Below are positions 1-64,000 of a DNA stretch of 64,000 nt, one piece after another. The notes beneath the pieces were generated by a model. It worked only from the letters and a program-made list of their open reading frames with translations. It searched no databases and was not told where the DNA came from. Made by a program: the position numbers and the translations under genes. The DNA comes from Ruminococcus sp. Lineage in GTDB: Bacteria; Bacillota; Clostridia; Oscillospirales; Ruminococcaceae. Numbering within the stretch: the first letter of the stretch is position 1; each line of letters opens with the position of its first letter. The stretch lies in contig JAFUXL010000013.1 of the NCBI GenBank assembly GCA_017470905.1, forward strand, positions 1 through 64,000, in the 5' to 3' direction.

Positions 1-158
1 GTCGCTACGCTCCTCACTCCAAAAGGTGCTTGCCATTTGCTAACAACAAAGCAGCCTGCACAAATTGCACAGACTACTTTTGGTTACTACATAGATTATT
101 TTTGTTTTTTGCGCTGTCTACTTGACAGGGGGCGGGTCAGTTCGGAAAGTCTTTCCGG
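1..158. other. Non-coding left edge
   Basis: No open frame with a ribosome binding site is visible here. The stretch holds a short CTGTC/GACAG inverted repeat near 115-128 and a purine-rich tract, just downstream of the 3' end of the FkbM gene. It may belong to an element cut off by the window edge, but nothing identifiable is seen. Confidence 0.4.
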
Positions 159-1226
159 TTATTTCGTTACGGCATAGAGATTTGTCTCCCATGCAGGAAT
201 GTAAAGCTGATGCCTTATGTAGAGTTTATAATTCGGGTTGAGCATTTTTATCAGCAGCGGCAGCTCAAAAATATCCTCGTTCCTGTGATAGAGGGCTACC
301 ATCATTTTCGGCGCATAATGTGCGATTGTATAGGCACTTCCCCATATCGCTTCACGCTCAAAGCCCTCAACGTCCATTTTTATTATCGTTGCAGGTTTTC
401 TGCGGAGTACGCTGTCAACGGAGAGAGCCTTTATCATAATGCCCGAATTTGCGCTTATAGCCGACTGTCTGCCCGATTTGGCGGCAAAGGGCAGTTCCGT
501 ATCAATGCACCATGCAGCGGCATTGTATGTATTTATATTGCTCATGCCGTCGGTGAATTTGCTTAATTTTTTAAAATTCTTCCTGTCGGGTTCAAAGGCA
601 TATACGGCTGAAAACTTCCCCTTTGTAAATTCCATGAGTTCTTTTATTGTATCGCCGTTGTATGCGCCGAGGTCAACATAGGTTTCCGTTGTCACGGGCT
701 TTATTATCTTCCTGTATATTTCGGACTTGGGGGTTGTAACAGGTGTGAGATAGTCTATTTTTCCGCTTATCTTGAAATTTATGATATTCGCATAGACTTC
801 ACGGGAATAATCGTCTGCGAGGCTGTCGTATACCTCACGGATTTTCTGTGCATTCTGCATACAGTATTCATATGTGAAAAGCCCCGTTCCGATTACGGGA
901 ACATCGGGAACGTAGAGAGTATGCTTTTCGGCTATTGCGTGTATCTTGTCAACAAGCTCCTGATAGCCTGCCGCAAATGCAAGCACTACTACGAAATCAC
1001 TGTACATTTCTTCAATCTCCGAGAGCCTGCGCACGAGAAATCCCTCGAAATAATGCCCTCTTACAAATTCATCGCTTGCGAAAATCCCCGAAACGGGTAT
1101 ATTCATTCTTCTGAATACGGACATTATTTTCATTGCGCCGTCGCCCATTCCGTAGATGAAGATAGGGCGTTTTTCGTTTTTAAGAGCGTCCCAGCAGGAC
1201 TTTTTTTCTGTAATAAAGGAAATCAT
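159..1226 (-). CDS. FkbM-family SAM-dependent methyltransferase
   Basis: Predicted class I methyltransferase of the FkbM type (355 aa), a family that methylates sugars or secondary metabolites. The N-terminal half (about 1-140) looks like a Rossmann nucleotide-sugar fold, with an early IYGMGDGA glycine loop. The C-terminal half carries SAM motif I (VDLGAYNGD, about 183-191), an acidic FEPD motif about 25 residues on, and a late KMDVEGFE motif typical of FkbM proteins. The ATG follows the stop of the upstream gene directly (TGAATG) with a GGGGTG ribosome site, so it is co-transcribed with the PH-domain gene. No sugar or capsule genes are in view, so the substrate is unknown. Confidence 0.88.
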   Translation of the reverse strand: MISFITEKKSCWDALKNEKRPIFIYGMGDGAMKIMSVFRRMNIPVSGIFASDEFVRGHYFEGFLVRRLSEIEEMYSDFVVVLAFAAGYQELVDKIHAIAEKHTLYVPDVPVIGTGLFTYEYCMQNAQKIREVYDSLADDYSREVYANIINFKISGKIDYLTPVTTPKSEIYRKIIKPVTTETYVDLGAYNGDTIKELMEFTKGKFSAVYAFEPDRKNFKKLSKFTDGMSNINTYNAAAWCIDTELPFAAKSGRQSAISANSGIMIKALSVDSVLRRKPATIIKMDVEGFEREAIWGSAYTIAHYAPKMMVALYHRNEDIFELPLLIKMLNPNYKLYIRHQLYIPAWETNLYAVTK

Positions 1227-1640
1227 TCAAACACCCCGATAATCACCGTCAGTATTTTCGGAGTGTTCGCTGTCGGTGTATATACCCATGAGGTCACGTC
1301 CTCTGATACTGTATTTGTCACGCATTTTATTCATATATTCGTCTATTAGGTTGGATACGGCACGCACGTCCTTTATGCAGTGTATTTCCTTTGTGGGGGT
1401 ATCGGTGTCACGGCTGTATATTATTATCGAACCGCAGCCGAAAATACGCTGTCCGAAGGGTCGGAGGATTTTTTTGTCAGTAATTTTGTACAAATCCATT
1501 TCGTCCTCGCTGATATTGAAAAATCCCGTTTTGGTTATAAATTTGGTTTCTGTCAGGTAATATCTTGTAAAAGTCCATGGCAGACCGAAAACTGTGCGTT
1601 TTTTGTCTGTCCAGATATGGTTTATATCGTTTTTTCCCAT
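1227..1640 (-). CDS. PH-domain-like small protein (YdbT/bPH_2 style)
   Basis: 137-aa protein with beta-rich segments: YYLTETKFITKTGFFN, then DLYKITDKKI, then GSIIIYSRD. These resemble bacterial pleckstrin-homology domains (DUF304/bPH_2), which usually sit at membranes. No transmembrane helix is visible. The start is fixed by AAGGAGG seven bases before the ATG. It overlaps the signals of the FkbM gene downstream, so the two form a pair. The family call rests on the strand pattern and the 'TxxRI...GSI' logic only, and the function is unknown. Confidence 0.6.
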   Translation of the reverse strand: MGKNDINHIWTDKKRTVFGLPWTFTRYYLTETKFITKTGFFNISEDEMDLYKITDKKILRPFGQRIFGCGSIIIYSRDTDTPTKEIHCIKDVRAVSNLIDEYMNKMRDKYSIRGRDLMGIYTDSEHSENTDGDYRGV

Positions 1641-1784
1641 TGCTGAAGCCTCCTTATTCGGTAATTCATTCCTTTATTATTTTAGCACAAAATATAAATC
1701 AAGTCAATATCAAGCGGAAGATTTATTGAAATTTTTTGATATGAAATATAATTAACTATAGACAGGCGTTTGAAAATACTGCGC

Positions 1785-1904
1785 AAAAAATATAATAAAA
1801 AAATTTCCTCCGCCTGTGCGGAGGAAAAACACACAAAAAATATAATAAAAACGCTATCCTCCGCCGGCGGCGGAGGATAAACCAACAAAAAAATATAATT
1901 AAAA
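1785..1904. repeat. Double palindromic element with A/T blocks
   Basis: Two GC-rich hairpins, 1804-1827 (TTTCCTCCGC/GCGGAGGAAA) and 1855-1879 (TATCCTCCGCC/GGCGGAGGATA), are separated and flanked by three copies of AAAAAATATAATAAAA (1785, 1835, about 1887). The repeat period is about 50 bp. The same motif pair recurs at several other intergenic sites in this window, always outside genes. Confidence 0.8.
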
Positions 1905-1914
1905 TATTTGGGTA

Positions 1915-1943
1915 TGGACAAATCCGGTTTTATATGGTAAAAT
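1915..1943 (+). promoter_or_regulatory. Sigma-A promoter of the PC4-like gene
   Basis: TGGACA (1915-1920), 17-bp spacer, TAAAAT (1938-1943) with TGG just upstream of the -10 box. It lies 29 bp before the ATG of the next gene, immediately after the palindromic element. Confidence 0.7.
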
Positions 1944-1971
1944 ATATGTATCACATGAAAGGAGTTGCTAT

Positions 1972-2205
1972 ATGGCAGATATAAAATTTGAAATTACTCA
2001 GTCAATCGGTACGCTTTCAGAAAATGCCAAGGGCTGGACTAAAGAGCTTAATATGGTTAGCTGGAATGACCGTGACCCTAAGTACGACATAAGAGAATGG
2101 TCGCCTGACCATTCAAGAGTCGGCAAGGGCGTCACTCTTACCGCTGATGAGCTTGCGGAACTCAAAGAACTGCTCAAGGATATTGACCTCGATTCCTTTG
2201 AGTAA
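1972..2205 (+). CDS. YdbC/PC4-family ssDNA-binding-like protein
   Basis: 77-aa protein that matches the short YdbC-type PC4 fold: an N-terminal strand (IKFEITQSIGTLSE), the conserved KGWTKELNMVSWNDRDPKYDI-type core, and a C-terminal acidic helix. Family members bind single-stranded DNA through the beta sheet; the cellular role in Firmicutes is unclear. The length is normal for the family. AAAGGAG sits seven bases before the ATG. It is monocistronic, with its own promoter and a terminator shared with convergent smpB. Confidence 0.85.
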   Translation: MADIKFEITQSIGTLSENAKGWTKELNMVSWNDRDPKYDIREWSPDHSRVGKGVTLTADELAELKELLKDIDLDSFE

Positions 2206-2210
2206 GAATA

Positions 2211-2238
2211 AAAAGCACCGTGCGATGCGGTGCTTTTT
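2211..2238. terminator. Bidirectional terminator
   Basis: AAAAGCACCG/CGGTGCTTTT stem with a short loop and T/A runs on both sides. It lies between the convergent PC4-like gene and smpB. Confidence 0.85.
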
Positions 2239-2240
2239 TG

Positions 2241-2705
2241 TTACTGATTGCGTATCTTGATGTTTCTGTCAATCTCCCTTCTGGCATCACGCTTTGCGGC
2301 ATCGGCACGCTTGTCATAGAGCTTTTTGCCACGGCAGAGAGCAAGCTGCACTTTTACCTTTGAGTCCCTGAAATAGAGACTTAATGGTATTAGAGAAAGT
2401 CCGTCCTGTTTAAGAGTGCCGTACAGCTTTAAAATTTCTTTTTTGTGCATGAGCAGCTTGCGCACTCTCATGGGGTCACGGTTGAAGATATTTCCCTTTT
2501 CGTAGGGCGAAACGTGCATACCCCTTATAAATAATTCGCCGTGGTCAACGGAACACCAGCTGTCTTTAAGATTTACTGCGCCGAGACGTATGGATTTTAC
2601 TTCCGTTCCGACAAGCTCAATTCCTGCTTCGTAGGTCTCCAGCACTGTATATTCATGTCTTGCCTTGCGGTTTTCCGTGATGGTTTTTGTACCCTTTGAA
2701 CGCAT
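2241..2705 (-). CDS. smpB: SsrA-binding protein SmpB
   Basis: SmpB (154 aa) brings tmRNA to stalled ribosomes in trans-translation. Diagnostic segments are [18 protein letters not shown] near the N-terminus, [16 protein letters not shown], the [16 protein letters not shown] block, and a basic C-terminal tail. The start at 2705 gives MRSKGTKTI with GGAAAGGAG seven bases upstream. A longer reading starting at 2765 would add 20 residues with no ribosome site. The promoter is at 2783-2811. No ssrA gene is in the window. Confidence 0.96.
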
Positions 2706-2782
2706 ATTTTTACTCCTTTCCTTATATTTCACCGTTGTTACATATTTATAACAGCAGTTACACAAGAAAATAACTATAATAT

Positions 2783-2811
2783 ATTATACACTATAAATTT
2801 TCCAAAGTCAA
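2783..2811 (-). promoter_or_regulatory. smpB promoter
   Basis: On the minus strand: TTGACT (2811-2806), 17-bp spacer, TATAAT (2788-2783). Confidence 0.75.
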
Positions 2812-2841
2812 TAAATAATTTTATTTTCTGTGGGAAAATAC

Positions 2842-2870
2842 TTGAATTCAGCTTATAAATATGGTAAAAT
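2842..2870 (+). promoter_or_regulatory. Promoter of the exported-protein/ComEA pair
   Basis: TTGAAT (2842-2847), 17-bp spacer ending TATGG, TAAAAT (2865-2870). Confidence 0.75.
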
Positions 2871-2902
2871 AACATAGTATAAAAAATACGGAGGAATGGA
2901 AT

Positions 2903-4381
2903 TTGAAAACAAGGTTTAATATACTGACTGCTTTTGTGTGCGCATTGTCCGTATGTACTGCGATACCAATGAACGCTTCTGCCGAAAGCGCAGATGAAAA
3001 ATACAGGGAGATAATAGAGAATGTTCCCGATGTCTCGGGAAAAGCTACAGATTACGGCTTTTTTGACCTTGACGGTGACGGTTCGGATGAGCTTATTGTT
3101 TCAAGAGAAAGTACTTCATCTATAAGCTATGCATGGCGAGTGTATACAATTAAAAATTCGGACGTTGAGGAGGTTGCTTTCCGCATAAGCAGTCTTGATG
3201 ATTATGAAATCAGGGATACCGATATATGCACTGGTACAGTCATGAGCATTGACCCGTCAAGCGGAATTATAAAAATTGATGCTTCGGGCGAATGGGATAA
3301 TCACGTTATTTACTGCCAGTATGCCGATACCTACAAGGGGGCTGTTATTTCCGAAACAGACAGGATTGACTATACTCCCGGCGGAAGAACTTCCGATGAT
3401 GAATATCTCCATAACGGCAAAAAAGCCGAAAAAAGCGAATATCTCTCCGTTCAGAGGTCTTACGGCGACAGCAGGGGGAAAGCCTTTGTACAGCTCGGTC
3501 TTGATTATAAAATAAGTGATTGGTCGCCGTTTGAGACCGCTGTCACTACTTCAAAAACCGAAAAATCCAGGGAGACTACCTCATTATCCGAAACAGTTAA
3601 GACTGCTGCTGTCCCCGAAACGGTTACAACAACCGAAAAAGTTAAACAGTTTGACAGCTCCGAAATTTTCATGAGCTGGAAAGAGGCTTATTCCGCAGTA
3701 TTGAGATATTTCGAGGATACCTCCGAATACAGTGCGGATACCTCCGCATGGGATTTATATGACATCAACGGCGATGAAATCCCCGAACTTTTTATATCTC
3801 CGAAATCCACTCAGGACTCAGGCGTTTATATCTATACTTTTGAAAATAACAGGTGTCAGAAGCTTTCGTTCCCCGATAATAAAATCCAGTCGCAGACGGC
3901 AGGCTCGTGGGGTGTCGTTTCGGTAATCCCTGATAAAAACCTCCTGCGCAGCTATACTCTCAAGGACTGCGTTGAGAAAAATATATATTACAGCTTTTCG
4001 GGCAGGGCTTTCAAGTCGGATTTTGTATTCGCATCGAACAGCATTGACGGGCAGTACTACTGCAACGATATGGAGGTAACTCCCGAAGATTATTTCCTGT
4101 CTATAAAGCCTTATGAAAATATGACGGAGTATACCGTGGGCAGAAAATATTCATTTAAGGATATATCCGTATCGTTCGAGGCTTATGTCTCCGCTCAGGA
4201 TAAGAAAAATGTTCAGCCCGAAACAGAACCCCCTGTTATTGAGGAGGAAGAGAAAATATCCCCCTTTAAGGCACATCTTCCGAAATTCCTTGCGGTCGGC
4301 GCACTCATTGCCGCAGGTGCGGCGGTGTTAATTCCGTTTATGAAAAGCAAAAAGGCGCAGAAAAAGAAATCATCTAAATAA
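2903..4381 (+). CDS. Exported membrane-anchored protein with two VCBS-like repeats
   Basis: 492-aa protein of unknown function. It starts at TTG, supported by GGAGG eight bases upstream; the nearby ATG is out of frame. There is a Sec signal peptide (about 1-27, cleavage after NASA). It has two related extracellular halves, each with a calcium-loop-like motif: FFDLDGDGSDELIV near residue 52 and DLYDINGDEIPELFI near 286. A Thr/Ser-rich linker (about 215-245) separates them. A C-terminal transmembrane helix (about 460-480) ends in a Lys-rich tail. The topology is a surface protein anchored at its C-terminus. It is followed 14 bp later by the ComEA-like gene, likely in one operon. Confidence 0.75.
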   Translation: MKTRFNILTAFVCALSVCTAIPMNASAESADEKYREIIENVPDVSGKATDYGFFDLDGDGSDELIVSRESTSSISYAWRVYTIKNSDVEEVAFRISSLDDYEIRDTDICTGTVMSIDPSSGIIKIDASGEWDNHVIYCQYADTYKGAVISETDRIDYTPGGRTSDDEYLHNGKKAEKSEYLSVQRSYGDSRGKAFVQLGLDYKISDWSPFETAVTTSKTEKSRETTSLSETVKTAAVPETVTTTEKVKQFDSSEIFMSWKEAYSAVLRYFEDTSEYSADTSAWDLYDINGDEIPELFISPKSTQDSGVYIYTFENNRCQKLSFPDNKIQSQTAGSWGVVSVIPDKNLLRSYTLKDCVEKNIYYSFSGRAFKSDFVFASNSIDGQYYCNDMEVTPEDYFLSIKPYENMTEYTVGRKYSFKDISVSFEAYVSAQDKKNVQPETEPPVIEEEEKISPFKAHLPKFLAVGALIAAGAAVLIPFMKSKKAQKKKSSK

Positions 4382-4395
4382 TAAGAGGTGAAAAT

Positions 4396-5229
4396 TTGGC
4401 AGACAAAGTTAAAATAATAACCGCAGTATCATCTGCCATTGCAGCGGCTTCCGTCTGTGTTTCCCTCATTGTCGGCGGTGACAGGGAAAATGATGTGACT
4501 GTTGTAATGATGAACCGTGAAACAGAGGCTGTTGAGTTTACATCTGCGGAGCAGGTAACATCTTCAGCAACAACAACGTCCGCAAGTACTGTCACGACTA
4601 AAGCGACTGTTTCAGCTGCGGTTTCATATACTGTCACAGCGGCTGTTTCGGCGGCTGAAACGACTTCCGCCGCAGAATTGCAGACAACGGAAATTCCCGT
4701 TATTTCCTATGAAACGGAAATCGGCGACTATGGGTATGATATTCTGTATATAGATATAAACACCGCAGAAAAAGAGGATTTTATGAGGCTCAAAGGCATC
4801 GGAGATTATCTCGCAGATGAAATAATATCCTATCGGAACGAATACGGCGGTTTCAGCAATACAGAGGAAATTATGAACATAAACGGTATAGGTGAGAAGA
4901 TTTTCGCAGGAATTGCAGATTTTATCTATGTGGAAAATCCCGTATATCCCGATGAAGAGGAGATTTTTGAGGAAATTATTTCCGATGAACCGCAGGAATT
5001 TATCGCAGAAGAGACAATGCTCACGCTCGAAAGCTGCATTCCAATAAATATCAATACGGCGGACAGGGATATTTTAATGCTCCTGCCGAATGTTGATGAA
5101 ACTGCCGCAGATGAAATCATCGAACTGCGCAGCCGTCTCGGAGCTTACAGCAATACATATGAATTACTCTATCTTGAGTCGCTTTCGCAAGGTCAGTTAG
5201 CCGAAATTATAGACTATCTCACAGTATAG
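4396..5229 (+). CDS. ComEA-like exported helix-hairpin-helix protein
   Basis: 277-aa protein with an N-terminal membrane helix/signal (about 8-25), a Ser/Thr-rich linker (about 35-95) and two helix-hairpin-helix regions. The first (about 118-175: DINTAEKEDFMRLKGIGDYL ... NINGIGEKI) is a classic ComEA double HhH. The second (about 213-275, NINTADRDILMLLPNVDETA) is more divergent and has lost the GIG glycines. ComEA is the surface DNA receptor of competence systems. No comEB/EC genes are nearby, so a true competence role is inferred only. The start is TTG, preceded by AGAGGTG. Confidence 0.82.
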   Translation: MADKVKIITAVSSAIAAASVCVSLIVGGDRENDVTVVMMNRETEAVEFTSAEQVTSSATTTSASTVTTKATVSAAVSYTVTAAVSAAETTSAAELQTTEIPVISYETEIGDYGYDILYIDINTAEKEDFMRLKGIGDYLADEIISYRNEYGGFSNTEEIMNINGIGEKIFAGIADFIYVENPVYPDEEEIFEEIISDEPQEFIAEETMLTLESCIPININTADRDILMLLPNVDETAADEIIELRSRLGAYSNTYELLYLESLSQGQLAEIIDYLTV

Positions 5230-5241
5230 GATACAGTACAG

Positions 5242-5278
5242 AAATATCTCACTGCAACAAACAGGGAGATATTTTTAT
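5242..5278. terminator. Bidirectional terminator
   Basis: AAATATCTC/GAGATATTT stem followed by TTATTTTTT. It lies between the ComEA-like gene and the convergent rRNA/tRNA methylase gene. Confidence 0.75.
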
Positions 5279-6087
5279 TTTTTGCGGAGCTGCCAGAAAG
5301 CCACGGCACTTGCGGCGGCGACATTAAGGGAGTCCACTCCGTTGGACATGGGTATCTTTATGCAGTAATCGCAGGACTGTATGGTTTTTTCTTTAAGCCC
5401 TTCGCCCTCTGTTCCGAGTATTACGGCTAATTTTTCCGCAGAATTTAATTTCTTGTCGTCTATGGATATATTATCGTTTCTCAATGCCATAGCCGCTGTT
5501 ATAAATCCTCTGTCTCTGAGAAAATTTATATATTCGGGGGAATTATTGTCAAGATATGCCCATTTTATCTGAAATACCGTTCCCATGCTTACCCTTATCG
5601 AACGGCGGTAAAGAGGGTCACTACAAGCTGTGGTCAATAATACCGCATCAAAGCCCAGTGCCGCCGCCGAACGAAATATCGCTCCGATATTCGTCTGGTT
5701 CATAATATCTTCAAGGACGGCTATGCGTGAGGAGTTTTTTATAACATCATCTGCGGTCGGCAGCTGTTTTCTTCTCATCGCACACAATGCGCCCTGCGTA
5801 AGCTTAAAGCCCGTAAGTTCCGTGAGAATTTCGGTCTGTGCGGTGTATACCGTTATATCCTTACAGCGATTGATTATATCGCCTGCCTGACCGCTGATAT
5901 ATTTCTTTTCCATAAGCATTGATATTGGTTCATATCCTGCGTCAAGCGCACGGCGGATTACTTTCGGGCTTTCCGCTATGAATATCCCGTAATCGGGTTC
6001 GCAATAATGCATTAGCTGTACCTCGGAGGTGCATTTGTAGGGGATAAGCTCAGGGAGAGACAAATCTTTTATTTCCTGTATATTCAT
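5275..6087 (-). CDS. TrmH/SpoU-family RNA 2'-O-methyltransferase
   Basis: 270-aa protein with an N-terminal substrate-binding domain (about 1-100) and a C-terminal SPOUT domain. Motif 1 is NQTNIGAIFRSAAALGFDAV. Motif 2 is ILGTEGEGL (about 223-231). Motif 3 is IPMSNGVDSLNVAAASAVAF. These form the SAM-binding trefoil knot of TrmH/RlmB-type enzymes. The exact RNA target cannot be told. Its ATG overlaps the end of the CotH gene by 4 bp, making it the last gene of the minus-strand operon that starts at 10797. Confidence 0.9.
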   Translation of the reverse strand: MNIQEIKDLSLPELIPYKCTSEVQLMHYCEPDYGIFIAESPKVIRRALDAGYEPISMLMEKKYISGQAGDIINRCKDITVYTAQTEILTELTGFKLTQGALCAMRRKQLPTADDVIKNSSRIAVLEDIMNQTNIGAIFRSAAALGFDAVLLTTACSDPLYRRSIRVSMGTVFQIKWAYLDNNSPEYINFLRDRGFITAAMALRNDNISIDDKKLNSAEKLAVILGTEGEGLKEKTIQSCDYCIKIPMSNGVDSLNVAAASAVAFWQLRKK

Positions 6088-7766
6088 TTACTATCCTTTC
6101 CGTACCAGTAATTGTTGAGAAATTCCACACGTTTTTTAAGCCATTTTTCGAGATACTCGGCGGCTTCTTTCTGATTTTTGCAGTCGGCTGCCGATTTTAC
6201 AAGCTCCGATGAAATATCACTGCTGTTTATATTGTTCCATTTTCTGTAATTTCTTTCAATTGCATCGCTGTATTTTTCCGTGTCGTTTTCTATCATTGAG
6301 TAAATATCGTCAAATACTCCGCTGTTGTATATTTCAGTCCATTTTTCGGATATTATGTCTTTGAACCAGTCCTCATGCATAAGGACGGCAAGCCAGGGAT
6401 TTATTGTCTGGTAGCGGTCGTTTACGTCATAGACGGTATTTGCGGCGAAAAATCCCATGCTGTTTTCGACACGCTTGTTTCCGAGTGCGGAGTCGAAATC
6501 CCATGGGGCTTCAAATGTAAGCCTTTTGTCGCCGCCATCTCCGAAATCCGCATCCATGAAAAAGCTTGACCAGTATATATCCGCATCGCAGGCTATTTCG
6601 TTTATGATGTACATATCGGCGAGCGACTGCGTGTTTACAACTTTTTCAACAGCCTGTTGCGGCGTTATATTATTTGTCAAAATTATTTCGGAATAACTGT
6701 CATCAAATATATATGCCCTGTCGTTGTATGCCGCATTGTACATTATTCTGTAGACATTATTCACGTATGATGCAATGAAATCACGCTGCTCAGGTGAATA
6801 AATATCGCTTTTGATTGTTATGCCCGTGTCGATTTTCAGGTCGTTTCCGCCTTCGTTCAGACATCTTACGGGTTTGCCGTTTTCGTTGTCTCCGTTAAAG
6901 GGTATGAGAGGGGCATTATCCGCATAATCAATTGAAAAATTCTGCAATTCGTCCTCATAGTTATAATAGCCGTCAAATTCCATGAAGTAGCCTATGTCCG
7001 TGCCTGTGTAGTCTTTTTCGGCTTTGCTTATATTCACTCTTCCTGAATTTACCTGCTGCATATCCGTGAGGAGGTATACTCCCCGGTATTCGTCATTGAT
7101 ATTCACCTCGACAAGCTCGGAGTCTGCCGCATAGAGACCGTCTCTGCCGAGAATTTCCCTCGAAAGCGCAAGGACTGTTCTGTCACGCAGGAGGGAGGCA
7201 TCTTTATATCCTGCAAGGAGTACCCAGTTTTTCGCCTGAAGATTATTGTTGAGACCGTCCATTTCCTGCTTTTGTTCAAATTTTATTCTAAGCGGTTTCT
7301 TTTGGTAGCTTGTAGTCCAGTTTCCACGGACTTTTACCTTTGCATCTTTATTGCTGAATATTTCCCTTCCGTCCGAGCCTGTCATGCTGACAAGACATTC
7401 CTCATAGTAGGGAGCAGGCGGTATTTTATAGCCGGTTGTCCATGAGGCTATTGACTCCGAAACGTGTGCGGCAACGGGCTTTGTCACAAAGTCAAGTGCG
7501 TTACTGCTTTGATTTTTGGTTTTTATATATAACACCGGTGCGGTAAATTCGGATTTTTTAACATTTTCGTTATGGTTTTCATTATTATTTGAACTGTTAT
7601 TTTTATTGTTTGAATTATTATTGTCGGTTTGATTGTCGGATACGCTGCTTTCATTCCGATTTTCCGCAGTGCTTTCGTAATCAAAAAGAGAGCCGCCGCT
7701 GTCCGAACAGCCGCACAGCGAAATTACAGCGGCAGCAAAAAATGCTGTGCAGAATATTTTTTTCAT
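6084..7766 (-). CDS. CotH-kinase-family lipoprotein
   Basis: 560 aa. A lipoprotein signal peptide (lipobox LCGC, Cys about 20) is followed by an Asn/Ser-rich linker (about 30-70) and a CotH-type atypical protein kinase domain. Recognisable CotH elements are KVRGNWT (about 127), LLAGYKDASLLRDRTVLALS (about 183-202), DEYRGVYLLTDMQQV and the metal-binding WDFDSAL (about 425). CotH proteins phosphorylate surface proteins. In cellulosomal ruminococci they are common on the cell surface. The gene follows the hybrid regulator by 2 bp and lies beside the two dockerin xylanases, so a role in processing secreted or surface proteins is plausible but inferred. Confidence 0.9.
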   Translation of the reverse strand: MKKIFCTAFFAAAVISLCGCSDSGGSLFDYESTAENRNESSVSDNQTDNNNSNNKNNSSNNNENHNENVKKSEFTAPVLYIKTKNQSSNALDFVTKPVAAHVSESIASWTTGYKIPPAPYYEECLVSMTGSDGREIFSNKDAKVKVRGNWTTSYQKKPLRIKFEQKQEMDGLNNNLQAKNWVLLAGYKDASLLRDRTVLALSREILGRDGLYAADSELVEVNINDEYRGVYLLTDMQQVNSGRVNISKAEKDYTGTDIGYFMEFDGYYNYEDELQNFSIDYADNAPLIPFNGDNENGKPVRCLNEGGNDLKIDTGITIKSDIYSPEQRDFIASYVNNVYRIMYNAAYNDRAYIFDDSYSEIILTNNITPQQAVEKVVNTQSLADMYIINEIACDADIYWSSFFMDADFGDGGDKRLTFEAPWDFDSALGNKRVENSMGFFAANTVYDVNDRYQTINPWLAVLMHEDWFKDIISEKWTEIYNSGVFDDIYSMIENDTEKYSDAIERNYRKWNNINSSDISSELVKSAADCKNQKEAAEYLEKWLKKRVEFLNNYWYGKDSK

Positions 7767-7768
7767 GT

Positions 7769-9988
7769 TTATACCTCTGCTTTCTGTCTGAAATGTCTGT
7801 AGGAATTGGGGGTCGAGCCTGTCACCGTGCGGAACTGACGGAGAAAATATTTATCGTCCTCGTAGCCGCATTTCCGTGCTATCGTGCTGATACTGAGCGG
7901 ACTTGTCATCAGAAGATATTTCGCCATTGATATGCGGCTGCGTATGAGGTCACGGTGAAAGCTTATGCCGAATATTTTTTTATACTCCGCACGGAAATGT
8001 CCGCAGCTCAACTGAAAATGCCTGCATAATTCATAAGCGTCCCATATTTTTTCGGGGTGCTTGTACATTTCATTGCGTATGTCTGCATATCCGGCATATT
8101 CGTTGGATTTTCCGATTTCAGAAATCTGCGGTGAACGGAGAAGTATTTCATTTTCGAGATTTGAAATTATATCCTGTGCCGAGAAATTTTCTGCGGAGAC
8201 GACAGTCTCCGATATTATTATGCTGCAAAATGAATATTTACTGCTGTAAAGCGGAGAATGACCTATCATGCTTTCAAGCCTGTCGGAAATTATTTCGCCG
8301 TAATTTTCGGGGATTTTTCCCGATGAAACCAGAACAAACTGCCTTTCTCCGATTTTTCCGCAGAATGAATTTGCGCTGTCGGATATTCTCCTGATACATT
8401 CTGCGGTTTCGTTGTCAATTCTCAAATCCGTGTTTTTTTCTTCAATTCTGCTGTCGTCCGAAAAAATCCCCGTTTTTATCATTACAACGGATATTTTATC
8501 ATCTTTTGCGGATTTTGCGGCGGTATTTTCAAGCTCTCCGATAAGCCCCTTTCTGTTGTAAAGCCCCGTTGCCGTGTCGTGAAATTCCGAGAGATTATTG
8601 CATTCGATAAGTTCATGTATATCGTTTTTCATTTTCAGGACAATAAGCGCATTTACCGCAGATTTCAGCCATTCGACCGCCATAGTGTCGTAACAGTCGG
8701 GTTCGGTGTACTGGAATATAAAATATCCGAGGTCAATTCCCGAAGAAAAAATCGGTACGAAGTAGAGAAAATATTTATCTCCTGCGCCGTAAAGCTCCTT
8801 TGTGAAAAGCATTTTCCTTATGAAAAAATGCGGCTCTGACGGTACTTCTATCGGGCTTATTACCCTGTAAAGGGTCATTATCTCATCATCGGATTTTTTG
8901 TTCATGTCCGTTTTTTCGGAGATATTGCACCAGTTTTCATAAAGGCAGAGATATATGCCCTTTACATTCCTCAGTAAATATGCAAATTCCTGCAAGGTGT
9001 GTATATAATCCGATATTGAACGGCATACCGTGAGCTGCTGTTCAAAATTCCCCGAAATATTAAGGTCTGCATAATACTGCACGTTACGGACTTCATTCAG
9101 CTCCTGCCCGAAGAAATATTTATCCGTTCTGCATTTGCAGGTGTCTCCGAGTATCATGCAGCCGTCAAGGGATATATCTTCATGAGAGGTATTATTTATC
9201 ATGCTGCAAAGAATATTAGCCGCCTTTTCTCCGATAGCCTTTCGGCTGCGCCTGTATGTTGTAAGTATGGGGGAGTGATAGAAACGCTTTCCTGCATATT
9301 CATATCCGACTACGGTAATATCATCGGGGACGTTTATCCCATGCTCAAACAGAGTATCTATAACTCCGTATGCCATATAGTCGCTCGCACATATGAGAGC
9401 CTGCGGCATACGTCTTTTTCCGCTTATGTATTCCATCGCAAGCTTTTCGCCCGATGTCGTCCAGAAATCGCCGTATATTATATTTTCGTCACCGAAGGGA
9501 ATATTTCTTTCGCCGAGAATATCCCTCACGCCGTTTACTCTTTCGTGAGAGGTTTCAATATTTTCATATCCCGTCAGAACGTCTATCACCGTAAAGCCAT
9601 GTACGTCCGTTATATGACGTGCTATATCCTGCATATCCCTGCGGACATCATTGTTTATGCAGATAAAGCCCTCAAGATGTGCGCCTGTTACAACTACAGG
9701 GATACCTGATTTTGAAAACCTTTCATATATATACTGCTGAATGAACGGGTGCAATATTGCATCTGCTATTAATATTATCCCGTCAAGCCTCGGCGATGCG
9801 ACAAGCTCATATATTTTATTTTCAACCTCCGTATTCGCAAAATATTCGTTGAAATTATAGATATTTGAAAAAACTGCCGTGTATGCGCCCTGTTTTTCAG
9901 CCTGTGAGAGTATGCCTCCGAGGACGAGATGCTGTTCGGGGTCGGAGACCTTTGCCGATATTATTCCTATGAGAGGGTGTTCATTCAT
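7769..9988 (-). CDS. LacI-type sensor / degenerate GGDEF / AraC regulator
   Basis: 739-aa three-part transcription regulator. Residues 1-268 form a periplasmic-binding-protein-like sugar sensor of the LacI/XylR type, lacking the usual N-terminal LacI helix-turn-helix. Residues about 465-600 resemble a GGDEF domain (HDTATGLYNRKGL entry), but the signature reads GERQF near residue 546, so cyclase activity is unlikely. Residues about 640-735 form an AraC DNA-binding domain (ISTIARKCGYEDDKYFLRQF). It sits next to two divergent xylanase genes that share a promoter block, so control of xylan use by sensing xylo-sugars is the best inference. It is second in its operon, 18 bp after the methyltransferase gene. 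Confidence 0.88.
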   Translation of the reverse strand: MNEHPLIGIISAKVSDPEQHLVLGGILSQAEKQGAYTAVFSNIYNFNEYFANTEVENKIYELVASPRLDGIILIADAILHPFIQQYIYERFSKSGIPVVVTGAHLEGFICINNDVRRDMQDIARHITDVHGFTVIDVLTGYENIETSHERVNGVRDILGERNIPFGDENIIYGDFWTTSGEKLAMEYISGKRRMPQALICASDYMAYGVIDTLFEHGINVPDDITVVGYEYAGKRFYHSPILTTYRRSRKAIGEKAANILCSMINNTSHEDISLDGCMILGDTCKCRTDKYFFGQELNEVRNVQYYADLNISGNFEQQLTVCRSISDYIHTLQEFAYLLRNVKGIYLCLYENWCNISEKTDMNKKSDDEIMTLYRVISPIEVPSEPHFFIRKMLFTKELYGAGDKYFLYFVPIFSSGIDLGYFIFQYTEPDCYDTMAVEWLKSAVNALIVLKMKNDIHELIECNNLSEFHDTATGLYNRKGLIGELENTAAKSAKDDKISVVMIKTGIFSDDSRIEEKNTDLRIDNETAECIRRISDSANSFCGKIGERQFVLVSSGKIPENYGEIISDRLESMIGHSPLYSSKYSFCSIIISETVVSAENFSAQDIISNLENEILLRSPQISEIGKSNEYAGYADIRNEMYKHPEKIWDAYELCRHFQLSCGHFRAEYKKIFGISFHRDLIRSRISMAKYLLMTSPLSISTIARKCGYEDDKYFLRQFRTVTGSTPNSYRHFRQKAEV

Positions 9989-10005
9989 TTCATTACTGCA
10001 CCGCC

Positions 10006-10797
10006 TTATTTTTTCTGCAAAACCGCAAGCGCAGCATGATGCAGTATGTCAAATTCTTCGGGGGCAATGCTTCCGAGGAGCTTTTTGTGTTCTTTTTCCC
10101 ATGACGATATTTTTTCTTCGGAAAGTGATGCGCCTATTCCACGGCATGATTTTATTCTTCTGTTCCAGCTTTCCCTCGTGAAATGTACATTGAGGTCATA
10201 TTCCTCACGCTCGGTAATTTCAAAGTATTTTTCCGCAATATCGGGGATATATACGGGCTTGCGTGTTTCTCCCGCACCCGTCCAGTCGGGATTGTATTTC
10301 AGGACAAGCCTTTCGCTCTGTTCTGCGATTTTATCCTCAAAGGGCAGCCATTCCATTGACAATACAATTAATTTGCCCTTGTCCCTGAGAATTTCCGCAA
10401 GCTTCGGAATTAATACCTCATGGTCAAAATACCAGAAGCACTGGCAGGCTGTTATTATGTCAAATGATTTTTCAAGAAAGCTGATATTTTCAGCCGCAGA
10501 TACTGTAAATTTTATATTCATATTATTTTCTGCGGCAAGCCTTTCAGCCTGCCGTATCTGATTTGCGGAGATATCCGTAACTGTCCATTCTGCACCGTAA
10601 TTATACATATTTCTCGGAATAACTCCCGTGCCTGTGCCTATGTCAAGCACCTTCTGTCCGTTTATGCAGAGTCCTCTGTCTGCGATTTTTTTATAGAATA
10701 TTTCGGGGTAAATATCACGGTACTGTGCATAGTCGGAAGATGTCCTGCCCCAGTCAAAGGGATTGCCCTTGTCTATATTTTCATTTCTTATGTCCAT
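10006..10797 (-). CDS. Class I SAM-dependent methyltransferase
   Basis: 263-aa soluble methyltransferase of the UbiE/Methyltransf_11 type. Motif I is KVLDIGTGTGVIPRN (about 50-64), post-I is VTDISANQI, motif II is FDIITACQCFWYF (about 113-125), and a GKLIVLSMEW strand follows. The substrate is unknown. It is the first gene of the operon and has a consensus promoter at 10838-10866, diverging from the GH10 xylanase gene. AAGAGGT precedes the ATG. Confidence 0.88.
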   Translation of the reverse strand: MDIRNENIDKGNPFDWGRTSSDYAQYRDIYPEIFYKKIADRGLCINGQKVLDIGTGTGVIPRNMYNYGAEWTVTDISANQIRQAERLAAENNMNIKFTVSAAENISFLEKSFDIITACQCFWYFDHEVLIPKLAEILRDKGKLIVLSMEWLPFEDKIAEQSERLVLKYNPDWTGAGETRKPVYIPDIAEKYFEITEREEYDLNVHFTRESWNRRIKSCRGIGASLSEEKISSWEKEHKKLLGSIAPEEFDILHHAALAVLQKK

Positions 10798-10837
10798 AAA
10801 AATACCTCTTGTCTTTAATTTTTTGTATTTCTATTCT

Positions 10838-10866
10838 ATTATATCATATAAATTTTTCACTGTCAA
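10838..10866 (-). promoter_or_regulatory. Consensus promoter of the methyltransferase-regulator-CotH operon
   Basis: On the minus strand: TTGACA (10866-10861), 17-bp spacer, TATAAT (10843-10838). Both hexamers are perfect. It lies 20 bp from the conserved xylanase block on the other strand. Confidence 0.85.
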
Positions 10867-10886
10867 TAAAGATAATCTTCATTTTT

Positions 10887-10939
10887 TCCACCAAATCTGC
10901 AATTTGTGGGTTGTGAACAAATAATGAACAGTGTATAAT
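10887..10939 (+). promoter_or_regulatory. GH10 xylanase promoter with shared upstream block
   Basis: TTGTGA (10911-10916), 17-bp spacer, TATAAT (10934-10939). The 30 bp ending in the -35 box (10887-10916) contain TCCACCAAATCT, 8 variable bases, then TGGGTTGTGA. The same block sits at the same distance from the -10 box of the GH30 gene (15009-15038), which suggests a common operator or activator site. Confidence 0.75.
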
Positions 10940-10991
10940 ATACTTAACAACAACGGTGGTAATTTTATGGTTTATTAAGGAGATGATTTTC

Positions 10992-13900
10992 ATGAAAAGT
11001 AAAAAATTATACGCTGCATTTACCGCAGCGGCTTGTCTTGCTTCTTCATTTGCTGCTATGCCTCAGATGTTCATGCCCGTATACGCTTCGGAGGTCGTAA
11101 GCGATACCTTTGAAATGAACTACGACGGCTGGCACGGAAATTCCGAAAATGTTATACTTACGGCTGAAAACGCACAGGGCTTCGGCGGTTCGAGAGGTAT
11201 GACCGTTAAAAACCGTCAAAATGTCTCGGACGGTGCGGCTTCGTCAAAGGGACTTTATCTCTGCGGCGGCGTGAAGTATACTTACAATATGAAAGTGTTC
11301 AGCGAAACAGATGAAACCTTTCATCTTACGCTCATGTATAAGGACTTGAATACCGACAAGGAAACTACTGTCGAGCTTGCAACAGTCAAATCAAAGGCGG
11401 GCGAATGGACTGATATTTCCAAATCGTATAAAGCTCCCGAAAATACTTACGAATATCTGCTCACACTCACGACCGACAGCACCAATGACTTCAAATTCGA
11501 TGAGGTTACGGTTACGGAGAAAATAAGCACCTCCACAAAGGCTGCCGTCGAGGGCAAGGGTCTTAAAGACGAATTTGCAAACTACTTCCGTGTGGGTAAT
11601 ATCCTCAACGGCGGCACTGTCCAAAATTCTGCCATAACAGCGAATATAATCAAGGACTGCAACAGCGTTGAATGTGAAAACGAAACAAAGCCCGATGCTA
11701 CTCTCGTTCAGTCACAGTGCAGCGGTACAAATATCGCAGTTTCTCTCAACAGCTGTGCGGCAATCATGGACTTCTGCGTAAAGAATAATATCGGCATGAG
11801 AGGTCATACCCTTGTATGGCACAGTCAGACCCCCGGCTGGTTCTTCAAAGAGGGATTTAATCCGAACGGCGCATGGGTTGACAAGAATACCATGAATGCC
11901 CGTATGGAGAGCTATATCAAGAATATGTTTGCCGCTATCGAAACGCAGTACCCCGACCTCGACCTCTATGCATATGATGTATGTAACGAGTGTGTGAGCG
12001 ATGATGCCAGCAGGACTGCAAATAACGGCGGCGCAAGAGAACCCGGAGACAGCAGTGTTCAGGGTCAGGGCGGAAAGTCCGCATGGGTACAGGTTTACGG
12101 CGATAACAGCTTCGTGGAGCAGGCTTTCACTTATGCAAGAAAATATGCCCCCGACGGCTGCGCTCTCTATTACAATGACTATAACGAATACTGGGACCAC
12201 AAGAGAGATACCATATACAATATGTGCAAATCCCTCTACGAAAAGGGTCTGCTTGACGGTATCGGTATGCAGTCTCATGTCCCGGCAAATGCAACGGGAT
12301 TTGCAGGTACGGACTCCTATATCGAGGCTATGTATAAATACCTCTCTATCGGCTGCGATGTTCAGGTAACGGAGCTTGATATAAGCGTTGAAAGCGGAAA
12401 GTATTCATACACTGACCAGGCGAATAAATACAAGGCTATTTTCCAGGCTGCTATGGACTGGAATACAAACCCCAAGTCGGACGGACGTGTTACCGCTGTC
12501 TGCATATGGGGTCCCAATGATGCAAATTCATGGCTGAGTGAGGGAAGCAATGCCTTGCTTTATGACAGCAGTAATCAGCCCAAGGAGGCTTATAAGACAC
12601 TCATAAATATGCTCCCCGACAGCGAATGGGGTGACGGCAGCAATTACAGCGGCGGCGAAATCAAAAAGCAGGAACCGAATGACTACGGCTGGTACTTCCA
12701 GTGCGGCTTTGAGGGTTCTCTCGATAACTGGTCGGCAAGGGGTTCGTCCAAAATCCAGACAAGCGGCAGGACTGCCTATGTCGGCGATGAGGCTCTTCTC
12801 GTTCAGGACAGAACCGCTTCGTGGAACGGCGCAAGCTATCCCATCAGCACAAGGGCTTTTATTCCAGGCGAAACCTACAGCTTTTCCGCAAATGTTGAAT
12901 ATTTCGACGGTGCGGAAAATGACACCTTCATGATGAAATTGCAGTATACAAACGCCGAGGGAGATACCTGCTATGACGAAATCGCAAGCGCAGCTGTTCC
13001 GAAAGGACAGTGGGTTCAGCTTGCAAATACCGGATATACAATCCCGGCAGACGCTTCAAATATGTCGATATATATCGAAACAGCCGCAAATGATGATGAG
13101 GTCTACAATAATTTCTATATTGACGAGGTTATCGGTGCTGTCGGCGGTACGGGCATACTCGGAGCAGGTCAGCCCGATATAAAAGAAATCAGTGTCGGTG
13201 ATGTTGATTTTGACGGAACAATTTCCGTTTTTGATTTGATTGCCGCACGAAAGGGATTTATTGACGGCTTCGCAGATGATAATGCCAAAAAAGCAGCCGA
13301 TGCTGACCAGAGCGGAAAGGTTGAAGTCAATGACCTCGTACTCTTGCAGAATTATCTCCTCGGTAAGATAAATGCATTTCCCACAGCAGAAAAAACAGTG
13401 GATACGGCGGCTCTCGAAAAGCTTTTCAGCTCCGTTACCATTGCGGAAAGCTGGAAAAATGACGGCGAGAATAATCCTCTCACTACTCAGCGTTTCGGTG
13501 CAGACCCCGGCTGGCTTGTCTATGACGGCAGACTTTATATCTATACGACAAACGATGCCTTTGAATATAATTCAAACGGACAGATTAAAGTGAACAGCTA
13601 CGACAGCGGCACTATAAACTGCGTTTCTACCGCTGATATGGTGAACTGGACTGACCACGGTGCTATCCCTGCTGCGGACGGAAACGGCAGAACAACTAAC
13701 GGTGCGGCTAAATGGGCATTCGCTGCATGGGCTCCCGATGCCTGCTGGAAAATGATTGACGGAAAGCCTAAATTCTTCCTTTATTTTGCAAACAGCGGCG
13801 GCGGCATAGGTGTTCTGACGGCGGACAGCCCTACGGGTCCCTGGTCTGACCCCCTCGGTCATGCTCTCATAGACCGCAGCACTCCGAATTGCAGCAATGT

Positions 13901-14870
13901 CGCATGGCTTTTTGACCCCGGTGTTTATTACGATGAGGCTACAGATGAGGCTTATCTCGTATTCGGCGGCGGAAAAAATGACGGCACAGGCTATGACAAC
14001 CCGAAAACAGGCAGAATTGTCAGGCTCGGAAAGGATATGATTTCACTTGACGGTACTCCGCAGACAATGGAAACTCCCTATCTTTTCGAGGACTCAAGCA
14101 TAATCAAAATCGGCGATACATGGTATTATTCATACTGCACAAACTGGAATGTACCGGGAGGTACAAATATAAACGGCGTTTCGTTCGGCAGTGCGGATAT
14201 ATGCTATATGACCTCAAAAAATCCTCTCGGTTCGTGGAACGGCTCAAACCTTAAGGGTATGGTTTTCGGAAATACAGGTTCGCAGAGAATTGACAACGGC
14301 GGAAATAATCACCACTCGATTATTTACTTCAAAGACAGATATTATGTTGCTTATCATTCTCGTCAGCAGGCTCTCCGCATGGAGGTGAATGCTCTGGAGA
14401 ACAACGGCAATATCAACAAGGACGGCAACTACCGTTCAACTCAGATAAATGAATGCTCATTCGATGCTTCTACAGGAAAGCTTTCGTGCAGCGGCGATAT
14501 GAAAGGCGCAAAACAGATTGAAAGCCTTGATGTCTATAAAAAGGTTCAGGCTGAAACCATGTCAAATCAGTCAAAGGGCATAAGTGTAAACGGTCTTTAC
14601 GATACTACTGTAAAGGGCGGAAAGGGCGACTGGATTAAAGTCAGCGGCGCAGACCTCGGCAAGGGCATAAGCAATATAACCGTAAAGGGCAAGGGCGGTA
14701 CAGTTAAATTCTGTTCAGGCTCTCCGAAGGGCGATGTTATCGGTTATGCGGAGCTTGAAGGCTCGATGAAAGAAATAACTGTTCCCTCAGTCTCATCTGT
14801 CAGCGGAAAACAGGATATATACCTCGTTTTCAGCGGTGATACAGAATTGGATTATTGGTATTTTTCATAA
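10992..14870 (+). CDS. Bifunctional cellulosomal xylanase CBM22-GH10-CBM22-Doc-GH43-CBM6
   Basis: 1292-aa secreted enzyme. The start at 10992 (MKSKKLYAAF) is supported by AAGGAG at 10977. Domains in order: signal peptide (1-33); CBM22 (about 36-176); GH10 endo-xylanase (about 186-540, acid/base Glu in DVCNECVSD, nucleophile Glu in VTELDIS); CBM22 (about 567-716); dockerin (about 735-793, two DxDxDGxIxVxD-type calcium loops); GH43 (about 826-1165, catalytic Asp in FGADPGW, second Asp in AWAPDA, Glu in LFEDSSI); CBM6 (about 1178-1292). GH10 cuts the xylan backbone, while GH43 removes arabinose or xylose. The internal dockerin docks the protein on the cellulosome. This layout is known from R. 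flavefaciens-type cellulosomes. Confidence 0.96.
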   Translation: MKSKKLYAAFTAAACLASSFAAMPQMFMPVYASEVVSDTFEMNYDGWHGNSENVILTAENAQGFGGSRGMTVKNRQNVSDGAASSKGLYLCGGVKYTYNMKVFSETDETFHLTLMYKDLNTDKETTVELATVKSKAGEWTDISKSYKAPENTYEYLLTLTTDSTNDFKFDEVTVTEKISTSTKAAVEGKGLKDEFANYFRVGNILNGGTVQNSAITANIIKDCNSVECENETKPDATLVQSQCSGTNIAVSLNSCAAIMDFCVKNNIGMRGHTLVWHSQTPGWFFKEGFNPNGAWVDKNTMNARMESYIKNMFAAIETQYPDLDLYAYDVCNECVSDDASRTANNGGAREPGDSSVQGQGGKSAWVQVYGDNSFVEQAFTYARKYAPDGCALYYNDYNEYWDHKRDTIYNMCKSLYEKGLLDGIGMQSHVPANATGFAGTDSYIEAMYKYLSIGCDVQVTELDISVESGKYSYTDQANKYKAIFQAAMDWNTNPKSDGRVTAVCIWGPNDANSWLSEGSNALLYDSSNQPKEAYKTLINMLPDSEWGDGSNYSGGEIKKQEPNDYGWYFQCGFEGSLDNWSARGSSKIQTSGRTAYVGDEALLVQDRTASWNGASYPISTRAFIPGETYSFSANVEYFDGAENDTFMMKLQYTNAEGDTCYDEIASAAVPKGQWVQLANTGYTIPADASNMSIYIETAANDDEVYNNFYIDEVIGAVGGTGILGAGQPDIKEISVGDVDFDGTISVFDLIAARKGFIDGFADDNAKKAADADQSGKVEVNDLVLLQNYLLGKINAFPTAEKTVDTAALEKLFSSVTIAESWKNDGENNPLTTQRFGADPGWLVYDGRLYIYTTNDAFEYNSNGQIKVNSYDSGTINCVSTADMVNWTDHGAIPAADGNGRTTNGAAKWAFAAWAPDACWKMIDGKPKFFLYFANSGGGIGVLTADSPTGPWSDPLGHALIDRSTPNCSNVAWLFDPGVYYDEATDEAYLVFGGGKNDGTGYDNPKTGRIVRLGKDMISLDGTPQTMETPYLFEDSSIIKIGDTWYYSYCTNWNVPGGTNINGVSFGSADICYMTSKNPLGSWNGSNLKGMVFGNTGSQRIDNGGNNHHSIIYFKDRYYVAYHSRQQALRMEVNALENNGNINKDGNYRSTQINECSFDASTGKLSCSGDMKGAKQIESLDVYKKVQAETMSNQSKGISVNGLYDTTVKGGKGDWIKVSGADLGKGISNITVKGKGGTVKFCSGSPKGDVIGYAELEGSMKEITVPSVSSVSGKQDIYLVFSGDTELDYWYFS

Positions 14871-14879
14871 GCTTATTAT

Positions 14880-14982
14880 CGTTTCCGCTATCTGCACAAC
14901 GGCGGAAACGGTATAAATAAAAACATTATTGTAAGGGTAAGACAAATCGGAAAACAGCTGTGAAGGGTACACGGCTGTTTTC
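14880..14982 (+). terminator. Two hairpins after the GH10 gene
   Basis: The first stem is CGTTTCCGC (14880-14888)/GCGGAAACG (14902-14910). The second is GAAAACAGC (14950-14958)/GCTGTTTTC (14974-14982), followed by ATTTTATT. The second looks like the intrinsic terminator. The first may add a further stop or protect the 3' end. Confidence 0.7.
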
Positions 14983-15008
14983 ATTTTATTGAAATTATAT
15001 TTATTTTG

Positions 15009-15061
15009 TCCACTAAATCTTTAAAAAATGGGTTGTAATTTTTTTGTAAATATGATACAAT
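15009..15061 (+). promoter_or_regulatory. GH30 promoter with shared upstream block
   Basis: TTGTAA (15033-15038), 17-bp spacer, TACAAT (15056-15061). The block 15009-15038 reads TCCACTAAATCT, 8 bases, TGGGTTGTAA, matching the GH10 promoter block with the same internal spacing. The leader is about 75 nt, with GAGGAGTGA before the ATG. Confidence 0.75.
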
Positions 15062-15143
15062 TATTACAATAATAATTTTGTCTATGCAAAACGTGTCCCG
15101 TTTTAGTGTCGGGAGTGCGTTTGATTGTGAGGAGTGATTTTGT

Positions 15144-17204
15144 ATGAATTTTAAAGGATTTGCGGAGAGAGTTATCTCGTCTTTAACGGCGGCGGTGCTG
15201 ATTACATCAGGCTTGTCAATGCTTCCTGCCGCCGAAACCTATGCGGCTGACACAGTTACAGTCGATACCACGACAGAATATCAGACAATAAGGGGCTTCG
15301 GAGGAATTAACCTCCCCGAATGGATTGCTCAGGGTGATATGACAGATGCGCAGGTTCAGAAGTCTTTCGGAAACGGTGAGGACGAGCTTGGTCTTACCAT
15401 TCTCCGTATTTATTGCAGTGACGACAGCAATGCATGGAAAAATGCAGTACCTACGGCAAAACGTGCGCAGGCTCTCGGTGCGACGGTGTTCGCCACTCCC
15501 TGGAACCCTCCTGCAAGTATGAGAATAAACGGTGACGGTACTATCATGGGCGGCAAGTATCAGCTCGATAAATCAAAATATGCCGACTATGCACAGCACC
15601 TCAACAGCTTTATTAAATATATCGAGGGTCAGGGAATTGACCTTTATTCGATTTCCGTTCAGAATGAACCCGACTATGCCGCAGAATGGACTTACTGGTC
15701 TCCCAGTGATTTGGCGGATTTTATTGCACAGTACGGAAAATCAGTCACCGCAGGCACTAATGCAAAGCTTATGTCTCCCGAAAGCTTCCAGTACCGCAAG
15801 GATATATACAACGCAATTTTCAGCAATCCGCAGGCTCTCGCAAATACCGACCTTTTCGGTACGCATTTCTACGGAACGCAGAGAAGTCAGATGGATTTCC
15901 CGACAATCGAGAACAGCGGAAAGGAACTCTGGATGACCGAGGTTTATGTTCCTGACAGCAGCTCCGATGCGGATACCTATCCGCAGGCTCTCAAGGTTTC
16001 TGAAAATATCCATGACGGTCTTGTTGTGGGCGGTCTTAATGCTTATGTGTGGTGGTACATCAGAAGAAGCTACGGTCCTCTCAAAGAGGACGGCACTATC
16101 AGCAAGAGGGGCTACTGCATGGCGCAGTACAGCAAATTCGTCCGCCCCGGAGATATTAGAATTGATGCAACGGAAATGCCGGCAGAGAATGTCCGTGTTT
16201 CGGCATACAAAAACGATGACAATCAGGTTACTGTCGTTGCCATAAATGAAAGTTCCGAAAGCTATGCTCAAAGGTTCAATATCGGCAGCGGTGAAAAGAT
16301 AGTTGATGTTGACAGATACAGGACTTCGGCAAATGAAAATCTCGCACTTACCGAAAACCTCGAAAATGACGGCAGCGGTTTCTTCGCACAGCTCCCGGCA
16401 GAAAGCGTTTCAACATTCGTTATATCCCTTGAGGGCAGCGGCTCAACTCCCGAACCCGAAACAGATGAGGACGGTTATTTCTTCCACGATACATTTGAGG
16501 GAGATGTTTCCGACTGGACGGGAAGAGGTGCGGCAAGTGTCACTCTCAGCGGCAGAACCGCCTATGAAGGAAAGGAGTCCCTGCTCGTTCAGGAAAGGAC
16601 TTCAACATGGCACGGCGGCACAAAGCCCCTCAGCCCAAAGGTTTTCGTTCCGTCAAAAAATTACAGCTTCAGTGCCGATGTTATGTACTTTGACGGCGAC
16701 GAAACAGAGAATTTCTTCATGAAGCTACAGTATAAGGGCGCAGACGGTGAGGTGCATTATTCGACAATCGCTCAGGGTACTGCCGTTAAAAATAACTGGC
16801 TGCACCTTGCAAATACAAGCTATACAATTCCCGAAGGTGCATCCGATATGCAGCTTTATATCGAAACAGAGTCGGGAACGCAGAATTTCTACATTGATGA
16901 CGCTGTAGGTGCGCCTGACGGTGTTATTATTCCGGGCGCAGAGCCTGCCGAGATACCCACAGAAGAAATTCCCGATTTTTACATAGGTGATATAAATAAT
17001 GACGGCGCAGTCGATGTATTTGATTTGATTGAAGCAAGAAAGGGTCTTATCAGCGGCGGATTTTTTGAGGGTTCACGCTCTTTCCTTGCCGCAGATGTAA
17101 ACAGTGACGGAGATTTTAACGTTGCGGATATTGTTCTCCTCGAAGAATATATAATCGGAAAATCAAAGATTGCAGTTCCCGAAAATTCAAAATCAGACAA
17201 ATAA
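15144..17204 (+). CDS. Cellulosomal GH30 glucuronoxylanase with CBM22 and dockerin
   Basis: 686-aa secreted enzyme. Signal peptide (1-35, ending TYAAD); GH30 subfamily-8-like catalytic domain (about 40-425); CBM22 (about 445-595); dockerin (about 612-680: GDINNDGAVDVFDLIEARKG and ADVNSDGDFNVADIVLLEEY). The acid/base Glu is in VQNEPDY and the nucleophile Glu in LWMTEVY. The segment YVWWYIRRSYGP carries the Arg that, in GH30_8 enzymes, holds the glucuronic acid side group, so cleavage of glucuronoxylan is expected. It lies in tandem with the GH10 gene, with its own promoter. The CBM22 closely resembles the second CBM22 of the GH10 protein, which suggests module duplication. Confidence 0.95.
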   Translation: MNFKGFAERVISSLTAAVLITSGLSMLPAAETYAADTVTVDTTTEYQTIRGFGGINLPEWIAQGDMTDAQVQKSFGNGEDELGLTILRIYCSDDSNAWKNAVPTAKRAQALGATVFATPWNPPASMRINGDGTIMGGKYQLDKSKYADYAQHLNSFIKYIEGQGIDLYSISVQNEPDYAAEWTYWSPSDLADFIAQYGKSVTAGTNAKLMSPESFQYRKDIYNAIFSNPQALANTDLFGTHFYGTQRSQMDFPTIENSGKELWMTEVYVPDSSSDADTYPQALKVSENIHDGLVVGGLNAYVWWYIRRSYGPLKEDGTISKRGYCMAQYSKFVRPGDIRIDATEMPAENVRVSAYKNDDNQVTVVAINESSESYAQRFNIGSGEKIVDVDRYRTSANENLALTENLENDGSGFFAQLPAESVSTFVISLEGSGSTPEPETDEDGYFFHDTFEGDVSDWTGRGAASVTLSGRTAYEGKESLLVQERTSTWHGGTKPLSPKVFVPSKNYSFSADVMYFDGDETENFFMKLQYKGADGEVHYSTIAQGTAVKNNWLHLANTSYTIPEGASDMQLYIETESGTQNFYIDDAVGAPDGVIIPGAEPAEIPTEEIPDFYIGDINNDGAVDVFDLIEARKGLISGGFFEGSRSFLAADVNSDGDFNVADIVLLEEYIIGKSKIAVPENSKSDK

Positions 17205-17293
17205 CAGCGAAACAGAAAAGCCGTACACGGTGAATTGTTCCCGACATACGGCATTGCTGTGATTAATTGAGAAATCTTCATATCATCCCTCAT

Positions 17294-17328
17294 AAATCGG
17301 CTGTATTTTCCGATACAGCCGATTTTTT
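17294..17328. terminator. Bidirectional terminator
   Basis: AAATCGGCTGTAT/ATACAGCCGATTT stem, 6-nt loop, followed by TTT. It lies between the convergent GH30 and Nudix-like genes. Confidence 0.88.
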
Positions 17329-17333
17329 GCGTT

Positions 17334-18131
17334 TCAGAAATCGGAGGTGATGTTTTTCTTTCTGTAAAGCTTTGACGGGCGATGACCTGCGCCCCTTTCA
17401 ATATTGTCCGTTTCTTCAACGTAGGGGAATATCTTTCGCCTGAAATTAGCCATGAGCAGTTTCTTTCCGAGTATCATTTCATATATCTGCTGCAGCTGGG
17501 TGAGGGTAAACTCTTCGGGCAGAAATCTGAATGCTGCGTAGGGCTTGTCAAGGCTGTTCCTGAGATGAAGCATGGCACGGACAATTATTTCCGCATGGTC
17601 AAAGGCAAGGCTGGTTTTCGCGATATATGCCTTTTCATACTGGTTATATAATTCGTTTATGTTGTTCATCATAACTTCCGAATTATATGAATTTCCCTCA
17701 TCGTCTGTCAAAATCAGCGAATAATGATTTTCTTTTTCTTCGAGACTTACGTTATACCAGCCTGCATTATTATCCGTCACAATGTCGGAATATTCCATTA
17801 TCGTCCAGTAACAGCACGAAATTATCCAGCCCCTCGGGTCACGTCCGAATTTTGAAAGATTGCACAGGAGCGAAAGGGGAACATCGCTTACTCCTGTTTT
17901 TTCCCGCAGTTTTCTTTCGGCGGTTTCCTCGATGGTTTCCTCACGGCAGCAAAATCCCCCGGGAAGTGAAATCATATTCATAAAGGGCGGCTCTTTTCTC
18001 TTTACGAGAAGTACCGAAAGTTCGGGGAACGCAAGGTGTCTGTAGCTTTCACGGGAGCTTTTTCTTGTCGTAAATACGACTATATCTGCGGCTACTGACG
18101 GGCGGTCGTATTGTGAAATATCGTATACCAT
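17334..18131 (-). CDS. NrtR-like regulator with degenerate Nudix box
   Basis: 265 aa. An N-terminal Nudix-fold domain (about 15-150) is joined to a C-terminal winged helix (about 185-250, FTLTQLQQIYEMILGKKLL ... RRKIFPYVEET). This is the layout of NrtR-type repressors of NAD or pentose metabolism. In the Nudix box (GX5EX7REUXEEXGU) the two key glutamates read Lys (RKL and EKTG), so hydrolysis is probably lost and the domain likely senses a ligand such as an ADP-ribose-like compound. The start at 18131 is set by AAAGGAGG; a longer in-frame reading lacks a ribosome site. No NAD genes are adjacent, so the target is unknown. Confidence 0.85.
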   Translation of the reverse strand: MVYDISQYDRPSVAADIVVFTTRKSSRESYRHLAFPELSVLLVKRKEPPFMNMISLPGGFCCREETIEETAERKLREKTGVSDVPLSLLCNLSKFGRDPRGWIISCCYWTIMEYSDIVTDNNAGWYNVSLEEKENHYSLILTDDEGNSYNSEVMMNNINELYNQYEKAYIAKTSLAFDHAEIIVRAMLHLRNSLDKPYAAFRFLPEEFTLTQLQQIYEMILGKKLLMANFRRKIFPYVEETDNIERGAGHRPSKLYRKKNITSDF

Positions 18132-18159
18132 ATTTTCCTCCTTTGATATTATCTTATTA

Positions 18160-18188
18160 ATAATAACATAAAATTCGTCTTTCGTCAA
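18160..18188 (-). promoter_or_regulatory. Promoter of the NrtR-like gene
   Basis: On the minus strand: TTGACG (18188-18183), 17-bp spacer, TATTAT (18165-18160). Confidence 0.65.
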
Positions 18189-18221
18189 GACAATCCGTTT
18201 ATTTTTTATCTGTTTAAACAA

Positions 18222-18250
18222 AACTGACCCTTGTCGGGTCAGCTTTTTGG
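18222..18250 (-). terminator. Terminator of the dynamin operon
   Basis: CTGACCC/GGGTCAG stem (18224-18242) followed, on the minus strand, by TTTTG. It lies just past the end of the lipase-like gene. Confidence 0.7.
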
Positions 18251-18254
18251 TATA

Positions 18255-19277
18255 TTATGTGAAAAAACCTCCTATTTTGTAATATGCAACCCATTTCGCA
18301 AATCGTACCGGCAGATTGCTCAGGAGATAATCAAGGTTCAGATGCTGCACGTTGCCTTTTTCAAATATATCAAAAAGAGCGTCAGTGAGGTCTTTCTTTC
18401 CCTTTTGCGGAATATGGCTTATCACTCTGTTGACAATATCCATTGAAATGTCTGTAAACGTATTGAGTCCGCTTTCAATCATGGGCAGACCGTATTCCGT
18501 AAGCTGCCAGTTGAATATATCGTGCTGATAAATTACCGACTCGGCGACGCTGCGTATAACCGTGAAATGCTTTTTCGGAAAGGTCTGGAGAAGTCTGCCG
18601 ATTATTGCGTCCTGCGGAATAAAACAGCGTACCTTTTCGGAGATATTCATATATCCGTCCGTTGAATATACGTCAAGCTTTTCGTTGAACCCCGGAGCAT
18701 CGTTGCAGTATATTCCGATTATTCTGTCCTGTATATATTTCGGTGAGAATATTGAGGCATATGCGGCAAGATTTCCGCCCTTTGAATGTCCGCTTACTAT
18801 AAAATTTCCCTTTAGCTTCTGCGATGCTTCGTCAATGTATTCAAGAGCCTTTCTCTGTGCGGAGGTCTGTTCCATATAGGCAAACTGAAAATCCTCTTTC
18901 CAGCCGACAACCGTGCCGTCTGTTCCGCTGTAGCTTATGAACCATAAATTATCGGCTATTTTTATCGTGACGGCTGAAAATTGCAGTGTATCGTCTATTG
19001 CGTTGTGTTCGTCCCTGTAGCCGCATATGCCGAGATTGAAGAAACGTCCGCTTTTGGCAAGCGCAGCAAGAAAATTTTTGAATTTTTCCTCACGGAAAAC
19101 CAGTGTCAGCGCAAGGAGTTCATTCGCAAGATTTCCAAGCTTTTCCGTGCTGTCAAAACTGCCGCAGCCCGCAAAGCTTATATAGCTCAAAGCCGTAAGC
19201 ACAAACATATCCGCCTCGTTCATGTTAAATCTTGTCAGCGGTTCGTGCTGAGAGCTTACATAATCTATGATATTCAA
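18255..19277 (-). CDS. Mbeg1/DUF2974-like alpha/beta hydrolase
   Basis: 340-aa lipase-like protein of the Mbeg1 group. The nucleophile elbow is SGHSKGGNLAAYAS (Ser about 168), with a FISYSGTDG oxyanion-like stretch before it and later Asp/His candidates. Mbeg1-like proteins belong to the lipase-3 type fold; their substrates are mostly unknown. There is no signal peptide. The start is TTG with GAGGTG upstream. It is the last gene of a five-gene operon with two dynamin-like GTPases, so action on membrane lipids during membrane remodelling is a reasonable but untested idea. Confidence 0.85.
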   Translation of the reverse strand: MNIIDYVSSQHEPLTRFNMNEADMFVLTALSYISFAGCGSFDSTEKLGNLANELLALTLVFREEKFKNFLAALAKSGRFFNLGICGYRDEHNAIDDTLQFSAVTIKIADNLWFISYSGTDGTVVGWKEDFQFAYMEQTSAQRKALEYIDEASQKLKGNFIVSGHSKGGNLAAYASIFSPKYIQDRIIGIYCNDAPGFNEKLDVYSTDGYMNISEKVRCFIPQDAIIGRLLQTFPKKHFTVIRSVAESVIYQHDIFNWQLTEYGLPMIESGLNTFTDISMDIVNRVISHIPQKGKKDLTDALFDIFEKGNVQHLNLDYLLSNLPVRFAKWVAYYKIGGFFT

Positions 19278-19286
19278 AAAAACACC

Positions 19287-19505
19287 TCAATCCGAATTGT
19301 TCAGCTCGTCAAGAGCTTCGAGAAGCTCCATAACCCTCAAAGCATCTTTCTTTGATATGGGCGGAGCAGCATTTTCAGAACCCTTTGCGCCCGTGACGGA
19401 ATTTTTCGTTATGCGCACTATTGCGGCTATACCTATAACCGCAACGACTGCAACAATTGCAATTATGACGAGAACCGACAGTATGGCATTTCCTGCATTG
19501 TCCAT
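19287..19505 (-). CDS. Small single-pass membrane protein
   Basis: 72 aa. One strongly hydrophobic helix (about 8-33, ILSVLVIIAIVAVVAVIGIA) is followed by a polar C-terminal tail that ends in an acidic leucine-rich helix (DALRVMELLEALDELNN). The start at 19505 overlaps the previous stop (TAATG) with GAGGAGAGGTG upstream, so translational coupling is likely. Position suggests a membrane anchor or adaptor for the dynamin/hydrolase set. No family is recognised. Confidence 0.75.
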   Translation of the reverse strand: MDNAGNAILSVLVIIAIVAVVAVIGIAAIVRITKNSVTGAKGSENAAPPISKKDALRVMELLEALDELNNSD

Positions 19506-19840
19506 TATAAGCACCTCTCCTCGATGTTCTTGCGGATAATATCCTTGTGTTTCACAACCTCGTGAATTTCCTGCATTATAGTATTACGGTAGGTATCGAA
19601 TGAATTATCCCCGAAAAGCCTGACAAAATAATCAATGCACAGGTCGGGTGTGCGCTGTCCGAGAATGTCCGAAAGAATTTTTTCGATTTCGTTGTTGATG
19701 TCGTCACTGCTGTATCGCTTTTCCCAGTATAAAGAGGGGTCGTCCTGCGGATACAGGACAGCAAGCAGACGGGCAAAAGCCGCCTGCTTTTTATTATAGC
19801 CCGTCCTGACAACAAGGTCGTCAATTAAATAATTATTCAA
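19505..19840 (-). CDS. Small helical protein of the dynamin operon
   Basis: 111-aa mostly helical protein with no recognised family (VRTGYNKKQAAFARLLAVLY near the start, EKILSDILGQRTPDLCIDYF in the middle). The start is TTG at 19840, inside the last codons of the dynamin-like gene (8-bp overlap), so the two are tightly coupled. No membrane segment or metal motif is visible. Confidence 0.7.
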   Translation of the reverse strand: MNNYLIDDLVVRTGYNKKQAAFARLLAVLYPQDDPSLYWEKRYSSDDINNEIEKILSDILGQRTPDLCIDYFVRLFGDNSFDTYRNTIMQEIHEVVKHKDIIRKNIEERCL

Positions 19841-22625
19841 CGTCCGTCACTCCTTCCGATAATGTGTAAGATTTATTGGAAGATTGTTCCGCTACTCCTT
19901 TCCATGATGTGTTAAATTCACTGCAAGCCTTTTTAAGCTTTTCAAGAATGTCCTTTCTCATGCGGAGTTCCTTGCTCTCGCTTTCCATTTTTTCCGTTAT
20001 GTCTATGACAGTGCCGACCTGTTTTATGCCCGAATACAGATTGGACTCTATCATGTCGATGTCGGTTCCGATTTGTTCGATAAAGAGCTGCATTTCATTC
20101 TGAAGAGGATACATTACGCTGTCAAGGTATTCTGAAAGCTCGCCGTTCTTTTCGTAAACGCCCTTTATGTAAATGCCGAGTTTTTCATGCTCATATACTT
20201 TGAGCATATTGCCGAGTGAAATTGTCTTGCCTGTGCCGAAAAGCTTTCTTATACGTCCTATGAAGCCTTCCGTTTTTCCGTCGTGGAAATGGTCGAGTTC
20301 GTTTATCGCCTTTTCCACCAATGTTTCAACAACGCTGAAATCATTGCCTTTGAGGACGGGGGAACTGTTTATAACAATATTTCCCCCCAAGGTAATCTGA
20401 AATACGGGCAGGTCAACGGGGAGATATGTCATACATTCGGTGTAAAGCTGGTCTGAATACTTTCCGACAATTTCACGCAGCTTTCTGAGACGCTCCGAAA
20501 GAACATAGGAGAATGTATCGGCAATGGCTCTCTTTTCCTTTTCGAGTTTCTTGCCGAGTTCATCTTTTCTGTCGGATATATACAGAGATGTTGCTTCAAC
20601 GCAGGCTTCGGAGAGACATCTTTTATAATGCTCAATTGCACTGTCTTTTTCTATAAGCTTTTTGTCATCGTTTCCGTAGCTTTCTCTGAGTTTTCTTGCG
20701 ATTATGACTTCAAGTCTCTTTGTCACTTCTTCCATGACACGGTTGAAGTTAAGGGTTTTCTTTACGTCCGTGCCGTATATATCGGTCACTTCGGGGAGCT
20801 TTATCGGAATTTTCTGTGTGAGTTCAAGCAATATGTCACTCTGCATATTTTCAAATTCAGGATAAATATGACTGTTGTAATCATTGTAGAGTTCGGTATA
20901 CTTAGGGTCAAGGACAGCGTAGGCTTCGGATTTAAAATTTTTCATTATTTTCCTCGCCTCGTTGGTTTTTTCCTTGTTCTCCTCAATCTTTCGCATAAGT
21001 TCGCCTATCTGCAACTGGTTCATGATAACTCTGTATTCGCTGTCTATCTTGAACATTATGCTGTTTACCTTTTCGTTTCTGGCTTTCTGTGTGGCAATGT
21101 AGCTGAGATAGCTGAGGAAATTAGGCATACCGCTGAAATGCTTCATCTCGTCAAGAGATGTTATTTTCATCTTGTGATAAGTTTTCGCATAGTTGGTCAT
21201 ATCGTATAGCTGCTGGAGTATGGATTTCGCCCTGTCCTCGTATTCCGAGGTAAGGTCGTTCGGCTCGTCATACGAGGCAATTAAGTCCTCTACAGTCTCC
21301 CTCGAAAATTCATTTTCAAGTATGCTGCAATCGCCGTCAGGTGTCTTTAATTTTGGGGCTGCAAGCGAATTGAAATATGTAAGGGCGGTTGTTCCGACAA
21401 ATATACAGCTTCTGAAATCTATTCCGTCATTGTCTCCGCGTCTGATAAGGCTTTCCTTGATAAAATCAAGTATGCTCGTGATGTTCTTGTCTCCCTCGTT
21501 TACATATCTTCGGTCGAGCATATTCACGCAGACTATAAGGGAATAATTCTTATTCCTTTCATCGCAGAGAGCTTTTACTTTTTTGAGGTAGTCATATTCT
21601 GTCTGAATGAGATGCTTTGAATAGTCAATTACAAAGACTATCACATCAGCCGCTTCAATGCCCCTGTCAGCCGCTTTGTAATGTCCGTCCGCACCGGCAA
21701 GGTCGGGACCGGGAGTATCGTATATGATGTATTTTGAAAGTTCTTCGGTTTCGCTCGGATAGAATAATTCCATATCGGGCAGACCATATCCCTCTTTCAC
21801 ATTCTTTTCAGCCTGTTTGAAAAGCTTGTAAAGCTGTTCTCTCATAAGGTACGGCTGGTCGCATACATAGCCTTTTTTCTTGAATCGGAGATGATAGCGG
21901 TTGTCGAAGCTTTTTCTGTATATGCAGTTGTTCGGGGTTGCAAGCTTAAGGCTTGTGGGGGCTAATTCGCAGCCTATGATTGAATTTACTATCATGCTTT
22001 TGCCCGATTTTTTCGATGCGGCAACGGATATGGTAAGTTCATTGTTCATTGCTTCGTCCATGTAGCCCTGTATCTTTGAAAGCCTTGCAAAAATATCATT
22101 CTTGTAATGATTGGTTTCGTCATTGACGGAATTGATGTTTGCAAGGGCGGTTTCGAGGGTCGATTTTATATGGCTGTAATTCCTGACGAATTTTTCTATT
22201 TTCATGCTGTCGGCAGCTTCTTTTTCGGTGCATACGGAAACCTTGGAAAGCGGTATGTTCAGGTAGATAAACTGCTGGACAATATCACTTAGCTGCTGAT
22301 GAACCTCTTTTTCCCTCTCAACGGAAACATTTATGTCTCCTCTTACGACAACGGTGCTTTTCTGCGAAATATCTATGTTTTCGAGCAGCTGTCCGAGAGT
22401 TTCGGCATGTATGTTTCCGTCCTTTGTCACGAGTATGACATCTATCGGCATTTCCTTGCATATGCGCAGCTTGTACTGAACACCCGATTTAAGTCCGAGT
22501 TCCTGTATATAGTCGCCGAGGCTGCCCGTGCTTGTCATTATAAACACGGGGTCATTGTTTACCTCGGTGTTTATGGTAATTCTCGCATCATCAATATCAG
22601 TGGGGTGTAATGAAATAATATTCAT
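19833..22625 (-). CDS. Dynamin-like GTPase (second of tandem pair)
   Basis: 930 aa. A P-loop (ASKKSGKS, about 203-210) is preceded by an unusual 200-residue N-terminal region containing a strand-rich segment. G3 is DTPGPDL; G4 is NMLD (VCVNMLDRR). Beyond about residue 500 lie long alpha-helical segments with coiled-coil character, as in bacterial dynamin-like proteins, which fuse or scission membranes. No transmembrane helix is evident. It lies 14 bp downstream of the partner GTPase gene with CGGAGGAAATA before the ATG. Bacterial dynamins often occur as adjacent pairs that form hetero-oligomers. The substrate membrane here is not known. Confidence 0.85.
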   Translation of the reverse strand: MNIISLHPTDIDDARITINTEVNNDPVFIMTSTGSLGDYIQELGLKSGVQYKLRICKEMPIDVILVTKDGNIHAETLGQLLENIDISQKSTVVVRGDINVSVEREKEVHQQLSDIVQQFIYLNIPLSKVSVCTEKEAADSMKIEKFVRNYSHIKSTLETALANINSVNDETNHYKNDIFARLSKIQGYMDEAMNNELTISVAASKKSGKSMIVNSIIGCELAPTSLKLATPNNCIYRKSFDNRYHLRFKKKGYVCDQPYLMREQLYKLFKQAEKNVKEGYGLPDMELFYPSETEELSKYIIYDTPGPDLAGADGHYKAADRGIEAADVIVFVIDYSKHLIQTEYDYLKKVKALCDERNKNYSLIVCVNMLDRRYVNEGDKNITSILDFIKESLIRRGDNDGIDFRSCIFVGTTALTYFNSLAAPKLKTPDGDCSILENEFSRETVEDLIASYDEPNDLTSEYEDRAKSILQQLYDMTNYAKTYHKMKITSLDEMKHFSGMPNFLSYLSYIATQKARNEKVNSIMFKIDSEYRVIMNQLQIGELMRKIEENKEKTNEARKIMKNFKSEAYAVLDPKYTELYNDYNSHIYPEFENMQSDILLELTQKIPIKLPEVTDIYGTDVKKTLNFNRVMEEVTKRLEVIIARKLRESYGNDDKKLIEKDSAIEHYKRCLSEACVEATSLYISDRKDELGKKLEKEKRAIADTFSYVLSERLRKLREIVGKYSDQLYTECMTYLPVDLPVFQITLGGNIVINSSPVLKGNDFSVVETLVEKAINELDHFHDGKTEGFIGRIRKLFGTGKTISLGNMLKVYEHEKLGIYIKGVYEKNGELSEYLDSVMYPLQNEMQLFIEQIGTDIDMIESNLYSGIKQVGTVIDITEKMESESKELRMRKDILEKLKKACSEFNTSWKGVAEQSSNKSYTLSEGVTDVE

Positions 22626-22639
22626 TATTATTTCCTCCG

Positions 22640-25216
22640 TTATTCGTTGTAATTTTTAACTTCGCCGAGTATCTTGCGGATTTCGCTGCACATTTCCTGG
22701 CGCAGACGGCGTTTCTTTTCCTCTGTCTCGATATTTGCAAGCTGACCGTATGCGATTTTCGCAACGTTGGCATTGACAAATTTATCAAAGACATATTTTG
22801 CGCTGTTGTCCATGTCAACACTGCGGAGGATATTTTCAATGCTGCTTATCTCATAGTAGACAAATGCCTTGTCTATCTGTATTGCAGGCACTACGGCTTT
22901 GAGGAGGAGATGTCCGAGAATGTCAATATCCTTGTTTATATGAGCGCAGACAATGCTGCTGTCATCGCTGTTAAGTCCCTCTTTGCTGCATCTTTCATCA
23001 TAGTACTGCTTTGTTATGTCGGCTGATGTATCGTTTGCGCTGTCGGACAAATCATCGCCGAAATCATTGCGGAAATAGGAGATAAGCGCAGAAACCAGCT
23101 TCTTGTCATCGCAGTCGGGACGTTTTTCACGGATTTTTTCGCAGACCTTCGAGAGATAAAGCTTTGCGTTTTCTTTTTTGTCTTTTTCAAGATATGTTAA
23201 ATACGGCTTTAATTTCTCAATGTCCCCGTCAGGTGCGGTCGGGGCATATATGCGCACGCATTCCGTCAGTTCATCGTTTGCTTCAAATTCATCATGGAAG
23301 AGCATCGAATAGAGCATGGGCTGTTTTTCGTTGCGGACGTTTATCTCCCTGTCGGTATAGAAAATGCCGAGACTGTAGATATTTGTCTTTCTGTTGTCGA
23401 ATGCGTTCCAGCGGTCACGTCCGCCGAAATTCTGACGGATAAGGACTTCAAAAAGGTCTGTTGCAAATCTCTCCGCAAGACTGCGATAATAGCCCTCTTT
23501 GTTCTCGGAATTTATATTGAAGAGATATTCCTTTACCTTTTCCGATATTTCATCGTAATAGGGGTGTCCCTGAGATACGGAAAGAGCGTCCATGAATATA
23601 TCGTGTATCTTGCTGTCGTAGCTGTCGTGTGTTTCTATGGCGATGTTTACTATCGTCTTTGTGAAGTATTCGTAAATATCGCCATATTTCTTCTTTCTGA
23701 GGCTTGCCTCAAAGCTGTCAACGGAGATATTCGAGCTGGTTGTGGTAACGGAATTTTTTGCCGTCTCTTTTTCTTCATCGCTTATGCAGTATCTTTCGGA
23801 ATTTATTTCGCTTATGAGTGCGCTGAGTTTTGATGCAAGGGGAGCTTCAAGAGGCGGTTCGGGTTCAAATTCGTTCGGTATTTCCGCATGAAGTCTTTCA
23901 AGCTCCTTTTTGATTTTATTCTGCGAATTTATGAGCAGGCTCGTTGAAATTCCCGATATTTCCATGAAATTTATATAGCTGTCGGAATTGTCGCCCAATG
24001 CTTCAAGTTCAGTCGAAAGAACCGACTCAAGTTCTGTGTATATGCGGTTTACACGCTTTTTGATGGTTTCAAATCTTTCGGTGTCGTTGTATTTTTCGAG
24101 AGCCGCATGGATTTCGTCAATGCCGTTTCCTATGCCCTTTGATTTCAGCTTTTCAACAATGCCTGTATCTTCGAGTTTTCCGGCAGATTCAAGCTTTGCC
24201 CTTGCAGAGCCTATGACAAGACGTTCGTCAAGAATTTCGCTCCTGACTATGCGGTATTTTCTCAGCTGGTCTTTGAGTACGTCCAGATTTTGTTCTATTG
24301 CATCGTTTGCGGTATCTGCCTTGTTTCCGAAAACAAATATCTTTTCGTTGAAAGGTATGCCGTCATCATCGGATTCGTCCTTGAAAATTTCAAGCTGGGG
24401 ACCCGTAAGGCTGGGCTTTCCTGCATTCGCTATAAGAACCATAACATCTGCGGTTTTCATCATCTTTATTGTCTGGTCTTTGTGCATCTGGGTGGGGGAG
24501 TCAAAGCCCGGCACGTCATATATAACGGCATTCTGCATATCAACCAGCTTGCTTGAACGTATGATTATTTCCTTTACGGCAACGGCATATGCAGGGTTCT
24601 GTATGAAATTTTTAAGCTCCGTGCTTTCAAGCTGTTCCGAGCCTCGGAATATTTTCTTTGGGGAGTCGAGGAAACGAATTATCGTATCTCTGTTTTTGAT
24701 GATATTTTCCACATCTTCGTTCACGTTTGCACGGTATGCGTTTTTGCTGACATTGGGGAGAGCCTCGAAGTATTCCTGATACTTGCTTAGGGGAATTGTT
24801 GCAAAATCAAGATTTTCGGCGTGTTCTATGCCCATTGTGACAAGACTGTCGGTGAATTTCTTTGAAAAATCCGAACGTGTGAAGAACGTTACCTCGGCAA
24901 TGTCTTCGTTTCCGTATCTTATGCTTGTTGAAGTATATGTACATCTTGCGTCCATCGAGGGGAGAATATCTATGCCCATGAGAGCGTTTGCAAATGTGCT
25001 TTTTCCTGCCTTTTCAAGACCGATTATGGCAATTTCAAATTCGTTTTCTTCAAGCTTTCTTCTGATGTTTTCAGCCTTTTTCTTAAGCCTTCCGATTTCA
25101 TCGAGTTTTGCTGCGGAAATAATTTCCTGAAACTTGGGGTCAAGAAGTTCGCTCATTCCTCTTATCTGGTAATCAAGCTTTCTGATGTATTTTTTTCTTT
25201 CTTCGGTTATGCTCAT
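22640..25216 (-). CDS. Dynamin-like GTPase (first of tandem pair)
   Basis: 858 aa. It has G1 GLEKAGKST (about 66-74), the G2 region around TYTSTSIRYG, G3 DVPGFDSPT, and G4 NKAD (VFGNKADTAND). A long helical C-terminal half (about 400-858) is typical of dynamin-family proteins. The N-terminal 60 residues are basic and helical (KKKAENIRRKLEENEFE). It is the first gene of the operon, with a promoter at 25280-25308. Its GTPase core is more canonical than that of its partner downstream. It is likely to act on membranes from the cytosol; phage defence, envelope stress and cell division are all possible roles. Confidence 0.87.
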   Translation of the reverse strand: MSITEERKKYIRKLDYQIRGMSELLDPKFQEIISAAKLDEIGRLKKKAENIRRKLEENEFEIAIIGLEKAGKSTFANALMGIDILPSMDARCTYTSTSIRYGNEDIAEVTFFTRSDFSKKFTDSLVTMGIEHAENLDFATIPLSKYQEYFEALPNVSKNAYRANVNEDVENIIKNRDTIIRFLDSPKKIFRGSEQLESTELKNFIQNPAYAVAVKEIIIRSSKLVDMQNAVIYDVPGFDSPTQMHKDQTIKMMKTADVMVLIANAGKPSLTGPQLEIFKDESDDDGIPFNEKIFVFGNKADTANDAIEQNLDVLKDQLRKYRIVRSEILDERLVIGSARAKLESAGKLEDTGIVEKLKSKGIGNGIDEIHAALEKYNDTERFETIKKRVNRIYTELESVLSTELEALGDNSDSYINFMEISGISTSLLINSQNKIKKELERLHAEIPNEFEPEPPLEAPLASKLSALISEINSERYCISDEEKETAKNSVTTTSSNISVDSFEASLRKKKYGDIYEYFTKTIVNIAIETHDSYDSKIHDIFMDALSVSQGHPYYDEISEKVKEYLFNINSENKEGYYRSLAERFATDLFEVLIRQNFGGRDRWNAFDNRKTNIYSLGIFYTDREINVRNEKQPMLYSMLFHDEFEANDELTECVRIYAPTAPDGDIEKLKPYLTYLEKDKKENAKLYLSKVCEKIREKRPDCDDKKLVSALISYFRNDFGDDLSDSANDTSADITKQYYDERCSKEGLNSDDSSIVCAHINKDIDILGHLLLKAVVPAIQIDKAFVYYEISSIENILRSVDMDNSAKYVFDKFVNANVAKIAYGQLANIETEEKKRRLRQEMCSEIRKILGEVKNYNE

Positions 25217-25279
25217 TGAAAAAATCCTCTTTTTCGATAAATTTCGTCATAAAATATAATATTACGACGTTATGTGTAT

Positions 25280-25308
25280 ATTCTATCATATCCGACAAAA
25301 AAAGTCAA
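25280..25308 (-). promoter_or_regulatory. Dynamin operon promoter
   Basis: On the minus strand: TTGACT (25308-25303), 17-bp spacer ending TATGA, TAGAAT (25285-25280). Confidence 0.75.
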
Positions 25309-25431
25309 TGTTTTTTTTGTGATTTTTTAGCAATTTTAATGATAATCCGCATACAATCTATGTTTAAAATTTCATCAGGTAATCAGATATTACGCTTTCC
25401 GTGAACGGACGGAATGTTACTTTTTATGTAC

Positions 25432-25460
25432 TTGACTAAATTCCGCCGTTATGGTAAAAT
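25432..25460 (+). promoter_or_regulatory. Promoter of the lipoprotein gene
   Basis: TTGACT (25432-25437), 17-bp spacer ending TATGG, TAAAAT (25455-25460). It is 34 bp before the ATG. Confidence 0.75.
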
Positions 25461-25493
25461 ATTATCGGATTACTATATGGAAAGTGAAAGAAT

Positions 25494-26108
25494 ATGATTA
25501 GAAAATATCTTGTTTTGTCCGTGGCGGTTCTGACCGCTGTTTTATCTTTCGGGTGCAGAAGTGTCGATACTGCAAATTATGATGAAAACCTTGCAGGCGA
25601 AATAATTGTGCAGGAAACCACCGAAAATACGATTCCGGAAATTGCTGAAACCACCAAAATGATTGAAAAAACCGAAATTACTGAAGCAACATCGCAGAAA
25701 TACCCTCCGTTTTTAAATTCTCCCGATGATATACTGCTCGCCGATATTGACGGATACGGCGAAAATTATATATTTTTCTATAATGAAGAGGAGTTTCGGG
25801 CGGTATATTCCGAGGATAACTGGAAGGTGATAAATTCTTGCAAAATAACGGACGAAAGAGATATAGAAATTATCTGTCAGGCTCTGAAAGATGTTCACCC
25901 CATTCACAGTGCGGATATGTCGGATTACCGTGACGCACATGATATGGCTTACGAATGGGTACAGCACAATCTCGGATATTATCTCCTGCCCGATGAGTCT
26001 CCCTTTAAGGAGAACGCAAGAGATGTTGATTTAAATCCTGCCGACCAGGGCAAGAGCTTATATGATATGTTTCTCGACAGACAGGAGCAAATCGGCGGCA
26101 TGAACTGA
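25494..26108 (+). CDS. Putative lipoprotein of unknown function
   Basis: 204 aa. The N-terminus is a lipoprotein signal (LSFGCRS, lipobox Cys about 21). A Thr/Glu-rich linker (about 40-68) leads to a globular C-terminal domain with no recognised family. It is monocistronic, with its own promoter and a terminator at 26120-26148. GGAAAGTGAA is a weak ribosome site before the ATG. Confidence 0.7.
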   Translation: MIRKYLVLSVAVLTAVLSFGCRSVDTANYDENLAGEIIVQETTENTIPEIAETTKMIEKTEITEATSQKYPPFLNSPDDILLADIDGYGENYIFFYNEEEFRAVYSEDNWKVINSCKITDERDIEIICQALKDVHPIHSADMSDYRDAHDMAYEWVQHNLGYYLLPDESPFKENARDVDLNPADQGKSLYDMFLDRQEQIGGMN

Positions 26109-26119
26109 ATTTAATCATA

Positions 26120-26148
26120 AAAATTCTCTGCCTGCGCAGGGATTTTTT
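26120..26148 (+). terminator. Terminator of the lipoprotein gene
   Basis: AAAATTCTCTGC/GCAGGGATTTT hairpin with a four-base loop, followed by a T run. Confidence 0.75.
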
Positions 26149-26170
26149 ATTTATACTGTGATTGAGCAAA

Positions 26171-26220
26171 ACAGTGTTTCCCCCACCGTAGGCGGGGGAA
26201 ACCAAGAAAAAATATAAAAA
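26171..26220. repeat. Palindromic element copy
   Basis: Hairpin GTTTCCCCCACC/GGCGGGGGAAAC (26176-26202, one mismatch), followed by the A/T block AAAAAATATAAAAA. Preceding ACAGTG is shared with the copies at 42 kb and 53.7 kb. Confidence 0.75.
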
Positions 26221-26302
26221 TTTCTGTGCATTATAAAATGCTTATTTACAATCATATACAAAACCTATAAATCTCAATAGCCAAAATATATAATATACTC
26301 TA

Positions 26303-26351
26303 TTGATTTTTATTCCGATGTGCAGTATAATATATTTAATAGATAGGAATA
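26303..26351 (+). promoter_or_regulatory. Promoter and possible Rrf2/CymR operator of the sulfur operon
   Basis: TTGATT (26303-26308), 16-bp spacer, TATAAT (26325-26330). The -10 region is flanked by an inverted repeat, TATTCC (26311-26316) and GGAATA (26346-26351). ATTCC/GGAAT half sites are reminiscent of CymR-type operators, and a CymR-like gene lies at the far end of the locus. The operator call is an inference. Confidence 0.5.
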
Positions 26352-26393
26352 GTATATATTGCTTTCTGTTTTACAGTCAGGAGGATTAATAAA

Positions 26394-27545
26394 ATGAGTA
26401 TTGATTTTGAAACCAAATGTGTACACGGTTTTCCCGAAAAGTCATTGAAAGAAGAATACCGTTCAATAAGCTTTCCCATATATCAGACCGCCTCTTTCAG
26501 TCATATAAAAACAGGTCACAATGAAAGCGGCTTTGATTATACAAGAGAGTCAAATCCCACCCGTCAGCGTGTCGAGGAGGTTGTCGCTTCACTCGAAAAT
26601 GCCGAATATGCCGTTGCCTTTACATCGGGTATGGCTGCCGTTACCGCTGTGCTGGAACTCTTTGAACCGGATACCGAAATAATCTGTTCGGAGGATTTGT
26701 ACGGCGGTGTTATACGTCTGCATAATATCATCAATATAAAGAACGGCATTTATGCAAAATATACGGATACATCGGAAGAAGCGGAGATATTTTCCGCAAT
26801 CAGCGAAAAAACCAGGGCGATATATGTCGAAACACCCAGCAATCCCATGATGAATATTACTGATATTCACCTTACTGCGGATATTGCACATAAAAACGGT
26901 CTTGTCCTGATAGTGGACAATACTTTCCTTTCGCCCTATTTCCAGAACCCCCTCGAACTCGGTGCGGATATTGTAATTCACAGCGGAAGCAAATTCCTTT
27001 CAGGACATAATGATACCATTTCGGGTTTTGTCTGTACGAATAATAAGAAAATTGCCGACCAAATCCGCCTTATATCAAAGACCACAGGTGCGGCTCTCTC
27101 TCCCTTTGACAGCTGGCTTGTCATAAGGGGAATTAAAACCCTCGCCGTCAGAATGGAGCGTCAGCAGGAAAATGCTGTCAAGCTTGTAGATTTTCTCATG
27201 TCGCACAGGAAAGTAACTCATGTGTATTATCCTGCTCTTTCTTCGCATAAGGGTTGTGATGTTAATAAATCACAGGCAAGAGGTTCGGGCAGCATGATTT
27301 CTTTCAATGTTGACAGCCCCAAGACCGCAGAAAAATTGCTGAAAAATGTGAAAATCGCCATATTCGCCGAAAGTCTCGGCGGTACGGAAACACTGATAAC
27401 ATATCCCGTTCTGCAAACTCACCCCGATGTTCCGAAAGGAATGCGTGACAGGCTCGGCATAAACGATACTCTGCTGAGAATGTCCGTGGGACTTGAAAAT
27501 GCAGATGATATAATAAATGATATTGCTCAGGCACTGGAGGATTAG
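26394..27545 (+). CDS. Cystathionine gamma-synthase / beta-lyase family PLP enzyme
   Basis: 383-aa fold-type-I PLP enzyme of the Cys/Met metabolism family. Typical elements are the TRESNPTR N-terminal substrate loop, FTSGMAAVTAV, DNTFLSPYFQNPLELGADIV, and the PLP lysine in IHSGSKFLSGH (about 200-210). The C-terminal SLGG-TETLITYP block is also present. The sequence cannot decide between synthase, beta-lyase and gamma-lyase. It is the first gene of a tight operon with a MalY-type C-S lyase and a LysR regulator, so interconversion of cysteine, cystathionine and homocysteine is likely. AGGAGG precedes the ATG. Confidence 0.92.
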   Translation: MSIDFETKCVHGFPEKSLKEEYRSISFPIYQTASFSHIKTGHNESGFDYTRESNPTRQRVEEVVASLENAEYAVAFTSGMAAVTAVLELFEPDTEIICSEDLYGGVIRLHNIINIKNGIYAKYTDTSEEAEIFSAISEKTRAIYVETPSNPMMNITDIHLTADIAHKNGLVLIVDNTFLSPYFQNPLELGADIVIHSGSKFLSGHNDTISGFVCTNNKKIADQIRLISKTTGAALSPFDSWLVIRGIKTLAVRMERQQENAVKLVDFLMSHRKVTHVYYPALSSHKGCDVNKSQARGSGSMISFNVDSPKTAEKLLKNVKIAIFAESLGGTETLITYPVLQTHPDVPKGMRDRLGINDTLLRMSVGLENADDIINDIAQALED

Positions 27546-27546
27546 T

Positions 27547-28725
27547 ATGTACGATTTCGATAAAATTGTTGACAGAAAAGGCACAAGCTGCCTGAAATAC
27601 GACCAAGCCGTCAGCAGAGGCTATTCACCCGATATTCTGCCCCTATGGATTGCGGATATGGATTTTCCGACAGCCCCCGAAATTCTCGAAAGTCTCCACA
27701 AAACCGTAAATCACGGGATTTTCGGCTACAGTCAGTCGCTTGATGACTATTATCAGGCGGCGGCGGACTGGTTTACAGAATATTTCGACTATACCCCCGA
27801 TAAAAAATGGCTCGTGAAAACTCCCGGAGTGGTTTTTGCGCTCGCTATGGCGATAAGGGCTTTCACGGAAAAAGGCGACTGCATTCTTATCCAGACCCCC
27901 GTGTATTATCCCTTTTATGAAGTGATAAGAAACAATGACAGGAAAATTATCGAAAATCCGCTTGTCAATATAAATAATCATTATGAAATTGATTTTGCGG
28001 ATTTTGAAAATAAAATAAAGGATAATAATGTAAAATTATTTATCCTCTGCTCTCCGCACAACCCTGTCGGAAGAGTGTGGAGCTGCGATGAACTCCGCAG
28101 AATGGGTCAGGTATGCGAAAAATACAATGTCATTATAATTTCGGACGAGATACACTGCGATTTCGTTTTCCCCGGGTACAGGCATACTGTGTTCACTAAT
28201 GCCTGCCCCGAAGTTAGAGACAGGGTTATTATATGCACATCGCCGAGCAAGACCTTCAATACCGCAGGTTTGCAGATTTCCAATTTATGGATTGAAAATC
28301 CCTCCATGAGACATAAGCTTAAAAGCGAAATTGTTTCAACGGGCTATACTGAATTTAATATAATGGGAATTGAGGCTGAAAAGGCTGCATATACAAATGG
28401 TCGCCCCTGGCATGAGGAAAACTGGAAGTATATACGTGAAAATTTCGGCTTTCTGCGTGAATTTCTGAAAAATCATATTCCGCAGATAAAATTAATCGAA
28501 CCGGAGGGGACTTATTTCGCATGGCTCGACTGTTCGGGGCTTGGTCTTGACAGGGAAAAGCTCAATGAATTGATTATCGGAAAAGCAGGACTCTGGCTAG
28601 ACTCAGGGCATATTTTCGGAAAGTCCTCCGAACAGTTCCAGCGTGTCGTTATGGCTTCTCCGAGAAAAATTATAGAACAGGCTCTGACTAATCTCGAAAG
28701 GGCTGTAAAGCAAGAGGGAGACTGA
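27547..28725 (+). CDS. MalY/PatB-type cystathionine beta-lyase (aminotransferase fold)
   Basis: 392-aa class I/II aminotransferase-like PLP enzyme of the MalY/PatB group, which cleaves C-S bonds of cystathionine and related thioethers. Marks of the group are LPLWIADMDFPTAPEI near the N-terminus, NPVGRVW, ISDEIHCDFVFPG and the PLP lysine in SPSKTFNTAGLQ (about 240). The ATG at 27547 begins 1 bp after the previous stop. A longer reading from 27517 would overlap that gene. With the upstream enzyme it could turn cystathionine into homocysteine, or degrade cysteine-type substrates. Confidence 0.92.
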   Translation: MYDFDKIVDRKGTSCLKYDQAVSRGYSPDILPLWIADMDFPTAPEILESLHKTVNHGIFGYSQSLDDYYQAAADWFTEYFDYTPDKKWLVKTPGVVFALAMAIRAFTEKGDCILIQTPVYYPFYEVIRNNDRKIIENPLVNINNHYEIDFADFENKIKDNNVKLFILCSPHNPVGRVWSCDELRRMGQVCEKYNVIIISDEIHCDFVFPGYRHTVFTNACPEVRDRVIICTSPSKTFNTAGLQISNLWIENPSMRHKLKSEIVSTGYTEFNIMGIEAEKAAYTNGRPWHEENWKYIRENFGFLREFLKNHIPQIKLIEPEGTYFAWLDCSGLGLDREKLNELIIGKAGLWLDSGHIFGKSSEQFQRVVMASPRKIIEQALTNLERAVKQEGD

Positions 28726-28730
28726 TATTC

Positions 28731-29651
28731 ATGACCCTACAGCAGATAAAATATGCTATCACTATCCACGAAACAGGCAATTTCAGCCGTGCCGCAGAGA
28801 GACTGTATGTCACTCAGCCATCTCTTACAAAGGCTATAAACGAACTTGAAAGGGAAATCGGTTCGTTAATTTTCATACGGAAAAAAAGCGGCGTGAGCGT
28901 TACTGATGAGGGAGAGGAGTTTATATCCTATGCCCGTCAGGTGTATGCACAGTATGAAATACTTTATGACAGGTTTATCGAGCATAAGAATATCAATAAA
29001 AAATTCGGTGTGTCGTGTCAGCATTATTCTTTCGCAGTCAATGCTTTCATGGAGACAATAAAAACTTTCGACAGTGCGGAATATGAATTTTCCATACGTG
29101 AAACAACCACCTTTGAGGTCATGCGTGATGTCAGCACGATGCGCAGCGAAATAGGAATTATTTTCATGAGTGCATTTAATGAAAAATTTCTCAGAAAAAT
29201 TATCTCCGAAAATGATTTGACTTTCTATGAACTGAAAAAATGCCTGCCCTACGTTTTCGTTTGTCGGAAAAGTCCCCTCGCTGCGAAAAAAATTGTCACA
29301 TTCGAGGAATTGCAGGACTACCCCTGTCTCGTCTTTGAACAGGGCGAGAGTGACCCGTATTTCTATGCCGAGGAACTGCTTCCGCTGCAAAAGCACAGCC
29401 GTATCGTCAAGACCAAGGACAAGCTGACCATGCTTAATCTGATTGCCGAGCTTAACGGGTATACACTCTGCACGGGCATGATATACGATAAAATAAACGA
29501 AAGGGAATTTATTTCCGTTCCGTTCGATGCAAAGGACAATCAGGCGGAAAATAAGATAGTAATAGGCTATGTCACGAAAAACAGCCGCATTCCCACCGAT
29601 ACGGGAAAGATTTATATAGAAAATATAAAATCATATTTCAGTACGGAATAA
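28731..29651 (+). CDS. LysR-family regulator of the sulfur operon
   Basis: 306 aa. N-terminal winged HTH (about 1-60: NFSRAAERLYVTQPSLTKAINELE) and a C-terminal periplasmic-binding-like effector domain (about 90-290). It follows the C-S lyase by 5 bp with AGGGAG upstream, so it is co-transcribed and probably autoregulates the operon in response to a sulfur metabolite. The gene ends at a strong hairpin at 29654-29683. Confidence 0.92.
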   Translation: MTLQQIKYAITIHETGNFSRAAERLYVTQPSLTKAINELEREIGSLIFIRKKSGVSVTDEGEEFISYARQVYAQYEILYDRFIEHKNINKKFGVSCQHYSFAVNAFMETIKTFDSAEYEFSIRETTTFEVMRDVSTMRSEIGIIFMSAFNEKFLRKIISENDLTFYELKKCLPYVFVCRKSPLAAKKIVTFEELQDYPCLVFEQGESDPYFYAEELLPLQKHSRIVKTKDKLTMLNLIAELNGYTLCTGMIYDKINEREFISVPFDAKDNQAENKIVIGYVTKNSRIPTDTGKIYIENIKSYFSTE

Positions 29652-29653
29652 AA

Positions 29654-29683
29654 AAATCCCCCCGTCTGCATGGCGGGGGATTT
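29654..29683. terminator. Bidirectional terminator, palindrome-family-like
   Basis: AATCCCCC/GGGGGATT stem with A run before and TTT after, between the convergent LysR and Rrf2 genes. The sequence (CCCCCGTCTGC...GGCGGGGG) resembles the dispersed palindromes of this window. Confidence 0.8.
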
Positions 29684-29689
29684 GTGCGG

Positions 29690-30133
29690 TCAGATATAGT
29701 ACATAGGCTCGCCCGAATTAAGCTCTGCCTTTTCAATGTATTTATCGACAATATCGGAGAGTGTTGTATTCTCCGCAAGCTCACGGAGCTTGTCCTCCAT
29801 TGCCGTCCATACGTATTCGTTTATTGTCTCGGAGACCGTATTCTGATAATAGACGGCTGTATTGCCGAGAATGGTGTTGTCGATAGCGTCCATTATCTCC
29901 GAAAGCAGTATCTTGTTCGGCGAACGTGTGAGGGTGTAGCCTCCCTTTGCGCCCTTTATGCTGTTTATTATGTGTGCGTGGCGCAGCATGGGCAGTATCT
30001 GTTCAAGATATTTTGCGGATATGCCGTTTCTTTTGGAGATGTTGACAACGTTCACGGAGGACTCGTTTCCCGAATTTACGGCTATGTCAACAAGGGCGAT
30101 TATTCCGCATTCGACTTTGGTTGATATTCTCAT
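29690..30133 (-). CDS. Rrf2-family regulator, CymR-like
   Basis: 147 aa. The N-terminal winged HTH reads MRISTKVECGIIALVDIA ... ISAKYLEQILPMLR ... SIKGAKGGYTLTR. No cysteines occur in the dimer-helix region where IscR and NsrR hold an Fe-S cluster. The C-terminus ends in MYYI, matching the MFYI-type end of CymR. CymR represses cysteine metabolism genes in Firmicutes, and here it borders a sulfur amino-acid operon. The start at 30133 is set by AAAGGAG; a longer in-frame extension is unlikely. The promoter is at 30194-30222. Confidence 0.88.
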   Translation of the reverse strand: MRISTKVECGIIALVDIAVNSGNESSVNVVNISKRNGISAKYLEQILPMLRHAHIINSIKGAKGGYTLTRSPNKILLSEIMDAIDNTILGNTAVYYQNTVSETINEYVWTAMEDKLRELAENTTLSDIVDKYIEKAELNSGEPMYYI

Positions 30134-30193
30134 GAAATTTTCTCCTTTCATCACAGGGTTAGCATAGTATTCTGATGTGTTTTGTATGTTTAT

Positions 30194-30222
30194 ATTATAA
30201 CTCATTTTTTTTGATTTGTAAA
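30194..30222 (-). promoter_or_regulatory. Rrf2 gene promoter
   Basis: On the minus strand: TTTACA (30222-30217), 17-bp spacer, TATAAT (30199-30194). Confidence 0.75.
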
Positions 30223-30324
30223 ATTGTAAGTTTATATATGCTTCTATATTATTTTTATATTGCAATTTATTCCCCTGTCGTTGACAGAGAGAACAGCATT
30301 TTTATTATTTTTTCAATTGCAGTA

Positions 30325-30353
30325 TTGACAAATCCTCACGGAGAGTATAAAAT
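30325..30353 (+). promoter_or_regulatory. Promoter of the HprK-like gene
   Basis: TTGACA (30325-30330), 17-bp spacer, TAAAAT (30348-30353). Confidence 0.8.
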
Positions 30354-30369
30354 ATAATTATATAAAAAG

Positions 30370-30401
30370 CCGTATCTCTGCATAGCGGTGCAGAGATACG
30401 G
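30370..30401 (+). promoter_or_regulatory. Perfect hairpin in the 5' leader
   Basis: CCGTATCTCTGCA/TGCAGAGATACGG, a 13-bp perfect stem with a 6-nt loop, lies between the promoter and the ATG at 30425. No T run follows, so it is not a simple terminator. It may stabilise the RNA or be a protein-binding site. Confidence 0.6.
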
Positions 30402-30424
30402 TAAAATCTTAACAGGAGGATATT

Positions 30425-31156
30425 ATGACGGGAAAATATAAAATCGCAGAGAAAATTATTGAGATAATTTCCCTTTATCCCGATGTGCATGAGTATTGCA
30501 GGGATTATGTGTCGGACGAAGCTGCGGATTTTACAGTGCAGACAGATATGCACGACATTGAATACGAACAGAAAAGGTCGGACGAGGAGAATATCCGTGA
30601 GGGTAAGAGGACTGTTGAATATTCGGGCGGATACCTAGAAGAACTCGCCGTTTACCGCAAAATCGCAGAGAAAATGATTGAATTTGATACCGTTCTTTTT
30701 CACGGCTCGGTCATTGCAGTCGATGGAACGGGCTTTCTGTTCACGGCAAAGTCGGGTACGGGAAAATCTACACATACAAGGCTTTGGAGGGAGGTTTTCG
30801 GAGAGCGTGCCGTTATGGTAAACGATGACAAGCCCCTCCTGAGAATAACGGATAATCGGGTCATCGCTTACGGTACTCCCTACAACGGAAAGCACCGCCT
30901 CGGAAATAATATCTCCGTGCCGCTGAAGGCTCTGTGCATACTGGAGAGGGCTGAAAAAAACAGTATCGTAAAAGTAAGCAAAATGAATGTTTATGCAACG
31001 CTCATACAGCAGATTTACAGACCTGCGGACTCTGCTAAATTAAAGAAAATTCTTGAGCTTGCGGATAAATTAGCCGAAAATACGGATATATACAGGCTCG
31101 GCTGCAATATGGAAAGAGATGCCGCTGTTGTTTCATACGAGGGCATGAGGGATTAA
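30425..31156 (+). CDS. HprK-like P-loop protein
   Basis: 243-aa protein with an HPr kinase/PEP-carboxykinase-like C-terminal core. The P-loop is FTAKSGTGKSTHTRLW (about 106-121), followed by MVNDDKPLLRI and YGTPYNGKHRLG, which match the second and third core motifs of stand-alone HprK-like proteins. The N-terminal 80 residues are acidic and helical. Such proteins occur in Firmicutes singly or in peptide-modification clusters. No precursor peptide or PqqD partner is seen here. It ends convergent with, and overlapping by 4 bp, the DUF1492 gene. Confidence 0.75.
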   Translation: MTGKYKIAEKIIEIISLYPDVHEYCRDYVSDEAADFTVQTDMHDIEYEQKRSDEENIREGKRTVEYSGGYLEELAVYRKIAEKMIEFDTVLFHGSVIAVDGTGFLFTAKSGTGKSTHTRLWREVFGERAVMVNDDKPLLRITDNRVIAYGTPYNGKHRLGNNISVPLKALCILERAEKNSIVKVSKMNVYATLIQQIYRPADSAKLKKILELADKLAENTDIYRLGCNMERDAAVVSYEGMRD

Positions 31157-31554
31157 TCAATATCTATGTATTTCAGTGCCGTGAGGTGAAGCCGATATAT
31201 CTGACGTTCGGAATAGTTCATATCCTCGGCAATTCCACGTATATATTCTCCCGATTTCTTGTCATATCCGCCCTCAAAGGGCTGGTACATAAGATACCTG
31301 CGTTCGAGTATTTCCCTCTGCACTCCATCGGGAACGGCGGATATTGCTTTTTCTATTTTTATTCTTGTGTCTATAAGTCTGTTTATGGTTTCATCAGCTT
31401 TCTTTTCATAGTCAATGACCTTTTCTGCAGCACCGAAATTCTGTATGCTGTTTCTGCCATAGAGACTGCGGCGCATTTCCTCGGCTTTCATAAGTGTCAT
31501 ATATGCCAGCCTGTCAAGGCTGTATGCCTGTGAGAGATATTCTTTGGCATCCAT
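31153..31554 (-). CDS. DUF1492-type sigma-like phage regulator
   Basis: 133-aa helical protein whose C-terminus is a sigma-70 region-4-like HTH (IAEDMNYSERQIYRLHLTALKYI, about 108-130), the pattern of DUF1492/ArpU-like late regulators of prophages and conjugative elements. The N-terminus resembles a coiled scaffold (MRRSLYGRNS...). AAAGGAGCTG precedes the ATG. It lies downstream of a small gene and a repressor-controlled promoter at 31921-31949, which fits an element-borne regulator. Confidence 0.8.
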   Translation of the reverse strand: MDAKEYLSQAYSLDRLAYMTLMKAEEMRRSLYGRNSIQNFGAAEKVIDYEKKADETINRLIDTRIKIEKAISAVPDGVQREILERRYLMYQPFEGGYDKKSGEYIRGIAEDMNYSERQIYRLHLTALKYIDID

Positions 31555-31575
31555 TTTTTCAGCTCCTTTTTTAAT

Positions 31576-31830
31576 TCATGGTATTATTCCGTATTCGGTC
31601 AGTGTTTTTGTATCGGGATACATAAGCTTTACGGTTTCGATGAGCAGATTTTTTTCACGCAGCTCTGCTTTTTCGGGCGGCAGCGAGGGAATATGACATA
31701 TTATCACCGCACCGCCGCAGACCTTTAACGAAACGGAAGTATTTTCCCTGTTTTCGTTTTTTTCGCATATATCGTATATTCCAGCCTTTTCATACGGAGT
31801 TTCTGTGGATTTATCTTTAATAATAATAAT
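31576..31830 (-). CDS. Small protein with apparent ATT start
   Basis: An 84-codon open frame reads IIIKDKSTETPYEKAG ... KTLTEYGIIP and stops just before the DUF1492 gene's ribosome site. No ATG, GTG or TTG lies in frame between the upstream stop and the body. A purine-rich AAAAGGGGG lies directly before four tandem ATT codons, so initiation at ATT (31822-31830) is the simplest reading. No family is recognised. Composition is protein-like, and the gene fits the operon from the 31.9-kb promoter. Confidence 0.5.
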   Translation of the reverse strand: MIIIKDKSTETPYEKAGIYDICEKNENRENTSVSLKVCGGAVIICHIPSLPPEKAELREKNLLIETVKLMYPDTKTLTEYGIIP

Positions 31831-31893
31831 GCCCCCTTTTCAATAATATATATGCATAGAGGGAGTATTTTAATGCTGTCGGAGTAAGATTTT

Positions 31894-31949
31894 ACATCAT
31901 TTTAATGATGTGTTATTTGTATTATACATCATTAAAATGCAAATGTCAA
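31894..31949 (-). promoter_or_regulatory. Element promoter with two repressor-like operators
   Basis: On the minus strand: TTGACA (31949-31944), 17-bp spacer, TATAAT (31926-31921), both perfect. Two copies of ACATCATT-(TT/AA)-AATGATGT-type dyads lie at 31894-31911 (near-perfect) and 31926-31941 (one side decayed). One overlaps the spacer and the other lies just past the start point. The adjacent Xre repressor is the obvious candidate to bind them. Confidence 0.75.
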
Positions 31950-32032
31950 GACTGTTTTTTCTAATTTCAGTTGATTTTTTATAATTTCATAACTATAATT
32001 AAGCAAATTTAAAATCGTTAGCGATAATATAC

Positions 32033-32136
32033 GAAAAATATAATAAAAATTCCGTTCCGCCGCCATAAACATTGAAAGATATAAAAAATACCATTCCCAC
32101 GCCGCAGGCGGGGGAATGAAAAAAATATAATAAAAA
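32033..32136. repeat. Palindromic element with two A/T blocks
   Basis: A/T block GAAAAATATAATAAAAAT (32033-32050), a degraded GC-rich stretch, then hairpin CATTCCCACGCC/GGCGGGGGAATG (32092-32118) and a second A/T block (32119-32136). The last block ends right before the Xre gene's ribosome site. Confidence 0.78.
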
Positions 32137-32154
32137 TTGTCGCCGGAGGTCTTT

Positions 32155-32604
32155 ATGGGTATAGAGAGAATAAATGAATTTAAAAGGCAAAAGGGATTTT
32201 CCAATGCGAAGCTTGCGGAAATTTCAGGTGTCAACATAAGTACCGTGGAGAAAATAATGTCGGGCAGAATACAAAACCCCCAGATTTTGACCGTTGTCGC
32301 TCTGTGCAGGGCTGTCGGCTGCTCTCTGGACGATATTATGGATATAACACAGGGGACAGATTTTTCCGTTGAGGAGATGTTATATATCGAAAAAATCCGC
32401 AGTCTCGACGATTACGGAAAAAAAGCCGTGGAAAGCGTTCTTGATGTCGAGTACGAAAGATGTTCGCAGCAGGATGAGGACAATTTCTATACGGCATCTT
32501 TTGAAACTGTCGGAAAGGCGGTCGCACGTTCGGACGGCGGCGGTCAGAAAACCAAATATATCCCCGAAGATGATGAGAATATTGTCGAAATAGATGATTT
32601 ATGA
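32155..32604 (+). CDS. Xre-family repressor
   Basis: 149 aa. N-terminal HTH_3 domain (about 1-65: FSNAKLAEISGVNISTVEKIMSGRI) and an acidic C-terminal tail. The ATG at 32155 has GGAGGT four bases upstream. The stop overlaps the ImmA gene by ATGA. The Xre plus ImmA/IrrE pair is the ImmR-ImmA switch of ICEBs1-type elements, where the peptidase cleaves the repressor to start excision or gene expression. Likely operators are the dyads at 31.9 kb. Confidence 0.9.
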   Translation: MGIERINEFKRQKGFSNAKLAEISGVNISTVEKIMSGRIQNPQILTVVALCRAVGCSLDDIMDITQGTDFSVEEMLYIEKIRSLDDYGKKAVESVLDVEYERCSQQDEDNFYTASFETVGKAVARSDGGGQKTKYIPEDDENIVEIDDL

Positions 32605-33185
32605 ACTATAAGATATATAAAGATGCAAGAGATGCCGCATGGAAATTCCTCATTGAAAATAATATAAAATCTCTTCCGATAGTCTTTACAAATATCTGCA
32701 AAAAAAATAACATAATGCTCAAACGCTACATCGGTTCGGCATATTTCAGCGACGACGAAAGAGGCATTGTCTATTTCGACAGAAACGGTCATGCCTGTAT
32801 ACTCATAAACGGCGATGACGATTTGTGCGTTCAGAGATACAGTATCGCTCATGAACTCGGTCATATATATCTCGGTCATCTTACCTCCGAAAATATCTGT
32901 CACAGGCTTTCGGGTTCAAGAGATAATCCCAGACTTCCCGTTGAATATCAGGCTGAACGTTTCGCTATGGATATTCTCGCCCCTGCCTGCGTTCTGTGGG
33001 CTTTGGATATACATTCCGCACAGGATATTGCAAGGCTGTGCAATATTTCACTGAGCGATGCGTCAATAAGGGCAAAGAGAATGAATACACTATATAAACG
33101 TGATAAATTTCTGTCGAGCAGTCTCGAAAAACAGGTCTATGAACTCTTTGAAGGTTTTATAATCAAAAAGAAAAACGATTTCTGA
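32601..33185 (+). CDS. ImmA/IrrE-type metallopeptidase (M78)
   Basis: 194 aa. Zinc-binding HELGH (SIAHELGHIYLGHL, about 90-103) and a downstream third-ligand region EYQAERFAMDILAP (about 119-132), as in ImmA anti-repressors. The product is predicted to cut the Xre repressor encoded directly upstream (4-bp overlap). The next gene is a serine recombinase, which supports a mobile-element control module. Confidence 0.92.
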   Translation: MNYKIYKDARDAAWKFLIENNIKSLPIVFTNICKKNNIMLKRYIGSAYFSDDERGIVYFDRNGHACILINGDDDLCVQRYSIAHELGHIYLGHLTSENICHRLSGSRDNPRLPVEYQAERFAMDILAPACVLWALDIHSAQDIARLCNISLSDASIRAKRMNTLYKRDKFLSSSLEKQVYELFEGFIIKKKNDF

Positions 33186-33201
33186 CAGCAGAGGAGAATT
33201 T

Positions 33202-34656
33202 ATGGAAAGTTATTGTATGTACCTCAGAAAATCCCGTGCCGATGCGGATGCAGAGAAAAGGGGAGAGGGGGAGACGCTTTCACGGCATATGAATATTCTC
33301 GCCGAACTCGCCCGAAGATACGGTTTTGAAATCGTTAAAATATACCGTGAAATCGTAAGCGGCGAAAATATCTCCGCAAGACCCCAGATGCAGCTTATGC
33401 TCGCCGATGTCGCAGAAAAGAAATATTCGGGCGTTCTCGTCATGGAAATCGAAAGGCTTGCAAGGGGCGACACCGTAGACCAGGGTATCGTTGCAAGAAT
33501 TTTCAGACAATCATGCACAAAGATAATCACCCCTGTGAAAATCTATGACCCGTGCAATGAATTTGATGAGGAGTATTTTGAATTTTCGCTTTTCATGAGC
33601 CGCAGAGAATACAAGACCATAAACCGCCGTATGCAGTCGGGCAGGCTTGCCTCCGCAAGGGAGGGCAATTATATCGCCTCATCAGCCCCCTACGGCTACA
33701 GGAAAATAAATCCGATACCGAAAGTCCATACTCTCGAAATTATCCCCGAACAGGCAGAGACGGTAAGGCTTATCTATCAGATGTATCTTGACGGCTGCGG
33801 CGCAAGGGCTATCGCAGGTGAGCTTGACCGCATGGGCATAAGCCCCGAAAAATCTTCATTCTGGCAGACCGCAAGCATTAAGAAAATCCTCTCAAATCCC
33901 GTTTACTGCGGTAAAATTTCATGGAAATCAAAATCAAATCAGGATATGCTCTTTCGGGGCAGGCATGAGCCTGTTATCTCCGAGGAAATTTTTCAAAAGG
34001 TTCAGGAAAAAAAGAAAAACTGTCCCGCCGTTCAGGTTCGTCAGGGGGACGGTTTTTTTAATTATTACCACGGAGTTTTATACTGCGCAAAATGCCGCAG
34101 ACAAATGCGCAGGAGGGCTTCATCGGACGGAAAACATGAATATCTCTTCTGCGCAAGCCGTGAATGCAGTGGATTTGTCACGGCTTCTTCGTTCGGAGAG
34201 ATTGACGGGGCTTTGTTTGCGGCTTTAAGATACCGTTTCAGCATTGTCGAAAAAACTGTATACAGCGATGAAATAACAACAGCAGAAAAAATTTCCGACA
34301 AGGGCAGATTAATCCGTTCAGCCCTCGAAAAAGCAGAAAACCAGCGTGAAAAAATATTCGACCTCTTTGAACAGGGCGTATACAACGAGGATATTTTCAG
34401 GGAACGCATGGACAAAATCCGTCAGAAAATCATGAAATTCAATTCGGAGCTGTCTGACTGCACGGAAATTCCCGAAACGGAAACGGGCGGCGGATTAATC
34501 GTTAAAATTGAGGATATTATAAATAATTTCGGCTCTCTTTCGCCTGTGCGAAAAAATAGGTTTCTTAAAAATACGATAGATAAAATATTTTATTCAAAGC
34601 ACGGACGCTCCCGAAAAAATAATTCTTCGCTTAAGCTGGAAATTTTTTTCAGATAA
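33202..34656 (+). CDS. Large serine recombinase (A)
   Basis: 484 aa. N-terminal resolvase domain with catalytic Ser in MYLRKSRADAD (about residue 11) and the VMEIERLARG helix. A recombinase domain follows (about 155-270, APYGYRKI ... ILSNPVYCGKISW), then a zinc ribbon (CAKCRRQMRRR ... CASRECSG, about 297-325) and a coiled coil (about 370-425). These enzymes integrate and excise elements at short att sites. It lies 16 bp after the ImmA gene, so the module carries its own recombinase. A second recombinase converges on it. Confidence 0.93.
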   Translation: MESYCMYLRKSRADADAEKRGEGETLSRHMNILAELARRYGFEIVKIYREIVSGENISARPQMQLMLADVAEKKYSGVLVMEIERLARGDTVDQGIVARIFRQSCTKIITPVKIYDPCNEFDEEYFEFSLFMSRREYKTINRRMQSGRLASAREGNYIASSAPYGYRKINPIPKVHTLEIIPEQAETVRLIYQMYLDGCGARAIAGELDRMGISPEKSSFWQTASIKKILSNPVYCGKISWKSKSNQDMLFRGRHEPVISEEIFQKVQEKKKNCPAVQVRQGDGFFNYYHGVLYCAKCRRQMRRRASSDGKHEYLFCASRECSGFVTASSFGEIDGALFAALRYRFSIVEKTVYSDEITTAEKISDKGRLIRSALEKAENQREKIFDLFEQGVYNEDIFRERMDKIRQKIMKFNSELSDCTEIPETETGGGLIVKIEDIINNFGSLSPVRKNRFLKNTIDKIFYSKHGRSRKNNSSLKLEIFFR

Positions 34657-34664
34657 TTCTTATC

Positions 34665-34683
34665 CCTCCGCCGTGTGCGGAGG
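34665..34683. repeat. Short palindrome copy
   Basis: CCTCCGC/GCGGAGG with a 5-nt loop. The right arm supplies the GGAGGT ribosome site of the CotJC-like fragment that follows. Confidence 0.6.
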
Positions 34684-34691
34684 TAATATTT

Positions 34692-34800
34692 ATGTATGAC
34701 ATGGATATGCAGAAAAATTACAGTACCCCGTCAATATTAAAAATCCCAACCCACGTCTTGCGAAAATAATTATCTCCCAGCTCGGCGGTGCTTATGGCAG
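34692..34800 (+). pseudogene. 5' remnant of a CotJC-like manganese catalase gene
   Basis: A ribosome site (GGAGGTAA) precedes an ATG at 34692, but the frame breaks within about 20 bases. A second frame then reads KLQYPVNIKNPNPRLAKII followed by ISQLGGAYG, which is the conserved N-terminus of manganese catalase/CotJC proteins. Homology stops at the GGAYG position, about 5 bp before the end of serine recombinase B. The rest of the gene is absent. Frame shift and truncation both mark it as dead. It may have been cut by integration. Confidence 0.72.
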
Positions 34801-34804
34801 GGGG

Positions 34805-36214
34805 TTATGATTTATAGAATATTTTTATATCGTTCCTGCGCCTGTCGAATATTATATTTTTGATAATGCAGCGCAGGACAATATTTTTTATTCTTTCGGG
34901 GAAATCGCCGTAAAGTATTTCCGAAAGGCTTATTTTTATATGCCTGTCGGGGGATGGTTTATTTTCTTCGGGAGTTTCGCAGAGCCTGTTCTCAAAATGC
35001 TTTATTTTTTCGAGAATTTCATGCTTTTTCGTACCGTATTCTTCAAGGGTATCTATGCCGCTTTCGTAGGCTTCTTCTATGCGCAGCAGCTTTTTTCTCT
35101 CTTTCCGGATTAAATCACGGAAAAATTCGGGGCTGTCCTGTTGTGCGGATTTTTTCTTACGGATATTTATATCAATAATTATATCGCCCATATCACCGGT
35201 TATTTTTTCGAGGATTATTTTATTTATCTTTTCAAGCTTTATCGAATGGGAAATCCTGCATTTTCCCTTTGCGTAGCTGTTGCACTGGATACTTCCGTAT
35301 CTGCTTTGCAGACAGAGAACCGCTCCGCAGTCGGAACATTGCACAAGACCTTTCAGCATATATTCCGCAGGCTCGCTGCGCTGATAGGGCGGATAGAGAT
35401 TTTTTATCATTTTTCTGCGTTCCTGCGCCCGTGAAAATATCTCGTCCGTTATAATCGGCTCATGCATACCGTCCCTTATTTCGGCATTCTCGTAAAAGCG
35501 TGTTTTTTCGCCGCCGTTTCTGCGGAGTTTTCCCGTATATACGGGATTTGTGAGGATATATTCAATGCTTCGGCTCCCGAATGCATTTCCCTTTGATGTT
35601 CTTATACCGCAGATATTCAGTTCTCCGGCGATTTTTCTGTATGAATTGCCGTTTATGAAATCATTGAATATTTTCCTGACCGTTTCTGCGTTTTCATCGG
35701 GGGAGAATATACCGTTATGCATTTTATATCCGAAAGGCGGCTGGGAGATTGCCCCTCCGCTTATGAATTTTTCGTTCATTCCCCGTTTTACTTCTTCCGC
35801 AAGGTTGAGGCTGTAAAATTCGTCCATTGCCTCGTAGATTGCCTCCATGAGTACGGAGCTTTTGTCGGGGGAAAGCTGTTCGGATACGGAAATGACTTCT
35901 ATTCCGCACTGCTTCCGCAGCATGGATTTATATACTATGCTGTCCTCACGGTTTCGGGCGAAGCGTGAAAATTTCCATACTATTATTGCATCAAAGGGTC
36001 TGGGCTTTGTCTTTGCGCAGGCTATCATGCGCATAAATTCAGGGCGTTTTTCGGCACTTTTTCCGCTTATGCCCTCGTCACGGAAGATAAATTCATCGGG
36101 CAGGACATAGCCGTTTGCACGGGCAAATTCATTTATTTTCCTTATCTGTGATGCAGGGGAAAATTCCGTCTGCTCCTCCGTGCTTACTCTTATGTATGCG
36201 GCAGCCTTTTTCAT
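34805..36214 (-). CDS. Large serine recombinase (B)
   Basis: 469 aa. Resolvase domain with catalytic Ser in AYIRVSTEEQ (about residue 10), VWKFSRFARN, then the recombinase domain (PPFGYKMHNG ... ILTNPVYTGKLRR). A zinc ribbon (VQCSDCGAVLCL ... YAKGKCRISHS, about 294-322) and a C-terminal coiled coil follow. It resembles SpoIVCA-type recombinases that excise elements from genes. It is convergent with recombinase A across the CotJC remnant. AGAGGTGA precedes the ATG. Confidence 0.93.
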   Translation of the reverse strand: MKKAAAYIRVSTEEQTEFSPASQIRKINEFARANGYVLPDEFIFRDEGISGKSAEKRPEFMRMIACAKTKPRPFDAIIVWKFSRFARNREDSIVYKSMLRKQCGIEVISVSEQLSPDKSSVLMEAIYEAMDEFYSLNLAEEVKRGMNEKFISGGAISQPPFGYKMHNGIFSPDENAETVRKIFNDFINGNSYRKIAGELNICGIRTSKGNAFGSRSIEYILTNPVYTGKLRRNGGEKTRFYENAEIRDGMHEPIITDEIFSRAQERRKMIKNLYPPYQRSEPAEYMLKGLVQCSDCGAVLCLQSRYGSIQCNSYAKGKCRISHSIKLEKINKIILEKITGDMGDIIIDINIRKKKSAQQDSPEFFRDLIRKERKKLLRIEEAYESGIDTLEEYGTKKHEILEKIKHFENRLCETPEENKPSPDRHIKISLSEILYGDFPERIKNIVLRCIIKNIIFDRRRNDIKIFYKS

Positions 36215-36258
36215 ATAATCACCTCTGATTAAATTAAATATGTTTCCTATAAAAACTA

Positions 36259-36287
36259 TTTACTTTTTGATAAAAATATGGTAAAAT
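36259..36287 (+). promoter_or_regulatory. sbcDC promoter
   Basis: TTTACT (36259-36264), 17-bp spacer ending TATGG, TAAAAT (36282-36287), 32 bp before the ATG. Confidence 0.72.
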
Positions 36288-36318
36288 ACCCATATATTAA
36301 TTGTAAAGGAGATATTTC

Positions 36319-37443
36319 ATGAAAATAATGCACCTTTCCGATTTGCACCTCGGTAAAAGGCTCAACGGTTTTTCGCTTCTGTATGACCAGAAACATATTC
36401 TCTGTGAGATTGTATCTGTTGCCGAAGCGGAAAATCCCGACTGTATCATCATCGCAGGCGATGTCTACGACAGGTCAACTCCCTCTGCCGATGCGGTCGC
36501 TCTCTTTGATGAATTTCTTACCATGCTCGCTGAACGTGATTTTCCCGTAATGGTCATAAGCGGAAATCATGACTCCCCCGAACGCATAGCCTATGGAAAT
36601 AAAATGATGCAGAAAAGCAAGATATATCTTTCGCCCGTCTATGACGGCTCTGTAAAGCCTGTTGTTCTGCATGACGATTTCGGCGAGGTATGCTTTTACC
36701 TCCTGCCCTTTGTGCGCCCGTCATCTGTCAGGAGATTTTTTCCCGATGTTCAGATAAACAGCTATACCGATGCCGTGAAAGCCGCCGTTGATGCGATGAA
36801 TATCGACACGGACAAGAGAAATATCCTCGTCGCTCATCAGTTCGTCACAGGCGCACAGAGGTCTGACTCCGAAGAGATATATGTCGGAAACCTCGAAAAC
36901 ATCAGCGCAGAGGTGTTTGATGTGTTTGACTATACAGCACTTGGTCACATTCACCGCCCCCAGAATATCGGAAGTGAGAAAATCCGCTACTGCGGTACTC
37001 CTCTTAAATATTCATTCTCGGAGGCTGACCACGAAAAATCCGTTACCATAATTGAAATAGGTGAGAAAAATTCTCCGCTTAAAATAAAAACTGAAATTCT
37101 TCACCCCCTTTTCGATATGCAGGAGGTAAGGGGAAAGTTTGAGGATATAATGCAAATTCCTGTTACTAAAAATTATATGCGTGTAATTCTCACTGATGAA
37201 GAAATGATTGTCAATGCAGTCGAAAAGCTCCGTTTAAGATTTTGTAATTTAATGAGCGTGTCCTATGACAACAGCAGGACAAATGCCACTCCCGATATAT
37301 CCTCTCCCGCAAAGATTTCCGAACACTCTCCAATTGAGCTTTTTGCACTCTTTTACCGTGAGGTAAACGGAAAGGATATGTCCGAGGAACAGTTTAAAAC
37401 AGCAGATAATATTATAAAAGAAATATGGGGGTATGACAAATGA
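36319..37443 (+). CDS. sbcD: Exonuclease subunit SbcD
   Basis: 374-aa nuclease subunit of the SbcCD (Mre11-Rad50) complex, which opens hairpins and processes DNA ends. Metal-binding motifs run in order: DLHLG (about 7-11), AGDVYDRS (about 46), SGNHDSPERI (about 79), VAHQF, ALGHIHRPQ (about 209). AAAGGAG precedes the ATG. It overlaps sbcC by 4 bp (ATGA), so the two are translationally coupled. Confidence 0.96.
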   Translation: MKIMHLSDLHLGKRLNGFSLLYDQKHILCEIVSVAEAENPDCIIIAGDVYDRSTPSADAVALFDEFLTMLAERDFPVMVISGNHDSPERIAYGNKMMQKSKIYLSPVYDGSVKPVVLHDDFGEVCFYLLPFVRPSSVRRFFPDVQINSYTDAVKAAVDAMNIDTDKRNILVAHQFVTGAQRSDSEEIYVGNLENISAEVFDVFDYTALGHIHRPQNIGSEKIRYCGTPLKYSFSEADHEKSVTIIEIGEKNSPLKIKTEILHPLFDMQEVRGKFEDIMQIPVTKNYMRVILTDEEMIVNAVEKLRLRFCNLMSVSYDNSRTNATPDISSPAKISEHSPIELFALFYREVNGKDMSEEQFKTADNIIKEIWGYDK

Positions 37444-40400
37444 AACCGCTTATTCTTGAAATGTCCGCTTTCGGCCCTTATGCCGAAAAGGAAACTGTTG
37501 ATTTGAGAAAACTCGGCAGCAACGGGCTTTATCTCATAACAGGCGACACGGGAGCAGGCAAAACCACTATATTCGATGCCATAACTTATGCTCTCTACGG
37601 CAAGCCAAACGGTCAGTACAGAAATACTTCCATGCTCCGCTGTCAGTCCGCTTCGCCCGATACAGATACATATGTCAGGCTGGTTTTTTCATACGGCGGA
37701 AAGACATATACCATACAGCGTTCTCCTGCTTATACCCGTGCAAAAAAACGCGGCAGCGGCACTACCGAAAAGAAAGAATATGCAGAACTGAGCTTCGATG
37801 ACAGGATAATTTCCAAAACCTCCGATGTTGATAAGGCTGTCAGGGACATTACGGGGCTTGAAAGAGAACAGTTTGCGCAGATTGCAATGATTGCCCAGGG
37901 AGATTTCAGAAAGCTGCTTATGGCCAATACCTCCGAACGTGTGCCTATTATGAGAAAAATCTTCCGCACGGAAAAATTCAGCGAACTCAGGGACAGGCTT
38001 AACCAGATGTTCACGGACGTTAAGAACGAATACAAGTCCGCAGATGATGCAATGCGCAAGCTTATCGAGGGCATACAGTTTCCGCAGACACCCGATGAAA
38101 TGCCCGAAAATTCAGCCGATGCACTTTCCGTACTCGTGCAGATTATAAATGACGATACAGTGCTTTACGATACTCTCAAAAATCAGCAGGCTGAAAACGA
38201 CAGGCTTATAACAGATACACAGAAACGCATAGACAGCGGCAGAGAACTCGAAGAGTACAAGTTGCTTGAAAAAAAGCTGGTTTCGCAGACTGATGAACAA
38301 AATTCAAGGCTGAAAAATTTAAGACTTGAAAGGGAGAAGGCTGTCTCCCATGAGCCTGAAATACTTGCGCATCAGGACGAAATAACCAAAATCAGTCAGG
38401 TACTCCCCGTATATGACGAGGTAGAAAAGGGAAACGCAGATGTTAAAAATCTCTGTGACGAGATAAAAAATATCAGAACTCAGCGTGACAACGAGGATAC
38501 GGACAGGGGAAGTCTCGGCGAACGCCTCGAAATTCAGTCCGCACAGCTTAAAAGTCTCGGAAATACCGAGAAAAATATAGAGAGATACGAAAATATTTAT
38601 CGTCAGAAAGAAAGTCAGGCGGATATTTTCGGGCTGCTGCGCAAAAAATTTTCGGAACGCAGGGAAATAAGCCTTTGCCTCGAAGATGTACAAAAAAGCT
38701 GCGATGAAATAAAATCAAAAAAACAGGATTATGAGGAACAGCTTGAGGATGCAGCGAAAAAGCTTGCCGAACTCTCCGAAGGCACTGTCAGGAGAGAAAA
38801 AATTCTCCGCCGTTTAGGTGAAATAAATACCTTTGAGGATAAGCTGAATGATATTCAGGATGCAATTTCCTCCGCCGAAACTCTCATGAAAAGTGCGGAA
38901 ACTGAACAGGAAAAATATATCCTGACCGATGCAGAGTATAAAGCTGCAAAATCTGCCTATGACAACGCATATGATACATTTCTCGATGCACAGGCAGGAA
39001 TACTTGCGCAGCGTCTCAAAGAGGGCGAAAAATGTCCCGTGTGCGGTTCGCTCTCTCACCCGTGTCCTGCTCATCTCCTCGATGAAACTCCCACGGAAAT
39101 TACCCTCGAAAGGCTCAAAAAAGAGTACGAAAAATCCGCCGCCGCCCGTGAGGAGCAGAGCAGCCGTGTCAAAAGCATTCTCGACCTCACAGCCGCACAG
39201 CAGGAGAGTATTGGTAAAAATCTCTCCGCTGTCCTTGAATGTGATATTTCACAGGCGGAAGAAAAATTAAAAGCCGCTTTCGATGAAGTTTACAAAGAGA
39301 AAATTCAGCTTGATATTGAACTCGGTTTTGCGGAGGCTATGATAAGAAATAAGGACAGATTGCAGGACGCAGTGAATGAATTAAAACTTCGCCTGAACGA
39401 TATTTCAGCAGAGCTTGAACTGAGAAATAAAAAAATCGCCGAAATTTCAGGCTCTCTCAGCGAGACAGAGGGAAGTATCAATACGCTCATGCGTTCTGTT
39501 CCGTCCAATTTTCCCACGGAAGATATTGAGTATAAAATAGATTATTGCCTTGAAGAAATGCTCTCCGAGCTTGCGGACATCGAACGGCATATCACGCAGG
39601 AAAAGGAAAACCTGATGAAAAAACAGAAGCTGGAGCAGGATATTCCCGAAATACAGACGAAAATCAAATCCTCCGAGGAAAAATCAAATGCGCTTACAGT
39701 TACGCTTGAAAAGAATAAGACAACTCTTGCGCACCTTCAGCAGCAGCTTACCGAAAAATTAAAAAGTCTCCCGTTCCCCGATATTTCTTCCGCAATGAGG
39801 GAGATTGACTTGCATAAAAAATCCATAGACAGCATAAAGGCGAATATCACACAGACAGAAAATGCTCTTTCGGAGGCGGAAAAATTACTGAGCAGTCTGG
39901 AGGGCGAACTCAAAAACGTCAGGAAAAATATATCCGAATGCCCCGAAACAGATATGCCGCACGAAATTGAAATTCTCAATAAGGCGCAGGCAAGGAAAAG
40001 CGAACTCCTCTCCGATACGGAGATGATTTTCGCACGCTTGAACCATAACAGGCAACGCCGTGATGAGATAAAAGCCGCAGACGAAAAAACCAAATCAGCC
40101 GAACACCGCTTTCAGGTGCTTAAATCCCTCTCCGATACGGTTTCGGGAAGTATTGCCGGCAAGGAACGCATACCGCTTGAAACTTACGTTCAGATGACCT
40201 ACTTCGACAGTATTATCAACAGGGCAAACAACCGCCTGCGTATCATGACGGACGGTCAGTATATGCTCGTCAGACGCACCGACAGACACGGCGGAAATGC
40301 CAAGGACGGTCTTGAACTCGATATATACGATTTCTGGGGCGGCGCACAGAGAAGCGTAAAGTCGCTTTCGGGCGGTGAGTCTTTTATGGCATCGCTTGCG

Positions 40401-40658
40401 CTTGCTCTTGCTCTCTCCGAGGAAATACAGTCCAATGCAGGCGGCGTTCACATCGACTCGATGTTCATTGACGAGGGTTTCGGCTCTCTCGATGAAAAAT
40501 CCTTGCAGCAGGCTATGAAAGCCCTTTCTGACCTTTCGCAGGGCGACAGGTTTGTCGGAATAATATCCCACGTTGCAGAGCTTAAAAACCGTATCGAAAA
40601 TCAGATTGTCGTCACTAAAGACCGTCAGGGAAACAGCAGCATAAAGCTCAAAATATGA
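37440..40658 (+). CDS. sbcC: Exonuclease subunit SbcC
   Basis: 1072-aa SMC/Rad50-like ATPase partner of SbcD. Walker A is TGDTGAGKTTIFDAITYALYG (about 34-54). Long coiled coils (about 200-510 and 560-880) flank the zinc hook, KCPVCGSLSHPC (about 530). The signature is SLSGGESFMASLALALAL and Walker B is SMFIDEGFGSLDEKSL near the C-terminus. All the standard parts are present and the length is normal. SbcD and SbcC sit right after the recombinase module but belong to the host genome. Confidence 0.96.
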   Translation: MKPLILEMSAFGPYAEKETVDLRKLGSNGLYLITGDTGAGKTTIFDAITYALYGKPNGQYRNTSMLRCQSASPDTDTYVRLVFSYGGKTYTIQRSPAYTRAKKRGSGTTEKKEYAELSFDDRIISKTSDVDKAVRDITGLEREQFAQIAMIAQGDFRKLLMANTSERVPIMRKIFRTEKFSELRDRLNQMFTDVKNEYKSADDAMRKLIEGIQFPQTPDEMPENSADALSVLVQIINDDTVLYDTLKNQQAENDRLITDTQKRIDSGRELEEYKLLEKKLVSQTDEQNSRLKNLRLEREKAVSHEPEILAHQDEITKISQVLPVYDEVEKGNADVKNLCDEIKNIRTQRDNEDTDRGSLGERLEIQSAQLKSLGNTEKNIERYENIYRQKESQADIFGLLRKKFSERREISLCLEDVQKSCDEIKSKKQDYEEQLEDAAKKLAELSEGTVRREKILRRLGEINTFEDKLNDIQDAISSAETLMKSAETEQEKYILTDAEYKAAKSAYDNAYDTFLDAQAGILAQRLKEGEKCPVCGSLSHPCPAHLLDETPTEITLERLKKEYEKSAAAREEQSSRVKSILDLTAAQQESIGKNLSAVLECDISQAEEKLKAAFDEVYKEKIQLDIELGFAEAMIRNKDRLQDAVNELKLRLNDISAELELRNKKIAEISGSLSETEGSINTLMRSVPSNFPTEDIEYKIDYCLEEMLSELADIERHITQEKENLMKKQKLEQDIPEIQTKIKSSEEKSNALTVTLEKNKTTLAHLQQQLTEKLKSLPFPDISSAMREIDLHKKSIDSIKANITQTENALSEAEKLLSSLEGELKNVRKNISECPETDMPHEIEILNKAQARKSELLSDTEMIFARLNHNRQRRDEIKAADEKTKSAEHRFQVLKSLSDTVSGSIAGKERIPLETYVQMTYFDSIINRANNRLRIMTDGQYMLVRRTDRHGGNAKDGLELDIYDFWGGAQRSVKSLSGGESFMASLALALALSEEIQSNAGGVHIDSMFIDEGFGSLDEKSLQQAMKALSDLSQGDRFVGIISHVAELKNRIENQIVVTKDRQGNSSIKLKI

Positions 40659-40663
40659 AAAAT

Positions 40664-40695
40664 GCCCGTTCGGATTATCCCCGAACGGGCTTTTG
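40664..40695. terminator. Bidirectional terminator
   Basis: GCCCGTTCGG (40664-40673)/CCGAACGGGC (40681-40690) stem followed by TTTTGTTATTT. It lies between convergent sbcC and plsY. Confidence 0.9.
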
Positions 40696-41301
40696 TTATT
40701 TATTTTCCTTTTTCCATAAGATACTTATCTTTTTTTCCGTGCCGTCTGCTATTCGTCTGAAATTCGGTATGTGTTTCAATATTATTATCAAGGCTATTGC
40801 CGATAATAATATTATTCCCTTTATATCGCCGTCCGTGAATGCATATGTCACGGCAAAAAGTACGGAGCCTGTCGGGGCAACGAGCGATATATAGTTGAAA
40901 AATACGATTATTAATAATTCTGTTGTTATGAGTATCAGAAATATAAGAGGATTATAGGCAAGTATCATTCCGCCGAGGCTTGCAAGCCCCTTTCCGCCCT
41001 TAAATTTCATGAATACGGGGAATATATGCCCAAGTATGCAAGCCGAGCCTGCGGCTATTCCTGCTATGCTTATATCGGGAAATATTTTTATTGCGGCAAA
41101 GGTTACTGCAAAGGCTTTGAATATATCGAAAAGTGCTGTGATTATTCCTGCTTTTTTGCCGAGTACAAGAGTAATGTTTGATGCACCTGCATTTCCCGTG
41201 CCTTTCTGTCTTATGTCAAATCCCTTTACTTTTGATATGATGTATGCAGGGTTGATGTTGCCTATCAGATAGCTTAAAATTAAATAAACGGCAATGTTCA
41301 T
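40696..41301 (-). CDS. plsY: Acyl-phosphate:glycerol-3-phosphate acyltransferase PlsY
   Basis: 201-aa integral membrane enzyme of phospholipid synthesis that moves an acyl group from acyl-phosphate to glycerol-3-phosphate. Three conserved loops are visible: GNINPAYII (about 13-21), GTGNAGASN (about 35-43), and the KFKGGKGLAS loop (about 101-110). At least five hydrophobic helices span the protein. AAAAGGAGATG precedes the ATG. It appears monocistronic. Confidence 0.96.
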   Translation of the reverse strand: MNIAVYLILSYLIGNINPAYIISKVKGFDIRQKGTGNAGASNITLVLGKKAGIITALFDIFKAFAVTFAAIKIFPDISIAGIAAGSACILGHIFPVFMKFKGGKGLASLGGMILAYNPLIFLILITTELLIIVFFNYISLVAPTGSVLFAVTYAFTDGDIKGIILLSAIALIIILKHIPNFRRIADGTEKKISILWKKENK

Positions 41302-41334
41302 TCAGCATCTCCTTTTGTAAATGTTTTTTATTTG

Positions 41335-41413
41335 TATTCCCACCACCTGTGGCGGGGGAATATTGTTTTTTTATTGTATTTTTTTCTTGTTCCTCCGCAC
41401 AGGCGGGGAACAA
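41335..41413. repeat. Double palindromic element (inverted orientation)
   Basis: Hairpin 1, TATTCCC...GGGAATA (41335-41362), and hairpin 2, TTGTTCCTCCGC/GCGGGGAACAA (41387-41413), are joined by a T-rich block that, read on the minus strand, contains AAAAAAATACAATAAAA. The arrangement mirrors the 1.8-kb copy. Confidence 0.75.
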
Positions 41414-41421
41414 TTTATATA

Positions 41422-42153
41422 TTATCTCGGAACGGACGGACGGCTGCCCGTTCTTCTTCCGTCCATTGATATATCAAGTCCCGATGGTCTTTCCATTGGC
41501 TGGATTATTACCGTCACGGGCTGGTTGCCTGCCCATTCAAACATATACGACTCTCCCGAACTCTGACCTATGAGGTTTCTCCAGTTGAGGTCTGTCTTGA
41601 TTGACGGGTCTGAACCTATCCAGCATACGGCGGCATCGGGGTCTGCGGTTATCGTTGAGGAATTTTGCATATTGCTCAGTATTATGGGGTTTCCGTCCGT
41701 GAGAATTGCGACATAGGCATTGTTTCCCTCTCCCGTGAGGGTGGACGTTGCTATACCTTTCTGGGATATAGTACCCTGCGCCATGAGCCTTATGTCATAT
41801 TTGCAGTCCTGCGTGAAGGCAAGAATATTTTCGCTTTCGACAGACATTTTTTCGCCGTAGGCAAGCTGACATACAACGACGTGCTGCTGATTGTTGGCAT
41901 AATATGTAACGCTTTCGCCGTTGAAATCAACTTTCATGAGGGGGAGATTTTCGCCTGTAATTCTCCTTGCTATGTGTCCTATGAGTGCCTGCCCGAAGCT
42001 TTGCTGAGGGCCTAGCATTACCTTTGTGAAGTTATAATTTTTTCCGCCGTAGCTTTCGCCGCCTATGAATGCACCTGCCTTTGTGAATATACATTCGCCG
42101 CCGCTTGCCGTAACCATGAGGCAAAGCTCGTTAAGTGTTTCAAATCGTACCAT
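41422..42153 (-). CDS. AIM24-family protein
   Basis: 243-aa beta-rich protein of the AIM24 family (single-stranded beta-helix fold related to TerD partners). Characteristic segments are SGGECIFTKAGAFIGGESY near residue 18, a GLATSTLTGEG-type turn and a C-terminal QPMERPSGLDISMDG stretch. AIM24 genes are often found in Ter stress loci, as here, next to a TerD gene. It lies downstream of and on the same strand as the 42.2-kb TerD gene, with a palindromic element in between. Confidence 0.82.
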   Translation of the reverse strand: MVRFETLNELCLMVTASGGECIFTKAGAFIGGESYGGKNYNFTKVMLGPQQSFGQALIGHIARRITGENLPLMKVDFNGESVTYYANNQQHVVVCQLAYGEKMSVESENILAFTQDCKYDIRLMAQGTISQKGIATSTLTGEGNNAYVAILTDGNPIILSNMQNSSTITADPDAAVCWIGSDPSIKTDLNWRNLIGQSSGESYMFEWAGNQPVTVIIQPMERPSGLDISMDGRRTGSRPSVPR

Positions 42154-42180
42154 ACTTTCTCCTTTACCGTGATTTTTATA

Positions 42181-42236
42181 TTCCTGTATTTTTTCTTTAT
42201 TCCTCCGCCGCAGACGGCGGGGGACAGTGTTTTTAT
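42181..42236. repeat. Palindromic element copy
   Basis: Hairpin TCCTCCGCCG (42201-42210)/CGGCGGGGGA (42215-42224), preceded by a T-rich block (TTCCTGTATTTTTTCTTTA) and followed by CAGTGTTTTT, an edge motif shared with the copies at 26.2 and 53.7 kb. Confidence 0.75.
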
Positions 42237-42239
42237 GAT

Positions 42240-43028
42240 TTATTCAAGCTCAACTCCGTAAATTCCGCAGAAACCTGCAAGGTCTTTATTGAAGCCCGAA
42301 CCGACTGCGCTGAATTTCCATGCGCCCTTGTATCTGTACAGTTCTCCGATTATCATTGCTGTTACATTCGGGTAACATTCGGTGAGTTCAAAGCGTGCTA
42401 TCTCTTTATTATCCCTGTCGCTGATTATGCTTGCATACAAATTATTTACCATTCCGAAATGAAGTCTCTGCGCAAATGCCTCGTATATGGTCACGGATAT
42501 GACGATTTTCTGCACATCGGGGCTGACTTTAGAGAGGTTTATATCAAGCTCCGCATCGTCATTCAGCGAGGGGTTATCTTCATATAAATAATATCTGACG
42601 CTGCCCTCCGGACTTGCTGGCTGACCGTAGAATATAAACCATTCTTCGCCGGGAACCTTGCCGTTTGCTCCGAGCATGAATGCCGAGGAGTCGAGCTGAC
42701 ATCTTGCGTCCTGTATATTCCAGCCCACACCTACACGTATATCGTTTACGGGGATATTTATTTTCTGACCCTTTGCAATCTGTGTTCCGTTTCCTTTTCG
42801 GTGGGGGGCTGATTTTTTCGGAGACGGTGCGGAAATACTCTGCGGCGGCTGATTTACGGTATGCTGTGTATTTGCTGCTGTTTCCGATTTTCTGTTTGAA
42901 TTGAGTGATGTGAGGTCTTTTGTATTCAGTGCGGATTTTATATTTGCGGAATTGCCGTTTCCGTATATATTCACAAGGGAGTCCCGACTGAGCGTACCCT
43001 TTGTCCTCATAGGTATGTTTATTTCCAA
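42240..43028 (-). CDS. TerD-domain protein with N-terminal extension
   Basis: 262-aa protein. A C-terminal TerD domain (about 83-260: GQKINIPVNDIRVGVGWNI ... ITVYEAFAQRLHFG-type helix ... YRYKGAWKFSAVGSGF) follows an 80-residue Ser/Asn/Pro-rich N-terminus. The usual calcium-binding GxGDDE is replaced by DNPSLNDDAELD, so calcium binding may differ. The start is TTG, set by GGAGGG. It has its own promoter at 43092-43120 and is divergent from the main ter operon. Confidence 0.88.
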   Translation of the reverse strand: MEINIPMRTKGTLSRDSLVNIYGNGNSANIKSALNTKDLTSLNSNRKSETAANTQHTVNQPPQSISAPSPKKSAPHRKGNGTQIAKGQKINIPVNDIRVGVGWNIQDARCQLDSSAFMLGANGKVPGEEWFIFYGQPASPEGSVRYYLYEDNPSLNDDAELDINLSKVSPDVQKIVISVTIYEAFAQRLHFGMVNNLYASIISDRDNKEIARFELTECYPNVTAMIIGELYRYKGAWKFSAVGSGFNKDLAGFCGIYGVELE

Positions 43029-43091
43029 AATATCCCTCCGTTTGAATAAGCTTTTATTCGGGAAATATTATATTTATGCTCCGTGACATAT

Positions 43092-43120
43092 ATTATAGCA
43101 CAAAAAACGCATTATTTCAA
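43092..43120 (-). promoter_or_regulatory. Promoter of the TerD-AIM24 transcript
   Basis: On the minus strand: TTGAAA (43120-43115), 17-bp spacer, TATAAT (43097-43092). Confidence 0.78.
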
Positions 43121-43143
43121 GTATGTTGAAAAAATAATTTATA

Positions 43144-43195
43144 TTGTTTTATATTGTATTTTTGGTATTCCACCGTCTGCGGCGGTGGAATACCA
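43144..43195. repeat. Palindromic element copy (perfect stem)
   Basis: TGGTATTCCACCG (43163-43175)/CGGTGGAATACCA (43183-43195), a 13-bp perfect stem. It is preceded by the T-rich block TTGTTTTATATTGTATTTTT. Confidence 0.78.
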
Positions 43196-43244
43196 TGTTA
43201 TGTTGTTTTTCGGCTGCGGCGGAGATATGTTAATATTTTAAAAT

Positions 43245-43418
43245 TTATTTTTCGGGAAGTTTATATAATTCTTCTTCGGACGAAAAAATTTTCGAGAGGG
43301 TATCCGACAGCACGTAGCATATTTTTTCCTTTATTTTATCCCGTTCCTCTTCCCGCAGCGTGGAAAATTCAGTGGTAAAATCATTTATATTTACCAGACT
43401 TGCCGTTTTTATTTCCAT
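43245..43418 (-). CDS. 57-aa acidic helical protein
   Basis: Small open frame starting MEIKTASLVNINDF and ending EELYKLPEK, with a central REEERDKIKEK helix. GAGGTGA lies six bases before the ATG. It sits between the divergent arms of the ter locus. No family is recognised. The ribosome site and the protein-like composition are the only support. Confidence 0.55.
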   Translation of the reverse strand: MEIKTASLVNINDFTTEFSTLREEERDKIKEKICYVLSDTLSKIFSSEEELYKLPEK

Positions 43419-43529
43419 TGCGTATCACCTCGATATAAAAATTTTTGTGTGTTTTGACCATTTTGAGCAAATGCATTTTGTAAATCCCTACAAAAAAACC
43501 AGAGTTTTTGTCTGTTGTGCTTTTTTTAC

Positions 43530-43558
43530 TTGTATTTTTTTCGCCTAAATGTTATAAT
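43530..43558 (+). promoter_or_regulatory. Main ter operon promoter
   Basis: TTGTAT (43530-43535), 17-bp spacer, TATAAT (43553-43558), followed by a leader of about 85 nt. Confidence 0.72.
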
Positions 43559-43650
43559 TAATATATGCCGCAAATCATTTATGCATACAGCATGAATAAG
43601 CCGATATTTTTTTCAGCTTCGGTAAGAATACTGTAAGGTGTGTGTTGAAT

Positions 43651-45924
43651 ATGCTTAACATAGCAAAAATCGAAAAAACAGACGACTATTTCACGGATTT
43701 GGGAAAGCGTAGGTCAAGATGTGCTTATTTCTGCCGTATAAACGGGTACAGCCGTCAGATACATGATTTTATACTGAAATATCATGAGTCTGCAAGAACC
43801 TCGGGTGTTATCATTGAGGGAAATATCCGCAACCCCGACAATAAAAATCTTGAATATTACAACGAAATAATGGGCATGGATTTTCAGCTTGACAGGAATT
43901 TTATCCGTTCAAAGCTGAATAAATGGCTGCCCAGAATGAGCATGACACAGTGCGACAATGTTGCGTATTCAATCTATGATACACTTGTGAAGCTTAAAAA
44001 CAGCGGAAAAAACGAAGGTATGCTCAAAAATGCCTACATACGCTTTATGTGCTGGCTTTATTACAAATTCGAGAGAATTGTCAACAGGCTCGGCGACGAA
44101 CAGCTTCCGAAAATACTCTATGAGGGCTATGTTACTTCATATGAACTGTTTCTGCTGAATATGCTTGCATCGGCAGGGTGCGACATACTCCTCCTGCAAT
44201 ACAAGGGCGATGCACAGTATAAAAGCACAGACCCCTCGTCAGCTTATTCATTTGATTTCGTTCAGCCCGATATGAAGCCCTTTCCGCAGGATTTCTGCCT
44301 TAAAAGCCTGAGACAGGAAATTCAGGAAAACATGATGGTTCAGCGTCTCTACGGAACTCCTCCCGATACCGCCGCCTGTACAAATGCATGGATAACGGGA
44401 AAGATTTTCGATGACCTGCGCACTGCCGTTCCGAAAAGAGGCAGTGACCCGAAATTCTTCTATAACTGCTTCTGTCTCATAAACGGTGCGGAGGATAAGC
44501 TTATATATCCAAATGAGCTTTTCAGGTTCTATTCCCAGATTAAAAACAGCGGCCGCCGCATAACTGTCGTCAGCGGAGGAATTTCTGCCCCCGATACCTC
44601 CGAAATCAACAGCATACAGCGAAAAAATTATCAGAAAAACGACCAGCTTATTCTCGACTTCGCATCAAAGTTTTCGGGTATTGCAGAGCCTGAGCTGCAA
44701 AAACTCGTGCGCAAGGCTTTCATAGATACCATGATGAGCGAGTCGAAAAAGGAAAATTCAAATATGAGCCGTCTCACCACAAAGGCTGTCTATATCCTCT
44801 GCTGGTTCAACAGGTATCACTATGAGCTGTTCAAAAATTACAGAATGCCCGAAATTTCATGCTTCATACTCTTCAACAGCAGCATGAACGAGAATGAGGC
44901 CATGTTCTGCCGCTTCCTTTCAAAGCTGCCAGTTGATGTGGTGATACTCAACCCCAATCTCAACAATATATGCAGTATCAATGCGGATGATTTGTATACC
45001 GTAAGCTATGAGGACTCCCTCGTCATGGACGCTTTCCCAGATGAAAATACCGTCATGAGGGTTGGCACTGCCGCCTATCACGCAGAGCGTGAGCTTGATA
45101 CCATGATGTATACCGATACGGGTATGTACCGTGACAGACAGTACAGCAAAGCCAATACCATTCTCCTGCATACAATGTATGAAGAAATTGAAATTCTGTG
45201 GGACAAGGAGCTTACCTTCAGACCAAGCTTCGATGTTGTCGGCGATACGGTCAATATGCCCGTGATTTTTGCCAAGGTTTCGGGCGTGAAAAACGGCGAT
45301 GTCAGCGCATACTGGAACAGCATAAGAAAACTCGTAAACGACAATACCATACTTGTTACGAGAGTTCCTAGAATACCCACGGGCTTCAGCAACCCCATGA
45401 AACAGTTTGCGACGGGATTTATCAACAACGGAAAGTTACAGAGACAGAAAATCAAGGAGCATAAATTATATCCCTATAAATTTCTGCGTGACTCCGTTCA
45501 GGATTATATCCTCGACAAGCTTCAGCTTCTGTTGGACAGAAAACCGATAAAGGGTATGTTTGTCAACGGAACGGAATATGACGTAATATCCACCGTTCTC
45601 AACCTTGACAAAATGGCTCTGAGACTGATACAGAATTTCGATTTCACAAAAACCAACCCAAAACTGATTTATATCATCACGAGCGAGGCAATGCTTTCGC
45701 CCGAGGATACGATATATTTTTCGTTTCTCAGCCTTGTGGGCTTTGATGTCCTGTTCTTTGTTCCGACAGGCTATCAGTGCTTTGAGGGCAATCTCATTGT
45801 AAACAATGTTGAGGAACACCAGACAGGCGAGTACAAGTACGATATGAGGATACCAAATTTAAATCCCAATTCGCTGCGTTCACGCCTGAGCAGATACGAT
45901 AAATTATTTAAGAGAGGTACGTAA
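43651..45924 (+). CDS. YceG-like protein of the Ter locus
   Basis: 757-aa cytosolic protein of the YceG family (PF14266-like), which always accompanies TerD and TelA genes in Firmicutes stress loci. Two related halves are visible, each with a 'CD(I/V)LLL...' or 'FDVLFFVPTGYQ' strand: ASAGCDILLLQYKGD (about 175) and LVGFDVLFFVPTGYQCFEG near the C-terminus. The chemistry is unknown. The start is taken at the ATG 43651, ten bases after AAGGTG; GTG and TTG codons just upstream are alternatives. It is the first gene of the five-gene plus-strand operon. Confidence 0.85.
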   Translation: MLNIAKIEKTDDYFTDLGKRRSRCAYFCRINGYSRQIHDFILKYHESARTSGVIIEGNIRNPDNKNLEYYNEIMGMDFQLDRNFIRSKLNKWLPRMSMTQCDNVAYSIYDTLVKLKNSGKNEGMLKNAYIRFMCWLYYKFERIVNRLGDEQLPKILYEGYVTSYELFLLNMLASAGCDILLLQYKGDAQYKSTDPSSAYSFDFVQPDMKPFPQDFCLKSLRQEIQENMMVQRLYGTPPDTAACTNAWITGKIFDDLRTAVPKRGSDPKFFYNCFCLINGAEDKLIYPNELFRFYSQIKNSGRRITVVSGGISAPDTSEINSIQRKNYQKNDQLILDFASKFSGIAEPELQKLVRKAFIDTMMSESKKENSNMSRLTTKAVYILCWFNRYHYELFKNYRMPEISCFILFNSSMNENEAMFCRFLSKLPVDVVILNPNLNNICSINADDLYTVSYEDSLVMDAFPDENTVMRVGTAAYHAERELDTMMYTDTGMYRDRQYSKANTILLHTMYEEIEILWDKELTFRPSFDVVGDTVNMPVIFAKVSGVKNGDVSAYWNSIRKLVNDNTILVTRVPRIPTGFSNPMKQFATGFINNGKLQRQKIKEHKLYPYKFLRDSVQDYILDKLQLLLDRKPIKGMFVNGTEYDVISTVLNLDKMALRLIQNFDFTKTNPKLIYIITSEAMLSPEDTIYFSFLSLVGFDVLFFVPTGYQCFEGNLIVNNVEEHQTGEYKYDMRIPNLNPNSLRSRLSRYDKLFKRGT

Positions 45925-45926
45925 TA

Positions 45927-47096
45927 ATGGGTCTTGATTTCAGCAAAGCAAAATCTTCAAACGAGGAGACAACGGCAGTTCCTGTCGCAACAGCGGAAAA
46001 TCTCCCCGAGGTTATCGAGGAAATGCCGTCACAGAAATACGATATTGTCGCAGATACAAACCAGATGTCAACCGAGCTTGTAGGCTCTCCCGAGGTTGAC
46101 GCACTCACAAGCCTTATAGAAATTGACAATATGGAGTCTATCGTAACATTCGGCGCAGAAACCGCCGAGAATATCTCGAAGGCTTCCGATGTCGTTCTCA
46201 ACAGCATGAATATGTCACAGCTTACGGAAACCAGTGCCATGCTCAACGAGCTTTCCAAAATTATGGATAAGTTCGATATTGACGAAATTAAGGACGACCC
46301 CGGTCTTTTCGGAAAGCTTTTCGGAAACATGAAAAAGAAAATCGAGAAAATCCTTGCAAAATATCACACGATGGGCGAAGAAATCGACAAAATCTACATT
46401 GAGCTTAAAAAATATGAGAGCGAAATCAAACAGTCAAACCGCAATCTTAATCAGATGTTCGAGTCGAACGTTGAATACTATCACGAGCTTGTGAAATATA
46501 TACTCGCAGGCGAACAGGGATGCAGAGAACTGGAGGCTTATATTCAGCAGCGTGAGAATGATATGCAGGCTACAGGCGATACCGCAATTCAGTTTGAGCT
46601 TGAAAGTCTCAGACAGGCTCTCCAGATGCTTGAACAGCGCACACAGGATTTGCGTATCGCACAGAACGTCGCTATGCAGTCAATTCCCATGATTAAAACC
46701 ATGGAATTTACCAACATGAACCTCGTGAGAAAAATCAACTCCGCATTCATCATAACCATGCCCGTATTCAAACAGGCTCTCGCTCAGGCTATGATGCTCA
46801 AACGTCAGAAGATACAGGCTGAGTCGCTCGCCGCACTTGACCAGAAAACCAACGAAATGCTCATAAAGAACGCCCAGAATACTGTCGAGACCGCTAAAAA
46901 TGCCGCAAGACTTGCTTCGGGAAGTTCTATAAAGATTGAAACTCTTGAAACCACATGGCGCACTATCGTCAGCGGTATTGACGAGACCAAAGCCATTCAG
47001 GAGGAGGCTCGCAAGCAGCGCATTGACGAGCAGAAACGCCTTGAGGCTATCAAGAATGAATTCAATCAGAAATATCATATGCCCAACAAAAAATAA
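45927..47096 (+). CDS. telA: Toxic-anion resistance protein TelA
   Basis: 389-aa TelA-family protein, helical throughout, with long coiled-coil segments (about 110-190, 210-290) and the family block IPMIKTMEFTNMNLVRKIN (about 250) and PVFKQALAQAMMLKRQ. TelA proteins confer tellurite and other stress resistance with TerD proteins; the mechanism is unresolved. It starts 2 bp after the YceG-like stop, with AGAGAGG upstream. Confidence 0.93.
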   Translation: MGLDFSKAKSSNEETTAVPVATAENLPEVIEEMPSQKYDIVADTNQMSTELVGSPEVDALTSLIEIDNMESIVTFGAETAENISKASDVVLNSMNMSQLTETSAMLNELSKIMDKFDIDEIKDDPGLFGKLFGNMKKKIEKILAKYHTMGEEIDKIYIELKKYESEIKQSNRNLNQMFESNVEYYHELVKYILAGEQGCRELEAYIQQRENDMQATGDTAIQFELESLRQALQMLEQRTQDLRIAQNVAMQSIPMIKTMEFTNMNLVRKINSAFIITMPVFKQALAQAMMLKRQKIQAESLAALDQKTNEMLIKNAQNTVETAKNAARLASGSSIKIETLETTWRTIVSGIDETKAIQEEARKQRIDEQKRLEAIKNEFNQKYHMPNKK

Positions 47097-47115
47097 TTAA
47101 AAGGAGAAATTTACT

Positions 47116-47697
47116 ATGCCTATCAATTTATCAAAGGGACAGAAAATCAGCCTCACAAAGGATAACCCCGGTCTTAAAAATATCCTCGTCGGTCTTGGCT
47201 GGGATATAAACCAGTTCGACACGGGTACAGCCTTCGACCTCGACACCACCGCTTTCCTCACGGGCGCAGACGGAAAATGCGCTTCGGAAAAAGAAGTCAT
47301 CTTCTACAACAACCTCAAACATTCAAGCGGCGCAGTTACACACATGGGCGACAACCTCACGGGTGAGGGTGAGGGCGATGACGAACAGATAAAAATCGAC
47401 CTCAGCCTTATGCCGGCAAATATCGAAAAAATTGCCTTTACTGCCACTATCCACGAGGCTGACGCAAGGGGACAGAATTTCGGACAGGTTTCAAATGCCT
47501 ATATCCGCATTGTAGATGAAACCACAGGTACGGAGCTTGTTCGCTTTGACCTCGGAGAGGATTTCTCTATCGAGACTGCTGTTGTCGTTGGTGAGCTTTA
47601 CAAGAACGGCAATGAGTGGAAATTCAATGCCATAGGCAGCGGTTTTCAGGGCGGTCTTGCCGCACTCTGCACTCATTACGGCATACAGGCTGAATAA
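47116..47697 (+). CDS. terD: TerD-family stress protein
   Basis: 193-aa canonical TerD protein. It starts [20 protein letters not shown], contains VGLGWDIN, and has the calcium-binding [18 protein letters not shown] (about 78-95). It also holds the [22 protein letters not shown] helix-strand and ends with [14 protein letters not shown]. TerD binds Ca2+ and acts in membrane-associated stress complexes. AAAAGGAG precedes the ATG. It is in operon with telA and a second terD. Confidence 0.95.
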
Positions 47698-47714
47698 GAA
47701 CGGGAGATTGCACT

Positions 47715-48302
47715 ATGTCGCTTAATTTGCAGAAAGGACAGAAAATAAGCCTTTCAAAACAGAAGGACGGTCTTTCGGAGGTAATTGTCGGTCTTGGCTG
47801 GGACGAGGCAAAACGCAGCAGAGGTCTTTTCTCGGCAAAGCCAAAGGCAATCGACTGCGATGCTTTCGCAATCCTCCTCACGGGCGGAAAGCTTGCCGAT
47901 ACTTCGGATATTGTCTATTTCGCACAGAAAAGACATTCCTCCGGTTCTGTTGTCCACACGGGCGACAACCTCACGGGCACAGGCAGCGGAGACGATGAAC
48001 AGATAATTATAAATCTCGATAAAGTCCCTCCGCAGTATGACAGAATTGTTATCGCTGTGAATATCTACAGCGCAGCCCAGAGAAAACAGCACTTCGGTAT
48101 GATTGAAAATGCTTTTATACGCATTGTGGACGCAAGGACAAACAACGAGATGTGTATATATAATCTTACCGAAAATTATTCGGGTCAGACGGCTATGGCT
48201 TTCGGTGAAGTGTACAGGCATAACGGTGAATGGAAATTCAGCGCAATCGGTCAGGGTACAGATGACAACTCCGTGGAAAGCTTTGCCCGCAGATACAAAT
48301 GA
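47715..48302 (+). CDS. terD: TerD-family stress protein (second copy)
   Basis: 195-aa TerD paralogue. It keeps DNLTGTGSGDDEQI (calcium site, about 85) and the AVNIYSAAQRKQHFGMIENAFIR helix. The N-terminal third is more divergent and basic (EAKRSRGLFSAKPKAID). It ends at DDNSVESFARRYK. It is 17 bp downstream of the first copy, with a GGGAGATT ribosome site. The two copies are likely to make different members of one complex. Confidence 0.93.
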   Translation: MSLNLQKGQKISLSKQKDGLSEVIVGLGWDEAKRSRGLFSAKPKAIDCDAFAILLTGGKLADTSDIVYFAQKRHSSGSVVHTGDNLTGTGSGDDEQIIINLDKVPPQYDRIVIAVNIYSAAQRKQHFGMIENAFIRIVDARTNNEMCIYNLTENYSGQTAMAFGEVYRHNGEWKFSAIGQGTDDNSVESFARRYK

Positions 48303-48371
48303 TGTATGCAAGGGATTTTCCGGGGCGAAAATCCCTTGTTTTCGGATTATACAGGAATTGCAGGTGATATG

Positions 48372-49739
48372 ATGAGCAGCATTTCTTACAGGCTGAATGT
48401 GATGAAAATAAATTCTGCGGAGGGATTTATCAATTTTTCGGGAGGTCTGCGGAGCGGACAGCGTGATGTGATATTCGCACGCTCGCTCGGTGTCTTTTCG
48501 GGAATGAATGAGGAGATAAAAAATATTGACGAGAAAATGACACGGCAGATGAACAGCGGCAGACTTGTCTATATAAGAATAAACAGTCTCGATGTGCCGA
48601 TGTCTCCGTCCGATACGGCTTATTATTCTCAGGCATACGAAAAATGGCGGAAAAATAAAATAATCGAACTTAAAAACGCAAGCGGAAACCCTTCGTTCAA
48701 TGATGTTTTCTGCAATGCCGCAGCCAGTGCCGTAAATCTGTATAAAAGCATAAAACCGACTGTTTCCGACACGATGCTGAAAAATTATATAATAAAATTA
48801 TTCTACAGGACGGATACTCTCCTTAAAGAATGTATATCCGGATGGAATGAAAATCTATGCACCAAAATCATAGCATCGGGAGTATACAAGGAGCAGGATT
48901 ATCTTTTCATGTATACGGCGGCTCTGCTCGGCTGTGATGTTCTCCTCCTGCAAACAAGAGAGGACGTTCCCGAAAAGCTGAGAAATCTTTCCGTTTCGTT
49001 TACGGTGGGCAATTTCGGGGATATAAAACTTCCCGAATATGACAAAAATATCTGCATCGCCGAAAATCCCCGTGAAACTGCAAAACCTCCCGCAAGAAGA
49101 ATACCCGTTCCGTCTGCGCCGTATGTCAGAAATACTTCGGTTGCTCCCACGGTTCAGCGTCGGGAAAAATCATATGAAGAACTTGCCGCACTTGCGGAGT
49201 CTGTCGTGATGATTGAAGTGCTTAATTCAAAGGGTGAGCCTGTTTCCGCAGGTTCGGGCATAATGATTGGCAGGGACGGCTATATCCTCACTAATTGTCA
49301 TGTGGTCAGTGACGGGCATATCTATGCGGTTAGAATTGAAAATGACAATGAAGTTTATTTAACCAATGAGCTTATAAAATACAACACCACTACCGACCTC
49401 GCCGTTATACGCATAAAGCGCAGTCTTTCGCCCGTAAAGGTATATTCGGACGCAAAGCCCCTCGTAAGAGGTCAGAAGGTTATCGCCATAGGCAGTCCGC
49501 TCGGATTGTTCAATTCCGTTTCGGACGGCATAATATCAGGCTTCCGTGAAATACGGAATGTCGATATGATACAGTTTACCGCTCCTATATCTCACGGAAG
49601 TTCGGGCGGTGCGGTTTTTAATACATACGGTGAGCTTATCGGAATAAGTACAGCCGGTATCGACAAGGGGCAGAATATCAACCTCGCTGTTGGATACAAG
49701 AGCATTATCCTTTTCGCAAAGGGATTTTTTCGGCAGTGA
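48372..49739 (+). CDS. YceG-like segment fused to HtrA-type serine protease
   Basis: 455 aa in two parts. The N-terminal 230 residues align by eye with the first half of the YceG-like protein upstream: MLKNYIIKLF against MLKNAYIRFM, and ALLGCDVLLLQ against ASAGCDILLLQ. The C-terminal part (about 260-455) is a trypsin-like S1C protease with His in LTNCHVVSDG, Asp in TTTDLAVIRI and Ser in SHGSSGGAVFN. No signal peptide or PDZ domain is visible, so it is probably cytosolic. The start could also be the adjacent ATG at 48369; AGGTG precedes both. It is last in the ter operon. Confidence 0.85.
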   Translation: MSSISYRLNVMKINSAEGFINFSGGLRSGQRDVIFARSLGVFSGMNEEIKNIDEKMTRQMNSGRLVYIRINSLDVPMSPSDTAYYSQAYEKWRKNKIIELKNASGNPSFNDVFCNAAASAVNLYKSIKPTVSDTMLKNYIIKLFYRTDTLLKECISGWNENLCTKIIASGVYKEQDYLFMYTAALLGCDVLLLQTREDVPEKLRNLSVSFTVGNFGDIKLPEYDKNICIAENPRETAKPPARRIPVPSAPYVRNTSVAPTVQRREKSYEELAALAESVVMIEVLNSKGEPVSAGSGIMIGRDGYILTNCHVVSDGHIYAVRIENDNEVYLTNELIKYNTTTDLAVIRIKRSLSPVKVYSDAKPLVRGQKVIAIGSPLGLFNSVSDGIISGFREIRNVDMIQFTAPISHGSSGGAVFNTYGELIGISTAGIDKGQNINLAVGYKSIILFAKGFFRQ

Positions 49740-49848
49740 TGCACATAATCTGACCGAAAGAAAGCCCAATTTCGATTTGTTAAAGAAAAAAGCAAAGTCC
49801 GAATGGATTGAAAATTATGTTGATATTCTTAATCAATATCTTTTGTAA
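49732..49848 (+). pseudogene. 3' remnant of a CpsB/YwqE-like PHP phosphatase gene
   Basis: Starting in a different frame inside the last codons of the protease gene, the DNA reads GSDAHNLTERKPNFDLLKKK and on to a stop at 49846. The GSDAHN motif with following RKPN is the C-terminal metal-binding segment of PHP-type tyrosine phosphatases of capsule loci. No start or upstream body exists. It looks like the tail of a deleted gene, into which the protease end has run. Confidence 0.55.
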
Positions 49849-49860
49849 TATGATATATGG

Positions 49861-49892
49861 CTCTCTCCGAACAGTCGGAGGAGCTTTTTTAT
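49861..49892 (+). terminator. Terminator of the ter operon
   Basis: GCTCTCTCCGA/TCGGAGGAGC hairpin with an ACAG loop, then TTTTTTATTATT. Confidence 0.82.
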
Positions 49893-49920
49893 TATTTTAT
49901 TGAAAAATTTCTGAAATCTA

Positions 49921-49949
49921 TTTACATTTCTGTGTAAATGTGGTAGAAT
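49921..49949 (+). promoter_or_regulatory. Promoter of the acyl-CoA synthetase operon
   Basis: TTTACA (49921-49926), 17-bp spacer ending TGTGG, TAGAAT (49944-49949). Confidence 0.75.
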
Positions 49950-50020
49950 ATATATGTGCTTTAATACTTTAGTGCTTTTATGCTTTTTGCGCTGAAAGCG
50001 TAACGGAAAGGAATTTTAAA

Positions 50021-51655
50021 ATGCCCATAACAGAATTACTCGCAAGAAATGCGGAACTCTACGGAAATGACACAGCTCTCGTAGAGGTAAATCCCGAAAT
50101 AACCGAAGTCCGCCGTGTTACATGGAAAGAATATGAGCTTATCGAGCCTGACCCGATTTGTCATTACAGGAGAGAGATAACGTGGAGGGTCTTTGACGAA
50201 AAGGCTAACCGTTTCGCAAATCTCCTGCTCGAAAGAGGTGTGCGCAAGGGCGACAAGGTTGGCATTCTCCTCATGAATTGTCTTGAATGGCTGCCGATTT
50301 ATTTCGGAATACTTAAAACAGGTGCGCTTGCCGTTCCACTCAATTTCCGCTATACCGCCGATGAAATTAAATACTGTCTTGAACTTGCCGAGGTCGATGT
50401 TCTCATGTTCGGAAGCGAATTTATAGGACGAATTGAGGAAATTGCCGAGGATATAGGCAGAAACAGACTGCTTTTCTATGTCGGAGAGGGCTGCCCCTCG
50501 TTTGCGGAGCATTATGACAGTCTCGCCGCAAATTGTATAAGCACCGCCCCTGATATAAAGCTTACCGATGAGGACGATGCGGCTATATATTTTTCGTCAG
50601 GTACTACGGGATTTCCAAAGGCTATTCTCCATAATCATGAGAGCCTTGTACATTCCGCAAGGGTTGAACAAAATCACCACGGTCAGACAAAGGACGATGT
50701 TTTCCTCTGTATTCCGCCTTTATACCACACGGGCGCAAAAATGCACTGGTTCGGAAGTCTCCAGTCGGGCGGCAAGGCTGTGCTTTTAAAGGGTGTAAAG
50801 CCCAAGACGATAATTCAGGCTGTTTCAGATGAAAACTGCTCAATTGTATGGCTTCTCGTTCCGTGGGCGCAGGATATTCTCGATGCTATCGACAGGGGAG
50901 AGATAAACCCTGATGATTATGAGCTTTCACAGTGGAGACTTATGCATATAGGCGCACAGCCCGTTCCGCCGTCGCTTATCGCACGCTGGAAAGAGCATTT
51001 CCCAAATCATAAGTACGATACAAACTACGGTCTGAGCGAATCCATAGGTCCGGGCTGTGTACATCTCGGTGTCGAAAATATCCATAAGGTCGGTGCTATC
51101 GGTAAGGCAGGCTACGGCTGGGAGGTTAAAATCGTTGACGAACTCGGAAATACTGTCGAAAAGGGTCAGGTAGGCGAACTCTGCGTAAAGGGTCCGGGAG
51201 TTATGACTTGCTATTATCACGATGAAAATGCTACCGCCGAAACGCTGAAGGACGGCTGGCTCTTTACGGGCGATATGGCGCAGGAGGACGAGGACGGATT
51301 TATATACCTCGTTGACAGAAAGAAGGATGTAATCATAAGCGGCGGCGAAAATCTCTACCCCGTTCAGATTGAGGATTTCCTGAGAGCGCACCCAGCTGTA
51401 AAGGATGTCGCAGTTATCGGCTTGCCCGATAAGAGACTGGGCGAAATTGCTGCTGCCATTATCTCGATAAAAGAGGATATGCAGTGCAGTGAAGAGGATA
51501 TTAATAATTTCTGTCACAAGCTCCCCAGATATAAAAGACCGCATAAGATAATTTTCGCAGATGTTCCCAGAAACCCCACGGGAAAAATCGAAAAGCCCAG
51601 ATTAAGAGAGATTTACTGCGGTGAAAGTCTTGTCGCAAAACAGATTAAAAACTGA
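50021..51655 (+). CDS. AMP-forming acyl-CoA synthetase
   Basis: 544-aa ANL-superfamily enzyme that activates a carboxylic acid as acyl-AMP and then acyl-CoA. The P-loop-like motif is YFSSGTTGFPKAILHNH (about 190). Next come the NYGLSES substrate motif, GWLFTGDMAQ, LVDRKKDVIISGGENLYP (hinge) and the catalytic Lys in PTGKIEKPR near the C-terminus. The substrate cannot be read from sequence. It is followed 13 bp later by a hot-dog thioesterase, so the pair could activate and release the same aromatic or fatty acid. GGAAAGGAA precedes the ATG. Confidence 0.92.
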   Translation: MPITELLARNAELYGNDTALVEVNPEITEVRRVTWKEYELIEPDPICHYRREITWRVFDEKANRFANLLLERGVRKGDKVGILLMNCLEWLPIYFGILKTGALAVPLNFRYTADEIKYCLELAEVDVLMFGSEFIGRIEEIAEDIGRNRLLFYVGEGCPSFAEHYDSLAANCISTAPDIKLTDEDDAAIYFSSGTTGFPKAILHNHESLVHSARVEQNHHGQTKDDVFLCIPPLYHTGAKMHWFGSLQSGGKAVLLKGVKPKTIIQAVSDENCSIVWLLVPWAQDILDAIDRGEINPDDYELSQWRLMHIGAQPVPPSLIARWKEHFPNHKYDTNYGLSESIGPGCVHLGVENIHKVGAIGKAGYGWEVKIVDELGNTVEKGQVGELCVKGPGVMTCYYHDENATAETLKDGWLFTGDMAQEDEDGFIYLVDRKKDVIISGGENLYPVQIEDFLRAHPAVKDVAVIGLPDKRLGEIAAAIISIKEDMQCSEEDINNFCHKLPRYKRPHKIIFADVPRNPTGKIEKPRLREIYCGESLVAKQIKN

Positions 51656-51668
51656 TTGGAGTACGCTT

Positions 51669-52061
51669 ATGAATGAAATGCTTGAAAAGGTAAGACAACA
51701 ATTCGCCAATGACAGGTTCGCCACAGAAAATGACATGGTAATTGACGAAATAGGGGACGGCTATGCCAGATGCAGTGTAGTTCTGACTGAAAGACACAGA
51801 AATGCTATGGGCGGCGTAATGGGGGGAGTGCATTTTACCCTTGCGGATTTTGCCTTTGCGGTTGCCTCAAATTGGCAGGAAATGAAAACTGTCGCTCTCA
51901 ATACGGATATATCGTTTATCGGGGCGGTAAAAGGTTCAAAGCTTACGGCGGAGGCTGTTATTGTAAAGGATGGCAGGAGTACCAACTGCTGTCACATAAC
52001 CGTAAAGGACGACCTCGGCAATGTTGTTGCAGATGTCAAAACCATAGGTTTTCACAAATAA
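51669..52061 (+). CDS. PaaI-type hot-dog thioesterase
   Basis: 130-aa hot-dog fold protein. Central motif: RHRNAMGGVMGGVHFTLADFAFAVAS (about 41-66), with the N/G-x-x-G-G-V-H and Asp pattern of PaaI-family acyl-CoA thioesterases. The ATG at 51669 has GGAG eight bases upstream; an in-frame extension into the synthetase gene is unlikely. It is in operon with the acyl-CoA synthetase. Confidence 0.9.
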   Translation: MNEMLEKVRQQFANDRFATENDMVIDEIGDGYARCSVVLTERHRNAMGGVMGGVHFTLADFAFAVASNWQEMKTVALNTDISFIGAVKGSKLTAEAVIVKDGRSTNCCHITVKDDLGNVVADVKTIGFHK

Positions 52062-52064
52062 CAA

Positions 52065-52093
52065 ATCGGGTGTTCCGTCTTGGAACACCCGAT
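52065..52093. terminator. Bidirectional terminator
   Basis: ATCGGGTGTTCC (52065-52076)/GGAACACCCGAT (52082-52093) perfect stem followed by ATTTTAT. It lies between convergent thioesterase and AraC genes. Confidence 0.85.
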
Positions 52094-52096
52094 ATT

Positions 52097-52846
52097 TTAT
52101 ATGAGATTTTGCGGATTGAGGATATTGTATTTTTTCTTGTACTGTTTCGGCGTTGCATTCATATATTTTTTGAATATCTTTATAAAATAGCTCTGTGAGC
52201 TGAAACCGAGCATTACGCTTATTTCAAGGTCTGTATATTCCGTGAAAAGCAGGAGAGAGGCTGCCTCTTCTATTTTTAATTTATTTACATAATCGCTGAA
52301 TGATATGCCCGTTTCGTTCTTGAAAAGCCTTGAAAGATAGGCAGGACTTATTTTCAGATGCTCCGCCGCATCATCAAGGAGGATTTTTCCGTGAAGATTG
52401 TACATTATATAGTCTATTGTGCGGATAACCTGCTTGGAATAAACACCATTGAGTTTAAGACGGCGCATTTTATTCGTGTATCCCTCAATCATTTCGGCAT
52501 GAACGGCACGGATTTCCTTTTCTGTGTTCACCTTGTCCATTTTCATGATATAAAAATCGCTCAGCGCATAGGACTCATCGGGTGTCATGCCGCCCTTTAT
52601 GCAGTAACGTGCTATAATAGCGGTAAGTACTACAAGATGATATTTCAGATTTCGTATCGGGTCATCGCTGAGAGTTCCGCAGCCGTCGCAGAAAAGCGGT
52701 TTCATGAATACCCTTACCAGCTCCATATTTCCCGAACATATACTCTTGTAAAATGCCATTTCCCTGTCGAAGGACGCACGTTCAAAGTCCTGTTCACGCT
52801 GGGAGAACAGATATTGCGCAAGGATTTCTTCTGTATGGTTATTCAT
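52097..52846 (-). CDS. AraC-family transcription regulator
   Basis: 249 aa. The C-terminal double HTH (about 150-249: LDDAAEHLKISPAYLSRLFK ... LEISVMLGFSSQSYFIKIFK) is of AraC type. The N-terminal 140 residues are helical and not a cupin. The start at 52846 is set by AGAGGTG six bases upstream; a GTG three codons earlier is possible. The promoter is consensus. It is divergent from the FMN reductase gene, a natural target. Confidence 0.9.
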   Translation of the reverse strand: MNNHTEEILAQYLFSQREQDFERASFDREMAFYKSICSGNMELVRVFMKPLFCDGCGTLSDDPIRNLKYHLVVLTAIIARYCIKGGMTPDESYALSDFYIMKMDKVNTEKEIRAVHAEMIEGYTNKMRRLKLNGVYSKQVIRTIDYIMYNLHGKILLDDAAEHLKISPAYLSRLFKNETGISFSDYVNKLKIEEAASLLLFTEYTDLEISVMLGFSSQSYFIKIFKKYMNATPKQYKKKYNILNPQNLI

Positions 52847-52914
52847 GCCAATCACCTCTGTGGTTTATTTCTTTGTGTCTCTCTGTGTATTGTTACAGGT
52901 AATTTCTTATGATA

Positions 52915-52943
52915 ATTATACACTAAAACAAAATATCTGTCAA
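52915..52943 (-). promoter_or_regulatory. AraC gene promoter
   Basis: On the minus strand: TTGACA (52943-52938), 17-bp spacer, TATAAT (52920-52915), perfect hexamers. Confidence 0.85.
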
Positions 52944-53001
52944 TAGCGTTATATTATTTTTTATGCCACTATGACCAGGCAAAATGTACGGACATTGGTT
53001 C

Positions 53002-53030
53002 TTGACAATCCGCATATACTGTGGTATAAT
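53002..53030 (+). promoter_or_regulatory. FMN reductase promoter
   Basis: TTGACA (53002-53007), 17-bp spacer ending TGTGG, TATAAT (53025-53030), perfect hexamers with extended -10. Confidence 0.88.
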
Positions 53031-53059
53031 CAGTAAGGAATAATTATCAGGAGGTATTT

Positions 53060-53689
53060 ATGAAAGTATTAATCTTGAACGGAAGTCCTCACGCAAACGG
53101 CAACACGGCTGTCGCTGTGAATGAGCTTGCAAAAACCTTTGAAGAAAACGGCATAGAGGCGGAAGTCTGTCATATCGGCAACAAGGATATTCGTGGCTGT
53201 ATCGCCTGCCGCAAGTGCGCAGAGCTTGGAAAATGCGTATTCAACGATGCTGTCAACGAGCTTGCCCCGAAATTTGAACAGGCGGACGGTATTATCGCCG
53301 CAACACCCGTTTATTACGCTTCGGCAAATGCTACGCTTATCGCCTGTCTTGACCGTCTGTTTTTCAGCACACACTTCGATAAAACCATGAAGGTCGGCGC
53401 AAGCGTTGTTATCGCAAGACGTGGCGGCTGTTCAGCAACTTTCGATGAGCTGAACAAGTATTTTACTATCAGCAATATGCCCATTGCTTCAAGTCAGTAC
53501 TGGAACAGCGTTCACGGAAGAGAAATCGGCGAGGCTGAAAAAGATGCTGAGGGCTTGCAGACAATGAGAGTTCTTGCAAGGAATATGAGCTTTCTTATGA
53601 AATCCATAGCTCTCGGAAAGGAAAAATTCGGTCTGCCCGAAAAAGAACATTGGCAGCCTACACATTTTATCAGACAGGATATTGAATAA
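53060..53689 (+). CDS. NADPH-dependent FMN reductase / iron-sulfur flavoprotein-like
   Basis: 209-aa flavodoxin-fold oxidoreductase. The FMN phosphate loop is LNGSPHANGNTA (about 5-16). A Cys-rich loop, RGCIACRKCAELGKCVFND (about 45-63), holds four cysteines that could bind an Fe-S cluster or act as a redox disulfide. The VYYASANATLIACLDRLFF segment is the dimer/flavin region. It is typical of stress-related flavin reductases in anaerobes. AGGAGG precedes the ATG. It ends before a palindromic element. Confidence 0.9.
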   Translation: MKVLILNGSPHANGNTAVAVNELAKTFEENGIEAEVCHIGNKDIRGCIACRKCAELGKCVFNDAVNELAPKFEQADGIIAATPVYYASANATLIACLDRLFFSTHFDKTMKVGASVVIARRGGCSATFDELNKYFTISNMPIASSQYWNSVHGREIGEAEKDAEGLQTMRVLARNMSFLMKSIALGKEKFGLPEKEHWQPTHFIRQDIE

Positions 53690-53714
53690 TTTTCGATGAT
53701 TTTTGTGTTTGTTT

Positions 53715-53775
53715 TCCCCCGTCCCCAAAGGGATTTCCGTTAATAATCTGCGGCGGAGGAAACAGTGTTTTTCAT
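53715..53775. repeat. Palindromic element copy interrupted in the loop
   Basis: Left arm GTTTTCCCCCG and right arm GCGGCGGAGGAAAC are separated by about 27 nt instead of 3-7. The right side continues as AGTGTTTTT, the shared edge motif. It may be a copy with an insertion in the loop. Confidence 0.55.
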
Positions 53776-53786
53776 ATACCGCACGG

Positions 53787-53826
53787 AAAAAGCCTCCGCA
53801 GGATTATTCCCGCAGAGGCTTTTTGT
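53787..53826. terminator. Bidirectional terminator
   Basis: AAAAGCCTCCGC/GCAGAGGCTTTTT hairpin (one mismatch) between the convergent FMN reductase gene and the sigma-dockerin gene. Confidence 0.85.
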
Positions 53827-53883
53827 ATTTGCCGCCGATAATTGCTGATATATCGGTGGCGGTTTTAAGGAGAGAAATGGAGT

Positions 53884-56259
53884 TTAGCTGAACGTTTCGG
53901 GAAGTTTGTCTATAATTTTTGCATCAAATTTCTGAATTGCCGCCGCATCAAGACCGGTTATTCCTGAACCGGGGTCGTAACAATCGGCATTTATTGTTTC
54001 CTGTTCGGTGAGGGTATATTTTTCGGAATTTGCAATGTTTTGCAGGATTTTCACCGCATCGGAAATGCTTACCTTGAAATCACTGTTTGCATCGCCGCTT
54101 ATGTAGGAGGCATATATATCTCCACCGCACAAATCAATCGTTGTTGTTACAGCCTCGGCAGGGGTAGTCCATATTGCCACAGTAGTTGTCATAACGTATT
54201 CGGAAACAACTACTCTCACTTCTGCCGTTTCACCTTCGGGAGTTTCAGCCCTGAGAACGGTTTCGCCTGCGGAAATACCCCTGAGATTTACAATATCTCC
54301 CTGAAAATTAGAGATTTTAGCGATATTTTCATCATCAACCGTATATTGCACAGGGGAGTCTCCTATTTCATAGGATTTGTTTCCGAAATCATATACCGAA
54401 AGTCTGGTGAAAATGCCTTCGCCTACCTCTCCCGATAAAATGCCTTTTGTATTTGCGAAATGCAAACCGTTCTCTGAAACATATATCGAATGAGTGTAAA
54501 AATGGCTTATACCGTCATCATCAGTAACTTTAGCCCTGAGAAATGTGCTTCCTGATGAAATGCCCTCAACATAGATTGATGTTCCGTCAGTTTTTACGAT
54601 TTTTGCAATTTCTTCGTCCTGAATTGAAAATTCAATTGCAGGGTCTCCTGCCAGATGACCAAAACTCATGCCCTGAGTGAGAATTTCTGAAATTTCTCCT
54701 GTTTTCACGCTTGTAGATGAATTTACAAAGTCATAATTTATAAAATTATAATCCTTTATTTCTCCCGTCTCATCTGTTGCAAGAGTGTATCCGATTTTCC
54801 CGGTTTCATGCTCCCAGACACCCCAGATACCGCCAAGCGATTTGGCAAGTTCTGCCTGTTCTTCTGTAATATTGCAGACTACTATGGGAACATATCTGCT
54901 TATCTCTGCATTTTCCATGTCTATTCCCAGTTCGGCAATATATCCTTCTGCCATTTCGGGGATTGTCTGCTCTACCATTTCAAGATAAACTCTATGGTAA
55001 TATTCACTCTGCATTAAATAAATTTCGCTGTCGGTATATTTTGTCCTGTCAAGCGTGTCTGCATATTCTTCTGCCATTGATTGAGCTTTTTCAGCGGCGA
55101 AATCAGTCATTTCATCAATGTCAAACCAGATGTCATATGTTTTTGTTTCCGATATTTCGGTATTTTCCGCAATAGCCACGGCAGTTGTAAGGTTCTCGCT
55201 GTAAGCCGTTGTTGTTGTCATTCCGGAAACTGCCATTGTCGCAGCCGTTGCGATTGTGATAAGTTCTTTTTTCATAGTCGTTTCCTCCTCAATGATTTCG
55301 TCTGTGTTTTCGGCGGCTGTAATTTCTTCGGTATCACCCTCCTCCTGCGTTGCTGTCTTCTCCTGAAATTCTTCTGCCTGTTCATCGGTTATATCTATGA
55401 TGTATTCGCTTTCGGGAGAAGTCTCATGCGGCTTGTTCGTTGTTGTGTTATATGATACACGGCTGATATTTTCCGTAGTAAGCTGTTTTTCGGAGGCTGT
55501 TGCCGTGTTTTTCATATCTGATGTGCTTTCAATTCTGATGATTTCATGCGGAGTTCTGCTCTCGATAATTTCTATATTATTTACGGATGTTGCAGCCATG
55601 GCGGCAGCCGTCAGGACAACGGAGATTGTTATCCTTGAATTGACGGAAAGCCCCGATATTTTAAAATCTTTTAATTTGTTCCTGATTAAAACAAAACCAA
55701 AGGCTACACCGTAAAGTAAAATGTTTTTGATTTTTGAAAACTCTTCATGCAGTTTTTTTCTTGAATAATATAGCCTTGATTTGACAGTTCCCTCCGAGCA
55801 TTGCATTATTCTTGAAATTTCCGAGACGGATTTTTCATCATAATAATATAACAAAACAGTCGTTCTGTGCAGCGGCGGCAGATAACCATTCAATACCTTA
55901 AATATAATTTCGCACAATTCTTTTCTTTCTGTGATGTTTTCGGGGATTAATGCCTTATCTTCGGGAATTTCGCAATATTCTTCATCGGCGGAATATTCGG
56001 GGCTTTTTTTCTTTAAATTGTCAAGAAAAGTATTGCGGGCAACCGTTCTGAGCCACGAGGATATATTTTCGCCGCAGAATTGATTTATTTTCGTCCATGC
56101 TGTCAGATATACCTGCTGCATGAGGTCGTCCGCATCAAAATCATTTCCGCATAGATTTCTGCAATACCTGTAAAGCTTCTTGTGAGTTTGCCGGTATATT
56201 TCGGAAAAGGCATTTTTGTCGCCCGATTTTGCCTTTTCAATTAAATTAATGTCGTTCAT
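53884..56259 (-). CDS. ECF sigma factor fused in frame to exported Ig-like/dockerin protein
   Basis: The reading frame is open for about 790 aa (from the GTG at 56277; ATG 56259 taken). Residues 10-75 are sigma region 2 (NLCGNDFDADDLMQQVYLTAW) and 125-180 are region 4 (VSEISRIMQCSEGTVKSRLY). A hydrophobic stretch lies at about 185-235. An acidic/Thr-rich linker (about 240-334) follows. At residue 335 (ATG 55275) a signal-peptide-like start MKKELITIATAATMAVSG appears, preceded by GAGGAGG with ideal spacing. The rest has two Ig-like (Big_2-like) repeats and a C-terminal dockerin (SGDANSDFKVSISDAVKIL ... GLDAAAIQKFDAKII). Either one transmembrane sigma-receptor protein or two products from nested starts is made. 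Confidence 0.8.
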   Translation of the reverse strand: MNDINLIEKAKSGDKNAFSEIYRQTHKKLYRYCRNLCGNDFDADDLMQQVYLTAWTKINQFCGENISSWLRTVARNTFLDNLKKKSPEYSADEEYCEIPEDKALIPENITERKELCEIIFKVLNGYLPPLHRTTVLLYYYDEKSVSEISRIMQCSEGTVKSRLYYSRKKLHEEFSKIKNILLYGVAFGFVLIRNKLKDFKISGLSVNSRITISVVLTAAAMAATSVNNIEIIESRTPHEIIRIESTSDMKNTATASEKQLTTENISRVSYNTTTNKPHETSPESEYIIDITDEQAEEFQEKTATQEEGDTEEITAAENTDEIIEEETTMKKELITIATAATMAVSGMTTTTAYSENLTTAVAIAENTEISETKTYDIWFDIDEMTDFAAEKAQSMAEEYADTLDRTKYTDSEIYLMQSEYYHRVYLEMVEQTIPEMAEGYIAELGIDMENAEISRYVPIVVCNITEEQAELAKSLGGIWGVWEHETGKIGYTLATDETGEIKDYNFINYDFVNSSTSVKTGEISEILTQGMSFGHLAGDPAIEFSIQDEEIAKIVKTDGTSIYVEGISSGSTFLRAKVTDDDGISHFYTHSIYVSENGLHFANTKGILSGEVGEGIFTRLSVYDFGNKSYEIGDSPVQYTVDDENIAKISNFQGDIVNLRGISAGETVLRAETPEGETAEVRVVVSEYVMTTTVAIWTTPAEAVTTTIDLCGGDIYASYISGDANSDFKVSISDAVKILQNIANSEKYTLTEQETINADCYDPGSGITGLDAAAIQKFDAKIIDKLPETFS
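55276..55290 (-). promoter_or_regulatory. Internal ribosome binding site and start of the secreted dockerin product
   Basis: GAGGAGG (55290-55284) followed by 8 nt and ATG at 55275. The same GAGGAGGAA-N-ATGAAAAAAGAA layout begins the dockerin peptidase gene at 59159, which supports real initiation here. It would give a 463-aa exported protein (53884-55275). Confidence 0.7.
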
Positions 56260-56293
56260 GATGTTCTGCTGTATCACCTCTCTTTACTATAAA

Positions 56294-56319
56294 GACGACA
56301 AAATCTGTGTTTGGGTTCA
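56294..56319 (-). promoter_or_regulatory. ECF-type autopromoter candidate
   Basis: On the minus strand: TGAAC (56319-56315), 17-bp spacer, CGTC (56297-56294), placed just before the sigma factor start. This matches the GAAC/CGTC pattern of ECF sigma promoters, which ECF factors usually use to control their own genes. Confidence 0.65.
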
Positions 56320-56337
56320 ATGTTTTTTGATATTTTT

Positions 56338-56432
56338 ATAAAAAATCTCCGCATAACCATGCGGAGACTCTATATATAGACTTTTTCTGCCGACAATCAT
56401 GATATGATTTTTGCACGTTTACTCTGATTTGC
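56338..56432 (-). ncRNA. Candidate small RNA or leader upstream of the sigma gene
   Basis: A transcript starting near 56432 from the TTGACA promoter (56462-56467; TATGAT 56439-56444; 17-bp spacer) would run about 95 nt to an intrinsic terminator at 56347-56366 (CTCCGCAT/ATGCGGAG, then ATTTTTTATA). The interior has two small dyads, ATCATGAT and TCTATATATAGA. No RNA family is recognised. It could be an attenuated leader of the sigma gene. Confidence 0.5.
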
Positions 56433-56438
56433 AATTTT

Positions 56439-56467
56439 ATCATAATATATTATTATTGAAATGTCAA
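56439..56467 (-). promoter_or_regulatory. Sigma-A promoter upstream of the hairpin
   Basis: On the minus strand: TTGACA (56467-56462), 17-bp spacer, TATGAT (56444-56439). Confidence 0.7.
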
Positions 56468-56642
56468 TATGTTTTTTGTAAAAAGCGGTTTTTTGGTGAA
56501 AATATACAAAAATATATGTAAAATAAAAAATTAAAAAAATTTTTGCGGATAATCAACGGTTTTGTGTTGAAAAAAATGCCGTTTTGAACCTATTATGAAA
56601 GGGCTTTAAAAAATCCTGCCTTTTCAGAAAAGGAGAAAAATT

Positions 56643-56870
56643 ATGGTTTCAATAAGAAATGAGAGATTTATGGAATTTAAAAACGGCAGCACTGTTGTCA
56701 TTGCCGAAATTCAGGTTGACAGCGCAGACGAACTCCCTGCAAGCTATTACCTGGGAAGATACTTGTATCAGGGTTCAATCGCATGGGATATTTCGACAGG
56801 CGATTTCTATGCCCTGTCAGGCTCAGGCGAATGGGTAAAACAGAACGGGGGCGGTGATAATAATGCCTGA
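56643..56870 (+). CDS. Small phage-tail-associated protein
   Basis: 75-aa protein of no firm family. Its end, AWDISTGDFYALSGSGEWVKQNGG, is like the short proteins that precede phage collar or tail-fibre genes. AAAAGGAG lies seven bases before the ATG. Its stop overlaps the start of the next gene. It is the first of a three-gene cassette with a repeat-rich fibre protein and a lysozyme. Confidence 0.65.
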   Translation: MVSIRNERFMEFKNGSTVVIAEIQVDSADELPASYYLGRYLYQGSIAWDISTGDFYALSGSGEWVKQNGGGDNNA

Positions 56871-57540
56871 ACTCTATAATATGATGATGATGAAAGCCCT
56901 TGGCGGCGGTACAGGTGTGAAAGAAAATTTCGACGCAGGCAAAACCCTTGAAAAAGGTTCAAATGTTACAATAAACGGCTCGGTCAAAACGGTGGCTGAC
57001 AATTCCGAAATTTTCAACGACTATGAAAACAACAAAGCCGCTTCAAGCTTTTCCCATGCCGAGGGCAGCAAAACGGGCGCAGCAGGTCTTTATTCCCATG
57101 CCGAGGGCTATCAGACAGTTGCAATGGGTACAAGCTCCCATTCCGAGGGGTATAATTCAAAAGCAACGGGAAACAACTCTCACGCTGAGGGCTACGGCTG
57201 CACTTCTTCGGGAATACAGTCACATTCGGAGGGCTACAGCAATACTGCAAGCGGCGACTCCTCCCATGCAGAGGGTCTGGGCAGCACGGCAAGCGGAAAT
57301 CATTCCCATGCAGAAGGCAGCAACACAATTGCCGCAAGCTTAAATCAGCACGTTCAGGGAAAATATAACATCTCCGACAGCAGCGGAAAATATGCCTTTA
57401 TCATCGGCAACGGTTCATCGTCAAAACGTTCAAATGCCATTGCTGTTGACTGGGACGGAAAAATCTATGTCGGCAATTCGGAAACGGGTATTGAACTGAA
57501 TGATTTGCTTTCACGCATTGAGGCTCTTGAAAATGCTTAA
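56863..57540 (+). CDS. Tail-fibre/YadA-head-like repeat protein
   Basis: 225-aa protein built on seven 14-15-residue repeats of the form S-H-(A/S)-E-G-x-x-(S/T)-x-A-x-G (about 65-165), the pattern of YadA head and phage-tail trimeric beta-helices. Before it is a short helical start (MPELYNMMMMKALGGG). After it lies a C-terminal domain ending in a coiled-coil-like LLSRIEALENA. The ATG at 56863 is inside the stop of the previous gene. Such proteins form trimeric fibres in phage collars or tailocins. Nothing here shows which surface it would bind. Confidence 0.82.
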   Translation: MPELYNMMMMKALGGGTGVKENFDAGKTLEKGSNVTINGSVKTVADNSEIFNDYENNKAASSFSHAEGSKTGAAGLYSHAEGYQTVAMGTSSHSEGYNSKATGNNSHAEGYGCTSSGIQSHSEGYSNTASGDSSHAEGLGSTASGNHSHAEGSNTIAASLNQHVQGKYNISDSSGKYAFIIGNGSSSKRSNAIAVDWDGKIYVGNSETGIELNDLLSRIEALENA

Positions 57541-57554
57541 AAGGAGGAATTTTT

Positions 57555-58262
57555 ATAAAAAACGGAATTGATGTTTCACAGTGGCAAGGGCAGATTAACT
57601 GGTCTGCCGTCAGCGCAGATTTTGCTGTAATCCGTGCCGGCTACGGCAGAGAAATTTCCCAGAAAGACACAAAATTCGAGGAATATTACAGCGGCTGCAA
57701 ATCAAGAAATATCCCTTGCGGCGTTTATTGGTACAGCTACGCAAAAACTCCCGAAGATGCCGAAAAAGAGGCTGATACCTGCCTGAAAATCATTTCGGGC
57801 AAAAAATTTGAATACCCGATTTATTACGATGTTGAGGAACAGTCAGTTTTAAATCTCGGCAAGGCGAATGTTTCCGCTATAATAAGGGCTTTCCTCAAAA
57901 AAGTCGAAAATGCCGGGTATTTTGTCGGACTGTATATGTCCGCATCTCATCTGAATAATTTCGTTGAGGACGATATTAAAAATCGTTACGCCGTCTGGAC
58001 TGCGCACTACGGTGTGAATAAACCCTCGTATTCGGGAAATTACGGTATGTGGCAGAAATCTTCAACAGGCAGAATTTCGGGAATTAACGGTGATGTTGAC
58101 CTGAACGAAGCGTATGCTGACTATCCGGGAATAATTAAAAATGCAGGACTTAACGGCTTTCAAAAGCCCGAAAATACTGCGGTAAAATCCGAACAGAAAA
58201 CGAAAGAAATCGAAATTAAAATTGACGGCGAAACGTACAGCGGCACTCTTGTGAAAATTTGA
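57555..58262 (+). CDS. GH25 lysozyme (endolysin-like) with ATA start codon
   Basis: 235-aa lysozyme of the GH25 muramidase family: GIDVSQWQGQINW (catalytic Asp region) at the N-terminus, FAVIRAGYG, YPIYYDVEEQ (DxE catalytic pair), VGLYMSASHL and the closing MWQKSSTGRISGINGDVDLN. It has no ATG, GTG or TTG start; the frame is closed just upstream at 57528. AGGAGG sits exactly seven bases before ATA AAA AAC GGA ATT GAT, where related genes have ATG. So it either starts at ATA or lost its start by one mutation. The short C-terminal tail has no known cell-wall-binding domain. Confidence 0.82.
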   Translation: MKNGIDVSQWQGQINWSAVSADFAVIRAGYGREISQKDTKFEEYYSGCKSRNIPCGVYWYSYAKTPEDAEKEADTCLKIISGKKFEYPIYYDVEEQSVLNLGKANVSAIIRAFLKKVENAGYFVGLYMSASHLNNFVEDDIKNRYAVWTAHYGVNKPSYSGNYGMWQKSSTGRISGINGDVDLNEAYADYPGIIKNAGLNGFQKPENTAVKSEQKTKEIEIKIDGETYSGTLVKI

Positions 58263-58295
58263 TTTGATAATACATTAAAATATTTAAACATCATA

Positions 58296-58332
58296 AAAAC
58301 AGTCCCTTTGATTTTTTCATAGGGACTGTTTT
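58296..58332. terminator. Terminator after the lysozyme gene
   Basis: AAAACAGTCCCT/AGGGACTGTTTT perfect stem. It can stop both strands, between the lysozyme gene and the convergent dockerin pseudogene. Confidence 0.85.
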
Positions 58333-58351
58333 GCTTTAGGAGAGAAACGGA

Positions 58352-59159
58352 TTAGTCGGTTATTTCATTAAGAGTTGAAGATTTTGAATATTTTTGCAGA
58401 ACCAGAGAGGCATCAGTGGCATTTATTTCACCGTCTCCGTCAAGGTCTGAAATTTCCGGACTGAAATTATAGTATTTCCGTCCCCGTCTTTCTGTTGCAG
58501 ATTGCTGTCAAGGGTGAGAATGCATTTGTTATAAGTTTTATCATTGAATATCCATTCACCGTCTAGCCTATACCGACAACGGCATGACCGAAATTCGTGC
58601 CGCTAAGGTTGATGACAAAATATTTATCCTCCTGCATGGCTCTTTCAGCGTATTCGATAAGGTCTCTGCATTGTTTTTTGTAGTCACTGTTGCAGAAATA
58701 ATATCCGCCTGACAGCTCTTTTTCCTGATATAACTGTGTTGCCGCATAGTATGAGACAATGCCGTTCACATCATCATTGAACTGTATGTCGTTTATGGTC
58801 TGCGCTCCCTCCTGAATGTCGGAGGGCTTTATTATGCCGTTATGCATGAGAACCTGCAAAACAGCCATTCCGTAGCAGTGACCACTTGCAGCTATTTTAG
58901 CCATTTGTAGCATGACTACTTTGTAATTATCAATATCAGAACAATTTTTATTAAATTCTGTGATATAGTCATCTTTCACATTGGCTGAAACATAATTTGG
59001 AAAGTTGAAATAATCCGTATCTGCTCCGAGAGACGAGGCTAATTCCGATACGGTCGTTTCGTTTGTTTCCGGTTTTTCGACAGCACGGACCTCCATGCTT
59101 GTCATGGCTGAAACTGCTGTTACTGCGGTAGTGGCGATTGAAATAATTTCTTTTTTCAT
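58352..59159 (-). pseudogene. Dockerin-bearing cysteine-peptidase-like gene with two frameshifts
   Basis: The start at 59159 (MKKEIISIATTAVTAVSAMT) has a GAGGAGGAA ribosome site and a signal peptide. The body holds SGHCYGMAVLQVLMHNG and NFGHAVVGIG, a Cys/His pair pattern like papain-fold peptidases. The frame stops at 58563. Restoring one base there continues as DGEWIFNDKTYNKCILTLD. A second one-base loss near 58475 shifts again, and the third frame reads SDLDGDGEINATDASLVLQK, a dockerin calcium repeat, to a stop at 58352. Only one dockerin repeat is clear. The N-terminus matches that of the dockerin product at 55275. Confidence 0.72.
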
Positions 59160-59195
59160 TGGTTCTTCCTCCTCGGTTTCATTTTCTGCATTATC

Positions 59196-59224
59196 ATTAT
59201 AATATACCTCGATTAAAACGTCAA
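59196..59224 (-). promoter_or_regulatory. Promoter of the peptidase pseudogene
   Basis: On the minus strand: TTGACG (59224-59219), 17-bp spacer, TATAAT (59201-59196). Confidence 0.7.
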
Positions 59225-59261
59225 TAATTTTGCTAAGGTTGACCACGCAAATCAATTTTTC

Positions 59262-59302
59262 AAAAAAATATCCGGAACGATTTATAAAAATCATTCCGGA
59301 AT
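59262..59302 (-). terminator. Terminator of the reductase/dehydrogenase operon
   Basis: TCCGGAATGAT/ATCGTTCCGGA hairpin, followed on the minus strand by ATTTTTTT. Confidence 0.8.
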
Positions 59303-59334
59303 AAAGTTATTTCTTATTCAGCTTTCCGCTATAA

Positions 59335-60174
59335 TTAAAGGTCGGGCTGAAGCTCCATCGTTGCATACATAGCTATCTGTTCTGGAGTTGCATTGTAATA
59401 ACGGACGCCCTTGTTTATCTTTGCTATCTCAGCCATTTCCCCGGCTGTAAGTTCAAAGTCGAATATATCGAAATTGTCACGGATATGGTCGGGATTCTTC
59501 GAGCCGGGGATAACGATATTTCCGCTCTGGATATGCCAGCGGAGAATTATCTGCGCATTGGACTTATTGTACTTCTTGGCAAGTTCGCTGAAAATCGGCT
59601 CATTGATAAGGCTCTTGTCGCCGTGACCGAGAGGATACCATGCCATGAGTCCCATGTTAGTCTCAGCGAGTATCTTTTTCAGCTCCGTCTGCGGAAAATA
59701 AGGGTGAGCCTCCACCTGAACCACCTGCGGCTTTATCTCCATAGTCTCGATAGCCTCTTTCAGCAGATTATCAGGGAAGTTAGAGAGACCTATAGCCTTT
59801 ACCTTGCCTGCCTTGACAGCCTTCTCGATGTTTTTGTAACCCTCACGCCAGTTGTCTGTGGGCTGGTGCAGGAAAAGCAGGTCAATATAGTCCGTGCCGA
59901 GACGTGCGAGTGTATCCTCAACAGCAGTTTCCTTCTCATAAACCGTAGACCAAAGTTTAGTTACGAGAAAAATTTTCTCACGGGGAACGCCGCTTTTCTT
60001 GATTCCACGACCTGTAGTACTCTCGTTCATATAGCCGTTTGCAGTGTCGATAAGGCGAACGCCGCTGCGGAGTGCGCTCTCCACTGCTGCCTCAGCCTGG
60101 TCGGGTGTGAGCATGAATACTCCTATGCCAGCCATAGGCATTTTCAGTCCGTTGTTAAGTGTTGTAAATTCCAT
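59335..60174 (-). CDS. Aldo/keto reductase
   Basis: 279-aa NADPH-dependent aldo/keto reductase (AKR5-like). The tetrad is visible: Asp in LIDTANGYMNE with the following Tyr, Lys in LVTKLW, His in LFLHQP. GLSNF and the C-terminal IPGSKNPDHIRDN cofactor motif are also present. The start at 60174 is set by AGGAGG. It is downstream of a broken alcohol dehydrogenase gene on the same transcript, so the pair handles aldehydes or ketones. Confidence 0.92.
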   Translation of the reverse strand: MEFTTLNNGLKMPMAGIGVFMLTPDQAEAAVESALRSGVRLIDTANGYMNESTTGRGIKKSGVPREKIFLVTKLWSTVYEKETAVEDTLARLGTDYIDLLFLHQPTDNWREGYKNIEKAVKAGKVKAIGLSNFPDNLLKEAIETMEIKPQVVQVEAHPYFPQTELKKILAETNMGLMAWYPLGHGDKSLINEPIFSELAKKYNKSNAQIILRWHIQSGNIVIPGSKNPDHIRDNFDIFDFELTAGEMAEIAKINKGVRYYNATPEQIAMYATMELQPDL

Positions 60175-60197
60175 AATAATGTCCTCCTGAATAAATT

Positions 60198-61348
60198 TTA
60201 TCTGCACTCGTTAAGAATTTCGAGTATCTCGTCATCGCTGAGCTTTTTGCAGCAGCCGCCTGTGTGTATGGACGACTTTGCAACATCCGCATAGTCAGTG
60301 TCGGTTATGCCCATTTCGCTGAATTTTGTGGGCAGTTCCATTTTCTTTATGAAGTCCGCAAGAGCCTCAATTCCGGCAAGAGCCGCTTCTTCGTCATTGA
60401 CAGAACTTACGCCCCAGACCTCACGGGCAAAGCGTGCAAACTGCGGAATGTTATCCTTATAGATATGGCGGTACAAAACGGGGTGGATAACAGCAAGCCC
60501 CTGACCGTGATTGCAGTTGGTGTAAGCACCCAACTGATGTTCAATCATGTGGCACTGGAAGTCAGTCACCTTGCCCAGCTTGAGTATGCCGTTCTCGCCC
60601 ATTGCAGCCGCCCATATCAGCTCGCTGCGCACCTGCTTGTCATCGGGATTTTTCAGCGTCTCACGCATATTTCTGATAACATTCCTCATGACGGCTTCGT
60701 TTATCTCATCGCTGATATTGACCGTCCTCGGACTGCCGAAATAGGTCTCCATGCAGTGGCTGAGAGTGTCGAAAGAACCCGAAATTATCTGCTTCATGGG
60801 CATTGTCATGGTGTAGCCCACGTCAAGCACGGCGAAGTCATAAAATGCGCCCCACAGATGAGACTTCATCATCTTTTCCTCATTGGTGATGACTGCGCCG
60901 TTGTTCATCTCCGCACCCGTGCCGAACGCCGCACAACTGCGCCCATGGGTATGAACTCCGTGGGATTTTTGTGAGCCGTGTACTCCGTCTCCCAGATGTC
61001 CCCGTCCATTTTCGCCTGTGCTGAAACTATCTTGCAGCAGTTGATAACAGAGCCGCCGCCCACTGCCAGGATAAAGTCGATATTATTCGATTTAGCAAGC
61101 TTTGCGCCCTCCTGCACCTTTGCGTATGTGGGGTTGGACATTACACCGCCGAACTCCGTGACATTTTTGTCCGCAGCTTTGAGAATTGCCATTATCTCAT
61201 CATAAATGCCGACCCTTTTCACTGAGCCTCCGCCATATGCAAGCAGGACATTTTTGCCGTACTTTGCAAGCTCAGCCGCAAGGTTTTCCCTTGCCGCACC
61301 ATCGCCGAAATATGCTTTTACGGGATAGCTGTAGCTGAATTTATTCAT
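60198..61348 (-). pseudogene. Iron-containing alcohol dehydrogenase with one frameshift
   Basis: The N-terminal part (60905-61348, MNKFSYSYPVKAYFGDGAAR ... AVGGGSVINCCKI) and the C-terminal part (from 60908, MNNGAVITNEEKM ...) belong to one butanol-dehydrogenase-like gene. Near 60931 the expected ...VVTAFGTGAEMNN is broken by loss of one base (GTG-CGGCG in place of GTG-NCGGCG), giving an early stop. The metal ligands DTLSHCMETYF and EHQLGAYTNCNHGQG remain. It could be a natural null allele or a sequencing error. Confidence 0.85.
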
Positions 61349-61380
61349 TGTGTCTTACCTCCGTATCATTTTGTATCTTT

Positions 61381-61410
61381 ATTATAACATGATTTTTTCG
61401 GTTTGTACAA
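61381..61410 (-). promoter_or_regulatory. Dehydrogenase/reductase operon promoter
   Basis: On the minus strand: TTGTAC (61410-61405), 18-bp spacer, TATAAT (61386-61381). The -35 box lies in the partly palindromic GGTATTGTACAAACC. Confidence 0.65.
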
Positions 61411-61429
61411 TACCAATTTCGGATAGTGT

Positions 61430-61446
61430 TATAACTTTCAGTTATA
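61430..61446. promoter_or_regulatory. Palindromic operator candidate
   Basis: TATAAC-TTTCA-GTTATA, a perfect 6-bp dyad with a 5-bp centre. It is 20 bp upstream of the minus-strand -35 box. No regulator is encoded next to it. Confidence 0.45.
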
Positions 61447-61550
61447 CAAGAAAAGACCGCCACAAGCGGAGCAGTGACGGTTCTTTCTCAAGCTGTATAT
61501 CATATCTTTCCATATATTTCAGCTTTTTGGAGACACTGCCGAAAATTTAG

Positions 61551-61579
61551 TTGAAATTGTGCCGTATCTATGATATAAT
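61551..61579 (+). promoter_or_regulatory. ABC exporter promoter
   Basis: TTGAAA (61551-61556), 17-bp spacer ending TATGA, TATAAT (61574-61579). Confidence 0.8.
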
Positions 61580-61608
61580 ATAAAAAATGATTTAAACGGA
61601 GGATTTTT

Positions 61609-63342
61609 ATGTTTGACAAACGCTTGATGCAGGTCTGTCCCGAAAGCAAAAAATACATCGTGGGAAACATAATACTGCAATGGCTTGAACTTTGCATGAA
61701 TGCGATAATGGTTTTAATAATCGCTGTGACAGTCAGCGATTTATATAACGGAAATTTAGAGCCGTTCAATATCGGATTTCCTATCATACTGATTGCGCTT
61801 ACGATTGTCGTTCGGTTTTTCACCGCAAGAGGTTCGACGAGAATGAGCTACCTCGCCTCGAAAACCGTTAAGCAGAAAATGCGTGAGATGATATACGGCA
61901 AGCTGCTGAAGTTCGGCAGCAAGTACCGTGAACAGGTTACAACTGCGGAACTTGTACAGGAATCCGTTGAGGGTGTTGACCAGTTGGAAAGTTATTTCGG
62001 AATGTATGTGCCGCAGTTTTTCTACGCATTTATCGCACCGATTACGCTGTTTTTTCTGTTTGGATTCGGCGGAAGCTGGGCGACTGCGACTGTGCTTTTA
62101 GTCTGCGTACCGCTTATCCCCGGCGCAATTATGATGGTTCAGAAAATCGCTAAAAAACTGCTGTCGAAATATTGGGGACAGTATGCACAGCTTGGCTCGG
62201 CATTCCTCGAAAATTTGCAGGGCATGACTACGCTGAAAACCTATCAGGCGGACGGATATAAAAACCAGCAGATGAACGAGGAGTCTGAAAACTTCCGCTT
62301 CGTGACGATGAAAGTCCTCACCATGCAGATCAACTCCATTATCATTATGGATTTTTTCGCATACGGCGGTGCGGCACTTGGTATTTTAATGGCGACAAGA
62401 GACTTTGTCAAGGGAAATCTCGGACTTGCAAACTGCATTTTTATGATACTTCTTTCGGCTGAATTTTTCCTGCCCATGCGCCGTCTTGGAAGTTATTTTC
62501 ACGTTACAATGAACAGCATGGCGGCAAGCGATAAGATATTCAAATTTCTGAAACTGGACGAGCCTGCGGAAAAAACTGAAAACTGCACATCTGGCAATAT
62601 TCAGCTTGATAACGTGCATTTCGCCTATAACGAGAGCCGTGAAATTTTACACGGAATCAGCATGAATATCCCCGAAAAATCCTTTGTGGGAATTGTCGGG
62701 GAAAGCGGCTGCGGAAAGTCAACTGTCGCCTCTCTCCTTATGGGGCGCAACACGATAAATAGCGGCGAATTGACCATTGGCGGCAAAAATATCGCCGATG
62801 TGACGGAAGAAAGCCTTATGAAAACGCTGACCTATATCAGTCACAACAGCACCTTTTTCAAGGGCAGTGTCCGTGACAATCTTATGCTTGCAAAGCCGAA
62901 TGCAAGTGATTTTGATTTGTGGGCAGTCCTTGACCGCTGTAATCTTTCTGCATTCCTGAAAAGTGAAAACGGACTTGACACGGTTCTCCTTGAAAATGCA
63001 GGAAATCTGTCGGGCGGTCAGAAGCAGAGACTTGCGCTTGCGAGGGCAATTCTGCACGATTCTCCCGTATACATTTTCGATGAAGCGACAAGCAATATTG
63101 ATGTAGAGAGCGAAGAAATTATACTCTCCGAAATACGCAGGCTTGCGAAAAATAAGACCATTATCATGATAAGCCACCGCCTTGCAAACGTGGCGGACGC
63201 TGACAATATTTACTGCCTTGAAAGCGGAAATATAGCCGAAAGCAGTACGCACAACGAGCTGCTGAAAAATAATGGCGCATACGCAAAACTCTGGCGCACA
63301 CAGGCAGAATTGGAGAATTTCGGAAAGGAGGCGGCAGTATGA
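61609..63342 (+). CDS. CydD-like ABC exporter half
   Basis: 577-aa half-transporter. A six-helix type-I exporter domain (about 1-300) is followed by an ATPase (about 325-565). Walker A is GESGCGKSTVASLL, the signature is LSGGQKQRLALARAI, Walker B is VYIFDEATSNID, and the H-loop is ISHRLANV. The position before a second half with an ATGA overlap, and the CydD/CydC-like order, suggest a heterodimer. In CydDC the substrate is cysteine or glutathione, but no cytochrome bd genes are in view. AGGAGG-like GGAGGA precedes the ATG. Confidence 0.9.
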   Translation: MFDKRLMQVCPESKKYIVGNIILQWLELCMNAIMVLIIAVTVSDLYNGNLEPFNIGFPIILIALTIVVRFFTARGSTRMSYLASKTVKQKMREMIYGKLLKFGSKYREQVTTAELVQESVEGVDQLESYFGMYVPQFFYAFIAPITLFFLFGFGGSWATATVLLVCVPLIPGAIMMVQKIAKKLLSKYWGQYAQLGSAFLENLQGMTTLKTYQADGYKNQQMNEESENFRFVTMKVLTMQINSIIIMDFFAYGGAALGILMATRDFVKGNLGLANCIFMILLSAEFFLPMRRLGSYFHVTMNSMAASDKIFKFLKLDEPAEKTENCTSGNIQLDNVHFAYNESREILHGISMNIPEKSFVGIVGESGCGKSTVASLLMGRNTINSGELTIGGKNIADVTEESLMKTLTYISHNSTFFKGSVRDNLMLAKPNASDFDLWAVLDRCNLSAFLKSENGLDTVLLENAGNLSGGQKQRLALARAILHDSPVYIFDEATSNIDVESEEIILSEIRRLAKNKTIIMISHRLANVADADNIYCLESGNIAESSTHNELLKNNGAYAKLWRTQAELENFGKEAAV

Positions 63343-64000
63343 AAAAACGTTCAAAATCAGGAACACTATTCAAAATGCTGGGGCTTGTAAAGCCGCTGAC
63401 AGGCTTCATGTGCCTTGCCGTCCTAACCGGAACGCTCGGTTATTTAGCGGTGCAGTTTATCCCGATTTTAGGCGGATTTGCAATACTTCACGGTCTTGGA
63501 TTTGACACACCTGTCGGCATTACGGCGATTTGGATTTGTCTTGTCCTGTTCGCATTGCTCCGAGCCGTCCTCCGATATACGGAGCAGCGCACAAACCACT
63601 ATATCGCATTCACGCTGCTGGCAATTATCCGTGACAGGGTGTTCCAGTCGTTGCGCAGGCTGTGTCCTGCAAAATTAGAGGTGCGTGACAAGGGTGATTT
63701 AATTTCGCTGATTACATCAGATGTTGAACTGCTCGAAGTGTTCTACGCTCATACCATTTCGCCTATCTGCATTGCGTTTTTGGTGGAACTTGTTATGGTG
63801 CTTTTTATCGGAAGCTATCATTGGTCGCTGGGACTTTTAGCACTCTGTGCATTTGTCAGCGTGGGAGTAATTCTGCCAATTATCATTTCAAAACGCAGCG
63901 GAAATACAGGGGATGAAATTCGTGCGCAGTCGGGTGAGCTTGCCGCATATGTCCTCGAAAATATCCGTGGTCTGGACGAAACTGTGCAGTACCAGAACGG
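63339..64000 (+). CDS. CydC-like ABC exporter half (partial, runs off the end)
   Basis: First 220 residues of a second type-I exporter half (MKKRSKSGTLFKMLGLVKPL ...). Membrane helices are visible at about 20-45, 55-75, 125-165. The typical RYTEQRTNHYIAFTLLAIIR coupling helix and a TSDVELLEVFYAHTISPI segment follow, as in CydC. The ATG overlaps the previous stop (ATGA), with AAAGGAGG upstream. The ATPase domain lies beyond the window. Confidence 0.9.
   Translation, partial: MKKRSKSGTLFKMLGLVKPLTGFMCLAVLTGTLGYLAVQFIPILGGFAILHGLGFDTPVGITAIWICLVLFALLRAVLRYTEQRTNHYIAFTLLAIIRDRVFQSLRRLCPAKLEVRDKGDLISLITSDVELLEVFYAHTISPICIAFLVELVMVLFIGSYHWSLGLLALCAFVSVGVILPIIISKRSGNTGDEIRAQSGELAAYVLENIRGLDETVQYQN

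What the first reader, a model, noticed from the sequence alone, without database searches (positions are those of the whole stretch)
53884..56277. ECF sigma factor read in frame through a membrane segment into a secreted dockerin protein
One uninterrupted frame joins a complete ECF sigma factor, a hydrophobic stretch, a Thr/Glu-rich linker, two Ig-like repeats and a dockerin. This could be a one-protein receptor that ties transcription to cellulosome docking. Inside the frame a strong ribosome site and a signal-peptide start (55275) suggest a second, secreted product, so the locus may use nested translation. The matching start of the peptidase gene at 59159 supports real initiation. ECF sigma factors with fused C-terminal outer domains are known, but a dockerin end is not something I recognise.
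Basis: partly seen in the sequence, partly recalled or inferred. Interest (0 to 1): 0.85.

Follow-up and report, generated by a model that had tools for sequence, protein, structure and literature searches.

The report
Sigma-factor receptor fused to cellulosome dockerin
In a Ruminococcus-type gut bacterium one gene runs without a stop from a gene-switch protein (a sigma factor) through the membrane into a protein that plugs into the plant-fibre-digesting machine, and a second start inside the gene probably also makes the plug-in part alone, which may let the cell sense the state of that machine.

Summary
Codon usage stays in frame across the junction, so a hidden frameshift is unlikely. The ATG at 55275 has a perfect Shine-Dalgarno site and a signal peptide; secreted dockerin proteins examined have at most 36 open codons before theirs, against 334 here. 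The sigma factor falls in a clade of single-chain ECF-membrane-ectodomain proteins; here the dockerin protein takes the ectodomain's place. A second genome carries a homologous linker, also in frame and stop-free, before another secreted dockerin protein (its contig ends before any sigma factor). A third has an ECF-membrane-linker frame ending in a weaker dockerin. Elsewhere the three parts are separate adjacent genes. Best reading: a condensed operon with nested products, a membrane-tethered dockerin-tipped sigma factor and its free secreted ectodomain. Expression, topology and signal are untested. One-chain ECF receptors are known (ECF52, IutY); the dockerin tip and embedded secreted product appear new.

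The parts
53884..56277 (-). whole open frame, 797 aa (GTG 56277; start homologous to relatives ATG 56259): ECF sigma - membrane segment - linker - secreted dockerin protein
56002..56199 (-). sigma-70 region 2 (residues 27-92)
   Evidence: Pfam PF04542, 53 bits
55750..55881 (-). sigma-70 region 4 (residues 133-176)
   Evidence: Pfam PF08281, 42.6 bits
55582..55632 (-). probable membrane segment (about residues 216-232), preceded by a basic stretch; an earlier hydrophobic peak lies at 187-198
   Evidence: hydropathy peaks; other long-frame ECFs have their first hydrophobic segment in the same zone after the sigma part; topology inferred from the positive-inside rule (recalled)
55276..55572 (-). 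Thr/Glu-rich linker (residues 236-334), homologous to the linker of L279
   Evidence: score 82 against shuffles mean 52 (1 of 1000 as high) and 91 control linkers at most 58; only the in-frame pair of frames scores high
55284..55289 (-). internal Shine-Dalgarno AGGAGG, 8 nt before ATG 55275
   Evidence: weakly structured RNA around it, z -0.36
55195..55275 (-). internal start and signal peptide (residues 335-361); start of the predicted 463-aa secreted product
   Evidence: stand-alone homologues such as L029, L030, L032, L034, L037 start with a signal peptide here; cleavage site not predicted by a tool
54838..55158 (-). recurrent unnamed domain of dockerin proteins (residues about 374-480)
   Evidence: profile from 18 sequences, the window's among them; alignment A3; no useful Pfam or PDB match
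54208..54765 (-). two Ig-like (Big-type) repeats, about residues 505-585 and 600-690
   Evidence: internal similarity by eye; repeat 2 matches seven other loci at 35-63%; no Pfam name
53908..54102 (-). dockerin, group-1 type (residues 726-790)
   Evidence: own profile E 1.4e-30 (the window was among the profile's seeds); PDB 5m2o_B E 3e-11; Pfam below cut-off
56340..56370 (-). terminator-shaped leader hairpin followed by U6, between a promoter-like site (56467-56439) and the gene
   Evidence: fold of the leader, z -3.51; promoter-like site 11 of 12; the terminator scan did not list the hairpin
53785..53825 (-). strong hairpin with U-run after the stop
   Evidence: fold, z -8.35; not listed by the terminator scan
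58465..59294 (-). remnant of a second locus of related kind: start and signal peptide at 59159, frame broken after about 200 codons

Best explanation
The locus is one gene with two nested, in-frame products. (1) A 797-aa single-chain ECF sigma factor, tethered to the membrane by the segment at about residues 216-232, whose extracytoplasmic end carries the unnamed domain, two Ig-like repeats and a dockerin. (2) A 463-aa secreted cellulosomal protein, started at 55275 from its own strong ribosome site and signal peptide, consisting of that same ectodomain. It arose when the C-terminal ectodomain of an already single-chain ECF-membrane protein was replaced, in frame, by a complete secreted dockerin gene with its ribosome site and signal peptide. 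Shown: the open frame, the domains, the internal initiation signals, the clade, and an in-frame linker-to-signal-peptide junction shared with a second genome. Inferred: the sigma part is held inactive at the membrane and freed by regulated proteolysis, as proposed for ECF52 (SCO4117) and reported for IutY; the dockerin is the input, reporting whether a cohesin on the scaffoldin is free or engaged; the free secreted copy competes for the same cohesins and sets the threshold.
For: Continuous coding signal in frame 0 across the junction. Only the 55275 ATG has a 6/6 Shine-Dalgarno site in the ORF, with an energy like those of dockerin-gene starts (-8.2 to -13.5 for 12 of 15 listed; window -11.5). 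Tree: window ECF in a 9-row clade, SH-aLRT 98, of which 8 rows are long single-chain frames (quick tree). L279 of genome G033: homologous linker, at least 92 open codons, same SD-ATG-signal peptide, followed by a different secreted dockerin protein. Junction motif without mismatch only in these two of 125 genomes. L075: independent single frame ECF-membrane-Thr linker-dockerin-like end. Split counterparts as three adjacent genes: L028/L227 and L103/L228; 19 of 42 secreted ORFs examined have an ECF within 3.5 kb upstream. In related long ECF frames an in-frame ATG with strong SD lies just before the membrane segment: 7 of 32 such ATGs against 9 of 779 elsewhere at -10 kcal/mol; synonymous recoding gives mean 1.5, maximum 5 in 1000 runs.
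Against: No close relative of the whole gene was found: best ECF identity 44% (one search found none), and the second genome's contig ends in the linker, so no sigma factor is seen there. The signal-peptide segment is a second hydrophobic stretch in the long chain and could put the dockerin on the wrong side, though it is the weakest of the three peaks (1.15 over 19 residues against 1.54 and 1.48). L075's dockerin scores below Pfam's cut-off (16.5 bits, or 21.8 for the segment alone, against 22.9). My dockerin profile hits 1 of 96 long ECF frames, the window's own. Separate-gene arrangements are commoner. Six of the seven strong internal starts before the membrane segment lie in one clade, so they are not independent, and at the laxer limit of -6 the excess is small (13 against mean 8.7, 22 of 1000 as high). 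The genome is a draft, 73.75% complete; no reads, expression or protein data.
Confidence: 0.55

Rival explanations
1. Two ordinary adjacent genes that lost the stop between them. The functional products are an ECF-membrane protein with a short tail and a secreted dockerin protein; the read-through is a tolerated by-product without a role.
For: Separate ECF, membrane protein and secreted dockerin genes recur; stand-alone homologues of the second half start with their own signal peptide; the internal start is strong, while neither candidate sigma start reaches 5 of 6 SD matches under the same rule.
Against: The in-frame, stop-free linker junction is shared with a second genome whose linker is only about one third identical, so it is not a single fresh mutation. 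The ECF's own clade is single-chain. Codon usage gives no sign of non-coding sequence before the internal start.
Confidence: 0.25
2. One product only: a single-chain ECF receptor with a dockerin ectodomain. The internal ribosome site and signal peptide are relics of the swapped-in gene and are silent.
For: Clade of single-chain ECFs; L075 has the same plan without an internal signal-peptide start flagged.
Against: AGGAGG at 8 nt before ATG in weakly structured RNA, followed by a signal peptide, would normally be used; L279 keeps the same site.
Confidence: 0.12
3. Sequencing or assembly error in the draft genome hides a stop or frameshift.
For: Draft genome, 73.75% complete; no raw reads available here.
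Against: Frame-0 codon score continuous across the junction and no competing frame; a second genome with the same open junction.
Confidence: 0.05

Closest known systems
ECF52 sigma factors, e.g. SCO4117 of Streptomyces (PMC5826349, PMC8999054: passages seen)
   Same: One chain: ECF sigma, membrane segment, extended low-complexity linker, extracytoplasmic module; activation by proteolytic release proposed. In one ortholog (S. clavuligerus) a stop separates the outer module, which the authors think may be a sequence error.
   Different: ECF52 has a zinc-finger domain and a carbohydrate-binding module and is described as confined to Actinobacteria; the window protein has no recognisable zinc finger, a dockerin instead, and an embedded secreted product.
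IutY of Pseudomonas putida (ECF243), sigma fused to its membrane anti-sigma and activated by regulated proteolysis (PMC8999054: passages seen)
   Same: Sigma factor covalently tethered to the membrane and freed by proteolysis (for the window, inferred).
   Different: Siderophore signalling in a Gram-negative; no dockerin, no nested secreted product.
SigI/RsgI biomass-sensing systems of Acetivibrio (PMC3413522, PMC11557425, PMC12484212: passages seen)
   Same: A sigma factor coupled to an extracellular module so as to control cellulosome genes.
   Different: SigI is not an ECF of this type; sensor and sigma are separate proteins; the sensor modules named in the passages are CBM, GH, PA14-like, peptidase or unknown, not dockerins.
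Separate-gene ECF - membrane protein - secreted dockerin sets in the same genus (L227, L228, L332, L334, L345, L352, L362, L364)
   Same: Same three kinds of part in the same order; some carry the same unnamed domain or the same secreted protein family.
   Different: Three genes with stops between them; here one open frame.

Membership tests
ECF sigma factor | sigma regions 2 and 4, no region 3 | tested here: met
   Pfam r2 and r4_2 above cut-off; NCBIfam TIGR02937 96.6 bits against cut-off 42.9
Single-chain ECF with C-terminal membrane-spanning extension | membrane segment and extracytoplasmic part in the same frame as the sigma domain | tested here: met
   one frame of 797 codons; hydrophobic segment 216-230; clade of long-frame ECFs, 8 of 9 rows. 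Insertion and topology not measured
ECF52 | zinc-finger domain between sigma and membrane segment | tested here: not met
   no zinc-finger match at E<=1; only about 40 residues lie between region 4 and the membrane segment
ECF52 | carbohydrate-binding module outside | tested here: not met
   no CBM match at E<=1
SigI/RsgI | SigI-type sigma with separate RsgI anti-sigma gene | tested here: not met
   sigma is ECF type; no anti-sigma recognised by eye among the ORFs of 80 aa or more listed nearby
Dockerin (type I, group-1 type) | tandem Ca-binding loop-helix motifs | tested here: met
   5m2o_B E 3e-11 aligned over both halves; Pfam score below cut-off
Dockerin (type I, group-1 type) | binds a cohesin | not testable with these tools
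   needs a binding assay
Secreted dockerin protein with its own start | SD, ATG and signal peptide at 55275 | tested here: met
   initiation itself not measured
Nested-product gene | both products made in the cell | not testable with these tools
   needs ribosome profiling or proteomics

The most novel reading that the evidence does not exclude
A cohesin-occupancy sensor: the cell displays a dockerin on a sigma factor and secretes the same dockerin module free from an internal start of the same gene, so that the balance of free cohesins to dockerins on the cellulosome is read directly by transcription. More widely, ruminococcal single-chain ECF genes would be condensed operons that keep internal start sites for their membrane or secreted halves.
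Probability: 0.25. Interest if true: 0.9.

Novelty: new variant of a known kind. Interest (0 to 1): 0.68.

Why it matters
How ruminococci match dockerin proteins to scaffoldin sites is unknown to me, and in the passages I saw the RsgI sensors are described for Acetivibrio and Pseudobacteroides, not for ruminococci. A sigma factor that carries a dockerin, and whose gene also makes the free docking module, would tie cellulosome assembly directly to transcription and could be tested with a handful of constructs. The comparison also shows ECF, membrane protein and secreted dockerin protein as a recurring gene set in this genus, which suggests regulators for these secreted proteins.

Tried and rejected
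Hidden frameshift in the linker: rejected, frame 0 best throughout the junction. An ATGA stop-start overlap in the +1 frame exists but follows automatically from ATG AAA, so it was given no weight. Close whole-gene relatives: two genome-contig scans gave none and 8 distant loci, four of which seem, from equal contig lengths, to be contigs already met under genome handles. DNA-level search of the surroundings: neighbours match at 69-88%, but no row of the (capped) listing lies within the gene apart from the window's own. Identity of the unnamed domain: no useful Pfam or PDB match; I thought of an inhibitor-I9-like fold from the look of the sequence, but this is untested and not claimed. Rfam over 52500-60500: nothing at E<=0.5. 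PHROGs: nothing for the secreted half. A third match to the junction motif, G107, with 2 mismatches, lies before a gene that looks like trpD and has 19 upstream codons. The careful tree did not finish; only the quick one is used. Rows dropped: L052, a close ECF relative, has a frame of only 268 codons with an ambiguous residue and fell between my long and short lists, so it is not in the tree; L121 (151-aa ORF) is in the tree but was not examined further; dockerin ORFs without a recognised start within 150 codons were dropped; ORFs under 200 aa were dropped and two rows (L354, L370) gave no signal-peptide call. Papers: searches. I saw listings, and passages of PMC3413522, PMC11557425, PMC3573020, PMC5814915, PMC8999054, PMC8103513, PMC5826349 and PMC12484212; none showed a dockerin fused to a sigma factor. 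I read no paper whole, and most subscription papers are not held.

Full report
What is there. The frame lies on the minus strand, 56277 to 53884, and is open for 797 codons. The window is part of contig C10 of a 2.04 Mb draft genome, 73.75% complete. Order of parts: sigma region 2 (27-92) and region 4 (133-176); hydrophobic peaks at 187-198 and 216-230; a Thr/Glu-rich linker to residue 334; a signal peptide at 335-361; a domain at about 374-480; two Ig-like repeats; a dockerin at 726-790. The basic stretch between the first two hydrophobic peaks makes the second one the likelier membrane segment, by the positive-inside rule (inference).

The dockerin is real. Its nearest solved relative is the group I dockerin 5m2o_B (E 3e-11). 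Pfam's own score is below its cut-off. Of the ORF's 39 matches in its own genome, 35 fall on the dockerin end, 3 on the sigma part and 1 is itself.

The second start is real as a sequence feature. Of all in-frame ATG, GTG and TTG codons in the ORF, only residue 335 has a 6/6 AGGAGG match at a usable distance; one more, GTG 643, reaches 5/6. The RNA around it is weakly structured (z -0.36). Fifteen dockerin ORFs for which the script found a signal-peptide-like start, from the own genome and the genus, have 0-27 open codons upstream; here there are 334. Many stand-alone proteins with the same unnamed domain begin at the equivalent signal peptide, for instance L029, L030, L032, L034, L037 and L040; in others (L035, L044, L045, L048, L049) the domain lies deeper in the protein.

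No frameshift is hidden. A codon-usage score trained on 31 other ORFs of the window favours frame 0 in 59 of 65 windows; the six exceptions lie within residues 25-49, 121-181 and 697-721, none at the junction.

Relatives of the sigma part. Searching 125 genomes of the genus, 24 hold an ECF match at E<=1e-15; of 396 genomes of the family, 91 do at E<=1e-14. Many of the matched frames are long. I fetched 80 stretches and used the loci of the searches as well; 96 non-redundant ECF ORFs carry at least 110 residues after the sigma part. In a quick tree of 138 ECF cores, the window falls in a 9-row clade (SH-aLRT 98): 8 rows are long single-chain frames including the window, and one is a short ORF (L121) that I did not examine further. 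The careful tree did not finish, and L052, a close relative with a 268-codon frame and an ambiguous residue, fell outside both lists. So the ancestor of this ECF was most likely already a single chain with an outside domain, and the dockerin protein has replaced that domain (inference).

Other dockerin-tipped sigma factors. Of the 96, my dockerin profile hits only the window. A second, L075 in genome G104, is ECF, membrane segment, Thr-rich linker and a dockerin-like end in one 526-codon frame, with no internal signal-peptide start flagged. Its dockerin is weak: 16.5 bits in the whole protein, 21.8 for the segment alone, against a cut-off of 22.9, and E 0.006 to a solved dockerin. It lies in another part of the tree, next to frames with different outside domains, so the swap appears to have happened more than once.

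A second genome with the same junction. In G033, one of the nearest genomes by DNA in this region, the relative of the window's 59159 gene lies in a 690-codon frame that runs off the contig end. Before its signal peptide there are at least 92 in-frame codons of Thr/Glu-rich linker, with the same ribosome site. That linker matches the window's linker: score 82, about one third identical, against 52 +/- 8 for shuffles (1 of 1000 as high) and at most 58 for 91 other ECF linkers. Only the in-frame pair of frames scores high; all eight other pairings reach at most 47 and contain stops. The junction DNA is 73% identical over 80 bases. The motif occurs without mismatch in no other of 125 genomes; one match with 2 mismatches is unrelated. 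The protein behind it ends in a dockerin above Pfam's cut-off (28.2 against 22.9 bits). The sigma factor itself is not seen, because the contig ends; the best ECF match elsewhere in G033 (81% complete) is distant, 27% identical.

Separate-gene versions. L028/L227 (G064): ECF, then a membrane protein with a short N-terminal part, Thr linker and the same unnamed domain, then a secreted protein with that domain and a dockerin. L103/L228 (G002): ECF, in-frame TAG, membrane-linker protein, then a secreted dockerin protein. Among 42 secreted ORFs of the 59159 family (40 regions chosen from the 134 rows, plus L279), 19 have an ECF within 3.5 kb upstream on the same strand, with one to four ORFs between; in most of them one of these shows a hydrophobic segment by eye, which no tool tested. 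At least two pairs (L357/L358, L350/L359) are near-copies. In-frame codons before the signal peptide are 0-36 in all but L279 (92, open); two rows gave no signal-peptide call.

A wider hint. In the long ECF frames, ATGs just before the first membrane segment have unusually strong ribosome sites: energy at or below -10 in 7 of 32, against 9 of 779 elsewhere. With the amino acids kept and codons redrawn, the mean is 1.5 and the maximum 5 in 1000 runs. At -8 it is 9 observed, mean 3.9, 2 of 1000 as high; at -6 the excess is small (13 observed, mean 8.7, 22 of 1000 as high). Six of the seven lie in one 11-row clade, so this is at most two origins.

How it may work. The sigma part would be held at the membrane and released by regulated proteolysis, as proposed for SCO4117 and reported for IutY (PMC5826349 and PMC8999054, passages seen). 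The dockerin would be the input, sensing cohesins, and the free secreted copy would compete with it. These steps are inference. The long chain has a second, weaker hydrophobic stretch (the signal peptide, 1.15 over 19 residues against 1.54 and 1.48); with lysines on its outer side it would not insert easily, but this is untested.

Control region. A promoter-like site (11 of 12 matches) at 56467-56439 is followed by a hairpin (13 pairs in the fold, some with the U-run; 9 in its perfect core) and U6 before the gene, which could be an attenuator. Promoter-like matches in the region are only slightly above shuffles (14 against 9.1 +/- 3.0), and the terminator scan listed neither this hairpin nor the strong one after the stop.

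Verdict. A confirmed and unusual gene: a new variant of the one-chain ECF receptors, with a dockerin tip and probable nested secretion of the same ectodomain. Function and expression are open.

Noticed in passing
58465-59294: The gene with the matching start at 59159 is a broken remnant: it matches residues 77-298 of the G033 relative, then residues 292-325 in another frame, and no further match was listed in the window.
   Followed up: yes
56340-56370, minus strand: Terminator-shaped hairpin with U6 in the leader of the sigma gene, downstream of a promoter-like site; a possible attenuator, though the terminator scan did not list it.
   Followed up: partly
L061, L127, L130, L132, L135, L137, L157: Single-chain ECF genes, from seven genera, with a 6/6 ribosome site and ATG in frame just before the membrane segment, suggesting a second, membrane-anchored product.
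   Followed up: partly
L332, L334, L345, L352, L362, L364 and others: Recurring gene set ECF - membrane protein - secreted dockerin protein in the genus, ECF within 3.5 kb upstream of 19 of 42 ORFs examined.
   Followed up: partly
L166, L167, L168, L171, L175, L179, L183, L185 (frames of 1136-1182 aa): ECF sigma factors whose single frame continues into 7-10 hydrophobic segments, a pattern like a permease fused to a sigma factor.
   Followed up: no
L245, residue 201 of its open frame: ECF frame with a strong ribosome site and ATG soon after the sigma part, reading into a possible anti-sigma protein in the same frame.
   Followed up: no
56854-57540, plus strand: Gene of many short SHAEG-type repeats next to the sigma gene, divergent from it.
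   Followed up: no
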